Shown here: positions 1 through 64,000 of the stretch, piece after piece
Position numbering within the stretch: the first letter of the stretch is position 1
How the letters are laid out: each line of letters starts with the position of its first letter
NCBI RefSeq assembly: GCF_000526995.1
Contig: NZ_AZUI01000001.1
Span: 5,622,001 to 5,686,000 of the forward strand
Length of the DNA stretch: 64,000 nt
Reading direction: 5' to 3'
Origin: Lacrimispora indolis DSM 755
Lineage (GTDB): Bacteria; Bacillota; Clostridia; Lachnospirales; Lachnospiraceae
Translations under genes and position numbers: made by a program
The notes under the pieces: model-generated
Seen by the model: only the letters and a program-made list of their open reading frames with translations
Database searches by the model: none
Told to the model about the DNA's origin: nothing

Positions 1-748
1 TATCCGGCGAAAGATCTGCACCTTCCGGGATATGGACTGCCACTGCCCTTTCCCCCGGAGCCAGATGAAGCTCCCAGTCAGACAGATGAAGGGTCACCGG
101 CCTGTCCATGTTAACCATTCCCTGTTTTAAATCTGCCGAAAAGCCGGTCACCGTTTTATCCAGGCAGTTTACATAGGTTTCATACTCCCTGGTAAAGCTT
201 CTTCCATTGGTCCCTGAAAAATAACCATCCTGATCCACCTTAAAGCCTGGACATGCCAATGCTCTGTATTCGCCGGTCTGTCTGCTTTTAAAAATCAGGA
301 AGGGAAATTCATAAGTTACCTCCTCAAACTGCAGGCTGCCGAACCGGCGCACCTTTCCGGAAACAGACCGTAACACCCATTCAATCTGGTCAAGGCCTAT
401 CCTGCCCTCATGGTATTTTTGATAAACCTTGATCCAGATTTCAACATCCTTCATGGATTCCAGAAAAATCCCTTCCGGAATCCCCTGATTCCGGGAATCC
501 TCAAGAACCTCCGGCAGCATCCAGTCTATATAAACCACCGGAAGCATATAAGCATCCAGATTCAGCATTTCAGCGTGCCGGATCCCCAGTTCTATGGCTT
601 CTGAGGCTTTTTCCGGGTTCTTCTCTTTCAGAAGAAGCTCCTTGCACCATTTGTAATTGCTCATAAAATAGGGATGGCTGCGGAAAACGGCGGATGCAGA
701 AGCAACCGCCTTTTGAGTATCTTCACTAAATATATTGTGTCTTATCAT
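1..748 (-). CDS. Acyltransferase-like protein (NAT_N/GNAT_C, DUF5596-like), partial
   Basis: An open minus-strand frame starts with ATG at 748 and runs off the left edge, giving about 249 residues. It overlaps the end of the preceding gene by 23 bp, so the two are probably translationally coupled. The visible part has a helical N-terminal region (residues 1-125) and then a beta-rich region ending in a VAVHIPEGADLSPD-like stretch. That stretch resembles what I remember of bacterial acyltransferases with an N-acyltransferase N-terminal domain and a GNAT-like C-terminal domain. The catalytic GNAT part lies outside the window, so the substrate cannot be inferred. It is the last visible gene of the sugar ABC transporter cluster, which suggests a role in modifying carbohydrate. 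The CDS is secure; the family is a recognition-based guess. Confidence 0.6.
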   Translation of the reverse strand, partial: MIRHNIFSEDTQKAVASASAVFRSHPYFMSNYKWCKELLLKEKNPEKASEAIELGIRHAEMLNLDAYMLPVVYIDWMLPEVLEDSRNQGIPEGIFLESMKDVEIWIKVYQKYHEGRIGLDQIEWVLRSVSGKVRRFGSLQFEEVTYEFPFLIFKSRQTGEYRALACPGFKVDQDGYFSGTNGRSFTREYETYVNCLDKTVTGFSADLKQGMVNMDRPVTLHLSDWELHLAPGERAVAVHIPEGADLSPD

Positions 749-3164
749 GATTCTCCATAAACCTCACTAATAACCCGCCAGCTGTCAGAGTGCGTTCCTC
801 CTTATTAAATTCCGGCCGGAGGCTTTCCGCATAAGCCGTAAACTCATCCAGGGAATGAACGTCATGGCTGCTGCTGCATACGCAGAAATATGCCATATCA
901 TCCCCGTAGGTCCTGTATTCACAATCAAACAGCTGGTCATCAACTGGTTCCATGACGCCGCTGCACCACAAAGCAACATATCCGCTTTTCTGCCTGCCTA
1001 ACAGCCAATGATCCCTGATTCTGGTTTCCTGGAATTTGGGAACCGGAAAATAGGCATGGGTAAAATGAATGGGATGCTCCTCAGGAATGTGGTAAACAGC
1101 TCCCAGAAGATTCCCCTTTTGAACCAGAGCCGGCATCACGCCGTTTCCATACCAGAAGCCCGGCCGCATGGAACTGGAGTCACAGGTTCCTCCCGGATGG
1201 TTGGTGAACAAGTCCGTCTCTTTATCCAGCGCGGCATACCACATGTGCTGCTGGTAACCGTATACCCCCGGCTCAAAGCAGGTGGTTCCGTGGAATCTTT
1301 CATTGAGGGACTTGGTATACTCACAGGCTGAGGAATCTGCATCCGGGTCCAGAGTTAAATTCTTCCAGCGGTTAAATCCCTGATCCAGCCTTGGGGACTG
1401 AACAGAGGTCAAGCAGTATTCCGAGGTTTTTTTCAGACAGATCAGGGCATTTCCCGTAGAATAACTTTCATCTGCAGGCTCTTCCATAAGCCGTGTCAAA
1501 CCGTCAGGCAGACGGTATCTGCTGCTGGCGAAAAAGCCCAGCCAGCCCTCCCCAAAGGAATAAGGAACTTCCGGATTGATGAGATTCATCAGCGCCTGGG
1601 CTCCCTGTTCAAAGGGATGGACTACCTCCCGGTATACACGTCCCATGGGAGCGATAATCACTCCGTCATAAGTATGGCGGCACAGCATTTCCAACAGGCG
1701 GTCTGTGATCTTTTCAGCGCGTTCAGAAATCTTTGGCTCTGAGAAATCAATGACATTTAGCAGAGCTGCAAAGGTGACGCACATGTATACGGTGCTTAAA
1801 AATTCTTCAAAGCCATGTTCTTCCACGTCCTCCAGCCAGCATTCCACCTTTGCCCTGCCTGCTTCAGACAGCTCCTTTCCGGTCATATCCCCGCGGGGAA
1901 AGTAATCATCCGGATACATTTCCCCTGCATTCATGGCGCAGGTATAAAACATCAGGGAGTGATTCTCACTCCAGAAGCACATGGCATCGGAGCCGTTCTG
2001 GTCCATCCAGTATCTCCAGTTAAGAAGCACCTCCTTGGCCCGTTCTGCCATATTTTCATCCACCGGATAATTTTTCAAATACCGGATTAAGCCGCACACT
2101 AGAAAATCAGAGCAGTCATACCGGCTTTCAATCTGGTCAAGGGTCTCATAAAGTAAGTCCATATCCTTTCCGTTTTCCATTCCAAGAGCTTTTCTTGCAA
2201 GGATATTGGAAATGGAAAAACCGAACTTGTCTCCTCTGGATAAGCTTTCTGCGGTCCCTATCCTTCGGAAAATGGCATCCCTGTTTGCCTTAAAACTCTT
2301 TTCCTTCGAATACACCGGCTTCTGGGCCTTGATATTCTCCACCTTTCTGGTGAGAACGGCATGTTCCTTCCTTACACTCACTAAAATCACACCGGGTCTT
2401 TCTTCGTCCAGGGCCACATTATCCCTGCCGCTGATCTCCTGCCACTCCTTCCTGCTATCCACCTGGGCAAAGTCAGGGCTCTGGCTGTCATAGGCAAGCC
2501 AGGTCCCACGGGGAGCATTTCCCTCATAAGTCATGACAGAATCCCTTAAGCAAAGGGAGCCAAGCCAGGTTTCAGCCCGGACAAGTTCGTCAGTCTTTTC
2601 CTCATCCGGCAGAACAACAGCAATTTCAGCCTCATGGTCCTTGATCTGGATTCCGAATAAGGTTCTGGTATCCCGGACGCCCAGGGTCTGGAGACTGACG
2701 TAGATCTGATTGATCCCTTTCTTTAATTGAAGCTCCATGGTCTCCTTACGAATGGGTTTGTAAACCGGCGGCTCCATATGGCACATAAGTTCCCCGTTGC
2801 ACCAGACAGTCACTGCAGCATAAGACCATACAACGGCCTTTGCCGTCAAATCCCTCTCGGCCAGGATTCCCGTAACGGCATCAAGCTCCACCTTCTGAAG
2901 GGTGGAATAAAAGGTGCTCTCATCTACAAACCAGTTTCCATAGTGGTAATAGTATCTCCATGGCATACCAAGACGGCTGGTTTCTCCCAAAGCCACAGTA
3001 CCTTCCGGTGGTGCCATGGGTTTGTCTGCAACCAATGATCTTAAATATTTCTCATAGCGCAGCTGGTTGTCGTCAGTTTCATGATTGATAAAATCCGTTT
3101 CTCTTGGGCCGGATACCAGGTAATTGGTCAGAAAGCCCGATCTGTTTAAATGTAATTTCTCCAT
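726..3164 (-). CDS. Large uncharacterised protein, probably carbohydrate-active (812 aa)
   Basis: I do not recognise the family with certainty. Residues about 80-180 look like a jelly-roll accessory domain of the kind seen in glycosidases (VTVWCNGE, then KKGINQIYVSLQTLGVRDT). Residues about 300-560 are mostly helical with many Trp and Tyr (WSENHSLMFYT, FGEGWLGFFASSRYRLP), as in alpha-toroid glycosidases and lyases. The C-terminus is beta-rich with Trp- and His-containing segments (NHPGGTCDSSSMRPGFWYGNG). There is no signal peptide, so it is probably cytoplasmic and acts on an imported oligosaccharide. The start lies 4 bp after the stop of the permease gene, in one operon with the sugar ABC transporter. 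A heparinase-like lyase or glycoside hydrolase is the best guess. Confidence 0.75.
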   Translation of the reverse strand: MEKLHLNRSGFLTNYLVSGPRETDFINHETDDNQLRYEKYLRSLVADKPMAPPEGTVALGETSRLGMPWRYYYHYGNWFVDESTFYSTLQKVELDAVTGILAERDLTAKAVVWSYAAVTVWCNGELMCHMEPPVYKPIRKETMELQLKKGINQIYVSLQTLGVRDTRTLFGIQIKDHEAEIAVVLPDEEKTDELVRAETWLGSLCLRDSVMTYEGNAPRGTWLAYDSQSPDFAQVDSRKEWQEISGRDNVALDEERPGVILVSVRKEHAVLTRKVENIKAQKPVYSKEKSFKANRDAIFRRIGTAESLSRGDKFGFSISNILARKALGMENGKDMDLLYETLDQIESRYDCSDFLVCGLIRYLKNYPVDENMAERAKEVLLNWRYWMDQNGSDAMCFWSENHSLMFYTCAMNAGEMYPDDYFPRGDMTGKELSEAGRAKVECWLEDVEEHGFEEFLSTVYMCVTFAALLNVIDFSEPKISERAEKITDRLLEMLCRHTYDGVIIAPMGRVYREVVHPFEQGAQALMNLINPEVPYSFGEGWLGFFASSRYRLPDGLTRLMEEPADESYSTGNALICLKKTSEYCLTSVQSPRLDQGFNRWKNLTLDPDADSSACEYTKSLNERFHGTTCFEPGVYGYQQHMWYAALDKETDLFTNHPGGTCDSSSMRPGFWYGNGVMPALVQKGNLLGAVYHIPEEHPIHFTHAYFPVPKFQETRIRDHWLLGRQKSGYVALWCSGVMEPVDDQLFDCEYRTYGDDMAYFCVCSSSHDVHSLDEFTAYAESLRPEFNKEERTLTAGGLLVRFMENHDKTQYI

Positions 3165-3168
3165 CTTC

Positions 3169-4035
3169 TTATCCCTTCACCGCACCGGCAGTCAGTCCGC
3201 TCATAAAGTAGCGGCTGGTGCACATGTAAATAACTATAATCGGTATGATTGATATCGTGGAACCTGCAAACATCAGATTCCATGCAGCCGTTCCGTCTCC
3301 GCTGTTCTTTAACATGACAACACCCACGGTCAGGGGACGGAGCTTGTCGTTGGACATGGTGAATACCAGGGGCATGATGTATTCATTCCAACCCGTACGG
3401 AAGGAAAGAAGCCCGATGGTTGCGATGACCGGTTTTAAAAGGGGCAGTATTATTTTATAATAAATCTGGAAAAAAGTACAGCCATCCAATTTCGCCGCTT
3501 CATCAAGCTCCCTGGAAATGGTATTCATAAATCCCCTCACCAGGAAAATATAAGTTGCCTGCCCCATTCCAGTGGAAATCAGGATGATGCTTAAAAGAGA
3601 AGTGTTCATTTTCACCTTCACGGCAAGCTCAAACAGAGGTCTTAAGCTTACGCTTCCTACGTTGACAAACATAAAAGCCACAAAAATGCTGTACAGCAAC
3701 TCTTTTCCCTTGAATTTTTTTCTTGCAAACACATAGCCGGCCATGGTGGTTGTCAGAATGGTCAATATCATGACCCCAAGACTTATGATCAGGCTGTTCA
3801 CAGTGTAGACCGCGAAATTGGCCTTTTCCCATGCCTGCTTGTAGTTGTCAAAGATAAATGTTTTGGGCAGGATGCCGGTTCCTCCCAAAAGCAGTTCGTT
3901 ATTCGCTTTAAATGATCCCAGAACAATGTAAATGACCGGGTAAAGGGTGATGAACGAAACAACCAGAAGAAGCAGGAACAGAAGGCCTCGCATTGCTTTT
4001 GTCTTTTTTGAATATACGGTATGTGTCTTTTCCAT
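3169..4035 (-). CDS. Carbohydrate ABC transporter permease (MalG/YcjP type)
   Basis: This is the second inner-membrane subunit of a family-1 sugar importer, about 288 residues. Six hydrophobic segments are visible. The EAA loop that contacts the ATPase sits near the C-terminal third (ELDEAAKLDGCTFFQIYYKI, with the usual Gly in the loop). I chose the start at 4035 (MEKTHTVYSKK) because AAGGAGG lies just upstream; the longer frame to 4074 overlaps the preceding gene and has no site. It follows the partner permease with a 10-bp gap. No ATP-binding subunit is in the cluster, as is common for these importers in Clostridia, which share an MsmX-type ATPase encoded elsewhere. Confidence 0.93.
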   Translation of the reverse strand: MEKTHTVYSKKTKAMRGLLFLLLLVVSFITLYPVIYIVLGSFKANNELLLGGTGILPKTFIFDNYKQAWEKANFAVYTVNSLIISLGVMILTILTTTMAGYVFARKKFKGKELLYSIFVAFMFVNVGSVSLRPLFELAVKVKMNTSLLSIILISTGMGQATYIFLVRGFMNTISRELDEAAKLDGCTFFQIYYKIILPLLKPVIATIGLLSFRTGWNEYIMPLVFTMSNDKLRPLTVGVVMLKNSGDGTAAWNLMFAGSTISIIPIIVIYMCTSRYFMSGLTAGAVKG

Positions 4036-4045
4036 ATCTGCCTCC

Positions 4046-4966
4046 TTAAACCACATCATCCAGTTTTCTTGCAAGGTACATGTAAATGGCCGTAATCACG
4101 CCGATGATAAGGGCTGCCATAATGCTGAGCACGGTGGCATAGCCGATCTGAGGCGTTGTCTGTGAACCGAAAATCAGCTTGTATATATAGGTAAACATTA
4201 CCTCTGACCTGCTGTTTGGTCCTCCATTGGTAAGTACCAGGATGGATTCATAATCCTTTAGTGCCGTAGTAATGGCCAGCATTAAAATGACCTTTAAAAC
4301 AGGACTGAGCATGGGCAGGGTGATATAAAAGAAGGACTGTACCCCATTTGCTCCATCCATCTTGCAGCTTTCGTATACTTCCTCTGAAATGCTGGAAAGG
4401 CCGGACATGAACAAAATCATATAGTTACCGAAGCCGCCCCATACCGCCACAATAATAATGGAAATCATAACAATGGACGCACTTCCAAGCCAGTCAATGG
4501 GAGAATGGATCATTCCAAGCTTCTGGAGATAAGCATTCAATACCCCGTTGTAAACGGCAAAGATAAAGCCGAATATCAGGCTGTAAACCGCGGAGCTTAT
4601 GACCGTTGGCATGAAATAAATACCCCGGAAGATTCCGCTTCCCTTGATCTTCTGATTAAGTAAAACAGCCAGAAGCAGGGATAAAGGTATGATGATCACC
4701 AGCTTCATCACCGCATATTCAAAGGTATGAAGGACGCTGCGCCAGAAAACGGCATCCTGAAACATTCTTGTAAAGTTTTTAAATCCTATATAGTAAGCGG
4801 TAAACCCGTTGTAATCATAGAAAATATATCGGAAAAGCCAGCAGAATGGATAGATGGATATCACCACCAGCAAAAACACTGCCGGAAGCAGCATCAAAAC
4901 GGAAGCAAAATCTCCCCTGCTGCCTGCCCGCTTCATTCGTTCCGCAAAGCTTAATTTTTCTTTCAT
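4046..4966 (-). CDS. Carbohydrate ABC transporter permease (MalF/LplB/UgpA type)
   Basis: First permease subunit of the sugar importer, about 306 residues with six predicted membrane helices. The EAA motif reads EEVYESCKMDGANGVQSFFY around residues 195-215. Translation probably begins at the ATG at 4966 (MKEKLSFAERMKRAG), about 11 bases after AAAGG. A GTG four codons upstream is possible but has no site. It pairs with the MalG-type permease immediately downstream and with the lipoprotein upstream, from which it is separated by a hairpin. Substrate specificity cannot be read from the sequence. The neighbouring large protein suggests an oligosaccharide. Confidence 0.93.
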   Translation of the reverse strand: MKEKLSFAERMKRAGSRGDFASVLMLLPAVFLLVVISIYPFCWLFRYIFYDYNGFTAYYIGFKNFTRMFQDAVFWRSVLHTFEYAVMKLVIIIPLSLLLAVLLNQKIKGSGIFRGIYFMPTVISSAVYSLIFGFIFAVYNGVLNAYLQKLGMIHSPIDWLGSASIVMISIIIVAVWGGFGNYMILFMSGLSSISEEVYESCKMDGANGVQSFFYITLPMLSPVLKVILMLAITTALKDYESILVLTNGGPNSRSEVMFTYIYKLIFGSQTTPQIGYATVLSIMAALIIGVITAIYMYLARKLDDVV

Positions 4967-4991
4967 GAGCCGTATCACCTTTCTTTAAAAC

Positions 4992-5026
4992 AGGGGCTGC
5001 TTTTAGTTTTTCTAAAAACAGCCCCT
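4992..5026 (-). terminator. Intercistronic hairpin between binding-protein and permease genes
   Basis: A GGGGCTG/CAGCCCC stem with A/T-rich inner pairs is followed on the minus strand by TGTTTT. It sits between the solute-binding protein and the first permease, where partial termination or 3'-end protection normally gives binding protein in excess over permeases. That role is inferred from position. Confidence 0.7.
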
Positions 5027-5039
5027 CTGCTCTCTGCAC

Positions 5040-6482
5040 TTATTTGTCTAAGTACTCAATGGTTCCTGCATTTGGATGCATCGGGTCAAAGTCCTTAATA
5101 ATAAGTCTTTTAATCTTGCCCATGCTTACATCATTGTCAAGCGCTTCGTTGTATCTCTTGTTTAAATCTGCAATGGCATCGTCAGCGCTGACATTGCCTA
5201 AAATAGCATTCCAAAGAGTTGCCACATAGTCATCACCCTGGATTGCAACAGCCGGTACTGCCGGATATACGCTTTCGTAATCCTGTAATTTAAAATCTGC
5301 CAGTCTGCCGGTCTTAGAAGAATCAATGACTCCGCTCATATAGCCGGAGATGGGAAGGCAATAGCCGCCCTCTAAGTAGCCCTTTAAGAAATCTTCACTG
5401 GAAAAGAACTTGATGACTTCCCATGCAGCGTCTTTGTTCTTGGAAGAAGAAAGCATCATGTACCCCTTTTGAGGCTGAATGGTCAAAGCACCCTTTACTT
5501 CTCCGTCAAGAGTGGGAACCGTAGACACTCCCCAGTCAAATTTGGTTACAGGGAACTGATCGGTAAACACGCCTGCTTCCTGAGACGCATTGCCCCAGAG
5601 AGCAAATGCCCCCTCTGCAAATTGTGCTCTCATAGCGTCTACACCCTGGGATACGGATCCCGGAAGAACGCTGTTATCCTTAAAGAACTGGTTGCTCTTT
5701 TCGATCACCGGCTTATAGCCGTCAAAATTGAATTTACCGTTTTTATAATCATAACGGTAAATACCGCTTGTCTCACAGGTGCCTTCTATCCATCTGATGA
5801 AGGGAACGCTTGAGGTAAAAGCAATGCCGTAGTTCTTTCCGCCGCCGTTGTCCGTTACTTTTTTAGCCAGATCAATGACGCCATCCAAGGTATCTGGAAA
5901 CTCGGTAACTCCTGCTGCTTCCACCAGATCCTTGTTGTACTCCATTCTTACGCCGCTTCTCATGCCGGTGGGGATCCAGTATACATTGCCGTTGATCATG
6001 TTGATTCCTTCGTATTGAAGCTTACTGGCCTCGGTCACCTTCTCATATTCTGAATCTGTAATTCTGTCATTGATCGGCTCCAGGATTTTTGCATCTGCAA
6101 AGGTCTTTAAGTCAAAGCCGCTCTGACCAGCACTGATGCCTGCAATATCAGGCGCCGTGCCGGAGGAATATGCCATGGAAAGCATATTTGCATAATCATC
6201 TGTTACCACAGTCATCTCAATCTTAATGCCCTTGTCATTGGACTCATTAAACTCGCTGATCTTCTGATCCACATACTCAGAGTCATGGCGGTCATTGGTC
6301 CATACCTTAATCACGGTTTCTCCTGCTGAAGCAGCCTTTGTACCCTCCTTGGTCTCTCCAGCTCCTCCTGCCTGATTCTGGGCCGCAGTTGTTTCAGCCG
6401 TTCCTCCTCCACCGGAACAGCCGGTCAGTGATGCAGCAGCCAGTACTCCTGCTATCATGAAACCTAAAGCTCTTTTTTTCAT
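5040..6482 (-). CDS. Sugar ABC transporter substrate-binding lipoprotein
   Basis: Extracellular solute-binding protein of family 1, 480 residues. The N-terminus has a lipoprotein signal with lipobox ASLTGC, so Cys22 is lipidated. A low-complexity Ala/Gly/Thr linker (residues 23-55) precedes the binding domain. Typical features include YSSGTAPDIAG (about 107-117), the aromatic WIPTGMRSGVRMEYNKD stretch and ALWGNASQEAG. It is the first gene of the importer operon, preceded by the regulator pair on the same strand, and is likely induced by YesN-type control. A good AAGGAG site precedes the ATG. Gene type is secure; the ligand is unknown. Confidence 0.95.
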   Translation of the reverse strand: MKKRALGFMIAGVLAAASLTGCSGGGGTAETTAAQNQAGGAGETKEGTKAASAGETVIKVWTNDRHDSEYVDQKISEFNESNDKGIKIEMTVVTDDYANMLSMAYSSGTAPDIAGISAGQSGFDLKTFADAKILEPINDRITDSEYEKVTEASKLQYEGINMINGNVYWIPTGMRSGVRMEYNKDLVEAAGVTEFPDTLDGVIDLAKKVTDNGGGKNYGIAFTSSVPFIRWIEGTCETSGIYRYDYKNGKFNFDGYKPVIEKSNQFFKDNSVLPGSVSQGVDAMRAQFAEGAFALWGNASQEAGVFTDQFPVTKFDWGVSTVPTLDGEVKGALTIQPQKGYMMLSSSKNKDAAWEVIKFFSSEDFLKGYLEGGYCLPISGYMSGVIDSSKTGRLADFKLQDYESVYPAVPAVAIQGDDYVATLWNAILGNVSADDAIADLNKRYNEALDNDVSMGKIKRLIIKDFDPMHPNAGTIEYLDK

Positions 6483-6631
6483 AACCTACTCCTTTCTCAA
6501 CGTTTCATAACGTATTGCCTTGATGATATTATTCTAACGATTTCCGTTTTAATATGACATGACATTTTCCATGATTCATGTAACACTTTTAAACATTGTA
6601 CCCCTGCAGACGGCAGAAAAAAATGAAAGAA

Positions 6632-6668
6632 GGCATCCCGTAAGCCATTGAACGGCATTTGGGATACC
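6632..6668 (-). terminator. Rho-independent terminator after the sensor kinase gene
   Basis: Minus-strand stem GGTATCCC/GGGATGCC with an inner GCC/GGC pairing, followed by a T-rich tract (TTCTTTCATTTTTTT). It separates the regulator genes from the transporter operon. Confidence 0.75.
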
Positions 6669-6672
6669 TCTT

Positions 6673-8487
6673 TTAAGCATCTTGATTTTCGGGAATGCGG
6701 ATCACCACACTGTTCCTGAAATATGGAATGGTCTGAAAGTCCATCTCCGCTTCTCCGTAATAGATTTTTAATCTTGTATAAACATTATGAAGCCCGATAT
6801 GATGACCGCCCGCAGGTTCATCCCGGTAAATGGACTCATGGGCCTTATCAATATCAATACCGCAGCCATTGTCAATGACTTCTATAAAAATCCAGTCCTC
6901 TTTCCGGTAAAACCGCACATCAATGGAAGGAATACACACCGCTTCCCCCCACTTTTCATCCCGGAAACCATGCTTAATGGAGTTTTCCACCAGCGGCTGC
7001 AGAATCAATTTTAGAATCCGGTACTCCATAAGCCCCTCCTCTACATAAGACTGGAAGGAAATGGACTTATTTGTCCTGTGATTCATGATATTGATGTAAG
7101 CTTCCACATGAGCGATTTCATTTCTGATCATGATGAGCTCATCCCCATAATTCAAACCAATGCGCATAAAGGTCCCAAGATTATTGATCATGGAAGATGC
7201 CACCAGAGTGTGGTTGTTTAAAACTTCAAGGTTAATGCCTTCCAAAGTATTGTAGAGCAGATGGGGATTGATCTGTTCTGCCAGGACCTGGATCTCCAGC
7301 TGGTATTTCTCATGCTCATCCTCCTTGATCTGGCTGATTTGAGACTGTATGGTACTGTACATGGAATTGACCGCTGTGTTCAGCTGGCCGATTTCATCGT
7401 TGTATTTTGTCTTATATGGCTCGTCATAATGATTCTCCTGGATCTGCCGGATGCTCTCCATAAGCCGTTCCAGGGGAGAAGTAATGAATTTGGACAAAAG
7501 AGCGGAAAATGCCACAGAAAATATCAGGCCTGCACCGCCCATGAGAACAATGAACTGATTCATGGCAGCGATCTTCCTGTTTAAAGATTCTTTTGAAAGA
7601 ACGCTGATAAGCTGAAGATCCGAAAAGGGAAGCATCTGGGAATAAACCACATTATCCGTCAGGTCTGCAATCTGGCGGATCTGGGTATCCTTGTTGTTTT
7701 CCCTTACTCCTTTGATAAAACCCTGGTCTTCCAGCACCATTCTCATGGAAAGGGGATTTTTAAGGCTGATGTTATTCCCCATGGAATTTACCACAAAATA
7801 AGAGCGTTCAAAGTAATTGGCATTTGATAAGGACAGCCTGCTTTGAAACTTCTGTAAATTTAACAGGACCACCAGCCTGGTGGCCACTTCTTCCCCCTTT
7901 GTGGTAATCACCACGTTATCACCGGGAATCAGGGTCGATAAGGGAATCACAATAGGGATCACGTCCTGCTGCTGCAAAAAAGGACTCTGGCAGTTGGGAA
8001 GCCAGGTGATTTCATCAATGGTTCCGTAATCAGCAAGGAAATCAGAAAGGTTTTTCTCCGGTCTTACCCCGTAAGCGTATACCGTATGGCAGGTTCCGTC
8101 CCGATTGACCATAAACACCGACTCAATCATGCTGTTGCTGCTTAAAAGGTTGATGAGCTGAACCTGGACTCCTTCCGGGTTTAGATAATTGCTCTCTTCC
8201 CGGCCGCTTATCACCACTCTTTGTATGGCGGGTGTAGAGGCAAAGCTGTTCACATTGGTAATGAGCGTGTCATACATATTATTTAAGGATTCCGAAATAA
8301 CATTCATGGTATCCTGCATCTGCATTTCCACTTCTTCATAATAAAGCTTGTTAAAATATCCCCGGGCAAAAATGCATATAAAAATAGTAAGCATGATATC
8401 GATACTGAACATGCAAATCCGGATTTTGGATGCGATCTTTTTGTCTCCAATAAATTTAAAAACCGTTTCTTTTAACCGTTTTATCAT
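6673..8487 (-). CDS. YesM-type sensor histidine kinase
   Basis: Membrane sensor kinase of 604 residues in the YesM/LytS-like family. An N-terminal membrane helix (about 21-43) is followed by an extracellular sensing domain (about 45-300), a second helix (about 303-325), a HAMP segment (about 330-385), the His_kinase motif QINPHLLYNTLEGINLEVLN with phospho-acceptor His, and an ATPase domain with VENSIKHGF (N box) and DNGCGI (G1). It lies 15 bp after the response-regulator gene, as in known yesMN pairs that control neighbouring sugar importers. The external ligand is likely a sugar or its binding protein; this is inference from context. Confidence 0.94.
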   Translation of the reverse strand: MIKRLKETVFKFIGDKKIASKIRICMFSIDIMLTIFICIFARGYFNKLYYEEVEMQMQDTMNVISESLNNMYDTLITNVNSFASTPAIQRVVISGREESNYLNPEGVQVQLINLLSSNSMIESVFMVNRDGTCHTVYAYGVRPEKNLSDFLADYGTIDEITWLPNCQSPFLQQQDVIPIVIPLSTLIPGDNVVITTKGEEVATRLVVLLNLQKFQSRLSLSNANYFERSYFVVNSMGNNISLKNPLSMRMVLEDQGFIKGVRENNKDTQIRQIADLTDNVVYSQMLPFSDLQLISVLSKESLNRKIAAMNQFIVLMGGAGLIFSVAFSALLSKFITSPLERLMESIRQIQENHYDEPYKTKYNDEIGQLNTAVNSMYSTIQSQISQIKEDEHEKYQLEIQVLAEQINPHLLYNTLEGINLEVLNNHTLVASSMINNLGTFMRIGLNYGDELIMIRNEIAHVEAYINIMNHRTNKSISFQSYVEEGLMEYRILKLILQPLVENSIKHGFRDEKWGEAVCIPSIDVRFYRKEDWIFIEVIDNGCGIDIDKAHESIYRDEPAGGHHIGLHNVYTRLKIYYGEAEMDFQTIPYFRNSVVIRIPENQDA

Positions 8488-8502
8488 ATCTGCCTTTCCA
8501 AA

Positions 8503-10092
8503 TTACGGCGCTTTTCCGCTGTTTCTGGTGTAATCCGAAGGAGCGACACCAGTGTTCTGTTTGAATACCCTGTAAAAGGAACGGTAATCGTCGTAGCCGA
8601 TTGCAGCGGCCACTTCCGCCACCGGCATGTCCGGCCTCCGCTCCATAAGGCCCTTGGCATAGTCCATTTTAATCCGGATCACATAATCCCTGAAATTAAC
8701 TCCAGTCTTTATTTTAAAGTAGCTGGTAAAATACACATCACTTAAGTTTACGTGCCTTGCCACGTCTTTGGCCAGAATCTTTTCTCCCATATGGGATTTG
8801 ATATAATACTCCGCTGCCTGAATGATCTGGTTCTTAGAACCGTTTCCTCCTGATCCCTGCTTTCCGGCACAGTCTACGAGAAAATCCTCCATATAGGCTT
8901 TTAATTCTTCGAAGGTCCGTATGGTATTAATGGGAAGAACGGCCTCTGCCTGAGAAAACTCCTTTCCGTTTCCCAGTGCCTTCTGAATGTCCGTTATTAA
9001 GTAAATACACATCCCACGGATATAATTGGGCGACGGCATGGGCACATAAAGAAGCTGAGAAAAATATTCCCGGCAGAATTCCCGTATTTTCCCAGTCTGA
9101 TTCGTTGTGATAGAATATATCAGATTATTATAATCCATCTGATTAGCGGCTGCAGGAGGCGGAGTGGTACACAGGATGGTTTCATCGAAGATCTTTTGTT
9201 CTATCTCATAAAAGCTGTAGGACAGGCACATGAGAGCGGTCTTATAGGAATTGGAGCAATCCGTAAGCGCAGCTCCTTCCTTACCGATTCCCACGGTTAA
9301 ATCCATGGTGGAATCCCGGTTTACCCGTTTTAAACACCGGGCCGCGAGGAAGCGGTAATTCACGGGCACAGCCTTTGGCTGCAGGGTATGGATAATCGTC
9401 AAAAGCTCGCTGGAGCTTGACACAAGAAATTCATATCTGGTTTCCTGAAGCTCTTCGCTCACAATATCCATCAGATAATTGATCTGCTGGAATTCATCCT
9501 CCTGTTCCCTGTCCTCTTTTCCCTCAATGGAAAAAACCATGACCCGGAAGGGGCTGTCATTTAATTTAAGCTCCAGCCGGTGGATTTCATCCCGGATCTC
9601 TTCATAAGAATAAAACTCGTTCTTTAACAGCCTTTTTAAAAATTTCTCCTTTGGCTCTGATTTAACATTTAAATAGGCGGAATAAGAATGAATATGGTTG
9701 GATTGGAGAATCTCTTCTTTTTGCTGCCTGATTTCCGTCACCAGCTCATCGATCTTAATGGGCTTTAGAAAATAATTCTTAGCACCAAGCTGAATGGCCT
9801 TCTGTGCATATTTAAAATCCCCATAACCGCTTAATATAATGAAATTAGTCTGCAGCTTTTCATGTTTTACCCGTTCCATGAGCTGCAGTCCATCCATGCC
9901 GGGCATGCGGATATCAGTAATAACAATGTCCGGATTGCAGGACTTTATGATATCATATGCCTCCCTGCCATCCTCTGCAGTGCCCACTATGGTAATGCCG
10001 AACTGCTCCCAGGGAACGACCGTAGAAAGCCCGTTGCGGATGGCCGCTTCATCGTCTGCAATCAACAGAGTTATATTTTTATTTGCATCCAT
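8503..10092 (-). CDS. YesN-type response regulator, AraC family
   Basis: Cytoplasmic response regulator of about 529 residues. An N-terminal receiver domain carries the phospho-acceptor Asp in DIVITDIRMPGMDG, with the DDE acidic pocket near the start and Lys in FLKPIK. A middle linker is followed by a C-terminal AraC-type double helix-turn-helix (about 420-525, with DVYFTSYFKIKTGVNFRDYV and IGYDDYRSFYRVFKQNTGVAP). I place the start at 10092 because GGAGGAAGGCAGG lies just upstream. That ATG overlaps the reverse transcriptase stop as TAATG, so translation is probably coupled to the retron gene. It partners with the kinase downstream and probably activates the sugar operon. Confidence 0.94.
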   Translation of the reverse strand: MDANKNITLLIADDEAAIRNGLSTVVPWEQFGITIVGTAEDGREAYDIIKSCNPDIVITDIRMPGMDGLQLMERVKHEKLQTNFIILSGYGDFKYAQKAIQLGAKNYFLKPIKIDELVTEIRQQKEEILQSNHIHSYSAYLNVKSEPKEKFLKRLLKNEFYSYEEIRDEIHRLELKLNDSPFRVMVFSIEGKEDREQEDEFQQINYLMDIVSEELQETRYEFLVSSSSELLTIIHTLQPKAVPVNYRFLAARCLKRVNRDSTMDLTVGIGKEGAALTDCSNSYKTALMCLSYSFYEIEQKIFDETILCTTPPPAAANQMDYNNLIYSITTNQTGKIREFCREYFSQLLYVPMPSPNYIRGMCIYLITDIQKALGNGKEFSQAEAVLPINTIRTFEELKAYMEDFLVDCAGKQGSGGNGSKNQIIQAAEYYIKSHMGEKILAKDVARHVNLSDVYFTSYFKIKTGVNFRDYVIRIKMDYAKGLMERRPDMPVAEVAAAIGYDDYRSFYRVFKQNTGVAPSDYTRNSGKAP

Positions 10093-11078
10093 TATCCTGC
10101 CTTCCTCCCAAGTACAGCCAAAACCTTCTCCTCCGCTTCCTGAAACCAATGATCCTCAGGATTCACCAGGAGGATATATCGTATTTTTCCCAAAAGAGAA
10201 AGAACATATTGATCCTCACTGATCCGTGCATCATTTCCCAACTTCTCTATATGGGATTTTACCCCGTATTTCAGACAGTAAAAAATCTCCTGCCGCAGCT
10301 TCCTTCTGTAATCCCGGGAAACCTGAAGCTTTTCATTGACCACGATCCCCGTAACTGCCTGCCTCCCGTTACGGTACAAAATCCTGGTCTTGGTTTCATT
10401 CAGTTCAAACCCCATGGCATTTAAAAAGCCGGAAACCTTCCTGATAACCAGGCCCGGATTAAAATCACCGGAAAACGTCATATCATCGCAGTATCTGGTA
10501 TAGGAAATTCCCTTGCCTTCGCACCATTTGTTTATGGATTCATCAAAATGCTTCATAACCAGATTGGAAACCGCAGGCGAAGTTGGCGCTCCCTGAGGCA
10601 GAAAATCGTTGCAGCAGCATAAGGCAGTCAGCATGGTCCCTACTGACGTAGGGAAATATTGGACGGGAAACGCACTGCTTAATACCATTGGAAATGAAAT
10701 ACTTCCGAAAAAATCTTTTATATCCAGCTTTACCACCACGTTCTTTCCCCTATGAACTGCGGCATTGGACACCACTCCTGCACCCTTGTGATAGGCTGTG
10801 GCACAGCCGGAAACAGAATATCCGTCCAGAATGTGGTGCAGGATATTCCTCTGTATTTTCATGAGCATGTAATCCGGAACCAGAAGCTTCCTGGATTTTC
10901 CGTTCTTTTTTGGTATCAATACAATACCATAATGGCGTTCCGCGTGGTTGCTGAACGCATAAAGACATGCCATTACCTTCTGGTCCGGCCATCTGGTATT
11001 CCCCAGAAGCCGGAAAGATAGCAGCATGTCTCTGCAGTAATCCGGTGTGCAGTATTTCCACAAATCTGTCTGATACAT
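10092..11078 (-). CDS. Retron-type reverse transcriptase
   Basis: RNA-directed DNA polymerase of about 328 residues. Motifs in order from the start used here: NAAVH (105-109, the NAxxH signature of retron enzymes), LDIKDFF (118-124) with the first catalytic Asp, QGAPTSP (162-168), YCDD (196-199, a variant of the usual YADD), and AVTG (241-244, the retron VTG motif). There is no maturase, Cas1 or N-terminal fusion. It should copy the msd RNA encoded directly upstream into msDNA. I prefer ATG 11078 because GGAGG lies 5 bases upstream; ATG 11090 gives four more residues but has no site. Its stop overlaps the start of the yesN-like gene. No effector gene is adjacent. Confidence 0.93.
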   Translation of the reverse strand: MYQTDLWKYCTPDYCRDMLLSFRLLGNTRWPDQKVMACLYAFSNHAERHYGIVLIPKKNGKSRKLLVPDYMLMKIQRNILHHILDGYSVSGCATAYHKGAGVVSNAAVHRGKNVVVKLDIKDFFGSISFPMVLSSAFPVQYFPTSVGTMLTALCCCNDFLPQGAPTSPAVSNLVMKHFDESINKWCEGKGISYTRYCDDMTFSGDFNPGLVIRKVSGFLNAMGFELNETKTRILYRNGRQAVTGIVVNEKLQVSRDYRRKLRQEIFYCLKYGVKSHIEKLGNDARISEDQYVLSLLGKIRYILLVNPEDHWFQEAEEKVLAVLGRKAG

Positions 11079-11129
11079 CGGCTCCTCCATACCAGTAATA
11101 TTTTAAAATTCTTCCTTTATTTACGAAAA

Positions 11130-11413
11130 AACAACAGAAGCAATACAAATTTGATGCCGTAAGATGCGAAGACGTACAAGCCGCAGGCGGAAGCACATGC
11201 AATGTGCGGAAGTACTTCGCAGCAGATTACGGCCTTTTTCCATACCATGAAAATCCCGGCAGCGACTCGCTGCCCGGCCGGAGATTTATTCTGCCGGCAG
11301 CTGAGAAAAACACGCTATGCAGGTTTTTCTCAGCTGCCGCGGCATGGGCCAAACGTATATACATCATATTCCTTTGGCCCATTTCTCGCGGAAATACTAT
11401 TGCTTCTGCTGTT
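11130..11413 (-). ncRNA. Retron msr-msd RNA gene
   Basis: A structured segment lies just upstream of the reverse transcriptase. It is bounded by inverted repeats a1 (11398-11413, AACAGCAGAAGCAATA on the minus strand) and a2 (11130-11145, TATTGCTTCTGTTGTT), which pair over 16 bases with one G-U. Between them are a 10-bp perfect hairpin (11344-11382), a perfect hairpin of at least 16 bp (11296-11338), a small 7-bp hairpin (11258-11274) and a long imperfect hairpin (11156-11233) whose base is GCCGTAA/TTACGGC. The last is the best msd candidate. The G at 11397, directly after a1, is the likely branch guanosine. The a1-msr-msd-a2-RT order matches known retrons. Exact ends are inferred. Confidence 0.85.
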
Positions 11414-11443
11414 ATACTAATTATTCTATCACAATGACTTCAA
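11414..11443 (-). promoter_or_regulatory. Promoter of the retron RNA/RT operon
   Basis: On the minus strand, -35 TTGAAG (11443-11438), an 18-base spacer and -10 TAGTAT (11419-11414). The predicted start point falls within the first half of the a1 repeat, which is where a retron transcript should begin. Confidence 0.7.
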
Positions 11444-11534
11444 ATATTCCACTGTTTTGCTGGCAAAGTATGGTCTTAAGTCCTTCCGCGGCAGTAATTT
11501 ACTTTAAAGTGTCAAAGTTTAACGTGTAAAAGCG

Positions 11535-11563
11535 TTGACAAGTCTCCTCCAATGGATTACAAT
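11535..11563 (+). promoter_or_regulatory. Promoter of the aroF-tyrA-aroA operon
   Basis: TTGACA (11535-11540), a 17-base spacer and TACAAT (11558-11563) give a near-consensus vegetative promoter, 39 bp before the aroF start codon and divergent from the retron promoter. No leader peptide, attenuator or T-box was seen in the short leader. Confidence 0.85.
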
Positions 11564-11601
11564 GGGGATTAAATATTTGCAAAAGAAAGGGAAAGAAACA
11601 T

Positions 11602-12618
11602 ATGATCATCATCATGAAACCTAACGCTTCCGAGGAAGCTGTCGGTAAAATAAAAGACTTAATCGAATCAAACGGACTTCAGGCCCATTTATCAAAAGGG
11701 ACGGAAGTGACCATTGTAGGCGTTGTAGGCGATAAAACAAAGCTTCAGGGCGCAAACATCGAACTGCTGGAAGGCGTAGACAAGATCGTCGCTGTGACCG
11801 AAACCTACAAGCTGGTGAATAAAAAATTCCATCCGGAAGATTCTGTCATAACCATTGGAAACGCAAAGATCGGCCCAGGATACCTCACCATGATGGCCGG
11901 TCCCTGTGCCATTGAAAATCACGATATGCTCCTGAAAACAGCTTTTGCCGTAAAAAAGGCCGGGGCACAGTTCCTGCGCGGCGGAGCCTATAAGCCCAGG
12001 ACCTCTCCTTACGCATTCCAGGGCCTGGAGGAAGAAGGGCTTAAATACATGAAAGAAGCCAGGGAAGCCACCGGGCTTAATATTGTATGCGAAGTCACAA
12101 GCCTGCGGTCCCTTGAAACAGCCGTAAAATATGTGGACATGATCCAGATCGGCGCGCGGAACATGCAGAATTTCGAGCTTTTAAAAGAAGCCGGAAAAGC
12201 AGGAATTCCCGTTCTGTTAAAGAGAGGACTTTCCGCCACCATTGATGAATGGCTGAACGCGGCGGAATACATTGCTTCTGAAGGAAATCCCAATATCGTG
12301 CTTTGTGAACGCGGCATCCGTACATACGAAACTGCTACCAGAAACACCCTGGATATCAGCGCCGTACCGGTTATCCGCACAAAGAGCCACCTTCCTATCA
12401 TCGTCGATCCAAGCCATGCCACCGGAGTGCGGGCGTATATTGAGCCCATCTCAAAAGCTGCCATAGCAGTGGGCGCCGACGGACTGATCGTGGAGGTTCA
12501 TCCTTGTCCCTCCTGCGCTCTGTCCGACGGCCCTCAGTCCCTGACCTTTGAACAGTTTGAAAAGCTGACGGAAGAATTACAGCCTTACGCCAGGCTTGCG
12601 GGGAGGACAACTTCATGA
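11602..12618 (+). CDS. aroF: 3-deoxy-7-phosphoheptulonate synthase (type I-beta, with regulatory N-terminal domain)
   Basis: First enzyme of the shikimate pathway, condensing phosphoenolpyruvate and erythrose 4-phosphate to DAHP. It has 338 residues. Residues 1-70 are the ferredoxin-like (ACT-like) domain typical of the I-beta class. The TIM barrel follows, with GPCAIEN (about 94-100), FLRGGAYKPRTSPYAFQG (about 123-140) binding PEP, LLKRG, and the metal-site PSHATG and EVHPCP segments near the C-terminus. Its stop overlaps the tyrA start (ATGA), so it is the first gene of a coupled aromatic operon. Feedback control by Tyr or Phe through the N-terminal domain is expected from the family. Confidence 0.96.
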   Translation: MIIIMKPNASEEAVGKIKDLIESNGLQAHLSKGTEVTIVGVVGDKTKLQGANIELLEGVDKIVAVTETYKLVNKKFHPEDSVITIGNAKIGPGYLTMMAGPCAIENHDMLLKTAFAVKKAGAQFLRGGAYKPRTSPYAFQGLEEEGLKYMKEAREATGLNIVCEVTSLRSLETAVKYVDMIQIGARNMQNFELLKEAGKAGIPVLLKRGLSATIDEWLNAAEYIASEGNPNIVLCERGIRTYETATRNTLDISAVPVIRTKSHLPIIVDPSHATGVRAYIEPISKAAIAVGADGLIVEVHPCPSCALSDGPQSLTFEQFEKLTEELQPYARLAGRTTS

Positions 12619-13712
12619 GTGATGCCTCCATTGCCTTTATCGGGCTTGGTCTCATCGGCGGCTCCATTGCAAGAGGGATCAAGCGTGAAGAACCCAATAC
12701 AACGATCATGGCCTACATGCGTACCCGGTCCAGGCTTTTGCATGCAAAAGAAGACGGAATCGTAGATGTCATCCTGGATGGAATCGGAGAAGAGCTTCGG
12801 GAATGCGATCTCATCTTTCTCTGCACTCCTGTGGAGTACAATGCAAAGTATTTGTCGGAAATCCAGCCCTTCTTAAAGCCGGGAGCCATTATCACCGATG
12901 TAGGCAGCACCAAGACGGATATCCATGAAGAGGTAAACCGCCTTGGTATGGAAAGCCAGTTTGTGGGAGGTCACCCAATGGCCGGTTCGGAAAAGACCGG
13001 ATACGAAAACTCCACCGACCATTTGCTTGAAAATGCTTATTATATTATCACCCCCACCGCTGCTTCCACAGAAGAACAGGTAAACCGTCTGGTGCGGATC
13101 GCGGGCATGATCGGCTCCATTCCCCTTGTCCTTGATTATCACGAACACGACTTTATTACCGCCGCAATCAGCCATCTTCCCCATATCATAGCTTCCAGCC
13201 TGGTAAACCTTGTAAAGTCTTCCGACAATCAAGAAGGGATTATGAAGCGGCTTGCTGCCGGAGGTTTTAAGGACATTACAAGAATCGCCTCATCCTCACC
13301 GGAAATGTGGGAGCAGATCTGCATGACAAACAGCGGGAATCTTTCCGTGATTCTGGAACGCTATATCTCCTCTTTAAGCAAGATTTTAAAGGAGCTTAAG
13401 GAAAATGACAGCCAATTTATTTACCAGCTTTTTGAAACCTCCAGGGATTACCGCAATTCCTTTTCAGAAAAGGTTCCCGGATCCATTGCTCCGGATTATT
13501 CCTTTACAGTGGATATGGCTGACGAAGTGGGTGCTATCTCCACCTTATCCGTCATCCTGGCTGCAAAAGGCATCAGCATTAAGAACATTGGCATCAACCA
13601 CAACCGGGAGCATGGAGAAGGCACTTTAAGGATTGCTTTCTATGACAAAGAGACCATGGACAACGCATGGAAACAGCTGGAACGGTACCACTACGATTTA
13701 ATTTCAAATTAA
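12615..13712 (+). CDS. tyrA: Prephenate dehydrogenase
   Basis: Converts prephenate to 4-hydroxyphenylpyruvate with NAD, the committed step to tyrosine. It has 365 residues. The N-terminal Rossmann domain has the dinucleotide motif GLGLIGGSIARG (about 11-22). The substrate-domain signature GGHPMAGSEKTGY (about 117-129) contains the catalytic His, and HDFITAAISHLPH follows. A C-terminal ACT domain (about 294-365, starting YSFTVDMADEVGAISTL) suggests feedback by tyrosine. The start overlaps the aroF stop by 4 bp and aroA follows after 14 bp, indicating one operon. Confidence 0.95.
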   Translation: MSDASIAFIGLGLIGGSIARGIKREEPNTTIMAYMRTRSRLLHAKEDGIVDVILDGIGEELRECDLIFLCTPVEYNAKYLSEIQPFLKPGAIITDVGSTKTDIHEEVNRLGMESQFVGGHPMAGSEKTGYENSTDHLLENAYYIITPTAASTEEQVNRLVRIAGMIGSIPLVLDYHEHDFITAAISHLPHIIASSLVNLVKSSDNQEGIMKRLAAGGFKDITRIASSSPEMWEQICMTNSGNLSVILERYISSLSKILKELKENDSQFIYQLFETSRDYRNSFSEKVPGSIAPDYSFTVDMADEVGAISTLSVILAAKGISIKNIGINHNREHGEGTLRIAFYDKETMDNAWKQLERYHYDLISN

Positions 13713-13726
13713 AAGAGAGGATCCTT

Positions 13727-15004
13727 ATGAAATTCATGAAAGCCTCCCCTTTAAAGGGCGAAATAACCATACCGGGTGACAAATCCATCTCTCACCGCAG
13801 CGTGATGTTTGGTTCCATTGCAAAGGGAACCACGGAAATCAGCCACTTTCTTCAAGGAGCTGACTGCCTTTCCACTATCAGCTGTTTCAGGCAAATGGGA
13901 ATTCAGATTGAAAACAACCATAACACCGTCATTGTCCACGGAAACGGACTCCGGGGACTAAAACGGCCGGAAACCATCTTAGACTGCGGGAACAGCGGAA
14001 CCACCACCCGCCTGATCTCCGGCCTTTTGGCTGCCCAGGATTTTGACGTAACCATAACCGGAGATGAATCCATTCAGAAACGTCCCATGAAGCGAATTAT
14101 GGAGCCATTGTCCATGATGGGTGCTGATATAAAGAGTGTAAAAGAAAACGGCTGCGCTCCCCTTTCCATAACCGGCAAAAAGCTTCATGGCATCCATTAT
14201 TCCAGTCCTGTGGCCTCCGCCCAGATAAAATCCTGTATTCTTTTAGCCGGACTGTATGCAGAGGGTGAGACAAAAGTGACGGAACCCTATGTATCCAGAA
14301 ATCACTCTGAAATCATGCTGAAACACTTTGGAGCCAACGTGAAAACAGAAGGTACCACTGCCTGTATCGCTCCTGCCAAAGAGCTTTACGGCAATAAAAT
14401 CGTTGTGCCGGGAGATATCTCTTCTGCTGCTTATTTTATTGCTGCAGGCCTGATGATTCCAGGCTCGGAAATACTGATCAAGAACGTAGGCATCAATCCT
14501 ACACGTGACGGGATCCTTCACGTATGCCGGGATATGGGTGCTGATATCACCCTTTTGGATGGGAATACGGATTCCGGGGAACCTACCGCGGATATCCTGG
14601 TAAAATCCGGCTCTCTCCATGGCGTTACCATAGGCGGTGCCATCATTCCCACTTTGATCGACGAGCTTCCCATGATCGCTGCCATGGCCTGCCTTGCAGA
14701 AGGGGAAACCATTATTAAGGATGCGGCAGAATTAAAGGTAAAGGAATCCAACCGCATTGAGGTCATGGTGAAGAATTTATCTGCCATGGGCGCTGATGTT
14801 TCGGAAACTGAGGATGGCATGATCATCAGAGGCGGAAAACCTCTTCACGGCGCTGTCATAGACAGCAAACTGGATCACAGGATCGCTATGACCTTTGCGG
14901 TGACCGGACTGTGCGCAGAAGGGGAAACGGAGATTTTAGGCGCTGAATGTGTGAATATTTCATATCCGGAGTTCTATCAGGACCTGGAGAGATTGATGAG
15001 ATGA
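13727..15004 (+). CDS. aroA: 3-phosphoshikimate 1-carboxyvinyltransferase (EPSP synthase)
   Basis: Transfers the enolpyruvyl group of PEP to shikimate 3-phosphate; this is the sixth shikimate step. The protein is 425 residues, the family's normal length. Visible signatures are PGDKSISHRSVMFGSIAKG (about 19-37), LDCGNSGTTTRLISG (about 85-99), and the C-terminal KVKESNRIEVM and LDHRIAMTFAVTG with catalytic Asp, Glu and Arg residues. The start at 13727 was chosen for its AGAGAGG site; an in-frame codon at 13667 lies inside tyrA. It is the last gene of aroF-tyrA-aroA and is followed directly by terminators. Confidence 0.96.
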   Translation: MKFMKASPLKGEITIPGDKSISHRSVMFGSIAKGTTEISHFLQGADCLSTISCFRQMGIQIENNHNTVIVHGNGLRGLKRPETILDCGNSGTTTRLISGLLAAQDFDVTITGDESIQKRPMKRIMEPLSMMGADIKSVKENGCAPLSITGKKLHGIHYSSPVASAQIKSCILLAGLYAEGETKVTEPYVSRNHSEIMLKHFGANVKTEGTTACIAPAKELYGNKIVVPGDISSAAYFIAAGLMIPGSEILIKNVGINPTRDGILHVCRDMGADITLLDGNTDSGEPTADILVKSGSLHGVTIGGAIIPTLIDELPMIAAMACLAEGETIIKDAAELKVKESNRIEVMVKNLSAMGADVSETEDGMIIRGGKPLHGAVIDSKLDHRIAMTFAVTGLCAEGETEILGAECVNISYPEFYQDLERLMR

Positions 15005-15036
15005 AATGGATCAGTCACCATTTTATGACTGGAAAA

Positions 15037-15074
15037 GATGCCGGGAGAACATAAGTTCAGCCCGGCATCTTTTT
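15037..15074 (+). terminator. Terminator of the aro operon
   Basis: Stem GATGCCGGG/CCCGGCATC (15037-15069) followed by five T residues, 33 bp after the aroA stop. Confidence 0.9.
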
Positions 15075-15108
15075 ATCGTATAGGAAAGTTCGTCCTATAC
15101 GATAAAAA
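15070..15108. terminator. Second, symmetrical hairpin (bidirectional terminator-like)
   Basis: A perfect inverted repeat, ATCGTATAGGA/TCCTATACGAT with a 7-base loop, is extended by TTTTT and AAAAA arms to 16 bp. It lies between convergent genes (aroA on plus, isochorismatase-like gene on minus) and could stop both transcripts. Confidence 0.7.
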
Positions 15109-15200
15109 CCCTCCGGGTGGATCGCACTGCGGCGGCAGGGTTGGATGTCGCTGGGGCAACCCGCCGCAGGCGGAGAATCCCGCTTGCGGGATTCTTTCTT
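15109..15200. repeat. Palindrome-rich GC-rich intergenic element
   Basis: This stretch is clearly richer in G and C than its surroundings. It contains an imperfect stem (15128-15142 with 15158-15168, TGCGGCG..GGGTT against AACCCGCCGCA) and a perfect 10-bp hairpin AGAATCCCGC/GCGGGATTCT (15174-15195). No reading frame of note crosses it. It resembles small dispersed palindromic elements; copy number elsewhere cannot be judged from this window. Confidence 0.45.
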
Positions 15201-15225
15201 GTTCTGATAATATGGATAAAAGTTT

Positions 15226-15738
15226 TTATAAAACCTGGATCTGGCACATCTTCATGGCTTCCAGTGCATTTTCATGGCTCTTTACGGTGACGCCTGCACA
15301 ACAGGCTGAATCCACCTGCACCGGAGTTTCCGGAAGAAAGGCCTTGACTAACAGAGCATTGGAAATCACGCAGATATCCGTACATAAACCCACCAGCTCA
15401 ATGGACTCATACTCTCTTTCTTTCACATACTCTCCAAGCTCTGCGCTGCCAAAGGTGTTTTTTTCAAATCGTTTTCCCTGGAACTCCTTTAGAAAATCAT
15501 CCAGTTCCCAACCAGAAGTTTCCCTGATACAGTGAACCACGGGAAGATTTTTCCCCTCCTGGGAATTTAAATAATTCTCTTCATGGGTATCCAGGGTGAA
15601 GACCACCTCATCTCCTGCTGCCTGGTATTCCTCTATTTTTCTTTTTACTTTTGGGACAATAGACACCGCTTCCAAAGTTCCCAGGGAGCCGTCAATAAAA
15701 TCCTTCTGCATATCTACTACGATCAATAACTTTTTCAT
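15226..15738 (-). CDS. Isochorismatase-family cysteine hydrolase (nicotinamidase-like)
   Basis: Small cytoplasmic hydrolase of about 170 residues. The family signature LLIVVDMQKDFIDGSLG (about 4-20) contains the catalytic Asp. A Lys near residue 91 and the GLCTDICVISNA segment (about 115-126) with the nucleophile Cys complete the triad. Members hydrolyse nicotinamide, pyrazinamide or similar amides; nicotinamidase is plausible but not provable here. The start at 15738 follows GGAGG by 7 bases; a TTG two codons upstream is less likely. It stands alone between terminator-like repeats. Confidence 0.88.
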   Translation of the reverse strand: MKKLLIVVDMQKDFIDGSLGTLEAVSIVPKVKRKIEEYQAAGDEVVFTLDTHEENYLNSQEGKNLPVVHCIRETSGWELDDFLKEFQGKRFEKNTFGSAELGEYVKEREYESIELVGLCTDICVISNALLVKAFLPETPVQVDSACCAGVTVKSHENALEAMKMCQIQVL

Positions 15739-16006
15739 GGACAAACCTCCGATAATAAATGTTGTTTATAGTTTATCACATTTTTTGCCTGTAAGCATAT
15801 ATTTTTTATCGCTTTTTGGATTATTAACAGCAACCATCTGAGGTCATGGTCAATCGGATATTCCCAATGACCAAAGGTCACAGCTCATTCCGTACCATCG
15901 GGCGGAGCCTCCGCTTCGCTGCCTGATAAGGTAAAAAAGGCGGACGGGACGTACAACAGCCCATTTGGGAAAGACAGGCAATTGCCTGCCTTTTTCAAAT
16001 TAACAG
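15739..16006. other. Intergenic region before the T-box promoter
   Basis: No protein gene is supported here. It contains a 20-base segment (15849-15868) shared, with two mismatches, with 54608-54627; GC-rich imperfect palindromes at about 15900-15930; and a perfect 14-base palindrome CAGGCAATTGCCTG followed by CCTTTTT on plus, which could terminate an unseen plus-strand RNA. I cannot tell whether the stretch is transcribed. Confidence 0.5.
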
Positions 16007-16035
16007 TTGACAAATCCATACAGACGTATTAATAT
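16007..16035 (+). promoter_or_regulatory. Promoter of the T-box / trpXYZ-like operon
   Basis: TTGACA (16007-16012), a 17-base spacer and TAATAT (16030-16035). It lies just upstream of the T-box leader. Confidence 0.85.
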
Positions 16036-16044
16036 ACTGATTAA

Positions 16045-16328
16045 ATGAAATAATAATAAACCGTTGAAAAAGAAGAGTAAGCTTTCCTGCAATATTTCAG
16101 AGAGCCGCCGTTGGTGTGAGTGCGGTATAAAGCTGATAGCTGAATGGACTTTTGAGGGCGGCCCTGAATCCTTGTACCAGTAGGGGCTGACGGAGACCAC
16201 AACCGTTATTTCTCGTGGCATATATGCTAGTATATGAAAAGTGGGCTTTTATAAAGTCAATTTGAGTGGCACCGCGGATTGTATGATTCGTCTCAAGTAC
16301 GTTTTTTAACGTACTTGGGACTTTTTTT
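16045..16328 (+). promoter_or_regulatory. T-box riboswitch leader, predicted tryptophan-specific
   Basis: Leader RNA that senses uncharged tRNA. The AG-rich GAAGAG stem I region begins near 16065. The specifier loop reads GAATGGACT, giving the codon TGG (Trp, 16145-16147) followed by a purine. The T-box core TGAGTGGCACCGCGG is at 16263-16277. The terminator GTCTCAAGTACG...CGTACTTGGGAC (16290-16321) is followed by seven T residues. When tRNA-Trp is uncharged, the antiterminator should form and the transporter genes be expressed. Specifier choice is by position and fits the family's known link to trp transporters. Confidence 0.9.
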
Positions 16329-16395
16329 GTTTAATCAAGCCATCCGGCTCACTTTCTCGTCCTGTCAACGGGAACAATTTTAAGGAGGAAATATT

Positions 16396-17490
16396 ATGAA
16401 AAAATCAATCAAGACTCTGTTACTGGCAGCTTTAGCTGCTGCTGCACTCTCCGGCTGTTCTTCCAAGGCGGCCCCAGAAAATACTTCTGATAACAATTCC
16501 ACCTCCCAGGCTTCTTCCAGTGCAGATGCAGGAAGCTCTGCGGCGTCCTCTGAGAGTGAAAACTCCGAAGACGGCGCAGCCTATACCATCGGTATCGGAC
16601 AGTTTGCCGAGCACGGTTCCTTAGATAACTGCCGGGAAGGCTTTTTACAGGGTCTTGCGGAAGAAGGGATCGAAGAAGGAAAGAATTTAACGGTTATGTA
16701 TGAAAATGCACAGGCTGACGGAGGCACCGCAAGCCAGATCGTAAACAACTTCCTTTCCAAAAAAGCGGATTTAATCTGCGCCATCGCAACCCCAATGGCC
16801 CAGGCCGCCTACAGCGGAGCAAAAAAAGCTGATGTCCCTGTTATTTTTACGGCAGTTACGGATCCAATAGCAGCTGCTTTAGCAAAAGAGGACGGAACTC
16901 CGGCAGGAGAAATCACAGGAACCAGCGACAAGCTTCCAGTGGAAAAACAGCTGGAAATGATCCGCAAGATTCTTCCCGATGCAAAAACCATCGGCATCCT
17001 TTACAGCACCAGTGAAGTGAACTCTGAAACAGCGATCAAGGAATACAAGGCCGCTGCAGCCGCCTACGGCTTTGAAATTGTAGAAGGCCCTGTTACCGCA
17101 ACTGCTGACATTCCCCTGGCAACCGACAGCATTTTAGAAAAGGTCGACTGCTTAAACAATTTAACGGATAATACGGTAGTAAGCTCTCTTCCGCTGATTC
17201 TTGATAAGGCAGGGAAGAAAAACATTCCGGTATTCGGCAGTGAAGTGGAGCAGGTTAAAATCGGCTGCCTGGCTTCCATGGGTCTGGATTATGTGGACTT
17301 AGGCAAGCAGACCGGCAAGATGGCTGCAAAGGTATTAAAGGGCGAAGCAAAGGCAAGTGAAATTAACTTTGAAGTGATCAAGGACGCCGCATTCTACGGA
17401 AACTCAAAGGTAGCCGGGAATTTAGGGATCACCCTTCCGGAAGAGCTCACAGGCTCCGCGGCTGAAATTTTTACAGACATCACACAATAA
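16396..17490 (+). CDS. ABC transporter substrate-binding lipoprotein, predicted tryptophan (TrpX-like)
   Basis: Binding protein of 364 residues in the ABC_sub_bind family. The signal peptide ends in the lipobox ALSGC (Cys21), followed by a Ser/Asn-rich linker to about residue 55. The periplasmic-binding fold begins at YTIGIGQFAEHGSLDNCREG (about 57-76). Family-typical segments include ICAIATPMAQAA, FTAVTDPIAA and IGILYSTSEVNS. It is directly controlled by the Trp T-box and followed by a permease and an ATPase, the arrangement described as trpXYZ in Firmicutes. Tryptophan as ligand rests on the T-box specifier; related proteins bind other small molecules. Confidence 0.9.
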   Translation: MKKSIKTLLLAALAAAALSGCSSKAAPENTSDNNSTSQASSSADAGSSAASSESENSEDGAAYTIGIGQFAEHGSLDNCREGFLQGLAEEGIEEGKNLTVMYENAQADGGTASQIVNNFLSKKADLICAIATPMAQAAYSGAKKADVPVIFTAVTDPIAAALAKEDGTPAGEITGTSDKLPVEKQLEMIRKILPDAKTIGILYSTSEVNSETAIKEYKAAAAAYGFEIVEGPVTATADIPLATDSILEKVDCLNNLTDNTVVSSLPLILDKAGKKNIPVFGSEVEQVKIGCLASMGLDYVDLGKQTGKMAAKVLKGEAKASEINFEVIKDAAFYGNSKVAGNLGITLPEELTGSAAEIFTDITQ

Positions 17491-17508
17491 CTGAAAGGAA
17501 GATAAACC

Positions 17509-18393
17509 ATGTCAATCATACTTGGCGTTTTGGAAGAAGGCCTGGTCTATGCCATTATGGCGCTGGGCGTTTACATCACCTATAAAATTCTGGATTTTCC
17601 GGATCTGTCCGTGGATGGAACCTTCCCATTGGGAGGCGCTATCACCGTTACCCTGATCCTGGCCGGAATCAACCCGGTGGCAACGCTTTTTATCGCTTTT
17701 GCCGTGGGCGCTCTGGCCGGGTGCATTACCGGATTCATCCATGTAAAGTTAAAGGTACGTGATCTTCTGTCAGGTATTATTGTCATGACTGCCCTTTATT
17801 CAGTAAACCTAAGGGTGGCCGGAAAATCCAATGTTCCTTTTTTTAACAATGATTCTATTTTTGAAAACAGCTTTGTAAATGGTCTGTTTTCCGAAAAGCT
17901 TGCAGCTGTCAGCGTTGTGCTTATACTGGCTTTCATTGTGGTAATCGTTAAGCTTTTACTTGACCAGTATTTAAAGACCCGCTCCGGGTATTTACTAAGG
18001 GCCGTGGGTGACAATGAAACACTTGTCACCTCTCTGGCCAAGGATAAAGGCATGGTAAAGGTCATCGGCCTTGCCATCGCAAATGGCCTGGCTGCCCTGG
18101 CCGGCTCCGTATACTGCCAGCAAAAAGGATTTTTTGAAATCAGTATGGGCACCGGTACCATTGTGATCGGCCTTGCCAATGTGATCATCGGCACAAAGCT
18201 GTTTAAGCGGGCGGGATTTGTAAAATCCACAACAGCGGTCATTATCGGCTCCATCATTTACAAGGCCTGCGTGTCTTTGGCCATTTATCTGGGAATGGAA
18301 GCATCGGATTTAAAGCTGATCACGTCTGTGCTGTTCCTGGTCATTCTGGTGTTCAGCAACGGCAGGGAAAAGAAGGTGAAACATCATGCTTGA
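17509..18393 (+). CDS. ABC transporter permease, predicted tryptophan (TrpY-like)
   Basis: Integral membrane protein of 294 residues with about eight hydrophobic segments, in the BPD_transp_2 (branched-chain amino-acid-like) permease class. The N-terminus YITYKILDFPDLSVDGTFPLGGA is characteristic of this transporter group. It follows the binding protein by 18 bp with a GGAAG site, and its end overlaps the start of the ATPase gene by 8 bp, so the subunits are co-translated. It should form the membrane channel for the imported amino acid. Confidence 0.92.
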   Translation: MSIILGVLEEGLVYAIMALGVYITYKILDFPDLSVDGTFPLGGAITVTLILAGINPVATLFIAFAVGALAGCITGFIHVKLKVRDLLSGIIVMTALYSVNLRVAGKSNVPFFNNDSIFENSFVNGLFSEKLAAVSVVLILAFIVVIVKLLLDQYLKTRSGYLLRAVGDNETLVTSLAKDKGMVKVIGLAIANGLAALAGSVYCQQKGFFEISMGTGTIVIGLANVIIGTKLFKRAGFVKSTTAVIIGSIIYKACVSLAIYLGMEASDLKLITSVLFLVILVFSNGREKKVKHHA

Positions 18394-19159
18394 ACTTCAA
18401 AACATCAATAAATATTATAACCAGGGAACAGTCAATGAGATGTGCCTGTTCCAGGACTTTAACCTCACCATTAAAGATCAGCAGTTCGTATCAGTGGTGG
18501 GGAGCAATGGCTCCGGAAAGACTTCCCTGCTAAACATCATCTGCGGAAGCATTCCCTTGGACAGCGGCTCCATTCTGGTGGGCGGCGTTGATATTACCGG
18601 TATGCCGGAGTTTAAACGCCAGCGCCGCATCGGAAGAGTTTACCAGAACCCGGCAATGGGCACGTGCCCCAACATGACTATCCTGGAAAATATGGCCCTG
18701 GCTGATACCAAGGGAAAGCCATTTAACCTTCTTCCCGGAACCAACAAGCAGCGGATCTCCTATTACAGGGAGCAGCTCCGTTTCCTTGGCCTTGGCTTAG
18801 AGGATAAGCTTCATGTAAAGGTAGGCGTTCTTTCCGGCGGCCAGAGGCAGGCCATGGCCCTTCTCATGTCAACCATGACTCCCATCGAATTCCTGATCTT
18901 AGATGAGCACACAGCTGCCTTGGATCCAAAAACCGCTGAGATCATTATGGAACTGACGGATAAGATTGTAAAAGAAAAGCATCTGACCACCGTTATGGTC
19001 ACTCACAACCTCCGCTATGCGGTGGAATACGGAAACCGCCTGATAATGATGCATCAGGGAAATGCCATCATTGATAAAGCAGGGGAAGAAAAGTCCAATG
19101 TGGATGTGGAGCACATTTTAGAGAAGTTTAATGAGATCAGCATTGAATGCGGAAATTAA
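18386..19159 (+). CDS. ABC transporter ATP-binding protein, predicted tryptophan (TrpZ-like)
   Basis: ATPase subunit of 257 residues. Walker A GSNGSGKTSL is at about 39-48, the Q-loop is in VYQNPAMGT, the ABC signature LSGGQRQAMAL is at about 149-159, Walker B is FLILDEHTA with catalytic Glu, and the switch His is in VMVTHNLRYA. It is the last gene of the T-box operon. A nearby bidirectional terminator ends the unit. Confidence 0.93.
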   Translation: MLELQNINKYYNQGTVNEMCLFQDFNLTIKDQQFVSVVGSNGSGKTSLLNIICGSIPLDSGSILVGGVDITGMPEFKRQRRIGRVYQNPAMGTCPNMTILENMALADTKGKPFNLLPGTNKQRISYYREQLRFLGLGLEDKLHVKVGVLSGGQRQAMALLMSTMTPIEFLILDEHTAALDPKTAEIIMELTDKIVKEKHLTTVMVTHNLRYAVEYGNRLIMMHQGNAIIDKAGEEKSNVDVEHILEKFNEISIECGN

Positions 19160-19181
19160 AACCTGTTTTGAACAACAAAAG

Positions 19182-19210
19182 TCCGGTCAGTCATTCCTGG
19201 CTGGATTTTT
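19182..19210. terminator. Bidirectional terminator between trpZ-like and sugar kinase genes
   Basis: Stem TCCGGTCAG/CTGGCTGGA with 6-base loop, flanked by CAACAAAA and TTTTGTTG so that both strands end in a T tract. It serves the convergent genes on each side. Confidence 0.85.
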
Positions 19211-19235
19211 GTTGGTGTCAAGGTCTCTTTGAAGG

Positions 19236-20261
19236 TTATCTGCTCATCTCACTCTGTGGCCCTTTGTCATTATGGTCTTTAATAACAGTATTAACCTCAC
19301 TTAAATCAGAGGTGGGAAGGTCCCCGGGTATGGTATTTTTCAAGGCAGCCGTTGCATTGCCGTACTGCACTGCCTTCATGCAGTCGCCTCCGCTGCTTAA
19401 AAGTCCATAAAGGGCGCCTGCAATATATGCGTCTCCGCTTCCGATCCTGTCCACAACATCAATGTTATGGTAAGGCTCTTCCTCATAATATTCCTTTGTG
19501 GAAGCATCATAAATCACAGATCCAAAGGTATGGCTCTTGGGACTGTGAACGATTCTCTGGGTGGAGGCCACAACGGAAATAGGGTATTCTTCCGTAAAGC
19601 TCTTCATCATCTCTTTAACGTTCCCTGTTTTCTTAAAGGTCAGCCTGGCCGTCTCTTCGGAGCAGAAGAAAATATCCACATAGGGAAGAATCTGCTCAAT
19701 ACAATCTCTGGCTTCCTCTCCTGTCCAGAGATTGCCCCGGAAATTCACATCAAAGGAAATGATGGTTCCTGACTGTTTGAATTTCTTAATCATATCAACA
19801 GCGGTTTTCCTGGTATTCTCACACAGGGCCAGGGTAATGCCTGTGGTGTGAAAGCAGGTGGCTGCCTGATACATTTCCTCCGGGAAGGATGAGGTGCTGA
19901 TCTGAACAAAGGAGCTGTTCTTTCTGTCGTAAATGACCTTGGGTTTTCTAGGATATGCCCCGTATTCATAATAATAAAGCCCCAGCCTTGCATTAGAGCT
20001 GCTGTCATAAACAAAATAGTCGTCACTGATTCCATAGGAACGGACTTTATTCTTCACAAAATTTCCTATATCATTAAACGGAAGCTGGGTAACCACGCCG
20101 GTATGAAGCCCTAAAAGAGCCGCGCCTACGGCAACGTTTAATTCCGCGCCGCCCACCTGCTTTTGAAAGGAATCTCCCCGGACAAGCCGTTCCACACCTT
20201 CCGGAGACAGGCGTAACAGCAGTTCTCCCAGGCTCAGTAAATCAAAAGGTCTGTCACTCAT
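19236..20261 (-). CDS. PfkB-family sugar kinase
   Basis: Ribokinase-fold kinase of about 341 residues. GGAELNVAVGAALLG near the N-terminus marks the sugar pocket, and the C-terminal signature DRIGSGDAYIAGALYGL holds the anion hole and catalytic Asp. It resembles the adjacent KdgK but is clearly a different paralogue. It is the third gene after eda and kdgK on the minus strand, so a 2-keto-3-deoxy-sugar acid kinase or a related hexonate kinase is likely. The start at 20261 (MSDRPFDLLS) follows GGAGG by about 10 bases; the longer frame has no site. Confidence 0.88.
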   Translation of the reverse strand: MSDRPFDLLSLGELLLRLSPEGVERLVRGDSFQKQVGGAELNVAVGAALLGLHTGVVTQLPFNDIGNFVKNKVRSYGISDDYFVYDSSSNARLGLYYYEYGAYPRKPKVIYDRKNSSFVQISTSSFPEEMYQAATCFHTTGITLALCENTRKTAVDMIKKFKQSGTIISFDVNFRGNLWTGEEARDCIEQILPYVDIFFCSEETARLTFKKTGNVKEMMKSFTEEYPISVVASTQRIVHSPKSHTFGSVIYDASTKEYYEEEPYHNIDVVDRIGSGDAYIAGALYGLLSSGGDCMKAVQYGNATAALKNTIPGDLPTSDLSEVNTVIKDHNDKGPQSEMSR

Positions 20262-20360
20262 CTTGAACTTTCCTCCATAATTTTTAAAAGGGGAGTCATT
20301 GCCCAATGACTCCCCATCTCTTTGGCATAATTTTCTCAGTGAAAATTTCCTTTATATAAA

Positions 20361-21392
20361 TTATCTCTGAACACGTCCTGAACCGTCGCCGCCTGCCAGA
20401 GTTTCCACGTCCTCTCTGGTTACCAGGTTGAAGTCTCCGGGAATGGTGTGCTTTAATGCAGATGCAGCAACAGCAAATTCCAAAGCGCCCTTATAGTCCT
20501 TGCCGTCAACCAGGCCGCAGATCACGCCTGCTGCAAAGGAATCGCCGCCGCCCACACGGTCAACGATAGGGGTAACGCGGTATTTCCTGGAGTGGTAGAA
20601 TTCACGGGTCTGGCCATCCATGATGCATGCTGACCAGCCGTTATCGGAAGCTGAGTAGCTTTCACGTAAGGAACTGATCACGTATTTGAAGTTAAACTTA
20701 TCGATCATCTGATTGAAGATGTCCACATAGCCCTGTAATTCCAGTTCACCGGAAGTTACGTCGGTATTGCCCGGCTTAAAGCCAAGAACCTTTTCTGCAT
20801 CCTCTTCGTTGCCGATGCACACGTCAACGTACTGCATCAGGTTTGTCATAACTCTCTGAGCCTTCTCGGAAGACCATAATTTCTTACGGAAGTTCAAATC
20901 AACGGAAACGGTTACGCCGTGAGCCTTGGCTGCCTTTAAAGCTGCCTCAGTCAGTTCTGCCGCTTCATCGCTTACAGCGGGTGTGATTCCTGTAAAATGG
21001 AACCAGTCTGCATCCTTAAAGATCTCGTCAAAATCGAAATTTGCCGCAGTTGCCGTTGCAATGGAGGAATGTGCCCTGTCATATACCACTGCAGATGCTC
21101 TCATGGCGGAGCCTGTCTCTAAATAATAGATTCCAAGTCTTTCTCCGCTTCTTGAAATGTGCTTTGTTCCTACGTTGTATTTTCTTAAAGCAGCCACTGC
21201 ACACTCACCGATGGGGTTCCCCGGAACTGCAGTTACGAACTGAACGTCATGTCCATAGTTTGCCAGGGAAACGGCTACGTTAGCCTCACCGCCGCCATAG
21301 TTTACATCAAACTCATCTGCCTGGATAAATTTCTCATTATTTGGGGTAGATAATCTTAACATGATCTCGCCCATGGTCACAAGTTTTGCCAT
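20361..21392 (-). CDS. kdgK: 2-dehydro-3-deoxygluconokinase (KDG kinase)
   Basis: Phosphorylates 2-keto-3-deoxygluconate to KDPG, the substrate of the aldolase encoded just upstream. It has 343 residues. The N-terminal MGEIMLRLSTP and NYGGGEANVAVSLANYG (about 30-46) and C-terminal VDRVGGGDSFAAGVICGL with catalytic Asp are typical of PfkB KDG kinases. Its place in eda-kdgK and the uronate genes around it support the role. A ribosome-binding site (AGGGAGAG) precedes the ATG. Specificity between KDG and close analogues cannot be settled by eye. Confidence 0.9.
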   Translation of the reverse strand: MAKLVTMGEIMLRLSTPNNEKFIQADEFDVNYGGGEANVAVSLANYGHDVQFVTAVPGNPIGECAVAALRKYNVGTKHISRSGERLGIYYLETGSAMRASAVVYDRAHSSIATATAANFDFDEIFKDADWFHFTGITPAVSDEAAELTEAALKAAKAHGVTVSVDLNFRKKLWSSEKAQRVMTNLMQYVDVCIGNEEDAEKVLGFKPGNTDVTSGELELQGYVDIFNQMIDKFNFKYVISSLRESYSASDNGWSACIMDGQTREFYHSRKYRVTPIVDRVGGGDSFAAGVICGLVDGKDYKGALEFAVAASALKHTIPGDFNLVTREDVETLAGGDGSGRVQR

Positions 21393-21489
21393 TTTCTATT
21401 CTCTCCCTAAAATTCTGTTATTATTTTTATTATCAGCTTTAGCTTATCTGCGCGCCCCAGGGGGCCCTCTCTGCCGGCTTCGCCGCCAT

Positions 21490-22140
21490 TTACCTTGCTG
21501 CGGCTACTGCCTCGACGAATTCCTTTGCCTTTGCTGTGACTGCCGCAAAATCTCCGGTCTTAGCGCCTTTTGTTAAGCTGCTTCCTGTACCAACGGCATA
21601 GGCTCCGGCCTTGATCCACTTATCCACGTTGTCAACGTCAACGCCGCCGGAGGGCATGAACTCTCCCTGGGGAAGGGGTCCTTTAAAGGAGCTGATTGCT
21701 TCCGGTCCCATGATGTTGCCTGGGAAGATCTTGATCACGTCACAGCCGCACTCTAAAGCGGTGATTGCTTCGGTAGGTGTCATAACTCCCGGCAGCATAG
21801 GCACTCTGTAACGGTTGCAAAGCTTGATCGTCTCAACGTTTAAGCCGGGGCTTACCACATAATTGGCTCCTGCAAGGATCGCAGCTCTTGCTGTTTCCGG
21901 ATCAAGAACTGTTCCTGCTCCAATTACTACATCTGCATTTTTGCTATATTTTTCAGACATTTTTGCGATGAATTCAATTGGATTTCCTTCATCCATGGTC
22001 ATTGTGATTTCAATGAAATTGATGCCGCCTGCAATGATGGCGTCAACTACCTTTTCGCCCTGCTCAAAATTCTTTGCACGAACAACAGCTACCAGACAGT
22101 CTTTTTTCATCCTTGATAAAACCTGTTCCTTTTTCATCAT
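21490..22140 (-). CDS. eda: KDPG / 4-hydroxy-2-oxoglutarate aldolase
   Basis: Cleaves 2-keto-3-deoxy-6-phosphogluconate to pyruvate and glyceraldehyde 3-phosphate. It has 216 residues, the normal size. Key segments are VAVVRAKN near the N-terminus, FIEITMTMDEGNP with the catalytic Glu, VIGAGTVLD, NYVVSPG (Schiff-base region) and the phosphate site PSGGVDVDNVDKWI. It is the first gene of the minus-strand eda-kdgK-kinase operon. Its leader carries a perfect palindrome that also lies before the IclR gene. Confidence 0.93.
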   Translation of the reverse strand: MMKKEQVLSRMKKDCLVAVVRAKNFEQGEKVVDAIIAGGINFIEITMTMDEGNPIEFIAKMSEKYSKNADVVIGAGTVLDPETARAAILAGANYVVSPGLNVETIKLCNRYRVPMLPGVMTPTEAITALECGCDVIKIFPGNIMGPEAISSFKGPLPQGEFMPSGGVDVDNVDKWIKAGAYAVGTGSSLTKGAKTGDFAAVTAKAKEFVEAVAAAR

Positions 22141-22162
22141 CCTTCTTCTCTCCTTCTTTATT

Positions 22163-22237
22163 TTCGCATATACGAATCAACTTCATATTTACGATTCCTA
22201 TACCTGAAATATTAATCGTTTCCGGCCATTTTGTCAA
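22163..22237 (-). promoter_or_regulatory. eda operon promoter with IclR-type operator
   Basis: Minus strand: -35 TTGACA (22237-22232), 17-base spacer, -10 TAATAT (22214-22209). The 14-base sequence TTCGCATATACGAA (22163-22176) lies about 25-38 bases downstream of the expected start point, a position suited to repression. The same 14-mer is at 23072-23085, upstream of the iclR gene. Confidence 0.85.
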
Positions 22238-22247
22238 CAGGTATTCC

Positions 22248-23009
22248 TTATATTTTTCCAAGAAATCCTAACAAACGGGAAACCTCCATGCCCTTTTGGG
22301 AAACCAGCATTCCCAAAGCCTCATAATCTTCCGAAGGCTTATAAAGACTGGAGATGCTGATGGCTCCCAGCACATTGCCATCCCGGTCAAAAACCGGCGC
22401 TCCCACACACTGCATATGCTCCTCCATTTCTCTTGCATCAAAGGCATAGCCTCTCTCCCTCACCTTCTTCAGTTCTTCAAGGAGCTGTCCTCTGTTTCTG
22501 ATGGTCCGCTCTGTGAACTGAGTAAATTTCAGCCGGTTGATCATCTGCTCCCTGGCTTCCTCCCCGCTGTAGGCCAGGATCACCTTTCCAAGGGAGGTGC
22601 AGTACATAGGATTTTTCGAACCAACGGTAGCTGTGGTAATAATAGGATTCTCCGGTTCGAACTTACATATGTATACCACATGATGATCCGACGGAATTCC
22701 AAAAAAGACCGTTTTTCCCACTTCCTTTGAAAATGCTTTCAGCACCGGCTCAATGATTCCGATAAAGTCCAGATTGTTCGTATAGTTAACGCCAATGCGG
22801 TAGGCCATCAGACCTATGGTATAATTCTGCTTCTGCCCTCTGGTCACATTCACCATACCCATTTCAGCAAGGGTCGTCACGATATCGTAGGCGCTGGTCT
22901 TGGGTAAGTCCAGTTTTTCGCAGAGATCATCTAAGGTAGCCCCCTGGGGCGTTCTGGAGATCAGCTTTAAGATCTCCACAGTTCTTTGTGTCGTTCTGTT
23001 CAGTTTCAT
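22248..23009 (-). CDS. IclR-family regulator of KDG catabolism (KdgR-like)
   Basis: DNA-binding regulator of about 253 residues. The N-terminal winged helix-turn-helix includes GATLDDLCEKLDLPKTSAYDIV (about 23-44). The C-terminal IclR effector domain carries YCTSLGKVILAYSG and FDRDGNVLGAISIS. The start at 23009 was chosen for GGAGG 7 bases upstream. It sits between the eda operon and the divergent lacI-type gene, and identical palindromes lie before eda and before itself. By analogy with KdgR it should respond to 2-keto-3-deoxygluconate; the effector is inferred. Confidence 0.9.
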   Translation of the reverse strand: MKLNRTTQRTVEILKLISRTPQGATLDDLCEKLDLPKTSAYDIVTTLAEMGMVNVTRGQKQNYTIGLMAYRIGVNYTNNLDFIGIIEPVLKAFSKEVGKTVFFGIPSDHHVVYICKFEPENPIITTATVGSKNPMYCTSLGKVILAYSGEEAREQMINRLKFTQFTERTIRNRGQLLEELKKVRERGYAFDAREMEEHMQCVGAPVFDRDGNVLGAISISSLYKPSEDYEALGMLVSQKGMEVSRLLGFLGKI

Positions 23010-23071
23010 GGTTTTGCCTCCATTTCTATGTCCTAGTATACTCCTGAAAACCAAAAAAAAGCAAGATGAAT

Positions 23072-23104
23072 TTCGTATATGCGAAACATTTGTAAGTGTT
23101 TACA
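23072..23104. promoter_or_regulatory. Adjacent IclR-type and LacI-type operators
   Basis: TTCGTATATGCGAA (23072-23085) is the exact reverse complement of the eda leader palindrome. Six bases further is TGTAAGTGTTTACA (23091-23104), which matches, in inverted form and with one change, TGTAAATACTTACA at 23193-23206. Both regulators probably meet in this divergent control region. Confidence 0.75.
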
Positions 23105-23153
23105 AAATAACCGGGATTTCTTTTGATATTTTTTGAAAACCACAAATCAGGGA

Positions 23154-23206
23154 TTGTAATATCTATCAGAATTATGTATAATAAACTGAGTATGTAAATA
23201 CTTACA
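23154..23206 (+). promoter_or_regulatory. Promoter of lacI-type gene and uxaC, with downstream operator
   Basis: TTGTAA (23154-23159), 17-base spacer, TATAAT (23177-23182), then the palindrome TGTAAATACTTACA (23193-23206) just past the expected start point. A second copy lies 102 bp upstream, allowing DNA looping and autoregulation. Confidence 0.8.
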
Positions 23207-23224
23207 ATTACGGAGGTGATGTTT

Positions 23225-24226
23225 TTGAATATCTACGATGTTTCCGAACATGCTCACGTATCCATTGCCACTGTCTCCCGTGTCATCAACGGGAATCCCA
23301 ATGTCAGTGAAAAGACCAGGAAACGGGTTCTGGACGTCATGGAAGAACTGGGCTATACTCCCAATGTATTTGCCAGAAGTCTGGGATTAAATACGATGAA
23401 AACCATTGGGATCATGTGCGCTGATTCTTCTGATCCGTGGCTGGCGGAAGCTATCTATTATCTGGAAAAGGAGCTGCGGGGCAATGGTTATGATTCCCTC
23501 CTCTGCTGCACCGGCTATCTTCCTGAAACCAAAAAGAAATACCTGGAACTTTTGCGTTCCAAGCGGGTGGATGCCATTATCCTGACCGGTTCCCATTATA
23601 TAGAGGCAAAAGCAAAGGACAATGCCTATCTAATAGAGGCGGCAAAGGACCTTCCCATTATGCTGGTCAACGGAAGTCTTGACGGTGAACAGATCTACAG
23701 CACGGTTTGTGACGACCACGCCGCGGTCTATGATGCCACTTTACGGCTTTACCACTCCGGCCGATCCTCGGTGCTTTACCTTTATTCCGGAAATTCCTTC
23801 AGTAATCTGCACAAGATTTCCGGTTACCGGGCTGCTGTAAGAGATGCCGGTTTTCTCATACGGGAAGAGCTTATGGTGCTCTGCCACAAAGATCTGGATG
23901 CTGCCATGGACCGGCTGGACACGCTTTCCCGCTCCGGAGTCCATTTTGATGCGGTTCTGGCTTCTGAGGATATTCTGGCTGTTGGAGCTGTAAAGTATGC
24001 AGACAAGGCTGGACTTAAGGTGCCTCAGGATTTAAGCATCATCGGATACAACAACTCCATCCTGTCTAAGTGCACCACCCCTGAGATCACTTCCGTCGAC
24101 AATAAGGTGGAAGCGCTCTGCACCACCACCGTGAACACTCTCATGAAGGTACTGGAAGTGGGTAACGTCCCTACGAAAACTACCATTACCCCTGAGCTGG
24201 TAAAACGAGGTACTACTAATTTTTAA
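23225..24226 (+). CDS. LacI-family transcriptional regulator
   Basis: Repressor of about 333 residues. The N-terminal helix-turn-helix reads NIYDVSEHAHVSIATVSRVI and is followed by the hinge helix NVSEKTRKRVLDVMEELGY. A periplasmic-binding-like effector domain fills the rest (IGIMCADSSDPWLAEAIYYL). I prefer TTG at 23225 because GGAGG lies 8 bases upstream and LacI proteins commonly begin NIYDV; the ATG at 23219 would be only 2 bases from the site. It is followed 29 bp later by uxaC, which it probably controls. The inducer is likely a uronate; that is inference. Confidence 0.9.
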   Translation: MNIYDVSEHAHVSIATVSRVINGNPNVSEKTRKRVLDVMEELGYTPNVFARSLGLNTMKTIGIMCADSSDPWLAEAIYYLEKELRGNGYDSLLCCTGYLPETKKKYLELLRSKRVDAIILTGSHYIEAKAKDNAYLIEAAKDLPIMLVNGSLDGEQIYSTVCDDHAAVYDATLRLYHSGRSSVLYLYSGNSFSNLHKISGYRAAVRDAGFLIREELMVLCHKDLDAAMDRLDTLSRSGVHFDAVLASEDILAVGAVKYADKAGLKVPQDLSIIGYNNSILSKCTTPEITSVDNKVEALCTTTVNTLMKVLEVGNVPTKTTITPELVKRGTTNF

Positions 24227-24255
24227 TTTCATATATTCAAGGAGGACTCTCTAAC

Positions 24256-25659
24256 ATGAAACAGTTTATGGACAAAGACTTTTTACTGTCTACCGATTCA
24301 GCCAAGGCACTTTATCACACCTATGGGGAGAACATGCCCATCATAGACTACCACTGCCATATCAATCCCCAGGAGATCTATGAAGACCGCAAATTTGATA
24401 CCATCACCCAGGTATGGCTGGGAGGCGACCATTATAAATGGCGCCAGATGCGCTCCTGCGGCGTGGATGAAAGATATATTACCGGAGATGCTTCTGACCG
24501 CGAGAAATTCCAGAAGTGGGCAGAAATCCTGCCAAAGCTGATCGGCAATCCTCTTTATCACTGGAGCCACTTAGAGCTTCAGAGATATTTCGGTTATACC
24601 GGCCATTTAAATGGTAATACCGCGGAAGAGGTATGGAATTTATGCAACGAAAAGCTTCATGAGGATTCCATGAGCGTGCGAAATATCATCAAACAGTCCA
24701 ATGTCAAACTGATCTGCACCACCGACGATCCTGCAGATACGCTGGAATGGCACAAAAAAATCGCTGAGGATCCTTCCTTTGAAGTAAAAGTGCTTCCTGC
24801 CTGGAGGCCTGATAAGGCTATGAACATCGAAAAACCAGATTTTGCCGCCTATATGGCAAAATTATCCGCTGCAAGCGGCGTGGAAATCAAGGATTTCGCT
24901 TCCTTAAAGGCTGCCTTAAAGAACCGTATGGAATTCTTCGCAAGTCAGGGCTGCAACGTATCCGACCATGCTCTTGAATACGTTATGTACGCTCCTGCCG
25001 ATGAAGCGGAGCTTGATGAGATCTTTGCAAAAGGACTTGGCGGCAAGGCCATTTCAAGGGAAGATGAATTAAAATACAAGACTGCTTTCATGCTGTTCGC
25101 TGCAAAAGAATACAACCGCATGGGCTGGGTGATGCAGCTTCATTATGGCTGCAAGCGTGACAATAATGCCATGATGTTTGAACAGATAGGTCCTGACACT
25201 GGTTTTGACTGCATCAACAACTACGCTCCTTCCGCACAGATGGCTGATTTCTTAAATGCACTGAGCGCAACCGATGAGATACCCAAGACTATCATTTACT
25301 CCTTAAACCCCAATGACAACGCCTCCATAGGAACCATCCTGGGCTGTTTCCAGAGCAAATTCCCCGGGAAGATCCAGCAGGGCTCCGCATGGTGGTTCAA
25401 TGATCATAAGGCCGGCATGACCGAGCAGATGACCTCTCTGGCAAACTTGGGAAGCCTTGGTAACTTCATCGGAATGCTTACCGATTCCAGAAGCTTCTTA
25501 TCTTATACAAGACACGAATACTTCCGCAGGATCCTCTGCGAGCTGATCGGCGGCTGGGTGGAAAACGGAGAATATCCGGATGACCAGGAAGCCCTGAAAG
25601 AAATCATTGAGGGAATTTCCTTTAACAATGCTGTAAGGTATTTCAATTTTGAAATTTAA
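24256..25659 (+). CDS. uxaC: Glucuronate isomerase (uronate isomerase)
   Basis: Interconverts D-glucuronate with fructuronate and D-galacturonate with tagaturonate in the cytoplasm. It has 467 residues, the usual family size. Metal-binding DYHCHINPQEI (about 32-42) lies at the start of the amidohydrolase-type barrel. Other conserved stretches are CTTDDPADTLEWH, WVMQLHYGCKRDNN and LTDSRSFLSYTRHEYFRR near the C-terminus. An AAGGAGG site precedes the ATG. It is co-transcribed with the LacI-type regulator. Its products feed UxuB and UxuA, encoded at 58-61 kb in this window. Confidence 0.96.
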   Translation: MKQFMDKDFLLSTDSAKALYHTYGENMPIIDYHCHINPQEIYEDRKFDTITQVWLGGDHYKWRQMRSCGVDERYITGDASDREKFQKWAEILPKLIGNPLYHWSHLELQRYFGYTGHLNGNTAEEVWNLCNEKLHEDSMSVRNIIKQSNVKLICTTDDPADTLEWHKKIAEDPSFEVKVLPAWRPDKAMNIEKPDFAAYMAKLSAASGVEIKDFASLKAALKNRMEFFASQGCNVSDHALEYVMYAPADEAELDEIFAKGLGGKAISREDELKYKTAFMLFAAKEYNRMGWVMQLHYGCKRDNNAMMFEQIGPDTGFDCINNYAPSAQMADFLNALSATDEIPKTIIYSLNPNDNASIGTILGCFQSKFPGKIQQGSAWWFNDHKAGMTEQMTSLANLGSLGNFIGMLTDSRSFLSYTRHEYFRRILCELIGGWVENGEYPDDQEALKEIIEGISFNNAVRYFNFEI

Positions 25660-25719
25660 TTAAAAACTGCAGATATGAAGTCATGATTCCAATCTATGTA
25701 ATTGTATGGCTCAAAATAA

Positions 25720-25764
25720 ATAATGCGCATGGAAAGGGGCTTAAAGCCTTTTCCATGCGCATCT
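25720..25764 (+). terminator. Hairpin after uxaC
   Basis: Long inverted repeat ATGCGCATGGAAAGG ... CCTTTTCCATGCGCAT followed by the short T-rich stretch CTTTA. A likely terminator, though the T tract is weak. Confidence 0.65.
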
Positions 25765-25828
25765 TTATGCCGCTTCATGGAGCAATAAACTCAGCCCAGC
25801 TGACGGCATTAAGTAATACCTCAAGCAA

Positions 25829-25871
25829 AAAAGGAGCCGGTCCTTTTTAAAAGACCGAACTCCTTTTTATT
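25829..25871. terminator. Terminator of the rnf operon (bidirectional)
   Basis: Arms AAAAAGGAG-CGGTC and GACCG-CTCCTTTTT form a hairpin with A/T tracts on both sides, immediately after the rnfB stop on the minus strand. Confidence 0.8.
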
Positions 25872-26660
25872 TTACTGAATCACCTTTACAGGACATTTTG
25901 CCGCGCATTTTCCGCAGTTGGTACATTTCTCATAATCGATGATTGCAACATTATTATCCATGTGAATGGCGTCGAACTCACATTGCTTTGTACACAGCGT
26001 ACAAGCGATACAGCCTACCTCACATTTTGCCTTCACGTCTTTGCCCCTGTCATGGGAATTACATTGAACCAGATGCTTTGCCTTATAGGGAACCAGGTCG
26101 ATCAGCTTGCTTGGACAGGCAGAAACACATTTGCCGCAGGCTACGCACTTCTCCTTATCCACCACTGCCACACCATTAACCACATGTATGGCGTCAAACT
26201 CACAGGCCTTCACACAGGAGCCGTATCCCATGCAGCCATAGACACAGGCTTTTTCTCCGGAACCAGGCACCACCGAGATCATCCGGCAGTCGTCAATTCC
26301 GTAATAATTGTACTGGACCTTTGTCTTATCACAGGTTCCCTTGCATTTTACAAAGGCGACCTTCTTATCCAAAGAACCGGCCTCAATTCCCATGATCCTG
26401 CCGATCCTTTCTGCTACCGCTGCACCGCCCACAGGACAGGCAGCAACATCTGCCTGACCTGCGGCAATGGCCTTGGCCAGAGCGTCACAGCCTGCATATC
26501 CGCAGCCGCCGCAGTTGTTTCCCGGAAGCTCATTACGGACAAGAATCTCTTTTTCATCTACTTCTACTTTAAACTTTTCGCTGGCAATCCCTAAGAACAC
26601 ACCGATCAAAATACCGATGACGCCCACAATAGCTGCCGCTAATATGATACCTGTTACCAT
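25872..26660 (-). CDS. rnfB: Rnf complex iron-sulfur subunit RnfB
   Basis: Ferredoxin-accepting subunit of the ion-pumping ferredoxin:NAD oxidoreductase. It has 262 residues. One N-terminal membrane helix (about 3-27) is followed by the four-Cys cluster motif NNCGGCGYAGCDALAKA (about 49-65) with a later Cys in ACPVGG. Further CX2CX2CX3CP ferredoxin sites follow (CVACGKCVSACPSKLID, CIACTLCTKQCEFDAIH, CTNCGKCAAKCPVKVIQ). It is the last gene of rnfCDGEAB. The cluster count seen is consistent with clostridial RnfB. Confidence 0.95.
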   Translation of the reverse strand: MVTGIILAAAIVGVIGILIGVFLGIASEKFKVEVDEKEILVRNELPGNNCGGCGYAGCDALAKAIAAGQADVAACPVGGAAVAERIGRIMGIEAGSLDKKVAFVKCKGTCDKTKVQYNYYGIDDCRMISVVPGSGEKACVYGCMGYGSCVKACEFDAIHVVNGVAVVDKEKCVACGKCVSACPSKLIDLVPYKAKHLVQCNSHDRGKDVKAKCEVGCIACTLCTKQCEFDAIHMDNNVAIIDYEKCTNCGKCAAKCPVKVIQ

Positions 26661-26675
26661 TCTTTCGTCTCCTCC

Positions 26676-27254
26676 TTATTTGATTAATCCGGAAAATCCG
26701 AAAAATGCGATTGCCATCAGGCCGGAGGTAATCAGGACAATTGGGGACCCCTTAAAAGAATGGGGAACGTCATTGTATTCGATTCTCTCACGGACACCCG
26801 CCAGCATAACAATGGCAATGGTAAAGCCTACGGAAATACCCACACCGTTGACAACACTTTCCAGAATGTTATATCCCTTCTGCACGTTGGTTAAGGCCAC
26901 GCCCAAAACTGCACAGTTGGTGGTGATCAAAGGAAGATACACTCCCAGCGCCTCATAAAGAGCAGGCATTGATTTCTTTAAAAACATTTCTACAAACTGC
27001 ACCAGAGCCGCAATGACCAGGATGAACACGATGGTCTGTAAAAACTCCAGATGAAGTCCTACCAGGATTCCCTTATAAATCACGCTGGTAGCAAATGCTG
27101 CAATGGTAATTACGAAAATAACGGCTGCGCCCATACCGGCAGAGGTCTTCACATTTTTGGAAACACCAAGGAATGGACAAAGGCCGAGAAACTGGCTGAG
27201 CACTACGTTGTTGACCAATGCGGAGCCAATGGCAATCAATAACAATTCTTTCAT
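26676..27254 (-). CDS. rnfA: Rnf complex membrane subunit RnfA
   Basis: Integral membrane subunit of 192 residues with six hydrophobic helices. It opens with NVVLSQFLGLCPFLGVSKN, where the conserved Cys belongs to the intramembrane iron-sulfur site shared with RnfE; the second conserved segment is LPLITTNCAVLGVAL. Its homology to RnfE is visible in those two segments. It is located 12 bp after rnfE and 15 bp before rnfB. It contributes to ion translocation across the cytoplasmic membrane. Confidence 0.95.
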   Translation of the reverse strand: MKELLLIAIGSALVNNVVLSQFLGLCPFLGVSKNVKTSAGMGAAVIFVITIAAFATSVIYKGILVGLHLEFLQTIVFILVIAALVQFVEMFLKKSMPALYEALGVYLPLITTNCAVLGVALTNVQKGYNILESVVNGVGISVGFTIAIVMLAGVRERIEYNDVPHSFKGSPIVLITSGLMAIAFFGFSGLIK

Positions 27255-27266
27255 CTACCCATCCTC

Positions 27267-28061
27267 CTATTCATCTTTCCTGGAAGCCGCCGCTTTTGCT
27301 TCTGCTTCCTTTTTTGCTGCCTGTGCCTTCTTTGCTGCCAGGGCCTCCTCTTCCATCTGCTTCTTTCTGGCCTGAAGAACCTCATGATTGGACATGCAGG
27401 AGGAACCGGTGCAAGCAGCACAGTTGCCGCCGCAGGCTAATTCAGAATTAGAAGAAGAACCGTTGGTTGCGGAAGGCGCTTTAAACTTGTTCTGAAGGGC
27501 TGTTAAAATAGACAGCACAAAGAACGCGCCTGGAGCCAGGACAAAAATGGAAATATGGAAATCTTCCGGAATGATGGTATATCCGAATATTGCGCCGGAG
27601 CCTAAGAGCTCACGGACAAGGCCGATGCAGGTAAGGGCAACGGTAAAGCCAAGCCCCATACCGATTCCGTCAAAGGTGGATTCCATCACGCCGTTCTTGG
27701 AAGCATAGGACTCTGCCCGGCCTAAAATAATACAGTTTACCACGATCAGAGGGATATAAATACCAAGGGCAGAATACAGACTTGGTACATAGGCCTCTAA
27801 AAGAAGCTGCACGATCGTAACCAGGGTCGCAACGACAACGATATAAGCCGGAATCCTCACCCGGTCCGGGATAATCTTACGAAGGGCAGAAATAAGCATA
27901 TTGGAAAATAAAAGCACCACGGTCGTGGAAAGCCCCATGCCCACCCCGTTCACCGCTGACGTGGTAACAGCCAGAGTCGGACACATGCCAAGCATCAGGA
28001 TGAAGGTCGGGTTCTCTTTTACAATACCGTTAAATAAACGTTCTACACATTTGTTGTTCAT
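27267..28061 (-). CDS. rnfE: Rnf complex membrane subunit RnfE with Cys-rich charged tail
   Basis: Membrane subunit of 264 residues. The N-terminal about 195 residues are the normal RnfE with six helices, including NPTFILMLGMCPTLAVT and YIPLIVVNCIILGRAE with the two conserved Cys. The rest is an added cytoplasmic tail: a Ser/Asn-rich linker, CGGNCAACTGSSC (210-222, four Cys), then a 40-residue Lys/Glu/Ala helix. The tail could bind metal or a cluster. I do not recall it in classical RnfE proteins, but cannot say how common it is in relatives. It is in frame and intact. Confidence 0.93.
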   Translation of the reverse strand: MNNKCVERLFNGIVKENPTFILMLGMCPTLAVTTSAVNGVGMGLSTTVVLLFSNMLISALRKIIPDRVRIPAYIVVVATLVTIVQLLLEAYVPSLYSALGIYIPLIVVNCIILGRAESYASKNGVMESTFDGIGMGLGFTVALTCIGLVRELLGSGAIFGYTIIPEDFHISIFVLAPGAFFVLSILTALQNKFKAPSATNGSSSNSELACGGNCAACTGSSCMSNHEVLQARKKQMEEEALAAKKAQAAKKEAEAKAAASRKDE

Positions 28062-28072
28062 CTTCCCACCTC

Positions 28073-28708
28073 CTACCGGTCAATACTGTGATGCACGTAA
28101 TACAATGCGGCATTGACTGCATTGGTTACTGCGCTTGATGTAATGGTAGCTCCACTGATGGCATTGATCTCGCCGTCACCGGCATTGCCGGATTTTGTTA
28201 CGGTAAGAGATTCCTGATTCTTTCCTGCATACTGATCCTTAAACGCCGGTTCCTTGGCCTTTAAGCCCAGTCCCGGAGTATCGCTGATGGCCAGAAACTC
28301 AATGCCGTTAATGGCTCCGTCTTCTTTAATGCCCACGGAGATCTGCACCACACCGCTGTAGCTGTCATCAGAATGGGAAGTAATTACATATCCCATAACG
28401 GTCCCGCTTCCGTCCACTGCCCGAAGAGCATTGTCCACGGCTGCCTTTCCAAAGTTCTGGGAAAGCAGTTCTGCGTTACAGACTTCCACGGCTGCCTTCA
28501 TTTCATCATCCGATATAAAATCAGCTGCTTCCGGAAATACCTTTTTATACGCCGCCTGATTCGCGGCCTCCGTTGCCTTTGCAATAGGTTCCTTTGTGAT
28601 CTGATAAGCGCCGCCCAGCAAAAAGCCGGAAATCAGGGTGATTAAAAATAAAATCACTGCATCTTTCATAAATCCGCCGTTTTTCATCTTACTTCCCCTC
28701 CTTTCCAA
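28073..28708 (-). CDS. rnfG: Rnf complex flavoprotein subunit RnfG
   Basis: Subunit of 211 residues with an N-terminal membrane anchor (about 12-33) and an extracellular FMN-binding domain. The flavinylation motif SGAT in INAISGATITSSAVTNAVN carries the Thr that takes covalent FMN. Its start overlaps the rnfD stop by about 20 bp. MKNGGFMKD at codon 8 is an alternative start. It passes electrons within the membrane complex. Confidence 0.93.
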   Translation of the reverse strand: MERRGSKMKNGGFMKDAVILFLITLISGFLLGGAYQITKEPIAKATEAANQAAYKKVFPEAADFISDDEMKAAVEVCNAELLSQNFGKAAVDNALRAVDGSGTVMGYVITSHSDDSYSGVVQISVGIKEDGAINGIEFLAISDTPGLGLKAKEPAFKDQYAGKNQESLTVTKSGNAGDGEINAISGATITSSAVTNAVNAALYYVHHSIDR

Positions 28709-29612
28709 ATGCTACCGGAAGAGAGATCTTCTCGATCAAAGGCACCAGAATGTTGGCGATGATGATGGCATAGGAAACACCTTCCGCAGACCCGCCGAAC
28801 AAACGGAATAATCCGGTGAGCACGCCTAAAAGAACGCCGAAAATAATCTGTCCCCTTGGGGTGATGGGGCTTGTCACATAATCGGTAGCCATGAAGAAAG
28901 CACCGAAGATAAGACCGCCGCCGCATATATGAGTCAGCACGTACGTAAGATCATGACGGCCGAAAACAAAGACAAATGCAGCTACAGTGATGATATAAGC
29001 AGCCGGAATCCGGATGGAAATTACCTTTCTGAATAAAAGGTAGGCTGCGCCAATGAGCAGGGCGATCACAGACACCTCGCCAATGGTTCCCGAAATCTTT
29101 CCAATGAACATGGCCGTTAAGTCAACTGCCTCTCCTGCCTTTAATGAAGCAAGAGGAGTGGGGCCTGCAACCGCATCATTGTATGTAAATGTGGTCATCT
29201 TTCCTGCAAACGAAATGAGCAGGAAACATCTGGCCGCCAAAGCCGGGTTCATGAAGTTCTGTCCAAGACCGCCATAGAGCTGCTTCACCACGATGACGGC
29301 GAATACGCCTCCCAGAAACGGGATCCATAAAGGTATGGCAGGGGGCATGTTAAGGCCCAGGATCATTCCTGTCACCAGGGCGCTTCCGTCACTTACTGTA
29401 ACAGGTTTTCCCATAAGGGATTCAAATAAATATTCACTGAGAACACAGGACAATACGCTGACCAGCAAAATCAGCGCTGCTTTATATCCAAACTGATATA
29501 CACCATACGCAGACGCAGGAATCATGGCAATGGCAACATCCAGCATAATATTCTGTGTTGTGACCTGATCCCTTGCATGAGGCGATGATGATACGTTTAA
29601 CAATTTACTCAT
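28689..29612 (-). CDS. rnfD: Rnf complex membrane flavoprotein subunit RnfD
   Basis: Polytopic membrane protein of 307 residues. About nine hydrophobic segments are visible. The segment NDAVAGPTPLAS (around residue 150) is where the covalently flavinylated Thr of RnfD/NqrB proteins lies. GGLGQNFMNPALAARCFLL is another family signature. The gene lies 11 bp after rnfC and overlaps rnfG. It acts in electron transfer coupled to sodium or proton export. Confidence 0.93.
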   Translation of the reverse strand: MSKLLNVSSSPHARDQVTTQNIMLDVAIAMIPASAYGVYQFGYKAALILLVSVLSCVLSEYLFESLMGKPVTVSDGSALVTGMILGLNMPPAIPLWIPFLGGVFAVIVVKQLYGGLGQNFMNPALAARCFLLISFAGKMTTFTYNDAVAGPTPLASLKAGEAVDLTAMFIGKISGTIGEVSVIALLIGAAYLLFRKVISIRIPAAYIITVAAFVFVFGRHDLTYVLTHICGGGLIFGAFFMATDYVTSPITPRGQIIFGVLLGVLTGLFRLFGGSAEGVSYAIIIANILVPLIEKISLPVAFGKEGK

Positions 29613-29623
29613 GCTTCCTCCTC

Positions 29624-30946
29624 CTACGCTTTCTTTCTGCTTGCCGCAACTTCTTTGCGCATCTCTTTAAATGCCTGGGTAAGAGGCCTTCTGGCAGGGC
29701 AGATATATGCACAGCAGCCGCATTCGCAGCATTCCATGCCGTTTAATTTTATAAAACGCTCCATGTCCGACCGTTCCGCAGCTTCCATTATCATCTGTGG
29801 AACAATATTGCCAGGGCACACCTTTACGCATCTTCCGCAGCGGATACAGGCGCTGGGCGCATTTTCCGCCACCTCATCCTTTGTCATGCAGGTAAGGGCG
29901 GAGGAAGTCTTTGTAACGGGAATATTTAAATTAAACAGAGCCTGCCCCATCATCGGGCCACCGGAAATCACCTTTGCAGCTTCTGTCTTAAAACCTCCGG
30001 AAGCCTCTAAAAGCTCGGTATAGCTGGTCCCGATCCTTGCATTATAGTTCTGGGGATTTGCCACGGCATCTCCTGTCACCGTAATGATGCGGCGGATCAG
30101 AGGAATGTTCTTTGCAACAGCATTATATATAGAAATAACCGTATCCACATTGTCTACCATGCAGCCAACATCTGCAGGAAGCATGGTGGAATTGATCTTT
30201 CTTCCTGTCACAGCATAGATCAGGGTACGCTCCCCTCCCTGTGGATATTTCGTCTGTAAAGGACAGACGGTAATCCTTGGCTCATCCTTTACAAGCTCTG
30301 TCATCAGCTTGATGGCTTCCGGCTTGTTGCTTTCAATAGCAATGACTCCCTTTGCATTGTCAAAGAGCTGAAGGATTATATTAAGCCCTTTTATGATACT
30401 CTCCGGCTCTTCCAACATCATCCGGTAATCGGAAGTTAAATACGGTTCACACTCCGCACCGTTTACGATAATCGTATCAATCTTTGATTCATCTTTTGGC
30501 GTCAGCTTCACATGACTGGGGAATCCTGCACCTCCAAGCCCTACTACACCTGCTTCTTTTACCAGGTTTCTGATCTCTTCCTTTGATAAAGTCTTAGGAT
30601 CACGTTCTTTTCCAAAGCCTTCTACCGTCTGATACTTCCCGTCGTTTTCAATTATAACGGACAGGACCATAGAGCCATTAGCAACCAGTCTTGGTTCAAT
30701 GGTTTTTACGGTACCTGAAACGGAGCTGATCACGCAGGCTGAAATAAAGCCCCCCGGCTCCCCGATTTTCTGTCCAACCAGCACCTGATCACCTGCCGCC
30801 ACCAAAGGTTTCGCCGGTGCCCCGATATGCTGGGACATTGGGAACACCATCTCGCCTTTTGGCTGCAACACTTGTACAGGTTTATTTTCCGACAATTCTT
30901 TTCCCTCGTAAGGATGAATGCCGCCTTTAAATGTAGCCAGACCCAT
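29624..30946 (-). CDS. rnfC: Rnf complex NADH-binding subunit RnfC
   Basis: Peripheral subunit of 440 residues that exchanges electrons with NAD. The N-terminal barrel-like region starts FKGGIHPYEGKE. The NADH/FMN site is VGLGGAGFPSHVKL (about 135-148), with VNGAECEPYLTSDYRMM. Two C-terminal ferredoxin motifs follow, CIRCGRCVKVCPGNIVP and CCECGCCAYICPARRPL. It is the first gene of rnfCDGEAB, preceded by AGAGGG and a strong promoter. The operon order matches clostridial Rnf complexes. Confidence 0.95.
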   Translation of the reverse strand: MGLATFKGGIHPYEGKELSENKPVQVLQPKGEMVFPMSQHIGAPAKPLVAAGDQVLVGQKIGEPGGFISACVISSVSGTVKTIEPRLVANGSMVLSVIIENDGKYQTVEGFGKERDPKTLSKEEIRNLVKEAGVVGLGGAGFPSHVKLTPKDESKIDTIIVNGAECEPYLTSDYRMMLEEPESIIKGLNIILQLFDNAKGVIAIESNKPEAIKLMTELVKDEPRITVCPLQTKYPQGGERTLIYAVTGRKINSTMLPADVGCMVDNVDTVISIYNAVAKNIPLIRRIITVTGDAVANPQNYNARIGTSYTELLEASGGFKTEAAKVISGGPMMGQALFNLNIPVTKTSSALTCMTKDEVAENAPSACIRCGRCVKVCPGNIVPQMIMEAAERSDMERFIKLNGMECCECGCCAYICPARRPLTQAFKEMRKEVAASRKKA

Positions 30947-31016
30947 TTAACTAACCCTCTTTCTATACATTTCTTTGTCTCTCCCGGCAAAATTTCAGCA
31001 TTTTGCCTCCTGAGAC

Positions 31017-31045
31017 AGTATAACATAATTCGCAAATCGAAACAA
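31017..31045 (-). promoter_or_regulatory. Promoter of the rnf operon
   Basis: Minus strand: TTGTTT (31045-31040), 17-base spacer, TATACT (31022-31017), about 70 bp before rnfC. Confidence 0.75.
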
Positions 31046-31370
31046 TGCATAATTACATATTGTATACTGTGTTTTATATACAACTCTTTTCATTTATCAG
31101 GAGCAAAACCTCGTTTTAGACCCTTTTATTGTGTTAAATAAATGACGATTCTCAAAAAAAGTGAGCCTTTTATGTTTTCATAGAAATACAATCAATCCGG
31201 TTCTTTTTTTGTTAATCCTCATAATCTCCCTTTTTATGACAGTGTATTTGAATTTATACACTATACTTTGTGAAATTTTTGTTAAATTTTCGTTTTTATA
31301 AAAGTTTTTCATGGGTTTTAATGGATGAATTTTATCACTTACGCCCTTTATTTATTAGAATTTTTAATAA
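31046..31370. other. AT-rich intergenic stretch without recognised gene
   Basis: No convincing reading frame lies between the rnf promoter and the exporter terminator. A small inverted repeat, AGTGTAT/ATACACT (31241-31262), is present, but I see no other structure. Confidence 0.5.
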
Positions 31371-31434
31371 ATAAAAAAGGAACATTGGGAAACGGAATCA
31401 CAAGTGACTGCATGGCTGCCGTTTTCTCCAATGC
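31371..31434 (-). terminator. Terminator of the ABC exporter operon
   Basis: Minus strand stem CATTGGAGAAAACGG/CCGTTTCCCAATG with a long loop, followed by CCTTTTTTA. Confidence 0.8.
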
Positions 31435-31466
31435 TCCCAAATGGGAATGCAGGGTGTGGCCTTTGG

Positions 31467-33341
31467 TTAATCCAGTTCCACTGCCCCGGTATAAAGCTGA
31501 TAATATCTGCCCTTTTGGTCTAAAAGATCCTCATGGTCTCCCCGTTCAATGATCTCACCGTTTTCCAATACCATGATGGCATTGGAATTGCGCACCGTAG
31601 ACAGCCGGTGAGCGATGACAAATGTGGTCCGGTCCGCCATGAGGCGGTCCATGCCCCGTTCAATGTGCTTTTCCGTTCTGGTATCCACGGAGCTGGTAGC
31701 TTCATCAAGGATCAGGATCGGCGCTTTTGAAATAGCTGCTCTGGCAATGTTTAAAAGCTGTCTCTGCCCCTGGCTTAAATTAGCCCCGTCGCCCTCCAGA
31801 ACGGTATCAAAGCCGGCGGGCAGTCTCATGATAAAGGAATAAGCGGAAGCTGTCTTTGCGGCCTGGATCACCTCTTCATCCGTTGCATCAAGTCTTCCGT
31901 AACGGATGTTCTCCATTACAGTCCCTGTAAACAGATGGGTATCCTGAAGGACCATGGCAATGTTATGCCGGAGATTCTCCCGCTTGATATGGCGGATATC
32001 CACTCCGTCAATGGTGATCTCACCGCCCTGAATGTCATAAAAACGGTTTAAAAGATTTGTAATCGTGGTTTTTCCTGCGCCTGTGGAGCCTACAAAGGCA
32101 ATCTTCTGCCCAGGCTTTGCATAAAGGCTTAAATCCTTTAAGATCACCTTATCAGGATCATAACCAAAGGTCACATGCTTCAGTTCTACATATCCGCTCA
32201 TAGGCTCCAGCTCTGCCGCATCTTCGTCATCTGCCTGCTCCGGCTCCTCATCCATAATGGAAAATACCCGTTCCGCACCGGCAAGGGCGGAGAAAACATT
32301 GCTCACCTGCATGGACATTTCGTTGATGGGCCGTCCAAACTGCCTTGAAAAGGTTAAAAATACGGTCAGCCCGCCCACATCAAAGCCCCGGAGCACACAG
32401 AGCAGTCCTCCGATGCATGCGGTCAGGATGTAGTTTAACTGGCTTAAATTCCCCATAACCGGCATCATTACGCCTCCGAAAAACTGCGCATGGATCATAT
32501 TGTTCCTTAAATCCTCATTGAGGATCTCAAACTCTTCTTCTGCCACATCTTCATGACAGAATACCTTTACCACCTTCTGGCCGCTGATGATTTCTTCAAT
32601 ATATCCGTTCACAGCGCCCAAAGAGCTTTGCTGGGCGGAGAAGAATTTCTGGCTTTTTGAAGCCACAAAGCCGCCCACCTTCATCATCACAGGTATCATG
32701 ATTATGGTCACCAGAGTCAGCCAGATGTTCGTGTAGATCATGAGTACAAGAGTGCCTATGATGCTTAAAGCACCGGTAAAAAGCTGGATCAGGGTATTGC
32801 TTAACATCTGGCCGATGGTATCCACATCGTTGCTGAACCGGCTCATGAGATCTCCGGTGTTATTTGTATCATAAAACCGCACCGGCAGAGTCTGGATCTT
32901 TTTAAACAGGTCATCCCTTATTTCCTGCAGGGCGTTTTGTGCCACCGTCAGCATGATCCTGGACTGGGCATAGTTGGCGATCACCCCAATAAAATAAACG
33001 CTTCCCATGGCCATAAGACCTTTTGCAAGTCCTGAAACACTTCCCCTTCCTCCGCCGGAAGGGGCTATATACTGATTGATGATGGGACGCAGCATGTAAG
33101 AGCCGGCCAGCATGGCAATGGTGCCGATGATGACACAGAAAAGCGCCGCTCCCATGAAAAACTTGTATTTGTTTAAATAAGACATCAGCCGACGGATCGT
33201 TGCCTTGGCATTTTTCGGAATGCCGCCCTTTACCTGCCGGTTTCCTCCGGGCCCTCCCATTGCTCCCTGGCTCTTGACGGGCAGAGAAGTCCGGCCGTAA
33301 CGCTTTTTCAGGCTGTCTATTTTTTTCCGCTTATCCATCAT
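31467..33341 (-). CDS. ABC exporter half-transporter, membrane domain fused to ATPase (624 aa)
   Basis: Multidrug or lipid-type exporter subunit. After a basic, Gly-rich N-terminal extension of about 50 residues, six membrane helices span about 55-340. The ATPase follows with Walker A GSTGAGKTTITNLLNRFYD, signature LSQGQRQLLNIARAA, Walker B ILILDEATSSVD and the switch His in VIAHRLSTVRNS. Its start overlaps the stop of the partner half-transporter gene by 4 bp (ATGA), so the two form a heterodimer. The exported compound is unknown. It is controlled by the MarR-type gene upstream. Confidence 0.94.
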   Translation of the reverse strand: MMDKRKKIDSLKKRYGRTSLPVKSQGAMGGPGGNRQVKGGIPKNAKATIRRLMSYLNKYKFFMGAALFCVIIGTIAMLAGSYMLRPIINQYIAPSGGGRGSVSGLAKGLMAMGSVYFIGVIANYAQSRIMLTVAQNALQEIRDDLFKKIQTLPVRFYDTNNTGDLMSRFSNDVDTIGQMLSNTLIQLFTGALSIIGTLVLMIYTNIWLTLVTIIMIPVMMKVGGFVASKSQKFFSAQQSSLGAVNGYIEEIISGQKVVKVFCHEDVAEEEFEILNEDLRNNMIHAQFFGGVMMPVMGNLSQLNYILTACIGGLLCVLRGFDVGGLTVFLTFSRQFGRPINEMSMQVSNVFSALAGAERVFSIMDEEPEQADDEDAAELEPMSGYVELKHVTFGYDPDKVILKDLSLYAKPGQKIAFVGSTGAGKTTITNLLNRFYDIQGGEITIDGVDIRHIKRENLRHNIAMVLQDTHLFTGTVMENIRYGRLDATDEEVIQAAKTASAYSFIMRLPAGFDTVLEGDGANLSQGQRQLLNIARAAISKAPILILDEATSSVDTRTEKHIERGMDRLMADRTTFVIAHRLSTVRNSNAIMVLENGEIIERGDHEDLLDQKGRYYQLYTGAVELD

Positions 33342-35077
33342 GCACCTGCCTCCTCTTCCCGTTCTCTCTGGGAATAATAAATTTCCTGATAAGCTTCACA
33401 GGACTCCAGCAGCGCTTCATGGGATCCCATGCCTACGATCTGTCCGTCATCAAGCACGATGATCTTATCCGCATTTTCTACGGAACCGATCCTCTGAGCA
33501 ATGATGAATTTGGTGGTGTCCTTTAAAGTCGTCTGAAAACATTGGCGGATACGGGCTTCCGTTGCCGTGTCTACGGCAGAGGTGCTGTCATCCAGGATCA
33601 GTATTTTCGGTTTCTTTAAAAGAGCCCTGGCAATACAAAGCCTTTGCTTCTGGCCGCCGGATACATTGGAGCCGCCCTGGCCCAGATCCGTGTCATACCC
33701 GTCCGTAAAACTGGAGACAAAGCCGTCGGCCTGGGCGCTTTCCGCCATGAGCACCACCTCTTCCATGGTGGCGTTTTCATCTCCCCATCGAAGATTTTCT
33801 TCAATGGTCCCGGAAAAAAGAACATTTTTCTGCAGAACCATTCCAACGCCCTTTCGGAGGTTTCTGATGGAATAATCCTTTACATCAATGCCATCCACCA
33901 GGACCTGTCCCTCGTCCGCATCATAAAGGCGGGGAATCATCTGCACAAGAGACGTCTTTCCGCTTCCAGTTGAACCGATGATTCCAATGGTCTCTCCAGG
34001 CTCCGCCGTAAAATCAATGTGTTTTAAAACATTTTTCGACCTTCCCTTTACATACTGGAAGGAAACATTCTTAAATTCCACCCTTCCCCTTGTGACCTGG
34101 GCAGATTTTTCCGCCGCATGGTCATCGGTCAGATCAATTTCTGTATCCAGAACTTCTCTCACACGCCTCAAAGAGGCCATAGCACGGGAGGCCTGTAAAA
34201 ATACCATGGATAAGAGCATCAAAGACATGAGAATCTGGACAATATAAGTGGTAAATGCCGTAAGATCACCTACCGGCATGTTTCCGCCTATGATCAGATT
34301 TCCTCCGTACCAAACCACGGCAAGAGTGGTGATATTCATGGCAAGGGTCATCACAGGCAAACTTACTATGACGATCCTCATAGCACTTAAGCTGCCTTCC
34401 TTTAAATCCAGATTTGTGGCCTGAAACTTCTTTTCTTCATAATCTTCCCTGACAAAGGACTTGATCACCCGCACATTTGTCAACGCTTCCTGCACTCCGG
34501 AGTTTAAGCGGTCGATCTTCTTTTGCATAACCTCAAAACGGGGAAATGCTATTTTTAGAATAATGAATATGGCCAGAACCAGTATGGGGACCACTGCCAG
34601 CAATATCACCATCAGCTGCCGGTTCATGAGATAGGCCATAATAAGGCCTCCGATCAGCATTCCCGGTGCACGGAACATCAGACGCAGGCTCAGCATCACC
34701 ACATTCTGAATCTGCTGGATATCGTTGGTCAGCCTGGTGACCAGGGAGCCTGTGCTGAAATCATCGATGTTTTTAAAGGAAAACTGCTGAACCTTATGAA
34801 AAACATCCCTTCTTAAGTCCGTACTGAAGCAAATAGAAGCCTTGGAAGAAAAATAAGAGCCTCCGATCCCTCCTGCTGCCATGAAAAGGGCGATAACCAG
34901 CATTCTCCCGCCCATACTTAAAATGTATCCCATGTCTCTTCCTGCAACTCCGTTGTTAATGATCATGGAGGTCAGCTTGGGAAGCATGATTTCTCCTAAA
35001 ACCTCTGTGAGCATCAGGAGCGGGCCAAGGATAAAGGCTCCCAGATACGGTCTGATATATTTCCAATATCGTTTCAA
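33338..35077 (-). CDS. ABC exporter half-transporter, membrane domain fused to ATPase (579 aa)
   Basis: Partner exporter subunit with six membrane helices (about 15-300) and a C-terminal ATPase. Walker A is GSTGSGKTSLVQMIPRLYD, the signature is VSGGQKQRLCIARAL, and Walker B reads ILILDDSTSAVD, with Asp in place of the usual catalytic Glu. That change makes one of the two nucleotide sites degenerate, as in heterodimeric exporters of the BmrCD/TM287-288 kind. The partner encoded downstream keeps Glu. It lies 4 bp after the MarR gene and shares its promoter. Confidence 0.94.
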   Translation of the reverse strand: MKRYWKYIRPYLGAFILGPLLMLTEVLGEIMLPKLTSMIINNGVAGRDMGYILSMGGRMLVIALFMAAGGIGGSYFSSKASICFSTDLRRDVFHKVQQFSFKNIDDFSTGSLVTRLTNDIQQIQNVVMLSLRLMFRAPGMLIGGLIMAYLMNRQLMVILLAVVPILVLAIFIILKIAFPRFEVMQKKIDRLNSGVQEALTNVRVIKSFVREDYEEKKFQATNLDLKEGSLSAMRIVIVSLPVMTLAMNITTLAVVWYGGNLIIGGNMPVGDLTAFTTYIVQILMSLMLLSMVFLQASRAMASLRRVREVLDTEIDLTDDHAAEKSAQVTRGRVEFKNVSFQYVKGRSKNVLKHIDFTAEPGETIGIIGSTGSGKTSLVQMIPRLYDADEGQVLVDGIDVKDYSIRNLRKGVGMVLQKNVLFSGTIEENLRWGDENATMEEVVLMAESAQADGFVSSFTDGYDTDLGQGGSNVSGGQKQRLCIARALLKKPKILILDDSTSAVDTATEARIRQCFQTTLKDTTKFIIAQRIGSVENADKIIVLDDGQIVGMGSHEALLESCEAYQEIYYSQREREEEAGA

Positions 35078-35081
35078 GTTA

Positions 35082-35585
35082 TCAATCCTCTCTTTCTGTC
35101 ATGTCCTTTTCCAAGGGGATCTGAGATAAATTGTCATAAATGCGGTCCAGATATTGTCCCATGGCGGCCAATTCTTCCTTTGAAAAATCACGGAACATCC
35201 GTTCTTCCACATTATGAAAAAATTCCCGGCTGTGCTCCACCATGTGCTTTCCCTTTTCCGTCAGGCAGAGCTTATTCATCCGGTTGTCTTCCTGGTCCAC
35301 GGCCCGGGTGATGTATCCCCCTTTTTCCAATTTTTTTACCGATACAGCTATGGTTGCGGTGGACACATAAAGGCGTTCTGCTATCTCCTTCTGGGAGGCA
35401 TTGGAGTGATCGGAAAGCATCATGAGAATCTGATGCTGACTGCGGTATACCCCTGTCTGCTTTAAGCGTTCATCCAGAATATATCGGTGCAGCTTCATAA
35501 TCCTCATATATCTTACCATCACGCCATGGGTCGGCGAAAGGTTTCCCTTTAATCCTTTATCCCGGAACGGACACATTGGTTTCAT
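35082..35585 (-). CDS. MarR-family regulator of the exporter operon
   Basis: Winged-helix regulator of about 167 residues. The recognition region is ASQKEIAERLYVSTATIAVSVKKLEKGGYI and the wing contains DQEDNRMNKLCLTEKG. The start is ATG 35585 or a TTG two codons upstream; AAAGGGG fits both poorly. It is the first gene of an operon with the two exporter genes, so it likely represses them and itself, released by a transported toxic compound. A palindrome sits between its promoter and start codon. Confidence 0.9.
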   Translation of the reverse strand: MKPMCPFRDKGLKGNLSPTHGVMVRYMRIMKLHRYILDERLKQTGVYRSQHQILMMLSDHSNASQKEIAERLYVSTATIAVSVKKLEKGGYITRAVDQEDNRMNKLCLTEKGKHMVEHSREFFHNVEERMFRDFSKEELAAMGQYLDRIYDNLSQIPLEKDMTERED

Positions 35586-35606
35586 TTGCAAATATTCCCC
35601 TTTCTG

Positions 35607-35671
35607 TTAGCTTACTAATAATTAGCTAATTAACTATACAGCAGTATATCACCTTATACCCTGGTTTGCAA
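35607..35671 (-). promoter_or_regulatory. Promoter and MarR-type operator
   Basis: Minus strand: TTGCAA (35671-35666), 17-base spacer, TATACT (35648-35643). Just downstream lies nested symmetry: the 11-base palindrome CTAATAATTAG (35615-35625) and outer arms TTAGCT/AGCTAA (35607-35629). It is placed to block the start of transcription. Confidence 0.75.
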
Positions 35672-35835
35672 CCCGATAAATTTTGAAAATTTTGTGAATT
35701 TTCTACTATGATAACCCATTTTAGGGCTTCCATTCCCATGTCCAAAAAACTTTCCGCCCTGCTGCCTATAACAGCCATGGATCTTTCATGGCGGCATGGC
35801 ATCACGGCGGTCAACTGCAGAAATCAGATTTTTTT

Positions 35836-36465
35836 CTAACCCTTTACCTTTTCTATTCCATTGGGAATCTTCACAGAATCAGAAAGTAAAAGCATCTGGT
35901 TCCATAGTTCTAAGTACTCTTTGCTGCTCATGTCTTTTATGGGCCTTTGCATTTCATATAACTCATGCATTTTTCCGTTCTTTATTAAAAAGCTTTCCGG
36001 CGTATGGTACTGCAGCTCAAAAATCTGGCCTTCAGGAGAGCGCAAGGTGGTATTGATTCCCTTATAAGGACTCTGCCTGTCAAGCCAGTAATTCTTGATT
36101 TCAACTGTATCATAGCCTGATTCCAAATAAAGCTCCATGGTTTTTAAAACCTTCTCCGCAAGCTCTTCCGCAGGAGCCGTATAAGTATATCTTAATATGT
36201 CCTTTACCTCATATCCCTGAAATCCCGGACCGTATTTCCTTTGGATCTTTTTCAGATATGAATTCCTGGATTTTATGCGGTTTTCCATTCCCGCCATGTC
36301 CATTCCTGCCCGTTTTGCCATTGCCCTGACCTGCCTTGTAATCTTTGGTTCATACTTCGCAGCCCTGTTGTAACAGGATATTCCCTTTACTTGAAGCCTG
36401 ATGACCCCATGATCATACTGCCTTCCATCCCAAATGCGATTCCGCCACATTTTCTCCCCGCGCAT
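35836..36465 (-). CDS. Stand-alone RelA/SpoT-like domain protein
   Basis: Protein of 209 residues whose motifs follow the RelA/SpoT nucleotidyltransferase fold in order: RIKSRNSYLKKIQRK (63-77), VKDILRYT (87-94), YKGIN (134-138) and FELQYHTPESF (149-159). These correspond to the usual K-S-K, DxxxxR, YRSxH and ExQxRT segments. It lacks the HD hydrolase and the regulatory TGS and ACT domains, so it is not a full-length Rel. It could be a small alarmone-synthetase relative, a toxin-type nucleotidyltransferase, or an inactive homologue. No clear antitoxin gene is adjacent. ATG 36450 after GGGGAG is an alternative start. Confidence 0.65.
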   Translation of the reverse strand: MRGEKMWRNRIWDGRQYDHGVIRLQVKGISCYNRAAKYEPKITRQVRAMAKRAGMDMAGMENRIKSRNSYLKKIQRKYGPGFQGYEVKDILRYTYTAPAEELAEKVLKTMELYLESGYDTVEIKNYWLDRQSPYKGINTTLRSPEGQIFELQYHTPESFLIKNGKMHELYEMQRPIKDMSSKEYLELWNQMLLLSDSVKIPNGIEKVKG

Positions 36466-36582
36466 TGTCCTGAATTTCCTTCGACACTTTTATCATATCA
36501 TTCAGCATATGCAGAGGTCCCGGAAATTGTGTCTGTATTATTTCATGACAGGACCAAGGAATCCAAAAGCAGGAGGTCCATG

Positions 36583-36618
36583 AAAAAGCGGAGGCCTGAA
36601 TCCTATGCAGGCCTCCGC
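36583..36618 (-). terminator. Terminator of the Cys/Asn-rich mini-gene
   Basis: Minus strand: perfect 11-bp stem GCGGAGGCCTG/CAGGCCTCCGC followed by five T residues, about 10 bp after the stop codon. Confidence 0.88.
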
Positions 36619-36628
36619 TCCTCCGTCC

Positions 36629-36820
36629 TTAATCACAATTATCGTTTTCATTGCGCCAACGGCAGCGTGGATCATTGCACCCATCTCTAAAGCCGGCCCA
36701 GTATGCTCTTCTTCTTTCTTCTGCACAATTATCACGGTCGCCGCAATTATTGTTGCAGTTGTTGTTGCAATTGTTATTGCATCTACAGTTATTCCAGCAG
36801 GATCCGAAAAAGCAGCCCAT
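36629..36820 (-). CDS. Cys- and Asn-rich repeat mini-protein
   Basis: Sixty-three residues with eleven Cys. The core is a run of CNNN units (residues 14-26), followed by a charged Arg/Glu segment and an aromatic C-terminal part (YWAGFRDGCND). I do not recognise a family. A good GAGGTG site precedes the ATG, and a strong terminator follows directly, so it is very likely a real monocistronic gene. Upstream, CATATAATA with an AC 17 bases before it resembles promoters of late mother-cell sigma factors. A spore-coat or metal-binding role is therefore possible but unproven. Confidence 0.75.
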   Translation of the reverse strand: MGCFFGSCWNNCRCNNNCNNNCNNNCGDRDNCAEERRRAYWAGFRDGCNDPRCRWRNENDNCD

Positions 36821-36910
36821 ATTTCACACCTCTCTTTTATTTATGTACTATATTATATGGGACGCTTAGACAAGATGTGAAAGAGGCGGATTTCAAAGCG
36901 TATGCATGAT

Positions 36911-37015
36911 TCATTGCCCCCTCCCGGCAAACAGTGTTCCAACACTTCTGCCGATTTCATTTGTCACCGTGGAAGTGCCGACTTTTACTACGATTCGGTT
37001 TTGATACAATCCCAT
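36911..37015 (-). pseudogene. proB: proB (glutamate 5-kinase) 5' remnant
   Basis: A 34-codon frame begins MGLYQNRIVVKVGTSTVTNE, which is the characteristic N-terminus and first ATP/substrate loop of glutamate 5-kinase. After about 22 residues it diverges and stops at 36911. A GAGGTG site precedes the ATG, and the ATG lies one base after the stop of the prolyl-tRNA editing gene. The rest of the roughly 260-residue kinase is absent, so this looks like the stump left by a deletion. A similar short leader peptide is less likely. Confidence 0.7.
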
Positions 37016-37016
37016 A

Positions 37017-37559
37017 TTACACCTCAACAATTGCCGGCATATGTTTTGTAAGCGGCAAAAACCTGTGAATAATCTGCTTTGTTTCGATCTTCATATAACC
37101 CGTGGTTGTACCGTCGCTGCACCCGTACCATTCTTCACGGACAACATCTTTGTCAAAGACTATTTCCAAAGCATGATCGGTATCAAGCATTGCGCTGAAA
37201 ACTGTTGCCGCACCAATCTTCGTTCCCAACATCTTTTCCATTAAATCCGCAGGGGCAAAGGATACACGAGACAGCCCTAATGCATTGCTGAACTCCTTTG
37301 ACTTGAAAGGTTTATCACCTGCAGTAATAAACAGGTAAAAGGCTGTTTGCCGGCGATTGCAGAGAAACAAGGTCTTTACCATTTTCACGTTCAGCTTCTC
37401 ATTAATCTGGAAGCAATCATCCATTGTAATTGCTTCATCGGTATCCACACGCTCAAATGGGATATGGAGAATATTAAGCGCATGGTATGTTTTTTCCTGT
37501 AAATCCGTTTTAAACCCGGACGGCGCAGTCGTATAAATATCACTTATAAAGAACATCAT
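37017..37559 (-). CDS. YbaK/ProX-type prolyl-tRNA editing protein
   Basis: Trans-acting aminoacyl-tRNA deacylase of about 180 residues with the YbaK fold (ProXp-like). Typical features are the early ALNILHIPFERVDTDEA, then VKTLFLCNRRQTAFYLFITAG with the catalytic-pocket Lys, and GLSRVSFAPADLMEKMLGTKIGAATVFSAM. Such proteins hydrolyse Ala or Cys mis-attached to tRNA-Pro. I place the start at 37559 after AAAGGA. It is divergent from a LysR gene and followed directly by a proB remnant, which links it to proline metabolism. Confidence 0.88.
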   Translation of the reverse strand: MMFFISDIYTTAPSGFKTDLQEKTYHALNILHIPFERVDTDEAITMDDCFQINEKLNVKMVKTLFLCNRRQTAFYLFITAGDKPFKSKEFSNALGLSRVSFAPADLMEKMLGTKIGAATVFSAMLDTDHALEIVFDKDVVREEWYGCSDGTTTGYMKIETKQIIHRFLPLTKHMPAIVEV

Positions 37560-37677
37560 CAATTTCCTTTCCCTTGCACTTTTGGCATTCATAGTGTATC
37601 ATGGTTTCATAAATTACAAAAACAAATGTTTATCATGGTTAGAATGACAAAATCAGATGAAAGGAGGTTGAAATTAT

Positions 37678-38571
37678 ATGGACATGAACATTCAGAAATA
37701 CATGGCTTTCGTTAAAACCGTTGAGTATGGCAGTTTTACTAAGACAGCAGAGCTGCTGAATTACTCCCAATCCGGCATCAGCCGCATGATTAATGATTTA
37801 GAAAAGGAATGGCAGGTTTCGCTGCTTGAGCGTGGACGGGCTGGTGTACGCCTGACCTCTGATGGATTAATGCTGCTGCCATTTGCTCAAAGGGTGTGCA
37901 GCGAATATCAAAAATTACAGGCACAGGTAGACGAATTAAACGGTTTGCAGTCCGGCCTGATTCGGATTGGTACGTTTTCCAGCGTGGCAACTCATTGGCT
38001 CCCTAATATCATTAAAAAGTTTCAAAAGGATTACCCTAATATTGATTATGAGCTTCTGCTGGGTGACTACACAGAAATTGAAAGCTGGATTTTAGAGGGA
38101 CGTGTGGATTGCGGCTTTCTCAGACTGCCTACACTTTCAGAGTTTGAAACAACCTTTTTAGATCAAGATAAACTGCTGGCAGTTCTGCCGGAAAATCACC
38201 CTATGGCTCATTGTGAGCGCTTTCCGGTAAAAGCGCTGTGTGATTACCCTTTCATGCTTTTAGAAAAAGGCGCTAAGGCTGAAATATGGGAAATATTTGA
38301 AAAATGCAATATCAAACCAAAAGTTCATTTTACGACATGGGACGATTACGCTATCATGTCTATGGTAGAAAGTGGATTGGGTATCAGCATTCTGCCGGAA
38401 CTGATCTTACAGCGTATTCCGTATAGGATTGCAGTAAAGGAATTGGATATACCTGCCTACCGCAATATTGGTCTAGCAATGAAAGATAAAAAAACTGCTT
38501 CCCTCGCTGTTAAGAGATTTTTAGACTATCTGCCATTCAGAAACAAGCCGGAAGAAGAAAAACTGCAGTAA
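37678..38571 (+). CDS. LysR-family transcriptional regulator
   Basis: Regulator of 297 residues. The N-terminal winged helix-turn-helix is YGSFTKTAELLNYSQSGISRMINDLEKEW (about 18-46). The effector domain starts near residue 93 (IRIGTFSSVATHWLPNIIKKF). An AAAGGAGG site precedes it. The gene is divergently arranged with the prolyl-tRNA editing gene, the common LysR arrangement with its target; this suggests control of that gene. The effector is unknown. Confidence 0.92.
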   Translation: MDMNIQKYMAFVKTVEYGSFTKTAELLNYSQSGISRMINDLEKEWQVSLLERGRAGVRLTSDGLMLLPFAQRVCSEYQKLQAQVDELNGLQSGLIRIGTFSSVATHWLPNIIKKFQKDYPNIDYELLLGDYTEIESWILEGRVDCGFLRLPTLSEFETTFLDQDKLLAVLPENHPMAHCERFPVKALCDYPFMLLEKGAKAEIWEIFEKCNIKPKVHFTTWDDYAIMSMVESGLGISILPELILQRIPYRIAVKELDIPAYRNIGLAMKDKKTASLAVKRFLDYLPFRNKPEEEKLQ

Positions 38572-38716
38572 ACGTTTCTCTAAAACTTTACGATCCTATG
38601 AAATGGTGATTGACAACAGGGCTGCTTGGTCCGATGGATGTTCCGCTGTTTCATCAGCTTTTGCTTTTGACAAACAATCAAGGTTTATGCTTAAAGATAA
38701 TTCAAAAAAGTTAGCC

Positions 38717-38760
38717 TTGACTAACACCCACCCGCGATATTATAATTAGAATAATTCTAA
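38717..38760 (+). promoter_or_regulatory. Promoter with perfect 7-1-7 Fur/PerR-type operator
   Basis: TTGACT (38717-38722), 18-base spacer, TATAAT (38741-38746). Overlapping the -10 end is TTAGAATAATTCTAA (38746-38760), a perfect 7-1-7 palindrome matching the PerR box consensus at 13 of 15 positions. This implies autoregulation by the Fur-family protein. Confidence 0.85.
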
Positions 38761-38773
38761 AAGGAGTAATAAT

Positions 38774-39148
38774 ATGACTGCTTATTCATCACTAATTCTC
38801 GATATTATTAATTCATCAGAAGAACACCTTACTGCTGAACAGATCTATCTGAAATTGAAGGAGACTTCCTCAAAGATCGTGCTGGCAACTGTATACAATA
38901 ATTTAAATACATTGTATGAGAATGAGCTCATTCAAAAGGTTGTAATAGAGGGAAGTCCAGATAGATATGACAAAAACATCATAAGACATGATCATCTGGT
39001 CTGTAAACAGTGCGGGCGTTTATCCGATATTGTACTTAAGGATCTAACGGCAAATCTAAAAAAAGAAATTGGAGAAGAAGTTCTTTCTTATGATTTAAAA
39101 ATCAGCTATATTTGCCCTTCTTGCAGACAGGGAAAAGACAGCAAATAA
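38774..39148 (+). CDS. Fur-family regulator (PerR-like)
   Basis: Metal-dependent repressor of 124 residues. The winged helix is LTAEQIYLKLKETSSKIVLATVYNNLNTL (about 20-48). The metal-sensing segment RHDHLVCKQCGRLSDI (about 75-90) follows, and C-terminal ICPSC supplies the second Cys pair of the structural zinc site. The DNA target upstream resembles a PerR box more than a Fur box, favouring peroxide sensing, but Fur or Zur activity cannot be excluded. An AAAGGAG site precedes the ATG. Confidence 0.9.
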   Translation: MTAYSSLILDIINSSEEHLTAEQIYLKLKETSSKIVLATVYNNLNTLYENELIQKVVIEGSPDRYDKNIIRHDHLVCKQCGRLSDIVLKDLTANLKKEIGEEVLSYDLKISYICPSCRQGKDSK

Positions 39149-39197
39149 GCATGACTCTAAGGAGTATGTGCTTAAAATATAAAAGGAGGTATTTATC

Positions 39198-39674
39198 ATG
39201 CGATCTATAACAAAATTAAACATTCAGTACTCCCACCGTTTTCTCAATTATGAGGGAGAGGCCCAGTATCTTCACGGACATACCGGTTTGCTTACCATTG
39301 AGGTTGATGGTGATGTTGACGGCAGAACAGGCTTTGTGTACCCCTGCAACAGTATCAAACGTATTGCCTGGGATTACTTAAAAAACTTTGACCATGCTCT
39401 GATTTTACAGAAGGAAGATCCCATCTTACCGGAAATATTAAAAGTATATGAAGCACAGGGAATCCGTGACGGTGCAGAAACCAATACCATGGTTGGCGAG
39501 CCATTTGATACCGCGTTGGCAAAAGCTTATCCTGAGTGCCGTCTTGTGGTAGTTGAGAAAGTTGCGACCTGCGAAAACCTCATAGAAGTTTTCTACAGCC
39601 TGCTAAAAGATAAGTTGAACATTAAGAAAATGACATTCGCTTCAGGCGACAACTGCGCTTCTGCGGAATTTTAA
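39198..39674 (+). CDS. 6-pyruvoyl-tetrahydropterin synthase / QueD-family protein
   Basis: Protein of 158 residues with the T-fold of PTPS/QueD enzymes. The zinc-binding His residues appear as SHRF (12-15) and LHGHTG (26-31), and catalytic features include FDHALIL and the C-terminal ENLIEVFYSLL and SGDNCASAEF. QueD makes 6-carboxytetrahydropterin for queuosine, but no other queuosine gene is nearby, so the exact pterin reaction is open. It follows the Fur-family gene by 49 bp with its own AAAGGAGG site and may be under its control. Confidence 0.85.
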   Translation: MRSITKLNIQYSHRFLNYEGEAQYLHGHTGLLTIEVDGDVDGRTGFVYPCNSIKRIAWDYLKNFDHALILQKEDPILPEILKVYEAQGIRDGAETNTMVGEPFDTALAKAYPECRLVVVEKVATCENLIEVFYSLLKDKLNIKKMTFASGDNCASAEF

Positions 39675-39702
39675 ACGAACTGTTTTTTTGACCAAATAAA
39701 AG

Positions 39703-39760
39703 AAAAAGGGGCTGGTGCACAAATGGATGAAAGAATCTATTGGAGCAGCTGCTCCTTTTT
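39703..39760 (+). terminator. Probable terminator after the QueD-like gene
   Basis: Imperfect stem between AAAAAGGGGCTG and CAGCTGCTCCTTTTT, ending in a T tract. Confidence 0.6.
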
Positions 39761-39860
39761 CATGCTTAAGAACCCATAAAAAGCTATGCAGGAAAAAAGC
39801 TGAGCCATAATATTAACCGGCAATATGAGCCAACACAACATAATGTGCAACGCAAAAATA

Positions 39861-39889
39861 AAAAAGCCTGGTAAATACCAGACTTTTTT
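39861..39889 (-). terminator. Terminator of ssrA
   Basis: Minus strand hairpin with arms TCTGGTA/TACCAGG, then CTTTTTT, starting 4 bases after the tmRNA CCA end. Confidence 0.85.
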
Positions 39890-39892
39890 GAG

Positions 39893-40232
39893 TGGAGCAG
39901 ACGGGAGTTGAACCCGTGTCCAAAAACCAATTCCCTGTTCTTCTACTATCATAGTTAGTTTATTGACATTCCCTCCACCGCCCGGGAACTAACACCCTGA
40001 CAGCTTCAGTAGCTTCATATTACGACCGTATGCTCAAAGCTTTGCAAACGTCGTTTCTCACATCGTCGATGCCGGGATCTTAAAGTGTGAGTGCCTTAAG
40101 GCCGACAAGCTGCATTAAGCAGCTAATGCTAATTCGTTATTGTTAGCGTTTATATTTAGGTTTGCCATTTAACGCATCGCATGCGGATAGCTTCACCAGC
40201 TGCATAGCCCCTGTCGAAACCAGTACTGCCCC
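39893..40232 (-). ncRNA. ssrA: Transfer-messenger RNA (tmRNA)
   Basis: Ribosome-rescue RNA of about 340 nt. The 5' end GGGGCAGTACTGGTTTCGAC pairs with the 3' CTGCTCC as the acceptor stem, and the T-arm reads GGACACGGGTTCAACTCCCG before an encoded CCA. The tag frame (40165-40115) encodes ANLNINANNNELALAA and a TAA stop, with the hydrophobic end recognised by ClpXP-type proteases. Pseudoknot-forming GC stretches follow the tag. It is transcribed from its own promoter. Confidence 0.97.
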
Positions 40233-40261
40233 TGACTGGTACTCTTCTGGAGAGCATTCTC

Positions 40262-40290
40262 ATACTAACATGAATGAAACCAATTGTCAA
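40262..40290 (-). promoter_or_regulatory. Promoter of ssrA
   Basis: Minus strand: TTGACA (40290-40285), 17-base spacer, TAGTAT (40267-40262), about 30 bp upstream of the mature 5' end. Confidence 0.85.
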
Positions 40291-40371
40291 GACCTCCGCT
40301 TTGGCTGCCGCCATTACCTTGTGGCAATGCTGCCTTAAGATTCCCTTTCTGTGTTTTTTTGTCATAAAATA

Positions 40372-40434
40372 AAAGAAGCCGGCTTCCGGCCATTCCCTTC
40401 CGGGAACGACCGGAGGCTGACTTCCTTATTTTTA
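40372..40434 (-). terminator. Terminator of the NADH oxidase gene
   Basis: Long imperfect stem, GAAGTCAGCCTCCGGTC against GGCCGGAAGCCGGCTTC around a GGAA loop, followed on minus by TTTTATTTTAT. Confidence 0.8.
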
Positions 40435-40477
40435 ACGTTTTTCTTCTCTCAATTCCTGAGACTCATATTCTCCCGGC

Positions 40478-41812
40478 CTATTCCGCCTGCAGGGCAGCCA
40501 TGGTAAAATAATTATAAGGCTGATTAAAATGAGGCAGGAAGAAAATATCCGTCAGCTTTAACCGGTCAATGGTGACCTGCTCCTGGATCGCAAGGGAAAA
40601 CATGTGGATTGCCATGGAAATATCATATTCTGAACACAGCTGTGCACCCAGGATGATCCGGGTTTTCTTATCATAAACGATCCTGATTTTCACTTTATAA
40701 TTGTCATGCTCAATAAAGGCCGGTTTCTGGGTATCCTCATAATCCGCTGCTGCCGCATCATACCCCAGCTTTTTGGCCTTTGCATAAGAAATTCCTGTTG
40801 AAACCATTTTCAGGTTCCAGATACAGATCCCATTGGATCCCTGGACGCCAATGGATTCCAGGGGAGTGCCGCATGCATTATGTGCAGCCACAATTCCGGA
40901 ACGTACGGCATTGGTGGCCAAGGCGATGTAGTTTGTTTTCTGAATGGAATTGTCAAAAACGGTTGCACAGTCACCGATCGCATATACATCAGGGCGGCTG
41001 GTCTGCTGCCGTTTGTCCACCAGATACGCTCCATTGGAGAACAGCTCCAGCTCGTCCCTGCCTAACTGGTTATTTGGCTTAAAACCGATTCCCAGTATTA
41101 CCATGTCGGCATGATATTCGTTTTTGTCGGTGATCACTTTTTCCACCTTGCCGTTTCCGGACAGCTTTTTCACGGTTTCTCCATAAACCAGCTGAATGCC
41201 GTGGCTTGTTAAGTTCTCGGACATGATATCGGAAAATTCCTGATCATAATAGCCTGACAGGCAGGTGTGCATGTTGTCGATCAGGGTGACATTCTTTCCT
41301 ACGCGGCGGAATGCTTCCGCTAATTCAACGCCAATATACCCTGCCCCTACAATTGCCACATCCTTTATGGAGTCATGGTGCAGTTTATCAATGACATCCT
41401 TGGCATTCTGAAACAGCTTTACATATTGGACGTTGTCCAGATCTTTCCCTTCAATATCAGGAGATATGGGAAGAGAACCTGTTGCAAGAATCAGTTTATC
41501 GTATTCCTGCTGGTATCTCCTGCCATACTTTCCCACAGCATAAACAAGCTTTTTATCATAATCAATGCGGTCCACTTTGGTTTCCATGTAAACCTTTGCG
41601 CCTTTTTCTTCAAATATGTCCTTGTTGCAATAAAACAGGCCTTCTGAGGAATGGATCTGCTCCCCGATCCAAAGAGCCATACCGCAGCCCAGAAAACTGA
41701 TGTTGTCATTGGAATCAAATATAATGACTTTTTTATCTTTATATTTGTCTAAAATTGTGTTGATTGCTGCCGTTCCGGCATGGTTTGCCCCGATTACAAC
41801 GATGCGTTCCAT
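40478..41812 (-). CDS. nox: NADH oxidase, FAD-dependent (Nox / CoA-disulfide reductase family)
   Basis: Flavoprotein of 444 residues. The N-terminal FAD motif is [17 protein letters not shown], and the redox Cys lies in [13 protein letters not shown] (Cys43 region), as in water-forming NADH oxidases. The second dinucleotide motif [17 protein letters not shown] is at about 152-168, and the FAD segment [11 protein letters not shown] follows. A C-terminal dimerisation domain completes it. It probably reduces oxygen to water with NADH, protecting the anaerobe; CoA-disulfide reductase activity is an alternative in this family. Confidence 0.9.
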
Positions 41813-41894
41813 AAATAGCCTCCTTAAAAGTCTTTTTTCTTATCATACCACATCGTTAAAATAAAAACAATTATTATTATTAAAATTCTGCTTT

Positions 41895-42938
41895 TTACAG
41901 ATCGTCAATCAGGGCGCTGCTCTTGGCATAGGCCGTACTTTTGGCTTCAAAAAAGTCAGTTTTGATCAAATTGGCGTTGCTGTACTGGCTGACCCAAAAC
42001 ATGGTCTCCGGCTCCCTGTCATGGCCCTGATAGATCTTTTCCCAGCCAAGGCTTGCACACCGTAAATTTCCCAGATACATGATGTAGTCTGTGATCATTT
42101 CCCTGGTAAGGCCCGGCACCTCGTCTCCGATAGCATAGCAGCCCCAGGCGATCTCCTGCTCACAGCCTTGCCTGATCATTTCCCGGTAAACCTCCACCCG
42201 TTCCCTGGTAAACAGCTCCGGCTCCTCCTTTACCAGTTCCAGGATCATGTTGCGGAACAGCCAAAGATGCGTGTTCTCATCCCGGTTGATGTAGCGGATC
42301 TCCTGGGAGGAACCTGTCATCTTATGGTTCCGTCCCAGGTTATAAAAGAACATAAAACCGCTGTAAAAATACACGCCTTCCAGAATATAATTAGCCACAA
42401 CCGCCTTCATAAAGGCAAATGCGCTTTTGTCCTTTTGAAATTCATTATACAGATCACCGATAAAGGTATTGCGGGCAAGAAGATAAGGGTCGCTCTTCCA
42501 CTGATAGAGGACTTCATTCCGCTTCTGAGGCTCACAGATGGTATCCAGCATATAGCTGTAGCTCTGACTGTGCACCGCCTCCTGGAATGTCTGAATGGAA
42601 AGGCAGAGATTGATCTCATTAGCAGTCACATATTCCCCAAGGGCCGGTAAATTGGCGGTCTGGATGCTGTCTAAGAACACCAGAAAGGACAATATCTTAT
42701 CATAAGCCCGCCGCTCCTGAGGACTTAATAAAGGATAGTCCTTCCGGTCCCTGCTCAAATTGATTTCTTCCGGAATCCAGAAATTATTCATGGCCTGGCG
42801 GTACCAGTCACTTACCCAGGTGTATTTCATGTTGTTAAAATCATTAAGGTTTGTCGTGTTGCCGTTGATCATCCGGCGTTTTCTTACCTCAATTTCCCCA
42901 TCCGGATGAAAAAGGGGCCTCTTTTTTAATTGTTCCAT
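41895..42938 (-). CDS. nrdB: Ribonucleotide reductase class I, beta subunit
   Basis: Radical-generating subunit of 347 residues. Metal ligands are visible: Asp in FLVFLDSIQ, ExxH in FQEAVHSQSYSYM with the radical Tyr four residues after His, Glu in LEGVYFYSGF, and ExxH in NRDENTHLW. All residues for a tyrosyl radical centre are present, so it should be active. The C-terminal tail carries acidic ALIDDL for docking to the large subunit. It lies 47 bp after the alpha gene. Whether it is NrdB or NrdF cannot be settled by eye, and no nrdI is adjacent. Confidence 0.92.
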   Translation of the reverse strand: MEQLKKRPLFHPDGEIEVRKRRMINGNTTNLNDFNNMKYTWVSDWYRQAMNNFWIPEEINLSRDRKDYPLLSPQERRAYDKILSFLVFLDSIQTANLPALGEYVTANEINLCLSIQTFQEAVHSQSYSYMLDTICEPQKRNEVLYQWKSDPYLLARNTFIGDLYNEFQKDKSAFAFMKAVVANYILEGVYFYSGFMFFYNLGRNHKMTGSSQEIRYINRDENTHLWLFRNMILELVKEEPELFTRERVEVYREMIRQGCEQEIAWGCYAIGDEVPGLTREMITDYIMYLGNLRCASLGWEKIYQGHDREPETMFWVSQYSNANLIKTDFFEAKSTAYAKSSALIDDL

Positions 42939-42985
42939 ATCGGTCTTTTCACTTTCTCCAGTTTTATTATTCTCCTAAAGGCCCT

Positions 42986-45244
42986 TTAGCTGGAGCAGGC
43001 CTCGCAGTCATCCACTTCCAGACTTTTGGAGCGGATATAATAAATGGTTTTCACACCCCATTCCCAGGCCAGGATATAAAGTCCAAGCACCTGGCGAAGG
43101 GTGTAGTCATTGGTTATATAAAGGTTCATACTCTGGGCCTGATCCACATGGCGCTGGCGGACTCCTGCCGCCTGCACAGACCATTTCTGATCAATGTAAT
43201 GGGCATTTTTATACTTCCAGAATGTGTCCGGCGATAAGTCCGGGGCCACCCTGGGCACCAGACCGTTCTTTTTTTCCTCCAGATAATACCGGTTTAAAAC
43301 AGGGTCCAGTCCTGCCGTGGTTCCGGCGATCATGCTGGTGCTGCTGGTGGGCGCTATGGCAAGGAGCCAGCCGTTTCTCATTCCGTGGGCAGCCACTTTT
43401 TCCCGAAGGCTCTTCCACTTTTCAGAGCAATATCCCCGTTTATCAAAATACGCCCCTGTCTGCCATTCACTGCCTTCATACAGATCATATCTTCCCTTTT
43501 CCTCAGCAAAGTCGCAGCTGGACTGGATCGCCGCATAATTGATTGCTTCAAACACCCGGTCGGAAAATTTTAAATGCTCCTCTGATTCCCAGGAGATCCC
43601 GTTTTTTGCCAGCATGTGGTGATATCCGCTCACCCCAAGCCCCACCGGACGGTAACGAAGGCTGGTAACCTGGGCATAGGGAACAGGGAAAAAGTTTAAG
43701 TCAATCACATTGTCCAACGCCCGGATGGCGCTCCTGGTCAGTTCCGTCAGTTCCCGGGTATCCTTAAGATCGATTTTTCCCAGGGAAAGGCTTGCTAAGT
43801 TGCAGACCACAAAGTCACCAGGTTTTGTTATTGTTACCACAACGGTTTCCCCGTCCATTGTCTGGATCTGCTGCTCCACGTGTTCCACGGCGCTCATGTT
43901 CTGGGCAATTTCCGTACAAAGGTTGCTGCAGTAAATGATGCCGCAGTGGCTGTTGGGATTGGCCTCATTTACAATATCCCGGTTAAAAGTAAAAGGCGTT
44001 CCGGTCTCCACGGCACTCTTTAACACCAGACGGATGATGTCCTTAATGGGGATGACCCGCTTCTGGATGCGGCTGTCATTTACACAATCAAGGTAACGCT
44101 CCTCCCACTGGGCTCCATAAGAGTCTTCCAGCGCCCAGCCCTTTACAGTCAGAATTTCATGAGGGCACATTAAGTACCAGTCCCCCTCGATGTTCTCCTT
44201 TGCCTGCTTCCAGAACAGATTGGGGTAGCAGATGGCAGGAAAAACATCGTGAGCCTTCATCCGGTCATCGCCGTTATTGGTTTTCAGAGTCAGAAATTCA
44301 GGCAGATCCTTATGCCAGACATCCAGGTAAACCGCCACCGCCCCCTGCCGCACTCCCAGCTGGTCCACTGCCACGGCGGTATCATTGGCCAGCTTGATCC
44401 ACCGGATCACACCTCCCGCAGCTCCCTTAAAACCGCGGATCGCGCTTCCTGCAGCTCGGACTTTTCCAAAGTAAAGGCCCATGCCTCCTCCGAACTTGCT
44501 GACCTTAGCAAAGCTGTCAATACTCCGGTAAATTCCATCCAGGCTGTCCGGCACTGTATCAATAAAGCAGGAGGAAAGCTGATGGTAAGGCTTTCTGGCG
44601 TTTGAAAGGGTGGGGGTGGCCATGGTGACCTTTAAGGTGCTGAGCATATCGTAAAACCGTTTTACCCAAGTCTCCCGGTCTTCCTTTTCCAGCATGGCAA
44701 GATGCATGGCAATTCCCAGAAACATTTCCTGGGGTGTTTCCAAAGGCGTATTCTGACGGCTTCGGATCACATACCGGTTAAGCAGCAGCTCCAGCCCTGA
44801 ATAGTTGAACAGATGGTTTCTCTCCTGATCCATGAACGTTTCATACCGGTGGATTTCTTCCTCCTTGTAATTCTCCAGTATGTAATCTCCGTAAAGCCCC
44901 TCCTCTGTAAGAAAACAGATTTTATCGTAAAAGCTGCCAATCTGCCTCTGGTCAAGCTCTGCCTTTAACCTGATGTCAAAACGCAGCAGGAGAAGTCTTG
45001 CTCCTATATATTCCCAGTCCGGCGCTTCCTGGGTCGTCAGCTCCACCGCCGCCTGGATCAGTGCTCCCAACCGCTCCTCAAGGCTCATATCTTTCTTGCA
45101 AAACCCTGTGAATTTTATGGAAAGGTGATCCAGGTCATAGGATGGGGAATCCCACTCCTTTTGGATTCCGTCCAATACTTCTTCCAGTTCCTCTACCGCT
45201 TTAAAATATTCCAGAATTTCCTGTTTCCCATTTCTCTTGTCCAT
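42986..45244 (-). CDS. nrdA: Ribonucleotide reductase class I, alpha subunit
   Basis: Catalytic subunit of 752 residues that reduces ribonucleoside diphosphates. Active-site Cys residues are in HQLSSCFIDTVPDS and in IYCSNLCTEI, which contains the NxCxE motif, and the C-terminal shuttle pair is CEACSS. The GTTAGLDP-like region and paired Tyr residues near the C-terminus serve radical transfer. There is no ATP-cone at the N-terminus, so overall-activity control by dATP is probably absent. It is the first gene of the operon with the beta subunit. A promoter TTGAAA-17-TATATT lies upstream near 45330. Confidence 0.93.
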   Translation of the reverse strand: MDKRNGKQEILEYFKAVEELEEVLDGIQKEWDSPSYDLDHLSIKFTGFCKKDMSLEERLGALIQAAVELTTQEAPDWEYIGARLLLLRFDIRLKAELDQRQIGSFYDKICFLTEEGLYGDYILENYKEEEIHRYETFMDQERNHLFNYSGLELLLNRYVIRSRQNTPLETPQEMFLGIAMHLAMLEKEDRETWVKRFYDMLSTLKVTMATPTLSNARKPYHQLSSCFIDTVPDSLDGIYRSIDSFAKVSKFGGGMGLYFGKVRAAGSAIRGFKGAAGGVIRWIKLANDTAVAVDQLGVRQGAVAVYLDVWHKDLPEFLTLKTNNGDDRMKAHDVFPAICYPNLFWKQAKENIEGDWYLMCPHEILTVKGWALEDSYGAQWEERYLDCVNDSRIQKRVIPIKDIIRLVLKSAVETGTPFTFNRDIVNEANPNSHCGIIYCSNLCTEIAQNMSAVEHVEQQIQTMDGETVVVTITKPGDFVVCNLASLSLGKIDLKDTRELTELTRSAIRALDNVIDLNFFPVPYAQVTSLRYRPVGLGVSGYHHMLAKNGISWESEEHLKFSDRVFEAINYAAIQSSCDFAEEKGRYDLYEGSEWQTGAYFDKRGYCSEKWKSLREKVAAHGMRNGWLLAIAPTSSTSMIAGTTAGLDPVLNRYYLEEKKNGLVPRVAPDLSPDTFWKYKNAHYIDQKWSVQAAGVRQRHVDQAQSMNLYITNDYTLRQVLGLYILAWEWGVKTIYYIRSKSLEVDDCEACSS

Positions 45245-45422
45245 TTATAATTCCCGCCATTCCATGATTTATATTAGTATCAATAACTGTTATCCAATAT
45301 CACATGTAAAAATATACCACAACATATAGTTAATTTCAACCATTGACATACAAAATATTCGTTCTCAGGATATTTTCTTCTTTTTTTATCATGAAATGAA
45401 AGGCTGAAAAACCAACGAGTAA

Positions 45423-45463
45423 AAAACGCCTGAACTCTTACAAAATAAGAGTTCAGGCGTTTT
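45423..45463. terminator. Bidirectional terminator
   Basis: Perfect hairpin AACGCCTGAACTCTTA/TAAGAGTTCAGGCGTT with a 5-base loop, flanked by A and T tracts. It follows the last gene of the nucleoside transporter operon. Confidence 0.9.
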
Positions 45464-45480
45464 CATTTAAAAGAAAGATC

Positions 45481-46422
45481 TTATCTGGAACCGCGTACAT
45501 AAGGCTTTCCAAGACCTTCCGGTGCATGGCTCCTCCCAGCGGTACCCAGGAGGGCGGCCAACGTGATCAGATAGGGAAGCATGGACAATGCCTGGGAGGG
45601 AAGGGGAACACCAACTGCCTGAAGGCGGATCTGCAGCGCATTGGCGGCGCCGAACAAAAGGGCTGCTCCCATCATTCCAAAAGGAACATAGCGGCCCAGA
45701 ATAACAGCTGCAAGGGCAATGTAGCCCCGCCCGGAGGTCATATTTTCCGAAAAATTCCCCACCTGTACCAGAACCAGATATGCACCTCCCATTCCCCCCA
45801 GCACTCCGTTTAAAACCATGGAAATGTACTGGTACTTGTAAACCGGTATCCCTGCCGAATCTGCGGAACGGGGACTTTCTCCAATGGCTGCAAAGGAAAG
45901 CCCTGTGTTTGTTTTTTTATAAAAGAGAGCTGCCCCTATGACCAGAAAATACATGAGATAGGTGAGAATATCCTGATAAAAAAGAGCGTTTCCAATGAGC
46001 GGAATGCCGGAAAGCACCGGGATCCGTACCTTAAGAAGAGGCTGGATCTGCTGGTAGGATTGTCCCCCCGACATGAGCTTATACAAAAAACCGGTAACCC
46101 CCATCACAAAAATATTGATGGCGATCCCGCTGACTGACTGGTCTTTTGACAGCTTAATTGACAAGACTCCATGGATCATGCTGACAGCAGCTCCCCCTGC
46201 CATGCCGCAAAGAAGCCCCAGAGTCATGCTTCCTGAGTAAAACGCACCTGCAAAAGAGAAAAATGCGCCGGAAAGCATGACTCCCTCCATTCCGATGTTC
46301 AGAATTCCGCTTTTTTCCGAAATAGTCTCCCCAAGCCCTGCATAGGCAAGAGGCACAGCCATTCGTACTGCCGCCGATAAAAAGGCAGTCAGAAAGCTGA
46401 CGGTTAAAATCTGGTCCAGCAT
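45481..46422 (-). CDS. Nucleoside-type ABC transporter permease 2
   Basis: Membrane subunit of 313 residues in the BMP/RnsD/NupC-type permease class. The signature PLAYAGLGETISEKSGILNIGMEG is near the N-terminus. About nine hydrophobic segments follow, including GFAAIGESPRSADSAGIPV-like loop residues. The ATG follows the stop of the first permease directly (TAGATG) with an AAAGGAGGGG site. It is the last gene of the operon. Confidence 0.92.
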   Translation of the reverse strand: MLDQILTVSFLTAFLSAAVRMAVPLAYAGLGETISEKSGILNIGMEGVMLSGAFFSFAGAFYSGSMTLGLLCGMAGGAAVSMIHGVLSIKLSKDQSVSGIAINIFVMGVTGFLYKLMSGGQSYQQIQPLLKVRIPVLSGIPLIGNALFYQDILTYLMYFLVIGAALFYKKTNTGLSFAAIGESPRSADSAGIPVYKYQYISMVLNGVLGGMGGAYLVLVQVGNFSENMTSGRGYIALAAVILGRYVPFGMMGAALLFGAANALQIRLQAVGVPLPSQALSMLPYLITLAALLGTAGRSHAPEGLGKPYVRGSR

Positions 46423-47457
46423 CTATTTCCCCTCCTTTGGTCTCATTTTCCCGGCAAGAAGCTCTCTGCCCAAAATGAGCAGCACCATAAAGCCGATGAG
46501 AAAATCCACAATGGAGGACGGAACCCCCATCTGCCTTTGCATGGAATTTGCGCCTACCTCCAGGGCAGCAAATAAAACAGAGACAATCAGCACTCCCACC
46601 GGATGGTTGGAGGCCAAAAGGGTTATGAGAATTGCCGTATACCCGCAGCCTCCGGAAATGCCTTCCAGCAGTTTTTTCTGAACTCCCAGTACCTCCACAG
46701 CTCCTGCGGTCCCGGCAAGTCCTCCGCTTAACACCGCCGACAGGATGATGTTCTTCACCACGGAAATACCGTTTACCGCAGCAGCCCGCTTATTAAAGCC
46801 GACTACCCGGAACTCATAGCCTGCGGCCGTTTTTTCCATGAGAAACCACACAAAAAGCACGGCACCAAGTGCTATAAAAATACCTGTATGAATCCTGGTG
46901 GGCTTTAAAAAGCGTAAAAGCGTTGCTGAGGCATCTATTTTTTCCGATTGGGGGATGCTTCCCGCCGGATCCATGAGAAAGGTGCGGACAGCTATGCCCA
47001 AAAGATTCATGGAAATATAATTCAGCATAATGGTGCATATGATTTCCGAGATTCCAAGCTTTGCCTTTAAAATGGCTGCCAGCAATGCCCATAGTCCGCC
47101 AAACAGGAATCCGCAGGCAATTGCCAGAAAGATCCGGAAAATCCCCGGAACTCCGGCGGTATTTAAAGCCACCCAGGCTGAGGCAAGGGCTCCTATGTAA
47201 AACTGCCCTTCCCCGCCGATATTAAAAAATCCGGTCCGGAAGGCCACCGAACAGCCAAGTCCGGTGAGGATTAAGGGAGTTGCTTTCACAAACACTTCCC
47301 CAAACCCGCTCCTATTGCCAAAGATTCCGTTGAAAAACATCCGGCTTGCCGTGAGAGGGTCAGCTCCTGACAAAAGGACAAGGATAGCTGCCGCACCAAT
47401 GGAAATCAAAGCAATTTTCCCCAGCTCAGCTGCCTTCATTTTTTTCATTTGGTCCAT
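46423..47457 (-). CDS. Nucleoside-type ABC transporter permease 1
   Basis: Membrane subunit of 344 residues, partner of the following permease. Typical segments are PLILTGLGCSVAFRTGFFNI and GGEGQFYIGALASAW near the N-terminal third and ILITLLASNHPVGV later, with about ten hydrophobic stretches. The start overlaps the ATPase gene by 32 bp and has AGGAGG 6 bases upstream. With the BMP-type binding protein this system should import nucleosides or nucleobases. Confidence 0.92.
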   Translation of the reverse strand: MDQMKKMKAAELGKIALISIGAAAILVLLSGADPLTASRMFFNGIFGNRSGFGEVFVKATPLILTGLGCSVAFRTGFFNIGGEGQFYIGALASAWVALNTAGVPGIFRIFLAIACGFLFGGLWALLAAILKAKLGISEIICTIMLNYISMNLLGIAVRTFLMDPAGSIPQSEKIDASATLLRFLKPTRIHTGIFIALGAVLFVWFLMEKTAAGYEFRVVGFNKRAAAVNGISVVKNIILSAVLSGGLAGTAGAVEVLGVQKKLLEGISGGCGYTAILITLLASNHPVGVLIVSVLFAALEVGANSMQRQMGVPSSIVDFLIGFMVLLILGRELLAGKMRPKEGK

Positions 47458-48982
47458 TGCCTACCTCCTTTTGTGTCACTCCGCCCATATAAAGCCCGAT
47501 TTTAAATACATCGGCTTCTTTTCTGTCAAGGATCCCCATGATCCGTCCTTCAAACATCACTGCGATCCGGTCGCTTAAGGAAAGGATCTCATCTAAATCG
47601 GCAGAAATGAGCAAAACGCTTTTTCCCTTGTTTTTCTGCCTGACAAGAGTCTGATGAACAAATTCCGTTGCCCCGATATCTAAGCCTCTTGTAGGCTGGC
47701 TGGCCACGATGAGCCTGGCTTCATTGGAAATCTCACGGGATAAAATCACCTTCTGCTGGTTTCCGCCGCTCATAAGCTTTACCGGCGTCCTGATCCCGCT
47801 TTTTCCCGACGTACGGATCCCATACTCTGTAACGGCTTCTAATGCCCGGTTCTCAGCTTCTTTATAATCCAGAATCAGATTTTTTGAAAATGGCGGCCGG
47901 TTAAACGTGCGCAGAATCAGGTTTTCCGTTACCGTCATATCCACGACCAGACTGTCTTTATGGCGGTCATCGGATATATAGGAAATGCCCTTATGAAAGC
48001 GTTCCTTTACAGACCTGTTGTCAATGGCCTCCCCGCGGAAGACAATGCTTCCCTCCGTATGCTTACGGATTCCCGTAATTACCTCGGAAAGCTCCTTTTG
48101 CCCGTTTCCTTCCACTCCGGCAATTCCAAGGATCTCCCCTTTATTAACCGTAAGACAGATGTTATCCAAGATTTTTTTACTCTCTCGTTTTTTTGACAAG
48201 GAAACACCTTCCAGACTTAAGGCTGTTTCCTCTGATGGTTTTTGACCTTTTTCCTTTTTGCCGGAAAGGGGTCTGCCTATCATATGGGCGGACAATTCCT
48301 CCGGTGTAGTATCCGCTGTGACCAGTTCCTTAACCGCCCTGCCATCCCTTAAAATAGTGACCCTGTCACTGATTGCCATGATCTCACTTAATCGGTGGGT
48401 AATGATGATGATCCCATGCCCTTCTTCCTTTAACCGCTTCAATACGTTAAAGAAATTTTCAGTTTCCTGAGGGGTCAAAACTCCTGTTGGTTCGTCTAAA
48501 ATCAGCAGGTCTGCCTTCCGGTATAATGCTTTTAAAATTTCCACCCTCTGCTGTTCTCCCACAGACAGGCTGCCAACCTGATTCCGGGGATTTACAAAAA
48601 GTCCGTACTTCCCTGCCAGCAGGCAAAGCTCTTTTAAGGCCGCCTTTCTGTCAAGGATTTCTTTCTTATGGCCATACCCCAGAATGATGTTGTCAAGCAC
48701 CGTCATCCGGTTTACCAGGGAAAAATGCTGATGAACCATGCCGATCCCACGGCTTATGGCATCGGCAGGAGACTTAAACCGGACAGGCTCTCCTTTATAG
48801 AGGATCTCTCCTGCCTCAGACTGGTAAATGCCGAACAAAATGTTCATGAGCGTGGTCTTTCCTGCCCCGTTTTCCCCCAACAGGGCATGGATCTCCCCTT
48901 GTTCCACAGACAGACTTACATCCTGATTGGCATATACACCGGAAAATGCTTTTGTAATGTGTTTCATTTCCAATAATGGCAT
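47426..48982 (-). CDS. Nucleoside-type ABC transporter ATPase (double cassette)
   Basis: Protein of 518 residues with two ATPase cassettes. The first has Walker A GENGAGKTTLMNILFG, signature LSVGEQQRVEILKAL and Walker B LLILDEPTGVLTP. In the second the Walker A region is altered to GVEGNGQKEL, with signature MSGGNQQKVILSREI, as is normal for the sugar/nucleoside double-cassette class. It sits between the binding protein and the permeases in one operon. Confidence 0.94.
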   Translation of the reverse strand: MPLLEMKHITKAFSGVYANQDVSLSVEQGEIHALLGENGAGKTTLMNILFGIYQSEAGEILYKGEPVRFKSPADAISRGIGMVHQHFSLVNRMTVLDNIILGYGHKKEILDRKAALKELCLLAGKYGLFVNPRNQVGSLSVGEQQRVEILKALYRKADLLILDEPTGVLTPQETENFFNVLKRLKEEGHGIIIITHRLSEIMAISDRVTILRDGRAVKELVTADTTPEELSAHMIGRPLSGKKEKGQKPSEETALSLEGVSLSKKRESKKILDNICLTVNKGEILGIAGVEGNGQKELSEVITGIRKHTEGSIVFRGEAIDNRSVKERFHKGISYISDDRHKDSLVVDMTVTENLILRTFNRPPFSKNLILDYKEAENRALEAVTEYGIRTSGKSGIRTPVKLMSGGNQQKVILSREISNEARLIVASQPTRGLDIGATEFVHQTLVRQKNKGKSVLLISADLDEILSLSDRIAVMFEGRIMGILDRKEADVFKIGLYMGGVTQKEVGNGPNEKNEGS

Positions 48983-48993
48983 ATGGAAGCTCC

Positions 48994-50031
48994 CTATCTC
49001 ACCTTTGTATCACATGGAACGGTAAACTCTCCGGATGTGATGGCCGACACCTTCTTTTCAATTTCTGCCTTCACCTCATCCGGGATCTGAGCCTCTAGTT
49101 CATGGTATGGAGCAATGCTCACCGCCCCTTCCTTCATGCCCAGCTCATAGATTCCTCCTGCAAAGCTTCCGTCAGCCACTGTCTTAAATGCAGCCTCGAT
49201 CACCTTGGGAATATGATATACGGAAGAAGAAAGAACCGTTTCAGGAGCCAGCCCGTTCTGGTCATAGGAATCGCCTGTGGCATAAATCTTCCCTTCCTTT
49301 GCCGCATTGATGGCGCCTGTGCCGGATTCATTGGCACAATGGCCGATGATGTCAGCTCCATTATCGATCATGGCCTGGGCAGCCTCCTTTCCCAGAGCCG
49401 TATCTGTAAAGGAGCCGGTCCACGCAGTCTGTACTTCTATGTCAGGTTTCACGGACTTTGCCCCATCCTCAAAGCCATTCATGATTTTCACAAGGGAGGC
49501 ACCCTGAATGGGACCTACAAAACCGATCTTATTGCTTTTTGACATTCCCGCTGCAAGCATTCCCATGACGTAACCGCCTTCTTCGCATTTGGTCACATAG
49601 GAAGCTACATTGTCGGCAGAAACCTCACCCTCTGTTACAATGAATTTTGTATCCGGATACTGTCCGGCAACTTCAACGGCAGGATCACCGAACTCATAGC
49701 CATGGCCGATCACCACATCATAACCATTTGCGGCATAATCAGCAAATGCGGCTTCAATGTCATCAGGAGTTAAATTTTCTGTATAAGCGGTTTCACAGCC
49801 ATAATCGGATTCCAGAAGCTTTAATCCTTCATAGGCGGTCTGGCACCAGCCCATGTCGTTTGCTGCGCCGGAAAGACAGAGCGCCACCTTAAAGTTTTTT
49901 GCAGTCTCAGCCTTTGTTCCCGCTGTTTCCTGCACCTCTTTTGTCTCTGCCGCTTTTGTGCAGCCTGCCAAAGATGCTGCCGCCATAGAGGCAGCAAGAA
50001 CCAGGGCTGCCAGCTTTCTCATGTTTTTCAT
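48994..50031 (-). CDS. BMP-family substrate-binding lipoprotein
   Basis: Binding protein of 345 residues. The signal peptide ends at lipobox ASLAGC (Cys23). The body matches the basic membrane protein/PnrA family: VALCLSGAANDMGWCQTAYEG (about 50-70), VVIGHGYEFGDPAVEVAGQYPD, and ADIIGHCANESGTGAINAA. Members bind purine nucleosides or related bases. The neighbouring deaminase and MerR gene suggest a purine ligand, by inference. Confidence 0.93.
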   Translation of the reverse strand: MKNMRKLAALVLAASMAAASLAGCTKAAETKEVQETAGTKAETAKNFKVALCLSGAANDMGWCQTAYEGLKLLESDYGCETAYTENLTPDDIEAAFADYAANGYDVVIGHGYEFGDPAVEVAGQYPDTKFIVTEGEVSADNVASYVTKCEEGGYVMGMLAAGMSKSNKIGFVGPIQGASLVKIMNGFEDGAKSVKPDIEVQTAWTGSFTDTALGKEAAQAMIDNGADIIGHCANESGTGAINAAKEGKIYATGDSYDQNGLAPETVLSSSVYHIPKVIEAAFKTVADGSFAGGIYELGMKEGAVSIAPYHELEAQIPDEVKAEIEKKVSAITSGEFTVPCDTKVR

Positions 50032-50069
50032 AATGTTTCTCCTCTCTTGTGGTCAATTGGGTCATTGCT

Positions 50070-50831
50070 TTATGGTTTCAATATCCGGATCTGCGTATGG
50101 GTGATATAGCCGGAACTCTGGTTTTCCACAAACTGGTCCAGAATATTAAAATTAATGGTAAGGTCTTCAAAGTGTAAATCCGGTCTTGCATTTCGGATGC
50201 GCATGGTGGTGGCGGGAACAGTCTCATAAGGGCCTAAGTGATAGCCGCAGAGGAAATCGCCTGCAGGGATCCTTCGTATCTGGTCCTTTCTTAAATGATC
50301 CGGCAACGGCTCTTCTGAAGGATATAAATAGGCTCCGAAATATTTTTCTTCCCCCTGATAAAAGGCGATGGTGGGATAAAAATAAAAGGAATTCTGCCTG
50401 TAGAGAGCCTCTTCCTCTCCAATGGCAAGGTAGGCCCTGTCCTCAAAATGGCGGACAGTAATTTCATCTGTACGGATATTCTTCATCTCTCCTTCAATAA
50501 AACGCAGCTTTCTCTGAATGGCCTCATCAATGGAAATCAGTTCCTTCCATTGCCTGTGAAGCTCTTCTGAACGCTGTTTTAAAGAATCCAGTGCGGAATT
50601 TGCGTGCTGGGTGCTCCGCTGCTTTGAGATTTCCTCCAGGGAATAACCAAGCTTTCGCATATAACATATGGTTGCCAGCTCATAAACCTGGTCAAACTCA
50701 TATTTTCTTCTGCCGTTTTTTATGTCCCGCATCCGTGGCTTAAATATGTCTATGCTGTCATAGTAATACAAGGTCTGTATATTTAACCCGAAAAGGGAAC
50801 TCATCTCTCCAATGGATAAAAAGTCCTTCAA
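50070..50831 (-). CDS. MerR-family regulator with effector-binding domain
   Basis: Protein of 253 residues. The N-terminal MerR helix-turn-helix reads IGEMSSLFGLNIQTLYYYDSIDIFKP (about 7-32). A dimerisation coiled coil (about 75-125) and a GyrI-like C-terminal ligand domain (about 125-250) follow, as in BmrR or TipA relatives. The start is TTG, 7 bases after GAGGA. It lies between the deaminase and the transporter, and the operon promoter has the MerR-type long spacer with inner symmetry, so it probably activates its own operon on binding a purine-like ligand. Confidence 0.9.
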   Translation of the reverse strand: MKDFLSIGEMSSLFGLNIQTLYYYDSIDIFKPRMRDIKNGRRKYEFDQVYELATICYMRKLGYSLEEISKQRSTQHANSALDSLKQRSEELHRQWKELISIDEAIQRKLRFIEGEMKNIRTDEITVRHFEDRAYLAIGEEEALYRQNSFYFYPTIAFYQGEEKYFGAYLYPSEEPLPDHLRKDQIRRIPAGDFLCGYHLGPYETVPATTMRIRNARPDLHFEDLTINFNILDQFVENQSSGYITHTQIRILKP

Positions 50832-50864
50832 ACCGTTTTCCTCAACTTTCCGTGGTCAGGCTGC

Positions 50865-52259
50865 CTATAAAAACGGACGGAACGCCTCACTTGGATTCCG
50901 TATCACCCTGGTGCAGACCGCCTCCCCCTCAGAAGCCAGCTTTTTCTCATCCACTCCGGTGATCACGCCATCCTTATAAACCACTTTTCCATTAATCATA
51001 GTGAGCCATACGTTTCCTGTCAAGCCAACCCTTGCAAGGAGGTTCTTAGGATCATGGACCGCTCCCGCAAGCTCCAATGCTTCCCCGTCGATCATAAACA
51101 AGTCGGCAGCCTTTTCCGGTTCTAAAGAACCCAGATCCGGCCTTCCCAAAGTCTTTGCTCCGTTGATGGTAGCGATTTTTAACATATCATAGGCAGATAC
51201 GCAGCCGCCTCGTTCCTTTGTATGGTAAGCCTGCATCATGTAGGATAAACGAAGGGCGTCCAGTAAATTGGAGCTGTCATTGGTCGCAGACCCGTCGCAG
51301 CCAAGGCTTATGAGAACGCCGGCCTCCTGCATGGCCCTGATATCAAGAATGGGAAAGCCTCCCAGCACGGCCGGCGTAGGGCAATGGGAAATACCGGTTC
51401 CTGTTTCCGCCAGTATGCGGTATTCCTCCGGAAGCACTTCCCAGTTATGGGCGTACCAGACATCTTCTCCTATAAAGCCAATATCCCGGCACCATTCCAG
51501 GGTGCGTTTTCCGTAGCGGGCCTTGATTCCTTCCGTCTCCCCTTCCCCTAAATGAGTGTGCATCCGCACACCCATGGCTCTGGCTGCAGCAACGGTTTCA
51601 ATAAACGTATCCGGCCGGCAGTTGATGGGCTGGCAGGGCGCCATGACGATCTGGCGCATGGAATAGGGTTTTGGGTCGTGATAGAGACGGATGAGCCTTT
51701 CGCAGTCCTTTAAAAATTCATCGGTAGTTTCCAGCATATTATCCGGAATAGAACTTCCCTCGCTCCGGGGGAGCGTGTTGCTTCCCCTTCCTGCATGATA
51801 GCGGATTCCCATAAGCTCCGCCGCTGCCATCTGCCGGTCCACCGGGTCCTTGCCGGTTTTCTTTGTATAGCAGTACTGGTGGTCAAAGGCGCAGGTACAG
51901 CCGTGCTTGATTAAGTCGGCAAAAGCCGTAAGAGTTGAGTAGTAAATGACATCGTTATCAATGATCTGAAAAATCCGGTAGATCTTGTGGATCCAGTCCA
52001 TGACCGTCAGATTGGGATAATCAATGGTGATCAGATTCCTTACAAAGGTCTGAAAGAAGTGATGATGGGTGTTAATTAGACCTGGATATACAAACTTCCC
52101 TGTCCCGTCAATGACTGTTGCACCTTCTTCCTCCATCTCACGGCCTATGGCCGCAATCTTGGGCCCATCCATCAGAATATCGGCGTCTTTGTACACATGG
52201 TCATTTTCATCGCAGGTCACAATTGCTTTGGCATTTTTTATCAGAACTTTTGAAGCCAT
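50865..52259 (-). CDS. Amidohydrolase / 8-oxoguanine-deaminase-like
   Basis: Metal-dependent hydrolase of about 464 residues in the cytosine/8-oxoguanine/TRZ-ATZ deaminase family. Metal ligands lie in LINTHHHFFQTFVRN (about 63-77), then MHTHLGEGETEG with its His, GISHCP, and the Asp in LGCDGSATNDSSN. The terminal strands resemble LIKNAKAIVTCDEN. I chose ATG 52259 for its GGAGG site. Substrate is inferred as a purine or pyrimidine base because of the nucleoside importer downstream; chlorohydrolase-like activity cannot be excluded. Confidence 0.9.
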   Translation of the reverse strand: MASKVLIKNAKAIVTCDENDHVYKDADILMDGPKIAAIGREMEEEGATVIDGTGKFVYPGLINTHHHFFQTFVRNLITIDYPNLTVMDWIHKIYRIFQIIDNDVIYYSTLTAFADLIKHGCTCAFDHQYCYTKKTGKDPVDRQMAAAELMGIRYHAGRGSNTLPRSEGSSIPDNMLETTDEFLKDCERLIRLYHDPKPYSMRQIVMAPCQPINCRPDTFIETVAAARAMGVRMHTHLGEGETEGIKARYGKRTLEWCRDIGFIGEDVWYAHNWEVLPEEYRILAETGTGISHCPTPAVLGGFPILDIRAMQEAGVLISLGCDGSATNDSSNLLDALRLSYMMQAYHTKERGGCVSAYDMLKIATINGAKTLGRPDLGSLEPEKAADLFMIDGEALELAGAVHDPKNLLARVGLTGNVWLTMINGKVVYKDGVITGVDEKKLASEGEAVCTRVIRNPSEAFRPFL

Positions 52260-52311
52260 GTTATTCCTCCATTCCCAAAGCGGCAACATGCCGCCGTTTA
52301 AAATTGAGGTC

Positions 52312-52342
52312 ATTATATATCCTATAGTAACTATAGCTTCAA
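52312..52342 (-). promoter_or_regulatory. MerR-type promoter with 19-bp spacer
   Basis: Minus strand: TTGAAG (52342-52337), a 19-base spacer, and TATAAT (52317-52312). The spacer contains the symmetrical CTATAGTTACTATAG. Long-spacer promoters with a palindrome between -35 and -10 are the hallmark of MerR-family activation. Confidence 0.82.
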
Positions 52343-52417
52343 GTTCAAAATGTCCGTTGATTCATTAAATAAATTTATGATCATTTTATTTTTTTCTTAT
52401 AAACAGGGGTTTTGTCC

Positions 52418-53380
52418 TTATCTTCCGTCAAAAGCCCCTCCATACTCCTTTAAATCCAGTTCTCCGAACAGGCTGTCCACCGCCGCCTTATACTCTTCAA
52501 GATGCTGGGATTTGCGGATTCTTTTCCCGTGTTTTTCGCTGCCCTCAAACATCTGGATCATATAAGCCCACAGCTCCTTCATCTTAAACAGGATATTCCT
52601 GTCCCCTGACATGATCTCTTCGTATCCTTTCAAAACTTCGTCATGAAAGGCTTTTAACCGCCCCTTCTCCATGCTCTCCCCGTTCTTTATTTCTCCTGCA
52701 AGACCTGGATTTGCCACCAGCCCTCTTCCAAACATGACACGGTCTATGGATGGAAAGTAAGCGGTGAATTTCTTATAATCTTCCATGGAAAATAAGTTTC
52801 CATTATAACATAAGGGGTTTTTGCTTAAGGAAACCGCTGTTTTTACGGCCTCCCAGTTGGGTTCATTTCTGTAAAAATCCCTCTGGACCCTGGGATGGAG
52901 AATCAGTTCCTTTATGGGATATTTATTATAAATTTCCATGAGCCTTCCCCATTCCTCAGGACTGTCCTTTCCGATTCTGGTCTTCACGGAAATCCTCATG
53001 TCCAGTGCGGAAAATATCTCATCAAAGAAAGCCTCCAGCCGGTCCGGATTCCCAAGAAAGCCTGATCCCCTGCCCTTGGAAACCACTGTTGGAGAAGGAC
53101 AGCCCAGATTTAAATTCACTTCCTCATAGCCGTATTGTTTCAGTTCCTTTGCTGCCCATATAAAATCTTCTCCTTTATTGGTGAGAATCTGAGGGATGAC
53201 ATGCAATCCCCGGTTATGCTCCGGCAGAAAATCATTTTTTTCCCTGGAGGTAAACTTCCGGTTCTGGGTGGGTACAATAAAAGGAGTGACATACTCATCG
53301 ATATGATTGAAAAACATATGATGAGCGTTCCGGTAAACATAGCCGGTGATCCCCTCCATTGGGGCAAAATAATACTTCAT
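52418..53380 (-). CDS. tRNA-dihydrouridine synthase family protein
   Basis: FMN-dependent tRNA-modifying enzyme of 320 residues. The N-terminal APMEGITGYVYR motif is characteristic. NLNLGCPSPTVVSKGRGSGF (about 89-108) carries the catalytic Cys, and the segment VKTRIG, then HPR and the phosphate-binding VMFGRGLVANP complete the TIM barrel. It reduces uridine in tRNA D-loops. It is probably monocistronic, sharing the intergenic region with the divergent amidase gene. Confidence 0.92.
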   Translation of the reverse strand: MKYYFAPMEGITGYVYRNAHHMFFNHIDEYVTPFIVPTQNRKFTSREKNDFLPEHNRGLHVIPQILTNKGEDFIWAAKELKQYGYEEVNLNLGCPSPTVVSKGRGSGFLGNPDRLEAFFDEIFSALDMRISVKTRIGKDSPEEWGRLMEIYNKYPIKELILHPRVQRDFYRNEPNWEAVKTAVSLSKNPLCYNGNLFSMEDYKKFTAYFPSIDRVMFGRGLVANPGLAGEIKNGESMEKGRLKAFHDEVLKGYEEIMSGDRNILFKMKELWAYMIQMFEGSEKHGKRIRKSQHLEEYKAAVDSLFGELDLKEYGGAFDGR

Positions 53381-53455
53381 ATTTCAGTCTCCATCTTTTA
53401 TGAATTCTATATCGGTACATTTTACCACATCAGGTGACAAATTCATAGAAGCCCA

Positions 53456-53485
53456 TTTACAGAATCTGTCAGGAAGTGATATAAT
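53456..53485 (+). promoter_or_regulatory. Promoter of the amidase gene
   Basis: TTTACA (53456-53461), 18-base spacer, TATAAT (53480-53485), 35 bp before the ATG. Confidence 0.75.
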
Positions 53486-53520
53486 ATAAAGCAAAATGCC
53501 ATTATTCTGGAGGATCCATC

Positions 53521-54477
53521 ATGACACAATTAAAGAACTTACTGCCAGCAGCCGCAAAGGCCCTTTTCCTTACCGTCCTTATTTCCGCCGCTTCCTCTTC
53601 CGTCTCATGGGCAGAAGAAGAGATCGGACCGGCCTTTGCACCTCCGATCACGAAAATAACCGCCCCTGAAATCGGACCGGGCATGCGAAACAACTCCAAC
53701 TTTGTAGTAGTCCTGGATCCCGGCCACGGCAAGACCGGCGGACATTTTTCCGGCTGCCACTTTGAATATAACGGAATCACCTATTATGAAGATGAGATCA
53801 CCATGAAGATTGCTTCCTACACAAAACAGTATCTGGAGCAGTTCTCTAACTATACGGTTTATTTAACAAAGGACAGTGCGGAAACAACCGTACCTCTTGA
53901 TCAGCGGGCAGCCTTTGCCGCCTCTGTCCAGGCAGACCTTTTTGTAAGCCAGCACGTGGACTCGGCTTTGGGGAACGGTACGGTAAAAAATGCTTATGGC
54001 GTAAGCTCCATGGCTCCCAGAACCGGAAGGTATAACAATGACCTGGCCCTCCAGTCCCAGGAAGCTGCCAATACTATTTTAAAGCAGCTAAGCACTCTGG
54101 GACTTCACAACCGGGGACTGATCCTCCGGGATTCAGAAAACGGAACCATGTTTCCTGACGGAAGCCAGGCCGATTATTATGCAATCCCCCGCTATTCACA
54201 GATGTATGGGATCCGGGGCTTTATCATTGAGCACGGCTTTATAAACCACACCAGCGACTTAACCCTGTTTCTGTCAACAGAAGAACAGTACAAGGCCCTG
54301 GGAGAGGCAGATGCAAAAGGGATCATGGAATATCTGCAAAAAGCCGGAAAATCCACACTTACCCAGACAGTACAGCCAGCACAAACAGCTCAGGCAGCCC
54401 AGGATACCAACAACCAGAATGAAGGAACCGCTGCTCCTCTCCCTGCCTCTGACGGCAAGGGACCGGGCGTCAGTTAA
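53521..54477 (+). CDS. N-acetylmuramoyl-L-alanine amidase (Amidase_3), secreted
   Basis: Peptidoglycan hydrolase of 318 residues. A cleavable signal peptide ends near VSWAEE (about residue 31). The zinc amidase domain starts VVVLDPGHGKTGGHF (His ligand). Next come the Glu ligand in YYEDEITMKIA, SQHVDSALG with the second His, and catalytic Glu in FIIEHGFINHTSD. The C-terminal tail of about 40 residues is Gln/Thr/Ala-rich and disordered. It removes the peptide from muramic acid outside the membrane. A dedicated terminator follows. Confidence 0.93.
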   Translation: MTQLKNLLPAAAKALFLTVLISAASSSVSWAEEEIGPAFAPPITKITAPEIGPGMRNNSNFVVVLDPGHGKTGGHFSGCHFEYNGITYYEDEITMKIASYTKQYLEQFSNYTVYLTKDSAETTVPLDQRAAFAASVQADLFVSQHVDSALGNGTVKNAYGVSSMAPRTGRYNNDLALQSQEAANTILKQLSTLGLHNRGLILRDSENGTMFPDGSQADYYAIPRYSQMYGIRGFIIEHGFINHTSDLTLFLSTEEQYKALGEADAKGIMEYLQKAGKSTLTQTVQPAQTAQAAQDTNNQNEGTAAPLPASDGKGPGVS

Positions 54478-54550
54478 TTGCTGTATCAATGGCTCTTCAA
54501 TGAAGAACACAACCAAAACTTTGCCTAAAAAGGTGCCCGCGTACCTAACT

Positions 54551-54586
54551 CCCCTGCCTCTCATCAATGAGAGACAGGGGTTTTTT
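54551..54586 (+). terminator. Terminator of the amidase gene
   Basis: Stem CCCCTG-CTCTCAT/ATGAGAG-CAGGGG followed by six T residues. Confidence 0.92.
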
Positions 54587-54607
54587 CATCCAATGGCAGT
54601 AACAATA

Positions 54608-54815
54608 GTCAAGCGGATATTCGCAATCCGCTTCGCTAGTTGCTCACGGCGTCCCCGATAGTGCGGGGGAGGCCCTGCCCCGCTTTATCGGGCATAACCG
54701 AACAGCAGCTGTCGCTGCCTGTCAGGTGGAGCTTGTACTCCACCTGACACAAGCAAGTCCCACCCACTACTTAATGCTTTTCGCATTTGAAGTAGGGGAC
54801 TTACTTGATTCGGTT
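54608..54815. repeat. Highly structured intergenic element (several perfect helices)
   Basis: No protein gene is present. The stretch folds into GCGGAT/ATCCGC (54613-54631), CCCGATA..GCGGGG/CCCCGC..TATCGGG (54653-54692), and a multi-branched part closed by AACCGAA/TTCGGTT (54696-54815). The latter holds a perfect 11-bp hairpin GTCAGGTGGAG/CTCCACCTGAC (54721-54748) and a two-step helix AAGCAAGTCCC/GGGACTTACTT with inner CTACTT/AAGTAG. It could be an unrecognised structured RNA or a palindromic mobile repeat; strand is undecided. The first 20 bases resemble 15849-15868. Confidence 0.6.
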
Positions 54816-54922
54816 AAAGAATGCCGTTAAGAAAGTGTTAAAAAATAGCATTAAATTCCTGACTTCTTCACGATTATTGGCCAAATCTCGCTCTTTTATT
54901 AGTAAATTTATTTATTTTTCTG

Positions 54923-54952
54923 TTGAAAATATATATTAGTTGGTACTATAAT
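54923..54952 (+). promoter_or_regulatory. Promoter of hppA
   Basis: TTGAAA (54923-54928), 18-base spacer, TATAAT (54947-54952), 37 bp before the start codon. Confidence 0.85.
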
Positions 54953-54988
54953 GGAGTCATCAAAATACGAAACAGGAGGTATGAAGTA

Positions 54989-57073
54989 ATGGATGCAATT
55001 TATTTTGTATCAATGGGGTCATTGTTGGGGATTTTCTTTGCCTGGGTTATGTTCCTTCGTGTTAAAAAGCAACCGGAGGGCACCTCGGAAATGGCCAGGA
55101 TCTCTGAGGCTGTAAGAAAAGGGGCAAATGCCTACTTAAGACGCCAGTATTCAGGGGTCGCAATTTTTTTTATTGCAGTTTTTTGTATTTTATTAATTAT
55201 GGCTTTTAATGGTTTCCTTAGCTTTTTTACCCCGTTTGCATTTTTAACGGGTGGTTTCTTCTCAGGTCTGTCCGGATTCATAGGAATGCGTACAGCAACT
55301 ATGGCTAACTGCAGAACAGCAGAAGGAGCTTCAAAAAGTTTAAATAAAGGACTCCAGGTGGCCTTCTCAGCCGGTTCGGTTATGGGTTTTACCGTAGTCG
55401 GGCTTGGACTTCTGGATCTTTCTATTTGGTATTTCATTTTAAATGCTGCTTTTCATAATCTTCCGGTAGACCAGCGCATTACGGAAATAACGGCTAATAT
55501 GCTGACCTTTGGAATGGGCGCATCCAGTATGGCCCTTTTCGCCAGGGTCGGCGGAGGTATTTTTACCAAGGCCGCTGACGTGGGAGCTGATCTTGTTGGT
55601 AAGGTAGAAGCCGGTATTCCCGAAGACGATCCACGTAATCCTGCTGTTATTGCCGATAATGTGGGGGATAATGTAGGGGACGTAGCCGGAATGGGCGCTG
55701 ATCTTTACGAATCTTATGTAGGTTCTATTGTATCAACGGCAGCTCTTGCAGTTGCTGCAGGATATGGAATCAAGGGCGTATCCATCCCGATGCTTTTGGC
55801 AGCGCTGGGAGTTATCGCATCTGTTATCGGTACATTTTTTGTTAAAACAGAGGAAGGTGCCTCCCAGAAGAATCTTTTAAAGGCCCTTAGAACCGGTACC
55901 TATATCAGTGCGGCGGTCATTATTATTGCGGCGTTTTTTATCATAAGGATGCTGCTTCCTGACCATATGGGGCTTTATGCTGCCGTCCTTTCAGGATTGA
56001 TTGCCGGCGTGTTGATCGGAGCTATTACAGAATATTACACATCAGATACATACAGCCCAACCCAAAAATTAGCCCAGTCCAGCGAAACCGGAGCTGCAAC
56101 AGTCATCATCAGCGGGTTATCTCTTGGCATGCTTTCCACTGTCGCACCGGTAGTGATCGTCAGCATTTCTGTACTTGTAAGTTACTATTGTTCCGGAGGT
56201 GCCAATGATTTTAACCTGGGACTTTACGGCATCGGATTGTCTGCAGTGGGGATGCTGTCCACTCTGGGTATTACACTGGCAACGGATGCCTACGGACCCA
56301 TTGCTGATAATGCCGGCGGCATCGCTGAAATGACACATATGGATGCTTCCGTTAGACAGAGAACAGACGCACTGGACTCTCTTGGCAACACCACGGCTGC
56401 TACAGGAAAAGGATTTGCTATCGGTTCCGCTGCCTTGACCGCTCTTGCGCTGATCGCTTCCTATGTTGATAAAGTGCATCAGATTCAGCCAAACCTGAAC
56501 CTGGATTTAACTATAACCAATCCAAAAGTACTGGTCGGATTGTTAATTGGTGGTGTATTACCGTTCCTGTTTGCAGCCCTTACCATGGACGCAGTAGGCA
56601 AGGCCGCACAATCCATTGTATTGGAGGTCCGCCGTCAATTTCAGACCATAGCCGGTATTATGGAAGGAAAAACGGAACCGGATTATGCTTCCTGCGTTGA
56701 TATGTGTACAAAATCGGCTCAAAAGCTGATGATCGCACCGGCCATGATAGCTGTGGTCATTCCTATCGTAATCGGCCTTTTATTAGGGCCGGAAGGCGTG
56801 TCAGCTCTTCTTGCGGGCAATACTGTTACCGGTTTTGTTCTTGCAGTCATGATGGCTAACTCCGGAGGCGCATGGGATAATGCAAAGAAATATATTGAAC
56901 AGGGTGCACATGGCGGAAAGGGAAGCAGCCAGCATAAAGCCGCTGTGGTAGGCGACACCGTGGGAGATCCCTTTAAGGATACTTCCGGGCCTTCCATCAA
57001 CATTCTCATAAAGCTTACTTCCATGGTTTCCATTGTATTTGCATCACTTGTCCTGACTTTCCATTTATTATAA
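54989..57073 (+). CDS. hppA: Membrane-bound ion-pumping pyrophosphatase, potassium-dependent type
   Basis: Integral membrane protein of about 694 residues with some sixteen helices. It hydrolyses pyrophosphate to pump protons or sodium outward. Pyrophosphate-binding motifs are visible: DVGADLVGKVEAGIPEDDPR and NVGDNVGDVAGMGADLYESY, then DAYGPIADNAGGIAEM, and the C-terminal GGAWDNAKKYIE and VVGDTVGDPFKDTSGP. GNTTAATGKG (about residue 465) has Ala where potassium-independent forms have Lys, so it should be potassium-dependent. I chose ATG 54989 after AGGAGG; upstream in-frame codons lie in the promoter. Confidence 0.95.
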   Translation: MDAIYFVSMGSLLGIFFAWVMFLRVKKQPEGTSEMARISEAVRKGANAYLRRQYSGVAIFFIAVFCILLIMAFNGFLSFFTPFAFLTGGFFSGLSGFIGMRTATMANCRTAEGASKSLNKGLQVAFSAGSVMGFTVVGLGLLDLSIWYFILNAAFHNLPVDQRITEITANMLTFGMGASSMALFARVGGGIFTKAADVGADLVGKVEAGIPEDDPRNPAVIADNVGDNVGDVAGMGADLYESYVGSIVSTAALAVAAGYGIKGVSIPMLLAALGVIASVIGTFFVKTEEGASQKNLLKALRTGTYISAAVIIIAAFFIIRMLLPDHMGLYAAVLSGLIAGVLIGAITEYYTSDTYSPTQKLAQSSETGAATVIISGLSLGMLSTVAPVVIVSISVLVSYYCSGGANDFNLGLYGIGLSAVGMLSTLGITLATDAYGPIADNAGGIAEMTHMDASVRQRTDALDSLGNTTAATGKGFAIGSAALTALALIASYVDKVHQIQPNLNLDLTITNPKVLVGLLIGGVLPFLFAALTMDAVGKAAQSIVLEVRRQFQTIAGIMEGKTEPDYASCVDMCTKSAQKLMIAPAMIAVVIPIVIGLLLGPEGVSALLAGNTVTGFVLAVMMANSGGAWDNAKKYIEQGAHGGKGSSQHKAAVVGDTVGDPFKDTSGPSINILIKLTSMVSIVFASLVLTFHLL

Positions 57074-57159
57074 TGAAAACTACATACTACCTGTAATTTA
57101 TAAACAATAAAGAAACATACAATGCTTTCCCGGCAATCCCCAATCTGGAATGTTCTTAA

Positions 57160-57216
57160 AAACAAAAAACCTTCAAGCCCGGCAAAATCCTTGCCGACAG
57201 CTTGAAGGTTTTATTG
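57160..57216. terminator. Terminator between hppA and rubredoxin genes
   Basis: Inverted repeat AAAACCTTCAAGC/GCTTGAAGGTTTT with an inner GGCAA/TTGCC pairing and T tracts on both strands. It serves convergent hppA and rubredoxin genes. Confidence 0.85.
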
Positions 57217-57236
57217 CTGGCATAATAGCCGCAATC

Positions 57237-57395
57237 TTACTCTTCAACAAACATGTCCTTACCAACTCCGCAAACTGGACAAACCCAGTCCTCAGGTAAA
57301 TCTTCAAATGCAGTACCTGGCTCAATACCAGAATCCGGATCACCGATTTCAGGATCGTACACATATCCGCATGGCTCACAAACATACTTTGCCAT
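57237..57395 (-). CDS. Rubredoxin
   Basis: Small electron carrier of 52 residues beginning [19 protein letters not shown] and ending in [16 protein letters not shown]. The two CXXCG knuckles (Cys6/Cys9 and Cys39/Cys42) bind one iron. A perfect AAAGGAGGTGAT site precedes the ATG, and a terminator follows. It probably serves in oxygen or peroxide defence or general redox transfer. No partner is adjacent. Confidence 0.96.
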
Positions 57396-57485
57396 CCTAT
57401 CACCTCCTTTAACTTCACTGTGCTTTCTTTATAGCATATAATACCATTTTTATCAATAGGTTTGTTTCACATGTCCTATTTAATT

Positions 57486-57833
57486 CTATGAAATAAAATC
57501 TTCTCGCATAGGGGTAAAAATATCTACCAATATCCCCTTTTCAAGGCAAACGCAGCCATGGACGATGCCATCCTGCTTTAACAGGCTGTCCCCCGCCTCT
57601 ACTACCTTCTTTTCATCTCCTATGGTGAACTCAAATTTTCCGCTGGCAACATAAGTGATCTGGGTATGGGGGTGGCTGTGAAGCTTTCCGACAGCCCCCT
57701 TCTCAAACTGGTTCTCCACACACATCATACCATCACAGTATGCCAGAACCTTTCTGACAACGCCTTCTGCTGCCTGTACTCCTTCTATATCCTTATTGAA
57801 TACCCATTTTTGATTTTTCTCCGGCTCTCTCAT
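57486..57833 (-). CDS. Cupin-domain protein
   Basis: Single cupin of 115 residues. The first motif is KLHSHPHTQITYVASGKFEF (about 51-70) with the metal-binding His residues and Glu. The second is GIVHGCVCLEKGIL with His. Such proteins often act in sugar or uronate metabolism (KdgF-like) or bind small ligands. KdgF, which linearises unsaturated uronates, is a tempting identity given the uronate genes in this window, but it cannot be assigned from sequence alone. Confidence 0.85.
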   Translation of the reverse strand: MREPEKNQKWVFNKDIEGVQAAEGVVRKVLAYCDGMMCVENQFEKGAVGKLHSHPHTQITYVASGKFEFTIGDEKKVVEAGDSLLKQDGIVHGCVCLEKGILVDIFTPMREDFIS

Positions 57834-57870
57834 CCTGTTTTCTCCTTATCTTCTTTCTTTTTGCAAGTCC

Positions 57871-58212
57871 CTAACTCCAATTCTTCCACACTTCCGGCCG
57901 GTAACCCACCGAGGCCTGCCTTCCGTTTCTCACAATGGGAGTTTTCAGCACCTTCTGGTTCTCCAAGACCTTTTCATCCTTGTCCTCGTCAGCGATGTAC
58001 TGAATAAGCGCCAGAGCCTCCCGGTCCTTACAGTTTTCATCAAGCATGGCGTCAAGTCCTCCTACTGCCTGCTTAACTCCATTGTACTCGCCCTTGCTCA
58101 GACCCTTTTCTTTCATATCAATAAACTGGTACTTGATTCCCCGTTCCTTGAAATATCGCTCCGCTTTCTTGGTTTCAAAGCATTTTCCGGTTCCAAAAAT
58201 CTGTATGTTCAT
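57871..58212 (-). CDS. ArsC/Spx-family thioredoxin-fold protein
   Basis: Protein of about 113 residues with the ArsC-like fold: IQIFGTGKCFETKKAERYF at the N-terminus (one Cys in the active loop) and TPIVRNGRQASVGYRPEVW at the C-terminus with the cis-Pro. It belongs to the arsenate-reductase-like group, but only one active-site Cys is present and no ars gene is adjacent, so the true reaction is unknown. I place the start at 58212; the longer frame adds residues without family character. Confidence 0.8.
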   Translation of the reverse strand: MNIQIFGTGKCFETKKAERYFKERGIKYQFIDMKEKGLSKGEYNGVKQAVGGLDAMLDENCKDREALALIQYIADEDKDEKVLENQKVLKTPIVRNGRQASVGYRPEVWKNWS

Positions 58213-58313
58213 GGGCCTTGTCCGCCTTTCCGGTTCTTTTTCCAACAGACCCATTTTAACACAAGGAGCCGTTGATTTCAATCCATAACCAACGGCTCCT
58301 CATGATCAAAAAC

Positions 58314-59927
58314 TTATTTTACATACTGGTGCAGCGTTTTTCTCACTGCTCCGGGACCTTCCAGCATTTCATAAAGCATGGCTTCAATCTTATGAGAAAG
58401 GCCTGCTGAAACTAAATCAGTTCCAAAAAGAACAGGATTGGACAGGATTTCTTCCAGTCCTTCCTTTTCCTCAGGCTGTTCTCCCAGCTTAATCCCCTTT
58501 AACTGGTCCTTTAATTCTGAAAGCATGGGATCGCTGCTGATCTCCATGGGGTTTCCTTCATCATCCACGCACAGAAGATAACGGAGCCAGCCGGCAATGG
58601 CCAGTGGGATGGCGGTCAGGCTCTGCACATCCAGCTGATCATCTGCCAGATATGCCTTTATGGTCTCTCCAAAGCGGATGGGGATCTTCTGGCTTGTATC
58701 CGTGGCAATTCTCTGAGGCGCATCGGGAATAAAGGGATTGGGCAGACGGTATTCAATGACCTCTCTGATGAAATCCTCCGGACTTAAGATCCCCGGATCC
58801 GTAACCACCGGCAGCCCCTCTTTGTAGCCGATTTTCTCCACAAGAGCTTTTAAATCCTCATCTCTCATCTCTGCTGCAATGCTTTTATACCCCAGCAGGC
58901 AGCCAAAGACTGCCAAAGCCGTGTGAAGGGGATTTAAACAGGTGGTGACCTTCATCCGTTCCGTCCGGTTTACCGTGTCTCTGTCCGTTAAATATGCTCC
59001 TGCCTTTTCAAGCTTTGGCCGGCCGTTTGGGAACCTGTCTTCTACTACCAGGTACTGTGGGATCTCCGCATTGACAAAGGGAGCAATGTAGGTGTTTTTG
59101 CTGGTAATGATGGGGGCCATGTCTTCCATGCCCACTTCTTCCAGGGACCGCTGCACTTCCTCTGCAGGCCGGGGCGTGATCTTATCGATCATGGTCCAGG
59201 GGAAGGAAACCTTGTTTTCATCTGAGATCCAGGCCAGGAACCCCTCAGGAGCATAGCCCTTTTCTGTCCAGGCTCCTGCAATGGAAACAACGCTGTCTTT
59301 TAACTTCTCCCCGTTATGGCTGCAATTGTCCATGCTGACCAGTGCCAAGGGAACGCCTCCTGCAAGATACCGTTTAAGAAGAAGGGCTGTGACCACGCTC
59401 ATGGCATGGCAGGCCTTTTCCGGTCCTTCTTCCATGTCCTTTTCCACCACAGGAAAAAGCTCTCCACGGAAGTTTGCCAGGGCATATCCTTTTTCCGTAA
59501 TGGTAAAGCTTACCATCTGAAGAGACGGATTTTTAAAAGCCTCCGCCAGATATCCGAAATCCTTTTCATTGCCAACATCGGCCTTTACGCCTTTGGCAAC
59601 GCTGGCAATCACCTCCCTGTCCATGGTTCCGTCCGGTTTTAAGCTGACCATCATGGTCATATTGTCAAAGGGAGTGTATATTTTATCAATGATATCATAA
59701 TCAAAGGTATCTGCCGCTATGATGCCGCTTTCCTCAAGGCCTTCCTCCAGAAGACGCTGCTGCAGCACCGCAATAAATCCCCGGAAAATATTTCCTGCTC
59801 CAAAATGGATCCATCTGGGTGATTCATCCGTAGTCTTTATCATTTTTTTCCAGTCAAATTCCGGCAGCTTTATGGAAGCCTTTTCCCAGGCCTCCCGGTT
59901 TGTTAAACAGGATTGATTCAGTTTCAT
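58314..59927 (-). CDS. uxuB: Fructuronate reductase (D-mannonate oxidoreductase)
   Basis: NAD-dependent polyol dehydrogenase of about 537 residues. The N-terminal WIHFGAGNIFRGFIAVLQQ forms the nucleotide site, and SMDNCSHNGEKLKDS, FPWTMIDKITPRP and the Lys/His region near KVTTCLNPLHTALAVFGC are typical of the mannitol dehydrogenase family. It reduces fructuronate to mannonate, the substrate of UxuA encoded 13 bp upstream. The start at 59927 has AGGAGG 9 bases away. Confidence 0.93.
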   Translation of the reverse strand: MKLNQSCLTNREAWEKASIKLPEFDWKKMIKTTDESPRWIHFGAGNIFRGFIAVLQQRLLEEGLEESGIIAADTFDYDIIDKIYTPFDNMTMMVSLKPDGTMDREVIASVAKGVKADVGNEKDFGYLAEAFKNPSLQMVSFTITEKGYALANFRGELFPVVEKDMEEGPEKACHAMSVVTALLLKRYLAGGVPLALVSMDNCSHNGEKLKDSVVSIAGAWTEKGYAPEGFLAWISDENKVSFPWTMIDKITPRPAEEVQRSLEEVGMEDMAPIITSKNTYIAPFVNAEIPQYLVVEDRFPNGRPKLEKAGAYLTDRDTVNRTERMKVTTCLNPLHTALAVFGCLLGYKSIAAEMRDEDLKALVEKIGYKEGLPVVTDPGILSPEDFIREVIEYRLPNPFIPDAPQRIATDTSQKIPIRFGETIKAYLADDQLDVQSLTAIPLAIAGWLRYLLCVDDEGNPMEISSDPMLSELKDQLKGIKLGEQPEEKEGLEEILSNPVLFGTDLVSAGLSHKIEAMLYEMLEGPGAVRKTLHQYVK

Positions 59928-59940
59928 AAATCCATGCCTC

Positions 59941-61023
59941 CTATTTTTTATTTTTATGGGTTTTATCAATGGCTTCCCAAAGACCCAGCAGATAATTTGC
60001 TCCAATGGCCCGGTCGTACAGCCCATATCCCGGACGGGCCTGTTCTCCCCAGATCATGCGGCCGTGATCCGGCCGGATATACCCTTCAAAGCCAGACTCA
60101 TACAAAGCCTCCACAATGGCGAACATGTCTAAATCCCCGCAGGAAGAAAGGTGGGCAGCTTCGTCAAAATCCTTTTCCGAAGTATGGCGTACATTCCTTA
60201 AATGGGCAAAATGGATCCGTTTCATACCTCCAAATTCCCGCATCATAGCTGGAAGGTCATTGCTTAAATCACTTCCCAGACTGCCTGTACACAGAGTCAG
60301 TCCATTATAAGGGCTGTTGTTTAATGCAAGAAATGTCCTGATATTTTCTGCATTGGTAATGACCTTTGGAAGCCCATAAAGAGGCCATGGCGGATCATCG
60401 GGATGGATCGCCATTTTAATATCATACTTTTCCGCATAGGGAACCACTGCATCCAGAAAATATTTCATATTGTTCCAATACTGTTCCCTTGTCATGCTCT
60501 GGTAAAACTCAATGTCCTGAGCCATGGCATAAAGCCTCTCCGGTTCCCAGCCCGGCAGGGAATACCCTCTGGCCTTTCCCTCCATGGCCTTTGCCATCTT
60601 TTCCGGATTCATCTGAAGCACCTCATCATGGCGGTATGCCATAACATAGCTTCCATCCTCTGCCGGAAAAGCCAGGTCACTCCGTGCCCAATCCATGACC
60701 GGCATAAAATTATAGCAGAGACATTTGACGCCTGCCAGGCTTAAATGCTCCAGGGTCTTTATATAAGCATCAATATACTCATCCCTGGAAGAAAGGCCCT
60801 TTTTTATGTCCTCATGGATATTGACGCTTTCAATTACCTCCATCTCAAGACCGGCCCCATTGATCTCTTCTTTCAGGGCCTTTATGGTCTCCAGGGGCCA
60901 AACCTGTCCCACAGGCACTTTGGGCAGGCAGGTAGCCACACCGGAAACTCCCGGGGTCTGACGGATCTGGTCAAGCGTCACGCTGTCATCCCCGAAAGGG
61001 AACCAACGCATAATCATTTTCAT
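59941..61023 (-). CDS. uxuA: Mannonate dehydratase
   Basis: Dehydrates D-mannonate to 2-keto-3-deoxygluconate. It has 360 residues, a normal size. The start MRWFPFGDDSVTLDQIRQTPGV and the metal-site His and Asp residues in MAIHPDDPPWPLYGLP, TLCTGSLGSD, IHFAHLRNV and YIRPDHGRMIWGE are family hallmarks. It is first in the uxuA-uxuB operon. Its product feeds KdgK and Eda, encoded at 20-22 kb. Confidence 0.96.
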   Translation of the reverse strand: MKMIMRWFPFGDDSVTLDQIRQTPGVSGVATCLPKVPVGQVWPLETIKALKEEINGAGLEMEVIESVNIHEDIKKGLSSRDEYIDAYIKTLEHLSLAGVKCLCYNFMPVMDWARSDLAFPAEDGSYVMAYRHDEVLQMNPEKMAKAMEGKARGYSLPGWEPERLYAMAQDIEFYQSMTREQYWNNMKYFLDAVVPYAEKYDIKMAIHPDDPPWPLYGLPKVITNAENIRTFLALNNSPYNGLTLCTGSLGSDLSNDLPAMMREFGGMKRIHFAHLRNVRHTSEKDFDEAAHLSSCGDLDMFAIVEALYESGFEGYIRPDHGRMIWGEQARPGYGLYDRAIGANYLLGLWEAIDKTHKNKK

Positions 61024-61098
61024 GCTGCAATACCTCCGTTTCCTTGCTCCTTATTCTTTTCTAAACGCAATAATTTATGACTATTAAGTCTTGCTTTT

Positions 61099-61127
61099 AG
61101 TATATATCTAGTATACTAGTAGTTCAA
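61099..61127 (-). promoter_or_regulatory. uxuA promoter with GntR-type operator inside the spacer
   Basis: Minus strand: TTGAAC (61127-61122), 17-base spacer, TATACT (61104-61099). The spacer contains the perfect palindrome CTAGTATACTAG (61108-61119), so a bound repressor would cover both hexamers. Confidence 0.87.
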
Positions 61128-61215
61128 TCAGCATATTTAATAAATATCCACTTTTTTTTTATACATTATGTACAAAGCTTTCCTATTTTTCAATAACCCT
61201 CTTCAGGCTGACGAA

Positions 61216-61262
61216 AAAAAGCAGCAATAAAAGATGGATGCCTTTTCATCTTTTATTGCCGC
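61216..61262 (-). terminator. Terminator of the GntR gene
   Basis: Minus strand stem GCAATAAAAGATG/CATCTTTTATTGC followed by CTGCTTTTTTTC. Confidence 0.88.
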
Positions 61263-61306
61263 TCTTATTTATTCTTAAAGAATTACGTTCTATGAATCAA
61301 ACCAGA

Positions 61307-61981
61307 TCAACGAAAATACCCCGGATACTCTTTTCTCAGAGCTTCCTCATCGATCTTATATCTGGATAAATGCTTTTCCATCAATTCTTTTGCCATGGCT
61401 CCGTCCTTAGCAGCTATGGCTTCCACAATGGCCTGATGGTCGGAAATCGTTTTCAAATCCTTCACAGCGATCAGTGACATGCTGCGTATCCGGTCAAAAT
61501 GAATGGTAATGCTGTCCATGAGCTGATAGACCTGGTTTTTGCCGGTTATGTGAAACAGCAGCCGGTGAAATTCATCATCCAGCTTAAGAAGCTTTTCAGG
61601 AGAACGGTTTTCCAAATAAAACTCCTGAAGCTTTACATTCTCTTTCAGCTCCATGACCGCTTCTTTTCCAGCCATCTTACAGGCCAGCTCCACAACTGCG
61701 CATTCCAGGACATTACGCATAAAACGTGCCTCTTCCACCAGATTATAATCGATCAAAGCCACCGCACTTCCCTTTTGCGGATAAATCTCCACGATTTTCA
61801 CCTTTGACAGCTCGATTAAGGCTTCCCGTACCGGAGTCCGGGACAAATGCATTTCCGCGGATAATTCATTTTCGCTCAACATGCTCCCGGGAATTAAATC
61901 AAGATGTATGATGTTATCCTTTAACATCCTCAGTGCATATTCCCTTCCTGTCTCTTTGGAATACCGTTCTGTCAGCCGCAT
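61307..61981 (-). CDS. GntR-family (FadR subfamily) regulator of uronate genes
   Basis: Regulator of 224 residues. The N-terminal winged helix is SMLSENELSAEMHLSRTPVREALIEL (about 38-63). The helical FCD effector domain follows (about 80-215) with metal-binding positions in LDDEFHRLLFHITGKN and DHQAIVEAI. It lies upstream of uxuA on the same strand, and matching CTAGTATAC palindromes stand before both. It is probably a UxuR-like repressor responding to fructuronate; the effector is inferred. Confidence 0.92.
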   Translation of the reverse strand: MRLTERYSKETGREYALRMLKDNIIHLDLIPGSMLSENELSAEMHLSRTPVREALIELSKVKIVEIYPQKGSAVALIDYNLVEEARFMRNVLECAVVELACKMAGKEAVMELKENVKLQEFYLENRSPEKLLKLDDEFHRLLFHITGKNQVYQLMDSITIHFDRIRSMSLIAVKDLKTISDHQAIVEAIAAKDGAMAKELMEKHLSRYKIDEEALRKEYPGYFR

Positions 61982-62016
61982 ACCATGACCTCTTTTCTCA
62001 AATTCTGTTCATACAT

Positions 62017-62060
62017 AGAATAAGCGAAATCCTTATCATTGTCAAGCACTAGTATACAAG
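62017..62060 (-). promoter_or_regulatory. GntR gene promoter with upstream operator
   Basis: Minus strand: TTGACA (62045-62040), 17-base spacer, TATTCT (62022-62017). CTTGTATACTAG (62060-62049) lies 3 bases upstream of the -35 box and matches the uxuA operator at 11 of 12 positions. Confidence 0.82.
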
Positions 62061-62067
62061 TACGTTG

Positions 62068-62097
62068 CTGCCCGGAGGTTTCGGCCTCCGGGCAGCA
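62068..62097. terminator. Perfect GC-rich hairpin after the DUF4914 gene
   Basis: GCTGCCCGGAGG/CCTCCGGGCAGC with a 6-base loop, 27 bp after the stop codon. It lacks a clear T tract on either strand, so it may act with another factor or only protect the 3' end. Confidence 0.55.
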
Positions 62098-62121
62098 GCA
62101 AATGGATCTGTATGGGGAATT

Positions 62122-63999
62122 TTAATATCTCATTGGGAGGATTTCCAAGTACTCCTTAACCGTAGCCCCTGCAAGGAACATATCAATGATCTGCTTTCCT
62201 AACGGATTTAAATCATCGGTATAATATTTCATCAGCTCCTGAGTAAAGAAGTCTGTCAGTATTTTTGCTCCGGCATCGTATCCCTGCACTCCCACCTCCT
62301 GCTGGGTCTCTGGCCTTAAAAATGCTCTTCTGATGTACTGGCCGTCAATTTTTAAGGAATCAAGGCCAAAGCCCAGAATCGGACAGCGTGCTTCCACCAG
62401 ATGCTCCGGTTTAAACTTGGCGCTGCCGCGGCGGGCAATGTACTCTCTGGCAACCCACTGGGGCATAAAGCTCACCTCATAGGCGCCGATATGCTGGTTG
62501 GGGATCAGGACATACCGGGTATTGGTCGAATGCAAAATCTGGTCAAGGAGCAGGTTGGCCTGAGTCACCATTTTACCGGTTGCAAAAGGCCAGTAAGAGC
62601 CGACGCCTTCACTGGTCATTTCCAGAGAATCAATAATGCTTGGATTGTTAAATCCCCTTGGTGCCACCAGACGCCATAACCAGGCCAGGGCGGGGGGCAG
62701 GATGTGCAGAATTCCAAGGATTCCGTAGGTGGGGTTTTCCTTTGTACATGCGGGAGTCCGTACGCCAAAGCTTCTCACATCCACTTCCACAGGAGTGTCA
62801 ATGGCCTTGGGAACCAGCCTTCTTGGTAAAATGACACGGGGGTTGGGGCAGGGTTTTCCGTTCTGATCCAGGGTATGCTCCCAAACCAGACAGGTTGCAC
62901 CGGCTACTGCCTGCATATTTAAGAAAATAAGAGGCTCTTCCGGCTGGATCAGTATTTTTTCATATTGGGGTGAAGTACCGTAGCATTTGATATTATCCAA
63001 CCGCAGAAACCATGCGGATTCTGCATCCTTGACAACCAGCTTTTTGCTGTCATTCTGCATTTTCGGATGGCACAATGCCATATCATCTGTCACAGGTATG
63101 AGATCACAGGTTTCATTTAATACCAGATAGTTCTTTTCACCAGTCACCGTATTTCTGCCTAAGATAGCTCTGCCATCCATTTCTTTGTGGATGTCTTCGA
63201 TCATTTCACTTTTCCCGCCGCCTGAGGCGCCTTCGTGCATGATCACGATCTCATTGTCATAAGGGGTGATGACTTTTACGGTTGATGCATGAGCAGTCAC
63301 CCAGCCTTCCTCTTCACCGATATTTAGAAGAACTCCGTAAATTCCCTTTTTGGCGCTTGGGCCAGGATATAAATTATAGGAATATACTTCATGAATTTCC
63401 TCCAGACGGTTATGGACAACGATCTGCTTTCCGTCAAAATGAGTATGTCTGAATGGAGGAGCCAGAAAAACAACGGCTCTTGGCTCAAAGCCGGAAGAAA
63501 TCTCGTCAATATTTAAAAATCCCTGCAAATCTGCAAGTCCGGCAGCAAAAAAACCTGCGTTTAACGGCGAGATCAAAATCGAATCATATCCATATTCAAG
63601 TCCGCCTGATTTAAATGGGAAAAAAATCAGCTCCTGATTTTTCAGCCAGTCAAAGGTTTCCGTTCTTAAGGAATCAAAATCAGACGGATAAACCTCCTCA
63701 TATCTGGGTTTATCCGTTGGCTTCTTATCTGCAATCAGCAGACAGTCCGGATCACGCCTTCTCATATAGTCATCCGTATAATTGACCACAACACCGTTTT
63801 TACACTTTGTAGCGGTTGCTTCCAATACCGTGCCTTTGCCTTTCACTTCATATTCAATGCGAAACTCGGTATTCTCTGCATTTCCCATTGCCAGGGTCAG
63901 CAGCTCTTCCCTTGTCTTTGGAATAACAACACCTTTTGACTGAGCCAATATGTCCTGTACATATTCGGGTAAATTCATATCACGTAAAGATTCCAGCAT
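62122..63999 (-). CDS. DUF4914 family protein, PEP carboxykinase-like
   Basis: Protein of 625 residues whose ATG lies one base from the right edge, so it may be complete or slightly shortened. It has a P-loop of the PEP-carboxykinase kind, IMHEGASGGGKSEMIEDIH (about 254-272), followed by acidic metal-site residues. The length and overall sequence match what I recall of the clostridial family DUF4914. The reaction is unknown to me; nucleotide-dependent (de)carboxylation or phosphorylation is a reasonable guess. It is transcribed towards the GntR gene and separated from it by a hairpin. Confidence 0.75.
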   Translation of the reverse strand: MLESLRDMNLPEYVQDILAQSKGVVIPKTREELLTLAMGNAENTEFRIEYEVKGKGTVLEATATKCKNGVVVNYTDDYMRRRDPDCLLIADKKPTDKPRYEEVYPSDFDSLRTETFDWLKNQELIFFPFKSGGLEYGYDSILISPLNAGFFAAGLADLQGFLNIDEISSGFEPRAVVFLAPPFRHTHFDGKQIVVHNRLEEIHEVYSYNLYPGPSAKKGIYGVLLNIGEEEGWVTAHASTVKVITPYDNEIVIMHEGASGGGKSEMIEDIHKEMDGRAILGRNTVTGEKNYLVLNETCDLIPVTDDMALCHPKMQNDSKKLVVKDAESAWFLRLDNIKCYGTSPQYEKILIQPEEPLIFLNMQAVAGATCLVWEHTLDQNGKPCPNPRVILPRRLVPKAIDTPVEVDVRSFGVRTPACTKENPTYGILGILHILPPALAWLWRLVAPRGFNNPSIIDSLEMTSEGVGSYWPFATGKMVTQANLLLDQILHSTNTRYVLIPNQHIGAYEVSFMPQWVAREYIARRGSAKFKPEHLVEARCPILGFGLDSLKIDGQYIRRAFLRPETQQEVGVQGYDAGAKILTDFFTQELMKYYTDDLNPLGKQIIDMFLAGATVKEYLEILPMRY

Positions 64000-64000
64000 A

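Follow-up and report, generated by a model that had tools for sequence, protein, structure and literature searches.

Retrons have mostly been studied as three-part phage-defence systems. Those of type III-A carry a phosphoribosyltransferase and a winged-helix effector, and Ec107-like retrons have no adjacent effector gene. The retron at the pyrE-slmA site of E. coli is presumably Ec107 (Eco5), judging from a 1992 report, its YCDD active site and its intergenic position. We examined a 64,000-nt stretch of Lacrimispora indolis DSM 755, referred to here as the window, and identified on its minus strand an element whose best overall explanation, with a probability of about 0.9, is an intact chromosomal Ec107-like retron without an adjacent effector, working through the steps set out further below.

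The reverse transcriptase (RT) is encoded by a 332-aa ORF at 10092–11090 (minus strand). A first-pass annotation of the sequence had proposed a retron at this place, and the proposal was borne out, as a structured RNA with a1 and a2 repeats at its ends stands ahead of the RT gene, and the RT marks it had listed, NAxxH (as NAAVH), PTSP and VTG, are all present in the ORF. Among 74 PADLOC models, RT_Ec107-like scored best (471.5 bits, 2.9e-142), followed by RT_III-A (328.1 bits), which makes type III-A the nearest other RT family by score. A group II intron maturase was rejected, since the corresponding model gave 64.9 bits, far under its cut-off of 300. The AlphaFold model of the RT (mean pLDDT 85.5, pTM 0.66) was nearest in fold to the retron RTs Ec86, Ec67 and Ec78, while the RT of a diversity-generating retroelement (DGR) ranked 26th (E 4.6e-9 vs 2.8e-18 for Ec86). 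The active site reads YCDD, the same motif that PMC6868368 gives for Ec107.

A quick maximum-likelihood tree was built from 97 RTs (98 rows were intended, and L002, with no hit, was dropped; support was by SH-aLRT only, with no bootstrap). In it, the RT from the window fell in a 45-row group together with the E. coli pyrE-slmA RTs (SH-aLRT 95), and the III-A RT of a Vagococcus plasmid (L174) fell outside this group. The tree had been suggested in the first-pass annotation, which stated that grouping with group II intron or DGR enzymes would speak against a retron; the RT grouped instead with retrons, DGRs being judged by fold alone. RT family, fold, covariation and the position of the RNA ahead of the RT support the identification as a retron, and by its RT and RNA it joins the Ec107-like retrons as a new member. 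All relatives of the RT found in the plasmid and phage collections were below 60% identity.

The a1 (11398–11413) and a2 (11130–11145) repeats, both read on the minus strand, were re-derived from the sequence and pair over 16 nt with one G-U, as had been annotated, and two-sided changes were seen in 9 of the 16 pairs. Between them lie, on the same strand, a conserved msr hairpin at 11255–11277 with the loop GCGAGTCGC (of its 9 pairs, 4 show two-sided changes, and 97.9% of cells pair) and the long msd hairpin at 11156–11233, which was also among the features first described and corresponds to helices 4 and 5 of the structure tested for covariation. About two of the hairpins enclosed by a1 and a2 fall in an extra msr segment of about 90 nt (11290–11382, minus strand, ends approximate), which contains two hairpins and is absent from the nine genus relatives aligned (alignment A2); a sequence matching its second hairpin at 87% over 45 nt occurs at another place in this genome. 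Other, unrelated long RNAs were seen in the family, as in L043 (340 nt).

Folding of 11120–11420 gave −131.9 kcal/mol, compared with −88.4 (sd 4.8) in 100 dinucleotide shuffles, none of which was as low (z −9). When the proposed structure was applied to 16 homologous RNAs, 93.2% of cells paired, and two-sided changes were found in 23 of 55 pairs (mean of the shuffles 13.1, 0 of 500 as high). Slid structures paired in 28–45% of cells, a control that favours the proposed structure because the latter was written from the same sequences; one of the five covariation measures, further pair types, was unremarkable (90 of 500 shuffles as high). The absence of covariation in homologous loci had been named beforehand as a reason to abandon the a1/a2 pairing and the msd stem, and both were supported. 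The motif ATAG directly after a1 is invariant in all 16 aligned RNAs, and its G (11397, minus strand) is the predicted branch nucleotide, a role taken from known retrons.

A covariance model, R1, was built from the 16-RNA alignment, with the window among the training sequences and E. coli absent from them. It matched the window at 11128–11413 with 188 bits, a score that includes the training effect, and was found ahead of the RT on the same strand (E ≤ 0.01) in 69 of 80 named homologous loci, or 63 of 74 without the six training loci; the match was partial in L080 and 1.6 kb away in L033. No RNA match was obtained in the other 11 named loci at E ≤ 0.1. R1 was positive in 12 of 25 genus genomes, exactly those in which the RT occurs. 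It also matched the retron at the E. coli pyrE-slmA site with 98.1 bits (E 4e-25), and it did not match the RNA of the III-A locus L174. The first-pass annotation did not recognise the RNA as one of the characterised retrons; that it is unlike them is not supported, since it shares homology with the RNA at the E. coli pyrE-slmA site. Rfam gave no family at gathering score on the retron stretch; four matches below threshold (best E 0.53) look fortuitous.

The TTGAAG-18-TAGTAT promoter reported in the first-pass annotation does exist in the sequence. On the other hand, its TAGTAT is not conserved and is probably not the −10 element used. The motif TGTGNTARAAT was found upstream of a1 in 11/11 aligned genus relatives, in L003 from another genus and in the deletion relic L150, and the extended −10 element TGTGATAGAAT at 11433–11423 (minus strand) is, from this conservation, the likelier promoter. 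It would place the transcript start just before a1, and not in a1 as had been proposed. As for the RT, a start codon at 11078, giving 328 aa, is more likely than the one at 11090; GGAGG stands five bases upstream of 11078, and in alignment A1 this is where 21 of the 32 proteins start.

The neighbours of the retron in the window are a response regulator gene (8503–10092, minus strand), probably outside the retron, and a DAHP synthase gene, neither with a PADLOC match. The 52 clade loci gave 102 nearest-neighbour proteins, of which 98 were scanned after four from near-duplicate loci had been dropped. No Pfam family (E ≤ 1e-6) occurred in more than five of these 98 proteins, the commonest being dihydrodipicolinate synthase (5/98), and two was the maximum for any PADLOC model (E ≤ 1e-10). 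Among genes lying up to 4 kb from 80 loci, ABC-type ATPases formed the largest cluster (10/80, at differing positions), followed by DapA (7/80, in related genomes). AbiEii, AbiQ and SspH matched one neighbour protein each, and no fused or adjacent effector recurs in either set. An effector could act in trans, so that "effector-less" means here only that no effector is adjacent.

Since the second-best PADLOC models for the RT are RT_III-A (328 bits), the window might be thought to hold a type III-A retron that lost or became separated from its effector. We regard this as highly improbable: RT_Ec107-like scores 143 bits above RT_III-A, no phosphoribosyltransferase or winged-helix gene was found beside the RT of the window, and the plasmid III-A RT L174, which does have a phosphoribosyltransferase gene nearby, lies outside the clade, with its RNA missed by R1. 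An operon formed by the retron and the downstream genes for the response regulator, a histidine kinase and sugar transport, in which the retron controls or is controlled by the two-component system, is improbable too, if somewhat less so. The ATG of the response regulator overlaps the RT stop codon (TAATG), its likely ribosome site lies inside the 3′ end of the RT gene, a response regulator also follows the RT in G303, G304, G317 and G318, and the relic in G306 has kept the retron promoter upstream of this gene; the same overlap was seen in L147. Against the operon, no homolog of the response regulator was found in the fetched stretch of G299, G300, G307, G315, G316, G320 or G321, and AraC-type regulators are rare as neighbours (HTH_18 in 2/98 and GGDEF_2 in 3/98 proteins, L026 of the genus included). 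An Ec107-like retron standing without an adjacent effector remains our preferred reading of the locus.

In all 12 retron-bearing Lacrimispora genomes, of the 25 examined, the retron lies beside the DAHP synthase gene and on the same side of it, with extra DNA between the two in three of them (about 7 kb in two, 1.4 kb in one). G306 holds a deletion relic in which the promoter and the end of the RT gene are kept, and the RT of G316 has a frameshift. RT dN/dS was 0.14–0.17 between the window and five close relatives. Among 12 RT genes, one of them from another genus, the pairs with finite dS gave 0.06–0.21. Judged from these ratios, the RT genes of the genus are under purifying selection. A near relative, L. 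celerecrescens (L026), has 83% RT identity. In the family, an RT match (E ≤ 1e-30) was found in 23 of 299 sampled genomes, the source genome included, and not all of these are Ec107-like. Relatives of the Ec107-like branch span Clostridia to Enterobacteriaceae, where Pseudocitrobacter shows gene lengths and strands as at the E. coli pyrE-slmA site.

Secondary R1 matches in five genus genomes, all of them to the msd, were the first sign of retron sequence outside the retron. Whole-genome DNA searches of the 25 genus genomes were then done with two queries, both restricted to the msd except that one included a2. At E ≤ 1e-6, msd-only fragments outside retrons were identified at 17 places, in 8 of 12 retron-bearing genomes and in 0 of 13 genomes without a retron (Fisher p 4.6e-4, without correction for kinship); once matches up to E 0.01 are counted, the figures become 8/12 and 2/13 (p 0.015). 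The two weak matches in RT-less genomes had E 2.5e-4 and 1e-3, and the weak match in G305 looks, by eye, like a chance match inside a gene. No msd copy was found in the genome of the window itself at E ≤ 0.01, and none outside the retron in G300, G307 and G315. Two of the 17 places are one site common to G320 and G321. In E. coli, the retron msd was present in 373 of 5,426 genomes and never at more than one place per genome. Near the retron itself, 38 of the 69 RNA-positive named loci were checked for msd copies, which gave only 15-nt matches, in two loci. As a control for the other retron parts, a 3,972-base retron region of G299 was compared with 1,195,851 bases of the same genome, and gave two msd matches (E 2e-22 and 0.027) and two others, one downstream of the RT (E 5e-5) and one in the RT (E 0.002); the stretches were chosen partly from known copies, and the power of this control is low.

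The copies are 89–100% identical to the msd of their own retron over the matched pieces. The longest, 95/95 nt in G321 and 82/82 nt in G304, are identical to it, as are two copies of 57/57 and 42/42 nt in G299. The 82-nt copy of G304 is nearer to its own msd than to that of any sister, while the sisters of G321 have the same msd as G321. Overall, the own msd was the best or joint best match for 14 of 21 copies. The msd of a sister was nearer for the other seven, all short and in G303, G317 or G318; an older insertion followed by later change could explain these seven, which still weaken the link to the own retron.

In the numbering of each genome's own RNA, copies start once at 53, at 74 in three distinct insertions and otherwise at 84 or later; the ortholog of one position-74 insertion starts at 77. 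The copy starting at 53 extends 21 nt into the msr, which is absent from all other copies. At the other end, copies stop at or before 182 where a2 starts at 184, and at or before 171 where a2 starts at 176–178, so no copy enters a2, though one query contained it. The 107-nt DNA of Ec107, if it ends at a2, would start some 5 nt away from the position equivalent to 74. For Eco5, the length of the DNA is reported to change without RNase H (PMC8989520). Mapping position 74, the start common to three msd-derived insertions in relatives, through alignment A3 places the left end of the predicted template in the window at 11243, and with its right end adjoining a2 the template would span 11146–11243 (minus strand, about 98 nt), or about 103 nt if mapped from the 107 nt of Ec107.

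Two copies have near-clean empty sites in sister species. The 41-nt copy of G299 is absent from the otherwise collinear G320 and G321, which have 42 fewer bases in 900, with no target duplication seen and a few junction bases changed, and the 35-nt copy of G303 is absent from G317, G318 and G304 (32–40 fewer bases). Strong terminator-like hairpins (−33 to −39 kcal/mol) adjoin 3 of the 17 sites, those of these two G299 and G303 copies and of the G317/G318 copy. Of 19 copies, 13 overlap no ORF of at least 80 codons. The G304 copy lies inside a broken gene, and G318 is homologous there on one side only, up to the edge of the copy. No site matching that of the G321 copy was found in its sisters. 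CRISPR spacers were rejected as a source, as no repeats flank the 19 copies (17 sites and two orthologs; 120 bases on each side, by eye).

We consider it probable that in Lacrimispora msDNA naturally inserts in the chromosome, in several cases with the 3′ end (RNA position 74) preserved, at ectopic and mostly non-coding sites, some of them at terminator T-tracts, so that the msd-only scars would preserve evidence of earlier reverse transcription, of its end points and of its mutational cost. Against this speak the lack of copies in the window's own genome and of a second msd place in any E. coli genome searched. The fragments could instead be palindromic repeats of an independent family, similar to REP or MITE elements, or could have arisen by duplication of retron DNA, and would then be uninformative on msDNA. 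They do form hairpins and lie largely outside ORFs, the genome-wide DNA searches had the msd as query without the msr, and weak matches also occur in two RT-less genomes; the seven copies nearer to a sister's msd point the same way and slightly lowered our odds for msDNA insertion. However, the identity of the long G304 and G321 copies to their own msd, the restriction of all five secondary R1 matches to the msd, the stops short of a2, the start shared by three distinct insertions and the two empty sites without evident target duplication speak against such repeats or duplications, which we consider unlikely.

Taking msDNA insertion as the preferred reading of the copies, the element would work as follows. 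The extended −10 promoter would give one RNA containing a1-msr-msd-a2 and then the RT gene. Pairing of a1 with a2, which the covariation shows, would close the structure, and the conserved GAGUCG hairpin, whose pairing the covariation shows as well, is a likely landmark for the RT. By analogy with the family, the RT would prime on the invariant G after a1 and copy about 98 nt of the msd into a branched DNA, a length suggested by the insertions in sister species. The element is kept vertically beside DAHP synthase in Lacrimispora under purifying selection, although some lineages have lost it or carry a broken copy. Its msd product has probably been inserted at other chromosomal places in sister species, presumably when breaks or stalled forks on rare occasions captured msDNA.

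Two things make the element interesting: it belongs to a family in which no effector is visible, and msd-only insertions occur in its close relatives. That family, the Ec107-like branch, nevertheless has a wide range, and its copies in this genus are under purifying selection. If the msd-only insertions are msDNA scars, genomes can be searched for which retrons made DNA, its length and its destination. Natural capture of msDNA would then be testable, and it would bear on retron-based genome editors.

Chromosomal sequences similar to msDNA have a precedent in Nannocystis exedens, where, as cited in PMC6868368, such copies were read as possible retrotransposition (Lampson and Rice 1997; Lampson et al. 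2002); searches of open-licence papers for chromosomal msDNA copies showed only these citations. The copies described here are alike in this similarity to msDNA and differ in occurring in Bacillota, in eight genomes of one genus, in consisting of msd and no msr in all but one case, and in that filled and empty sites were compared. From type III-A retrons, the window differs in having neither a phosphoribosyltransferase nor a winged-helix gene and in an RT clade that excludes the III-A RT. The closest described system is Ec107: its RT at the E. coli pyrE-slmA site is in the same 45-row clade, its RNA is homologous (98 bits), and it too is a lone intergenic element next to housekeeping genes. 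The retron of the window differs from it in the DAHP synthase site, in the additional msr segment of about 90 nt and in a predicted DNA of about 98 nt.

Fragments consisting of the msd alone, the part of the RNA expected to be reverse-transcribed into msDNA, were found scattered in Lacrimispora genomes, at L200, L201, L204-L206, L208-L213, L226-L228, L233-L235, L237 and L239-L241. The longest of them, at 95 nt, matched the msd of its own genome's retron at every base, and near-clean empty sites are known in sister species for two of the fragments. Within the window retron, an extra msr segment forming a double hairpin was located at 11290-11382, and a look-alike of its second hairpin was detected elsewhere in the same genome, at an apparently intergenic position (L169).

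Among the other retron loci of the genus, that of G306 (L150) is a deletion relic, at which the promoter and the start of a1 were kept 5′ of a response regulator gene, as if the retron promoter had been taken over. In G304 (L148), the DAHP synthase gene adjoining the retron is broken into two frames, reflecting either a frameshift or an assembly error.

The window also carries a T-box leader (16055-16298, plus strand), preceding a cluster of solute-binding-protein and ABC-transporter-like genes, and a tmRNA (39890-40232, minus strand).

Beyond the window, the 494-aa homologue P0043 combines Pfam domains of the RT and acetyltransferase types within a single polypeptide. At another locus (L033), the Ec107-like RNA lies ~1.6 kb upstream of its RT, and the gene in between looks, as judged by eye, like a glycosyl hydrolase 25 lysozyme.
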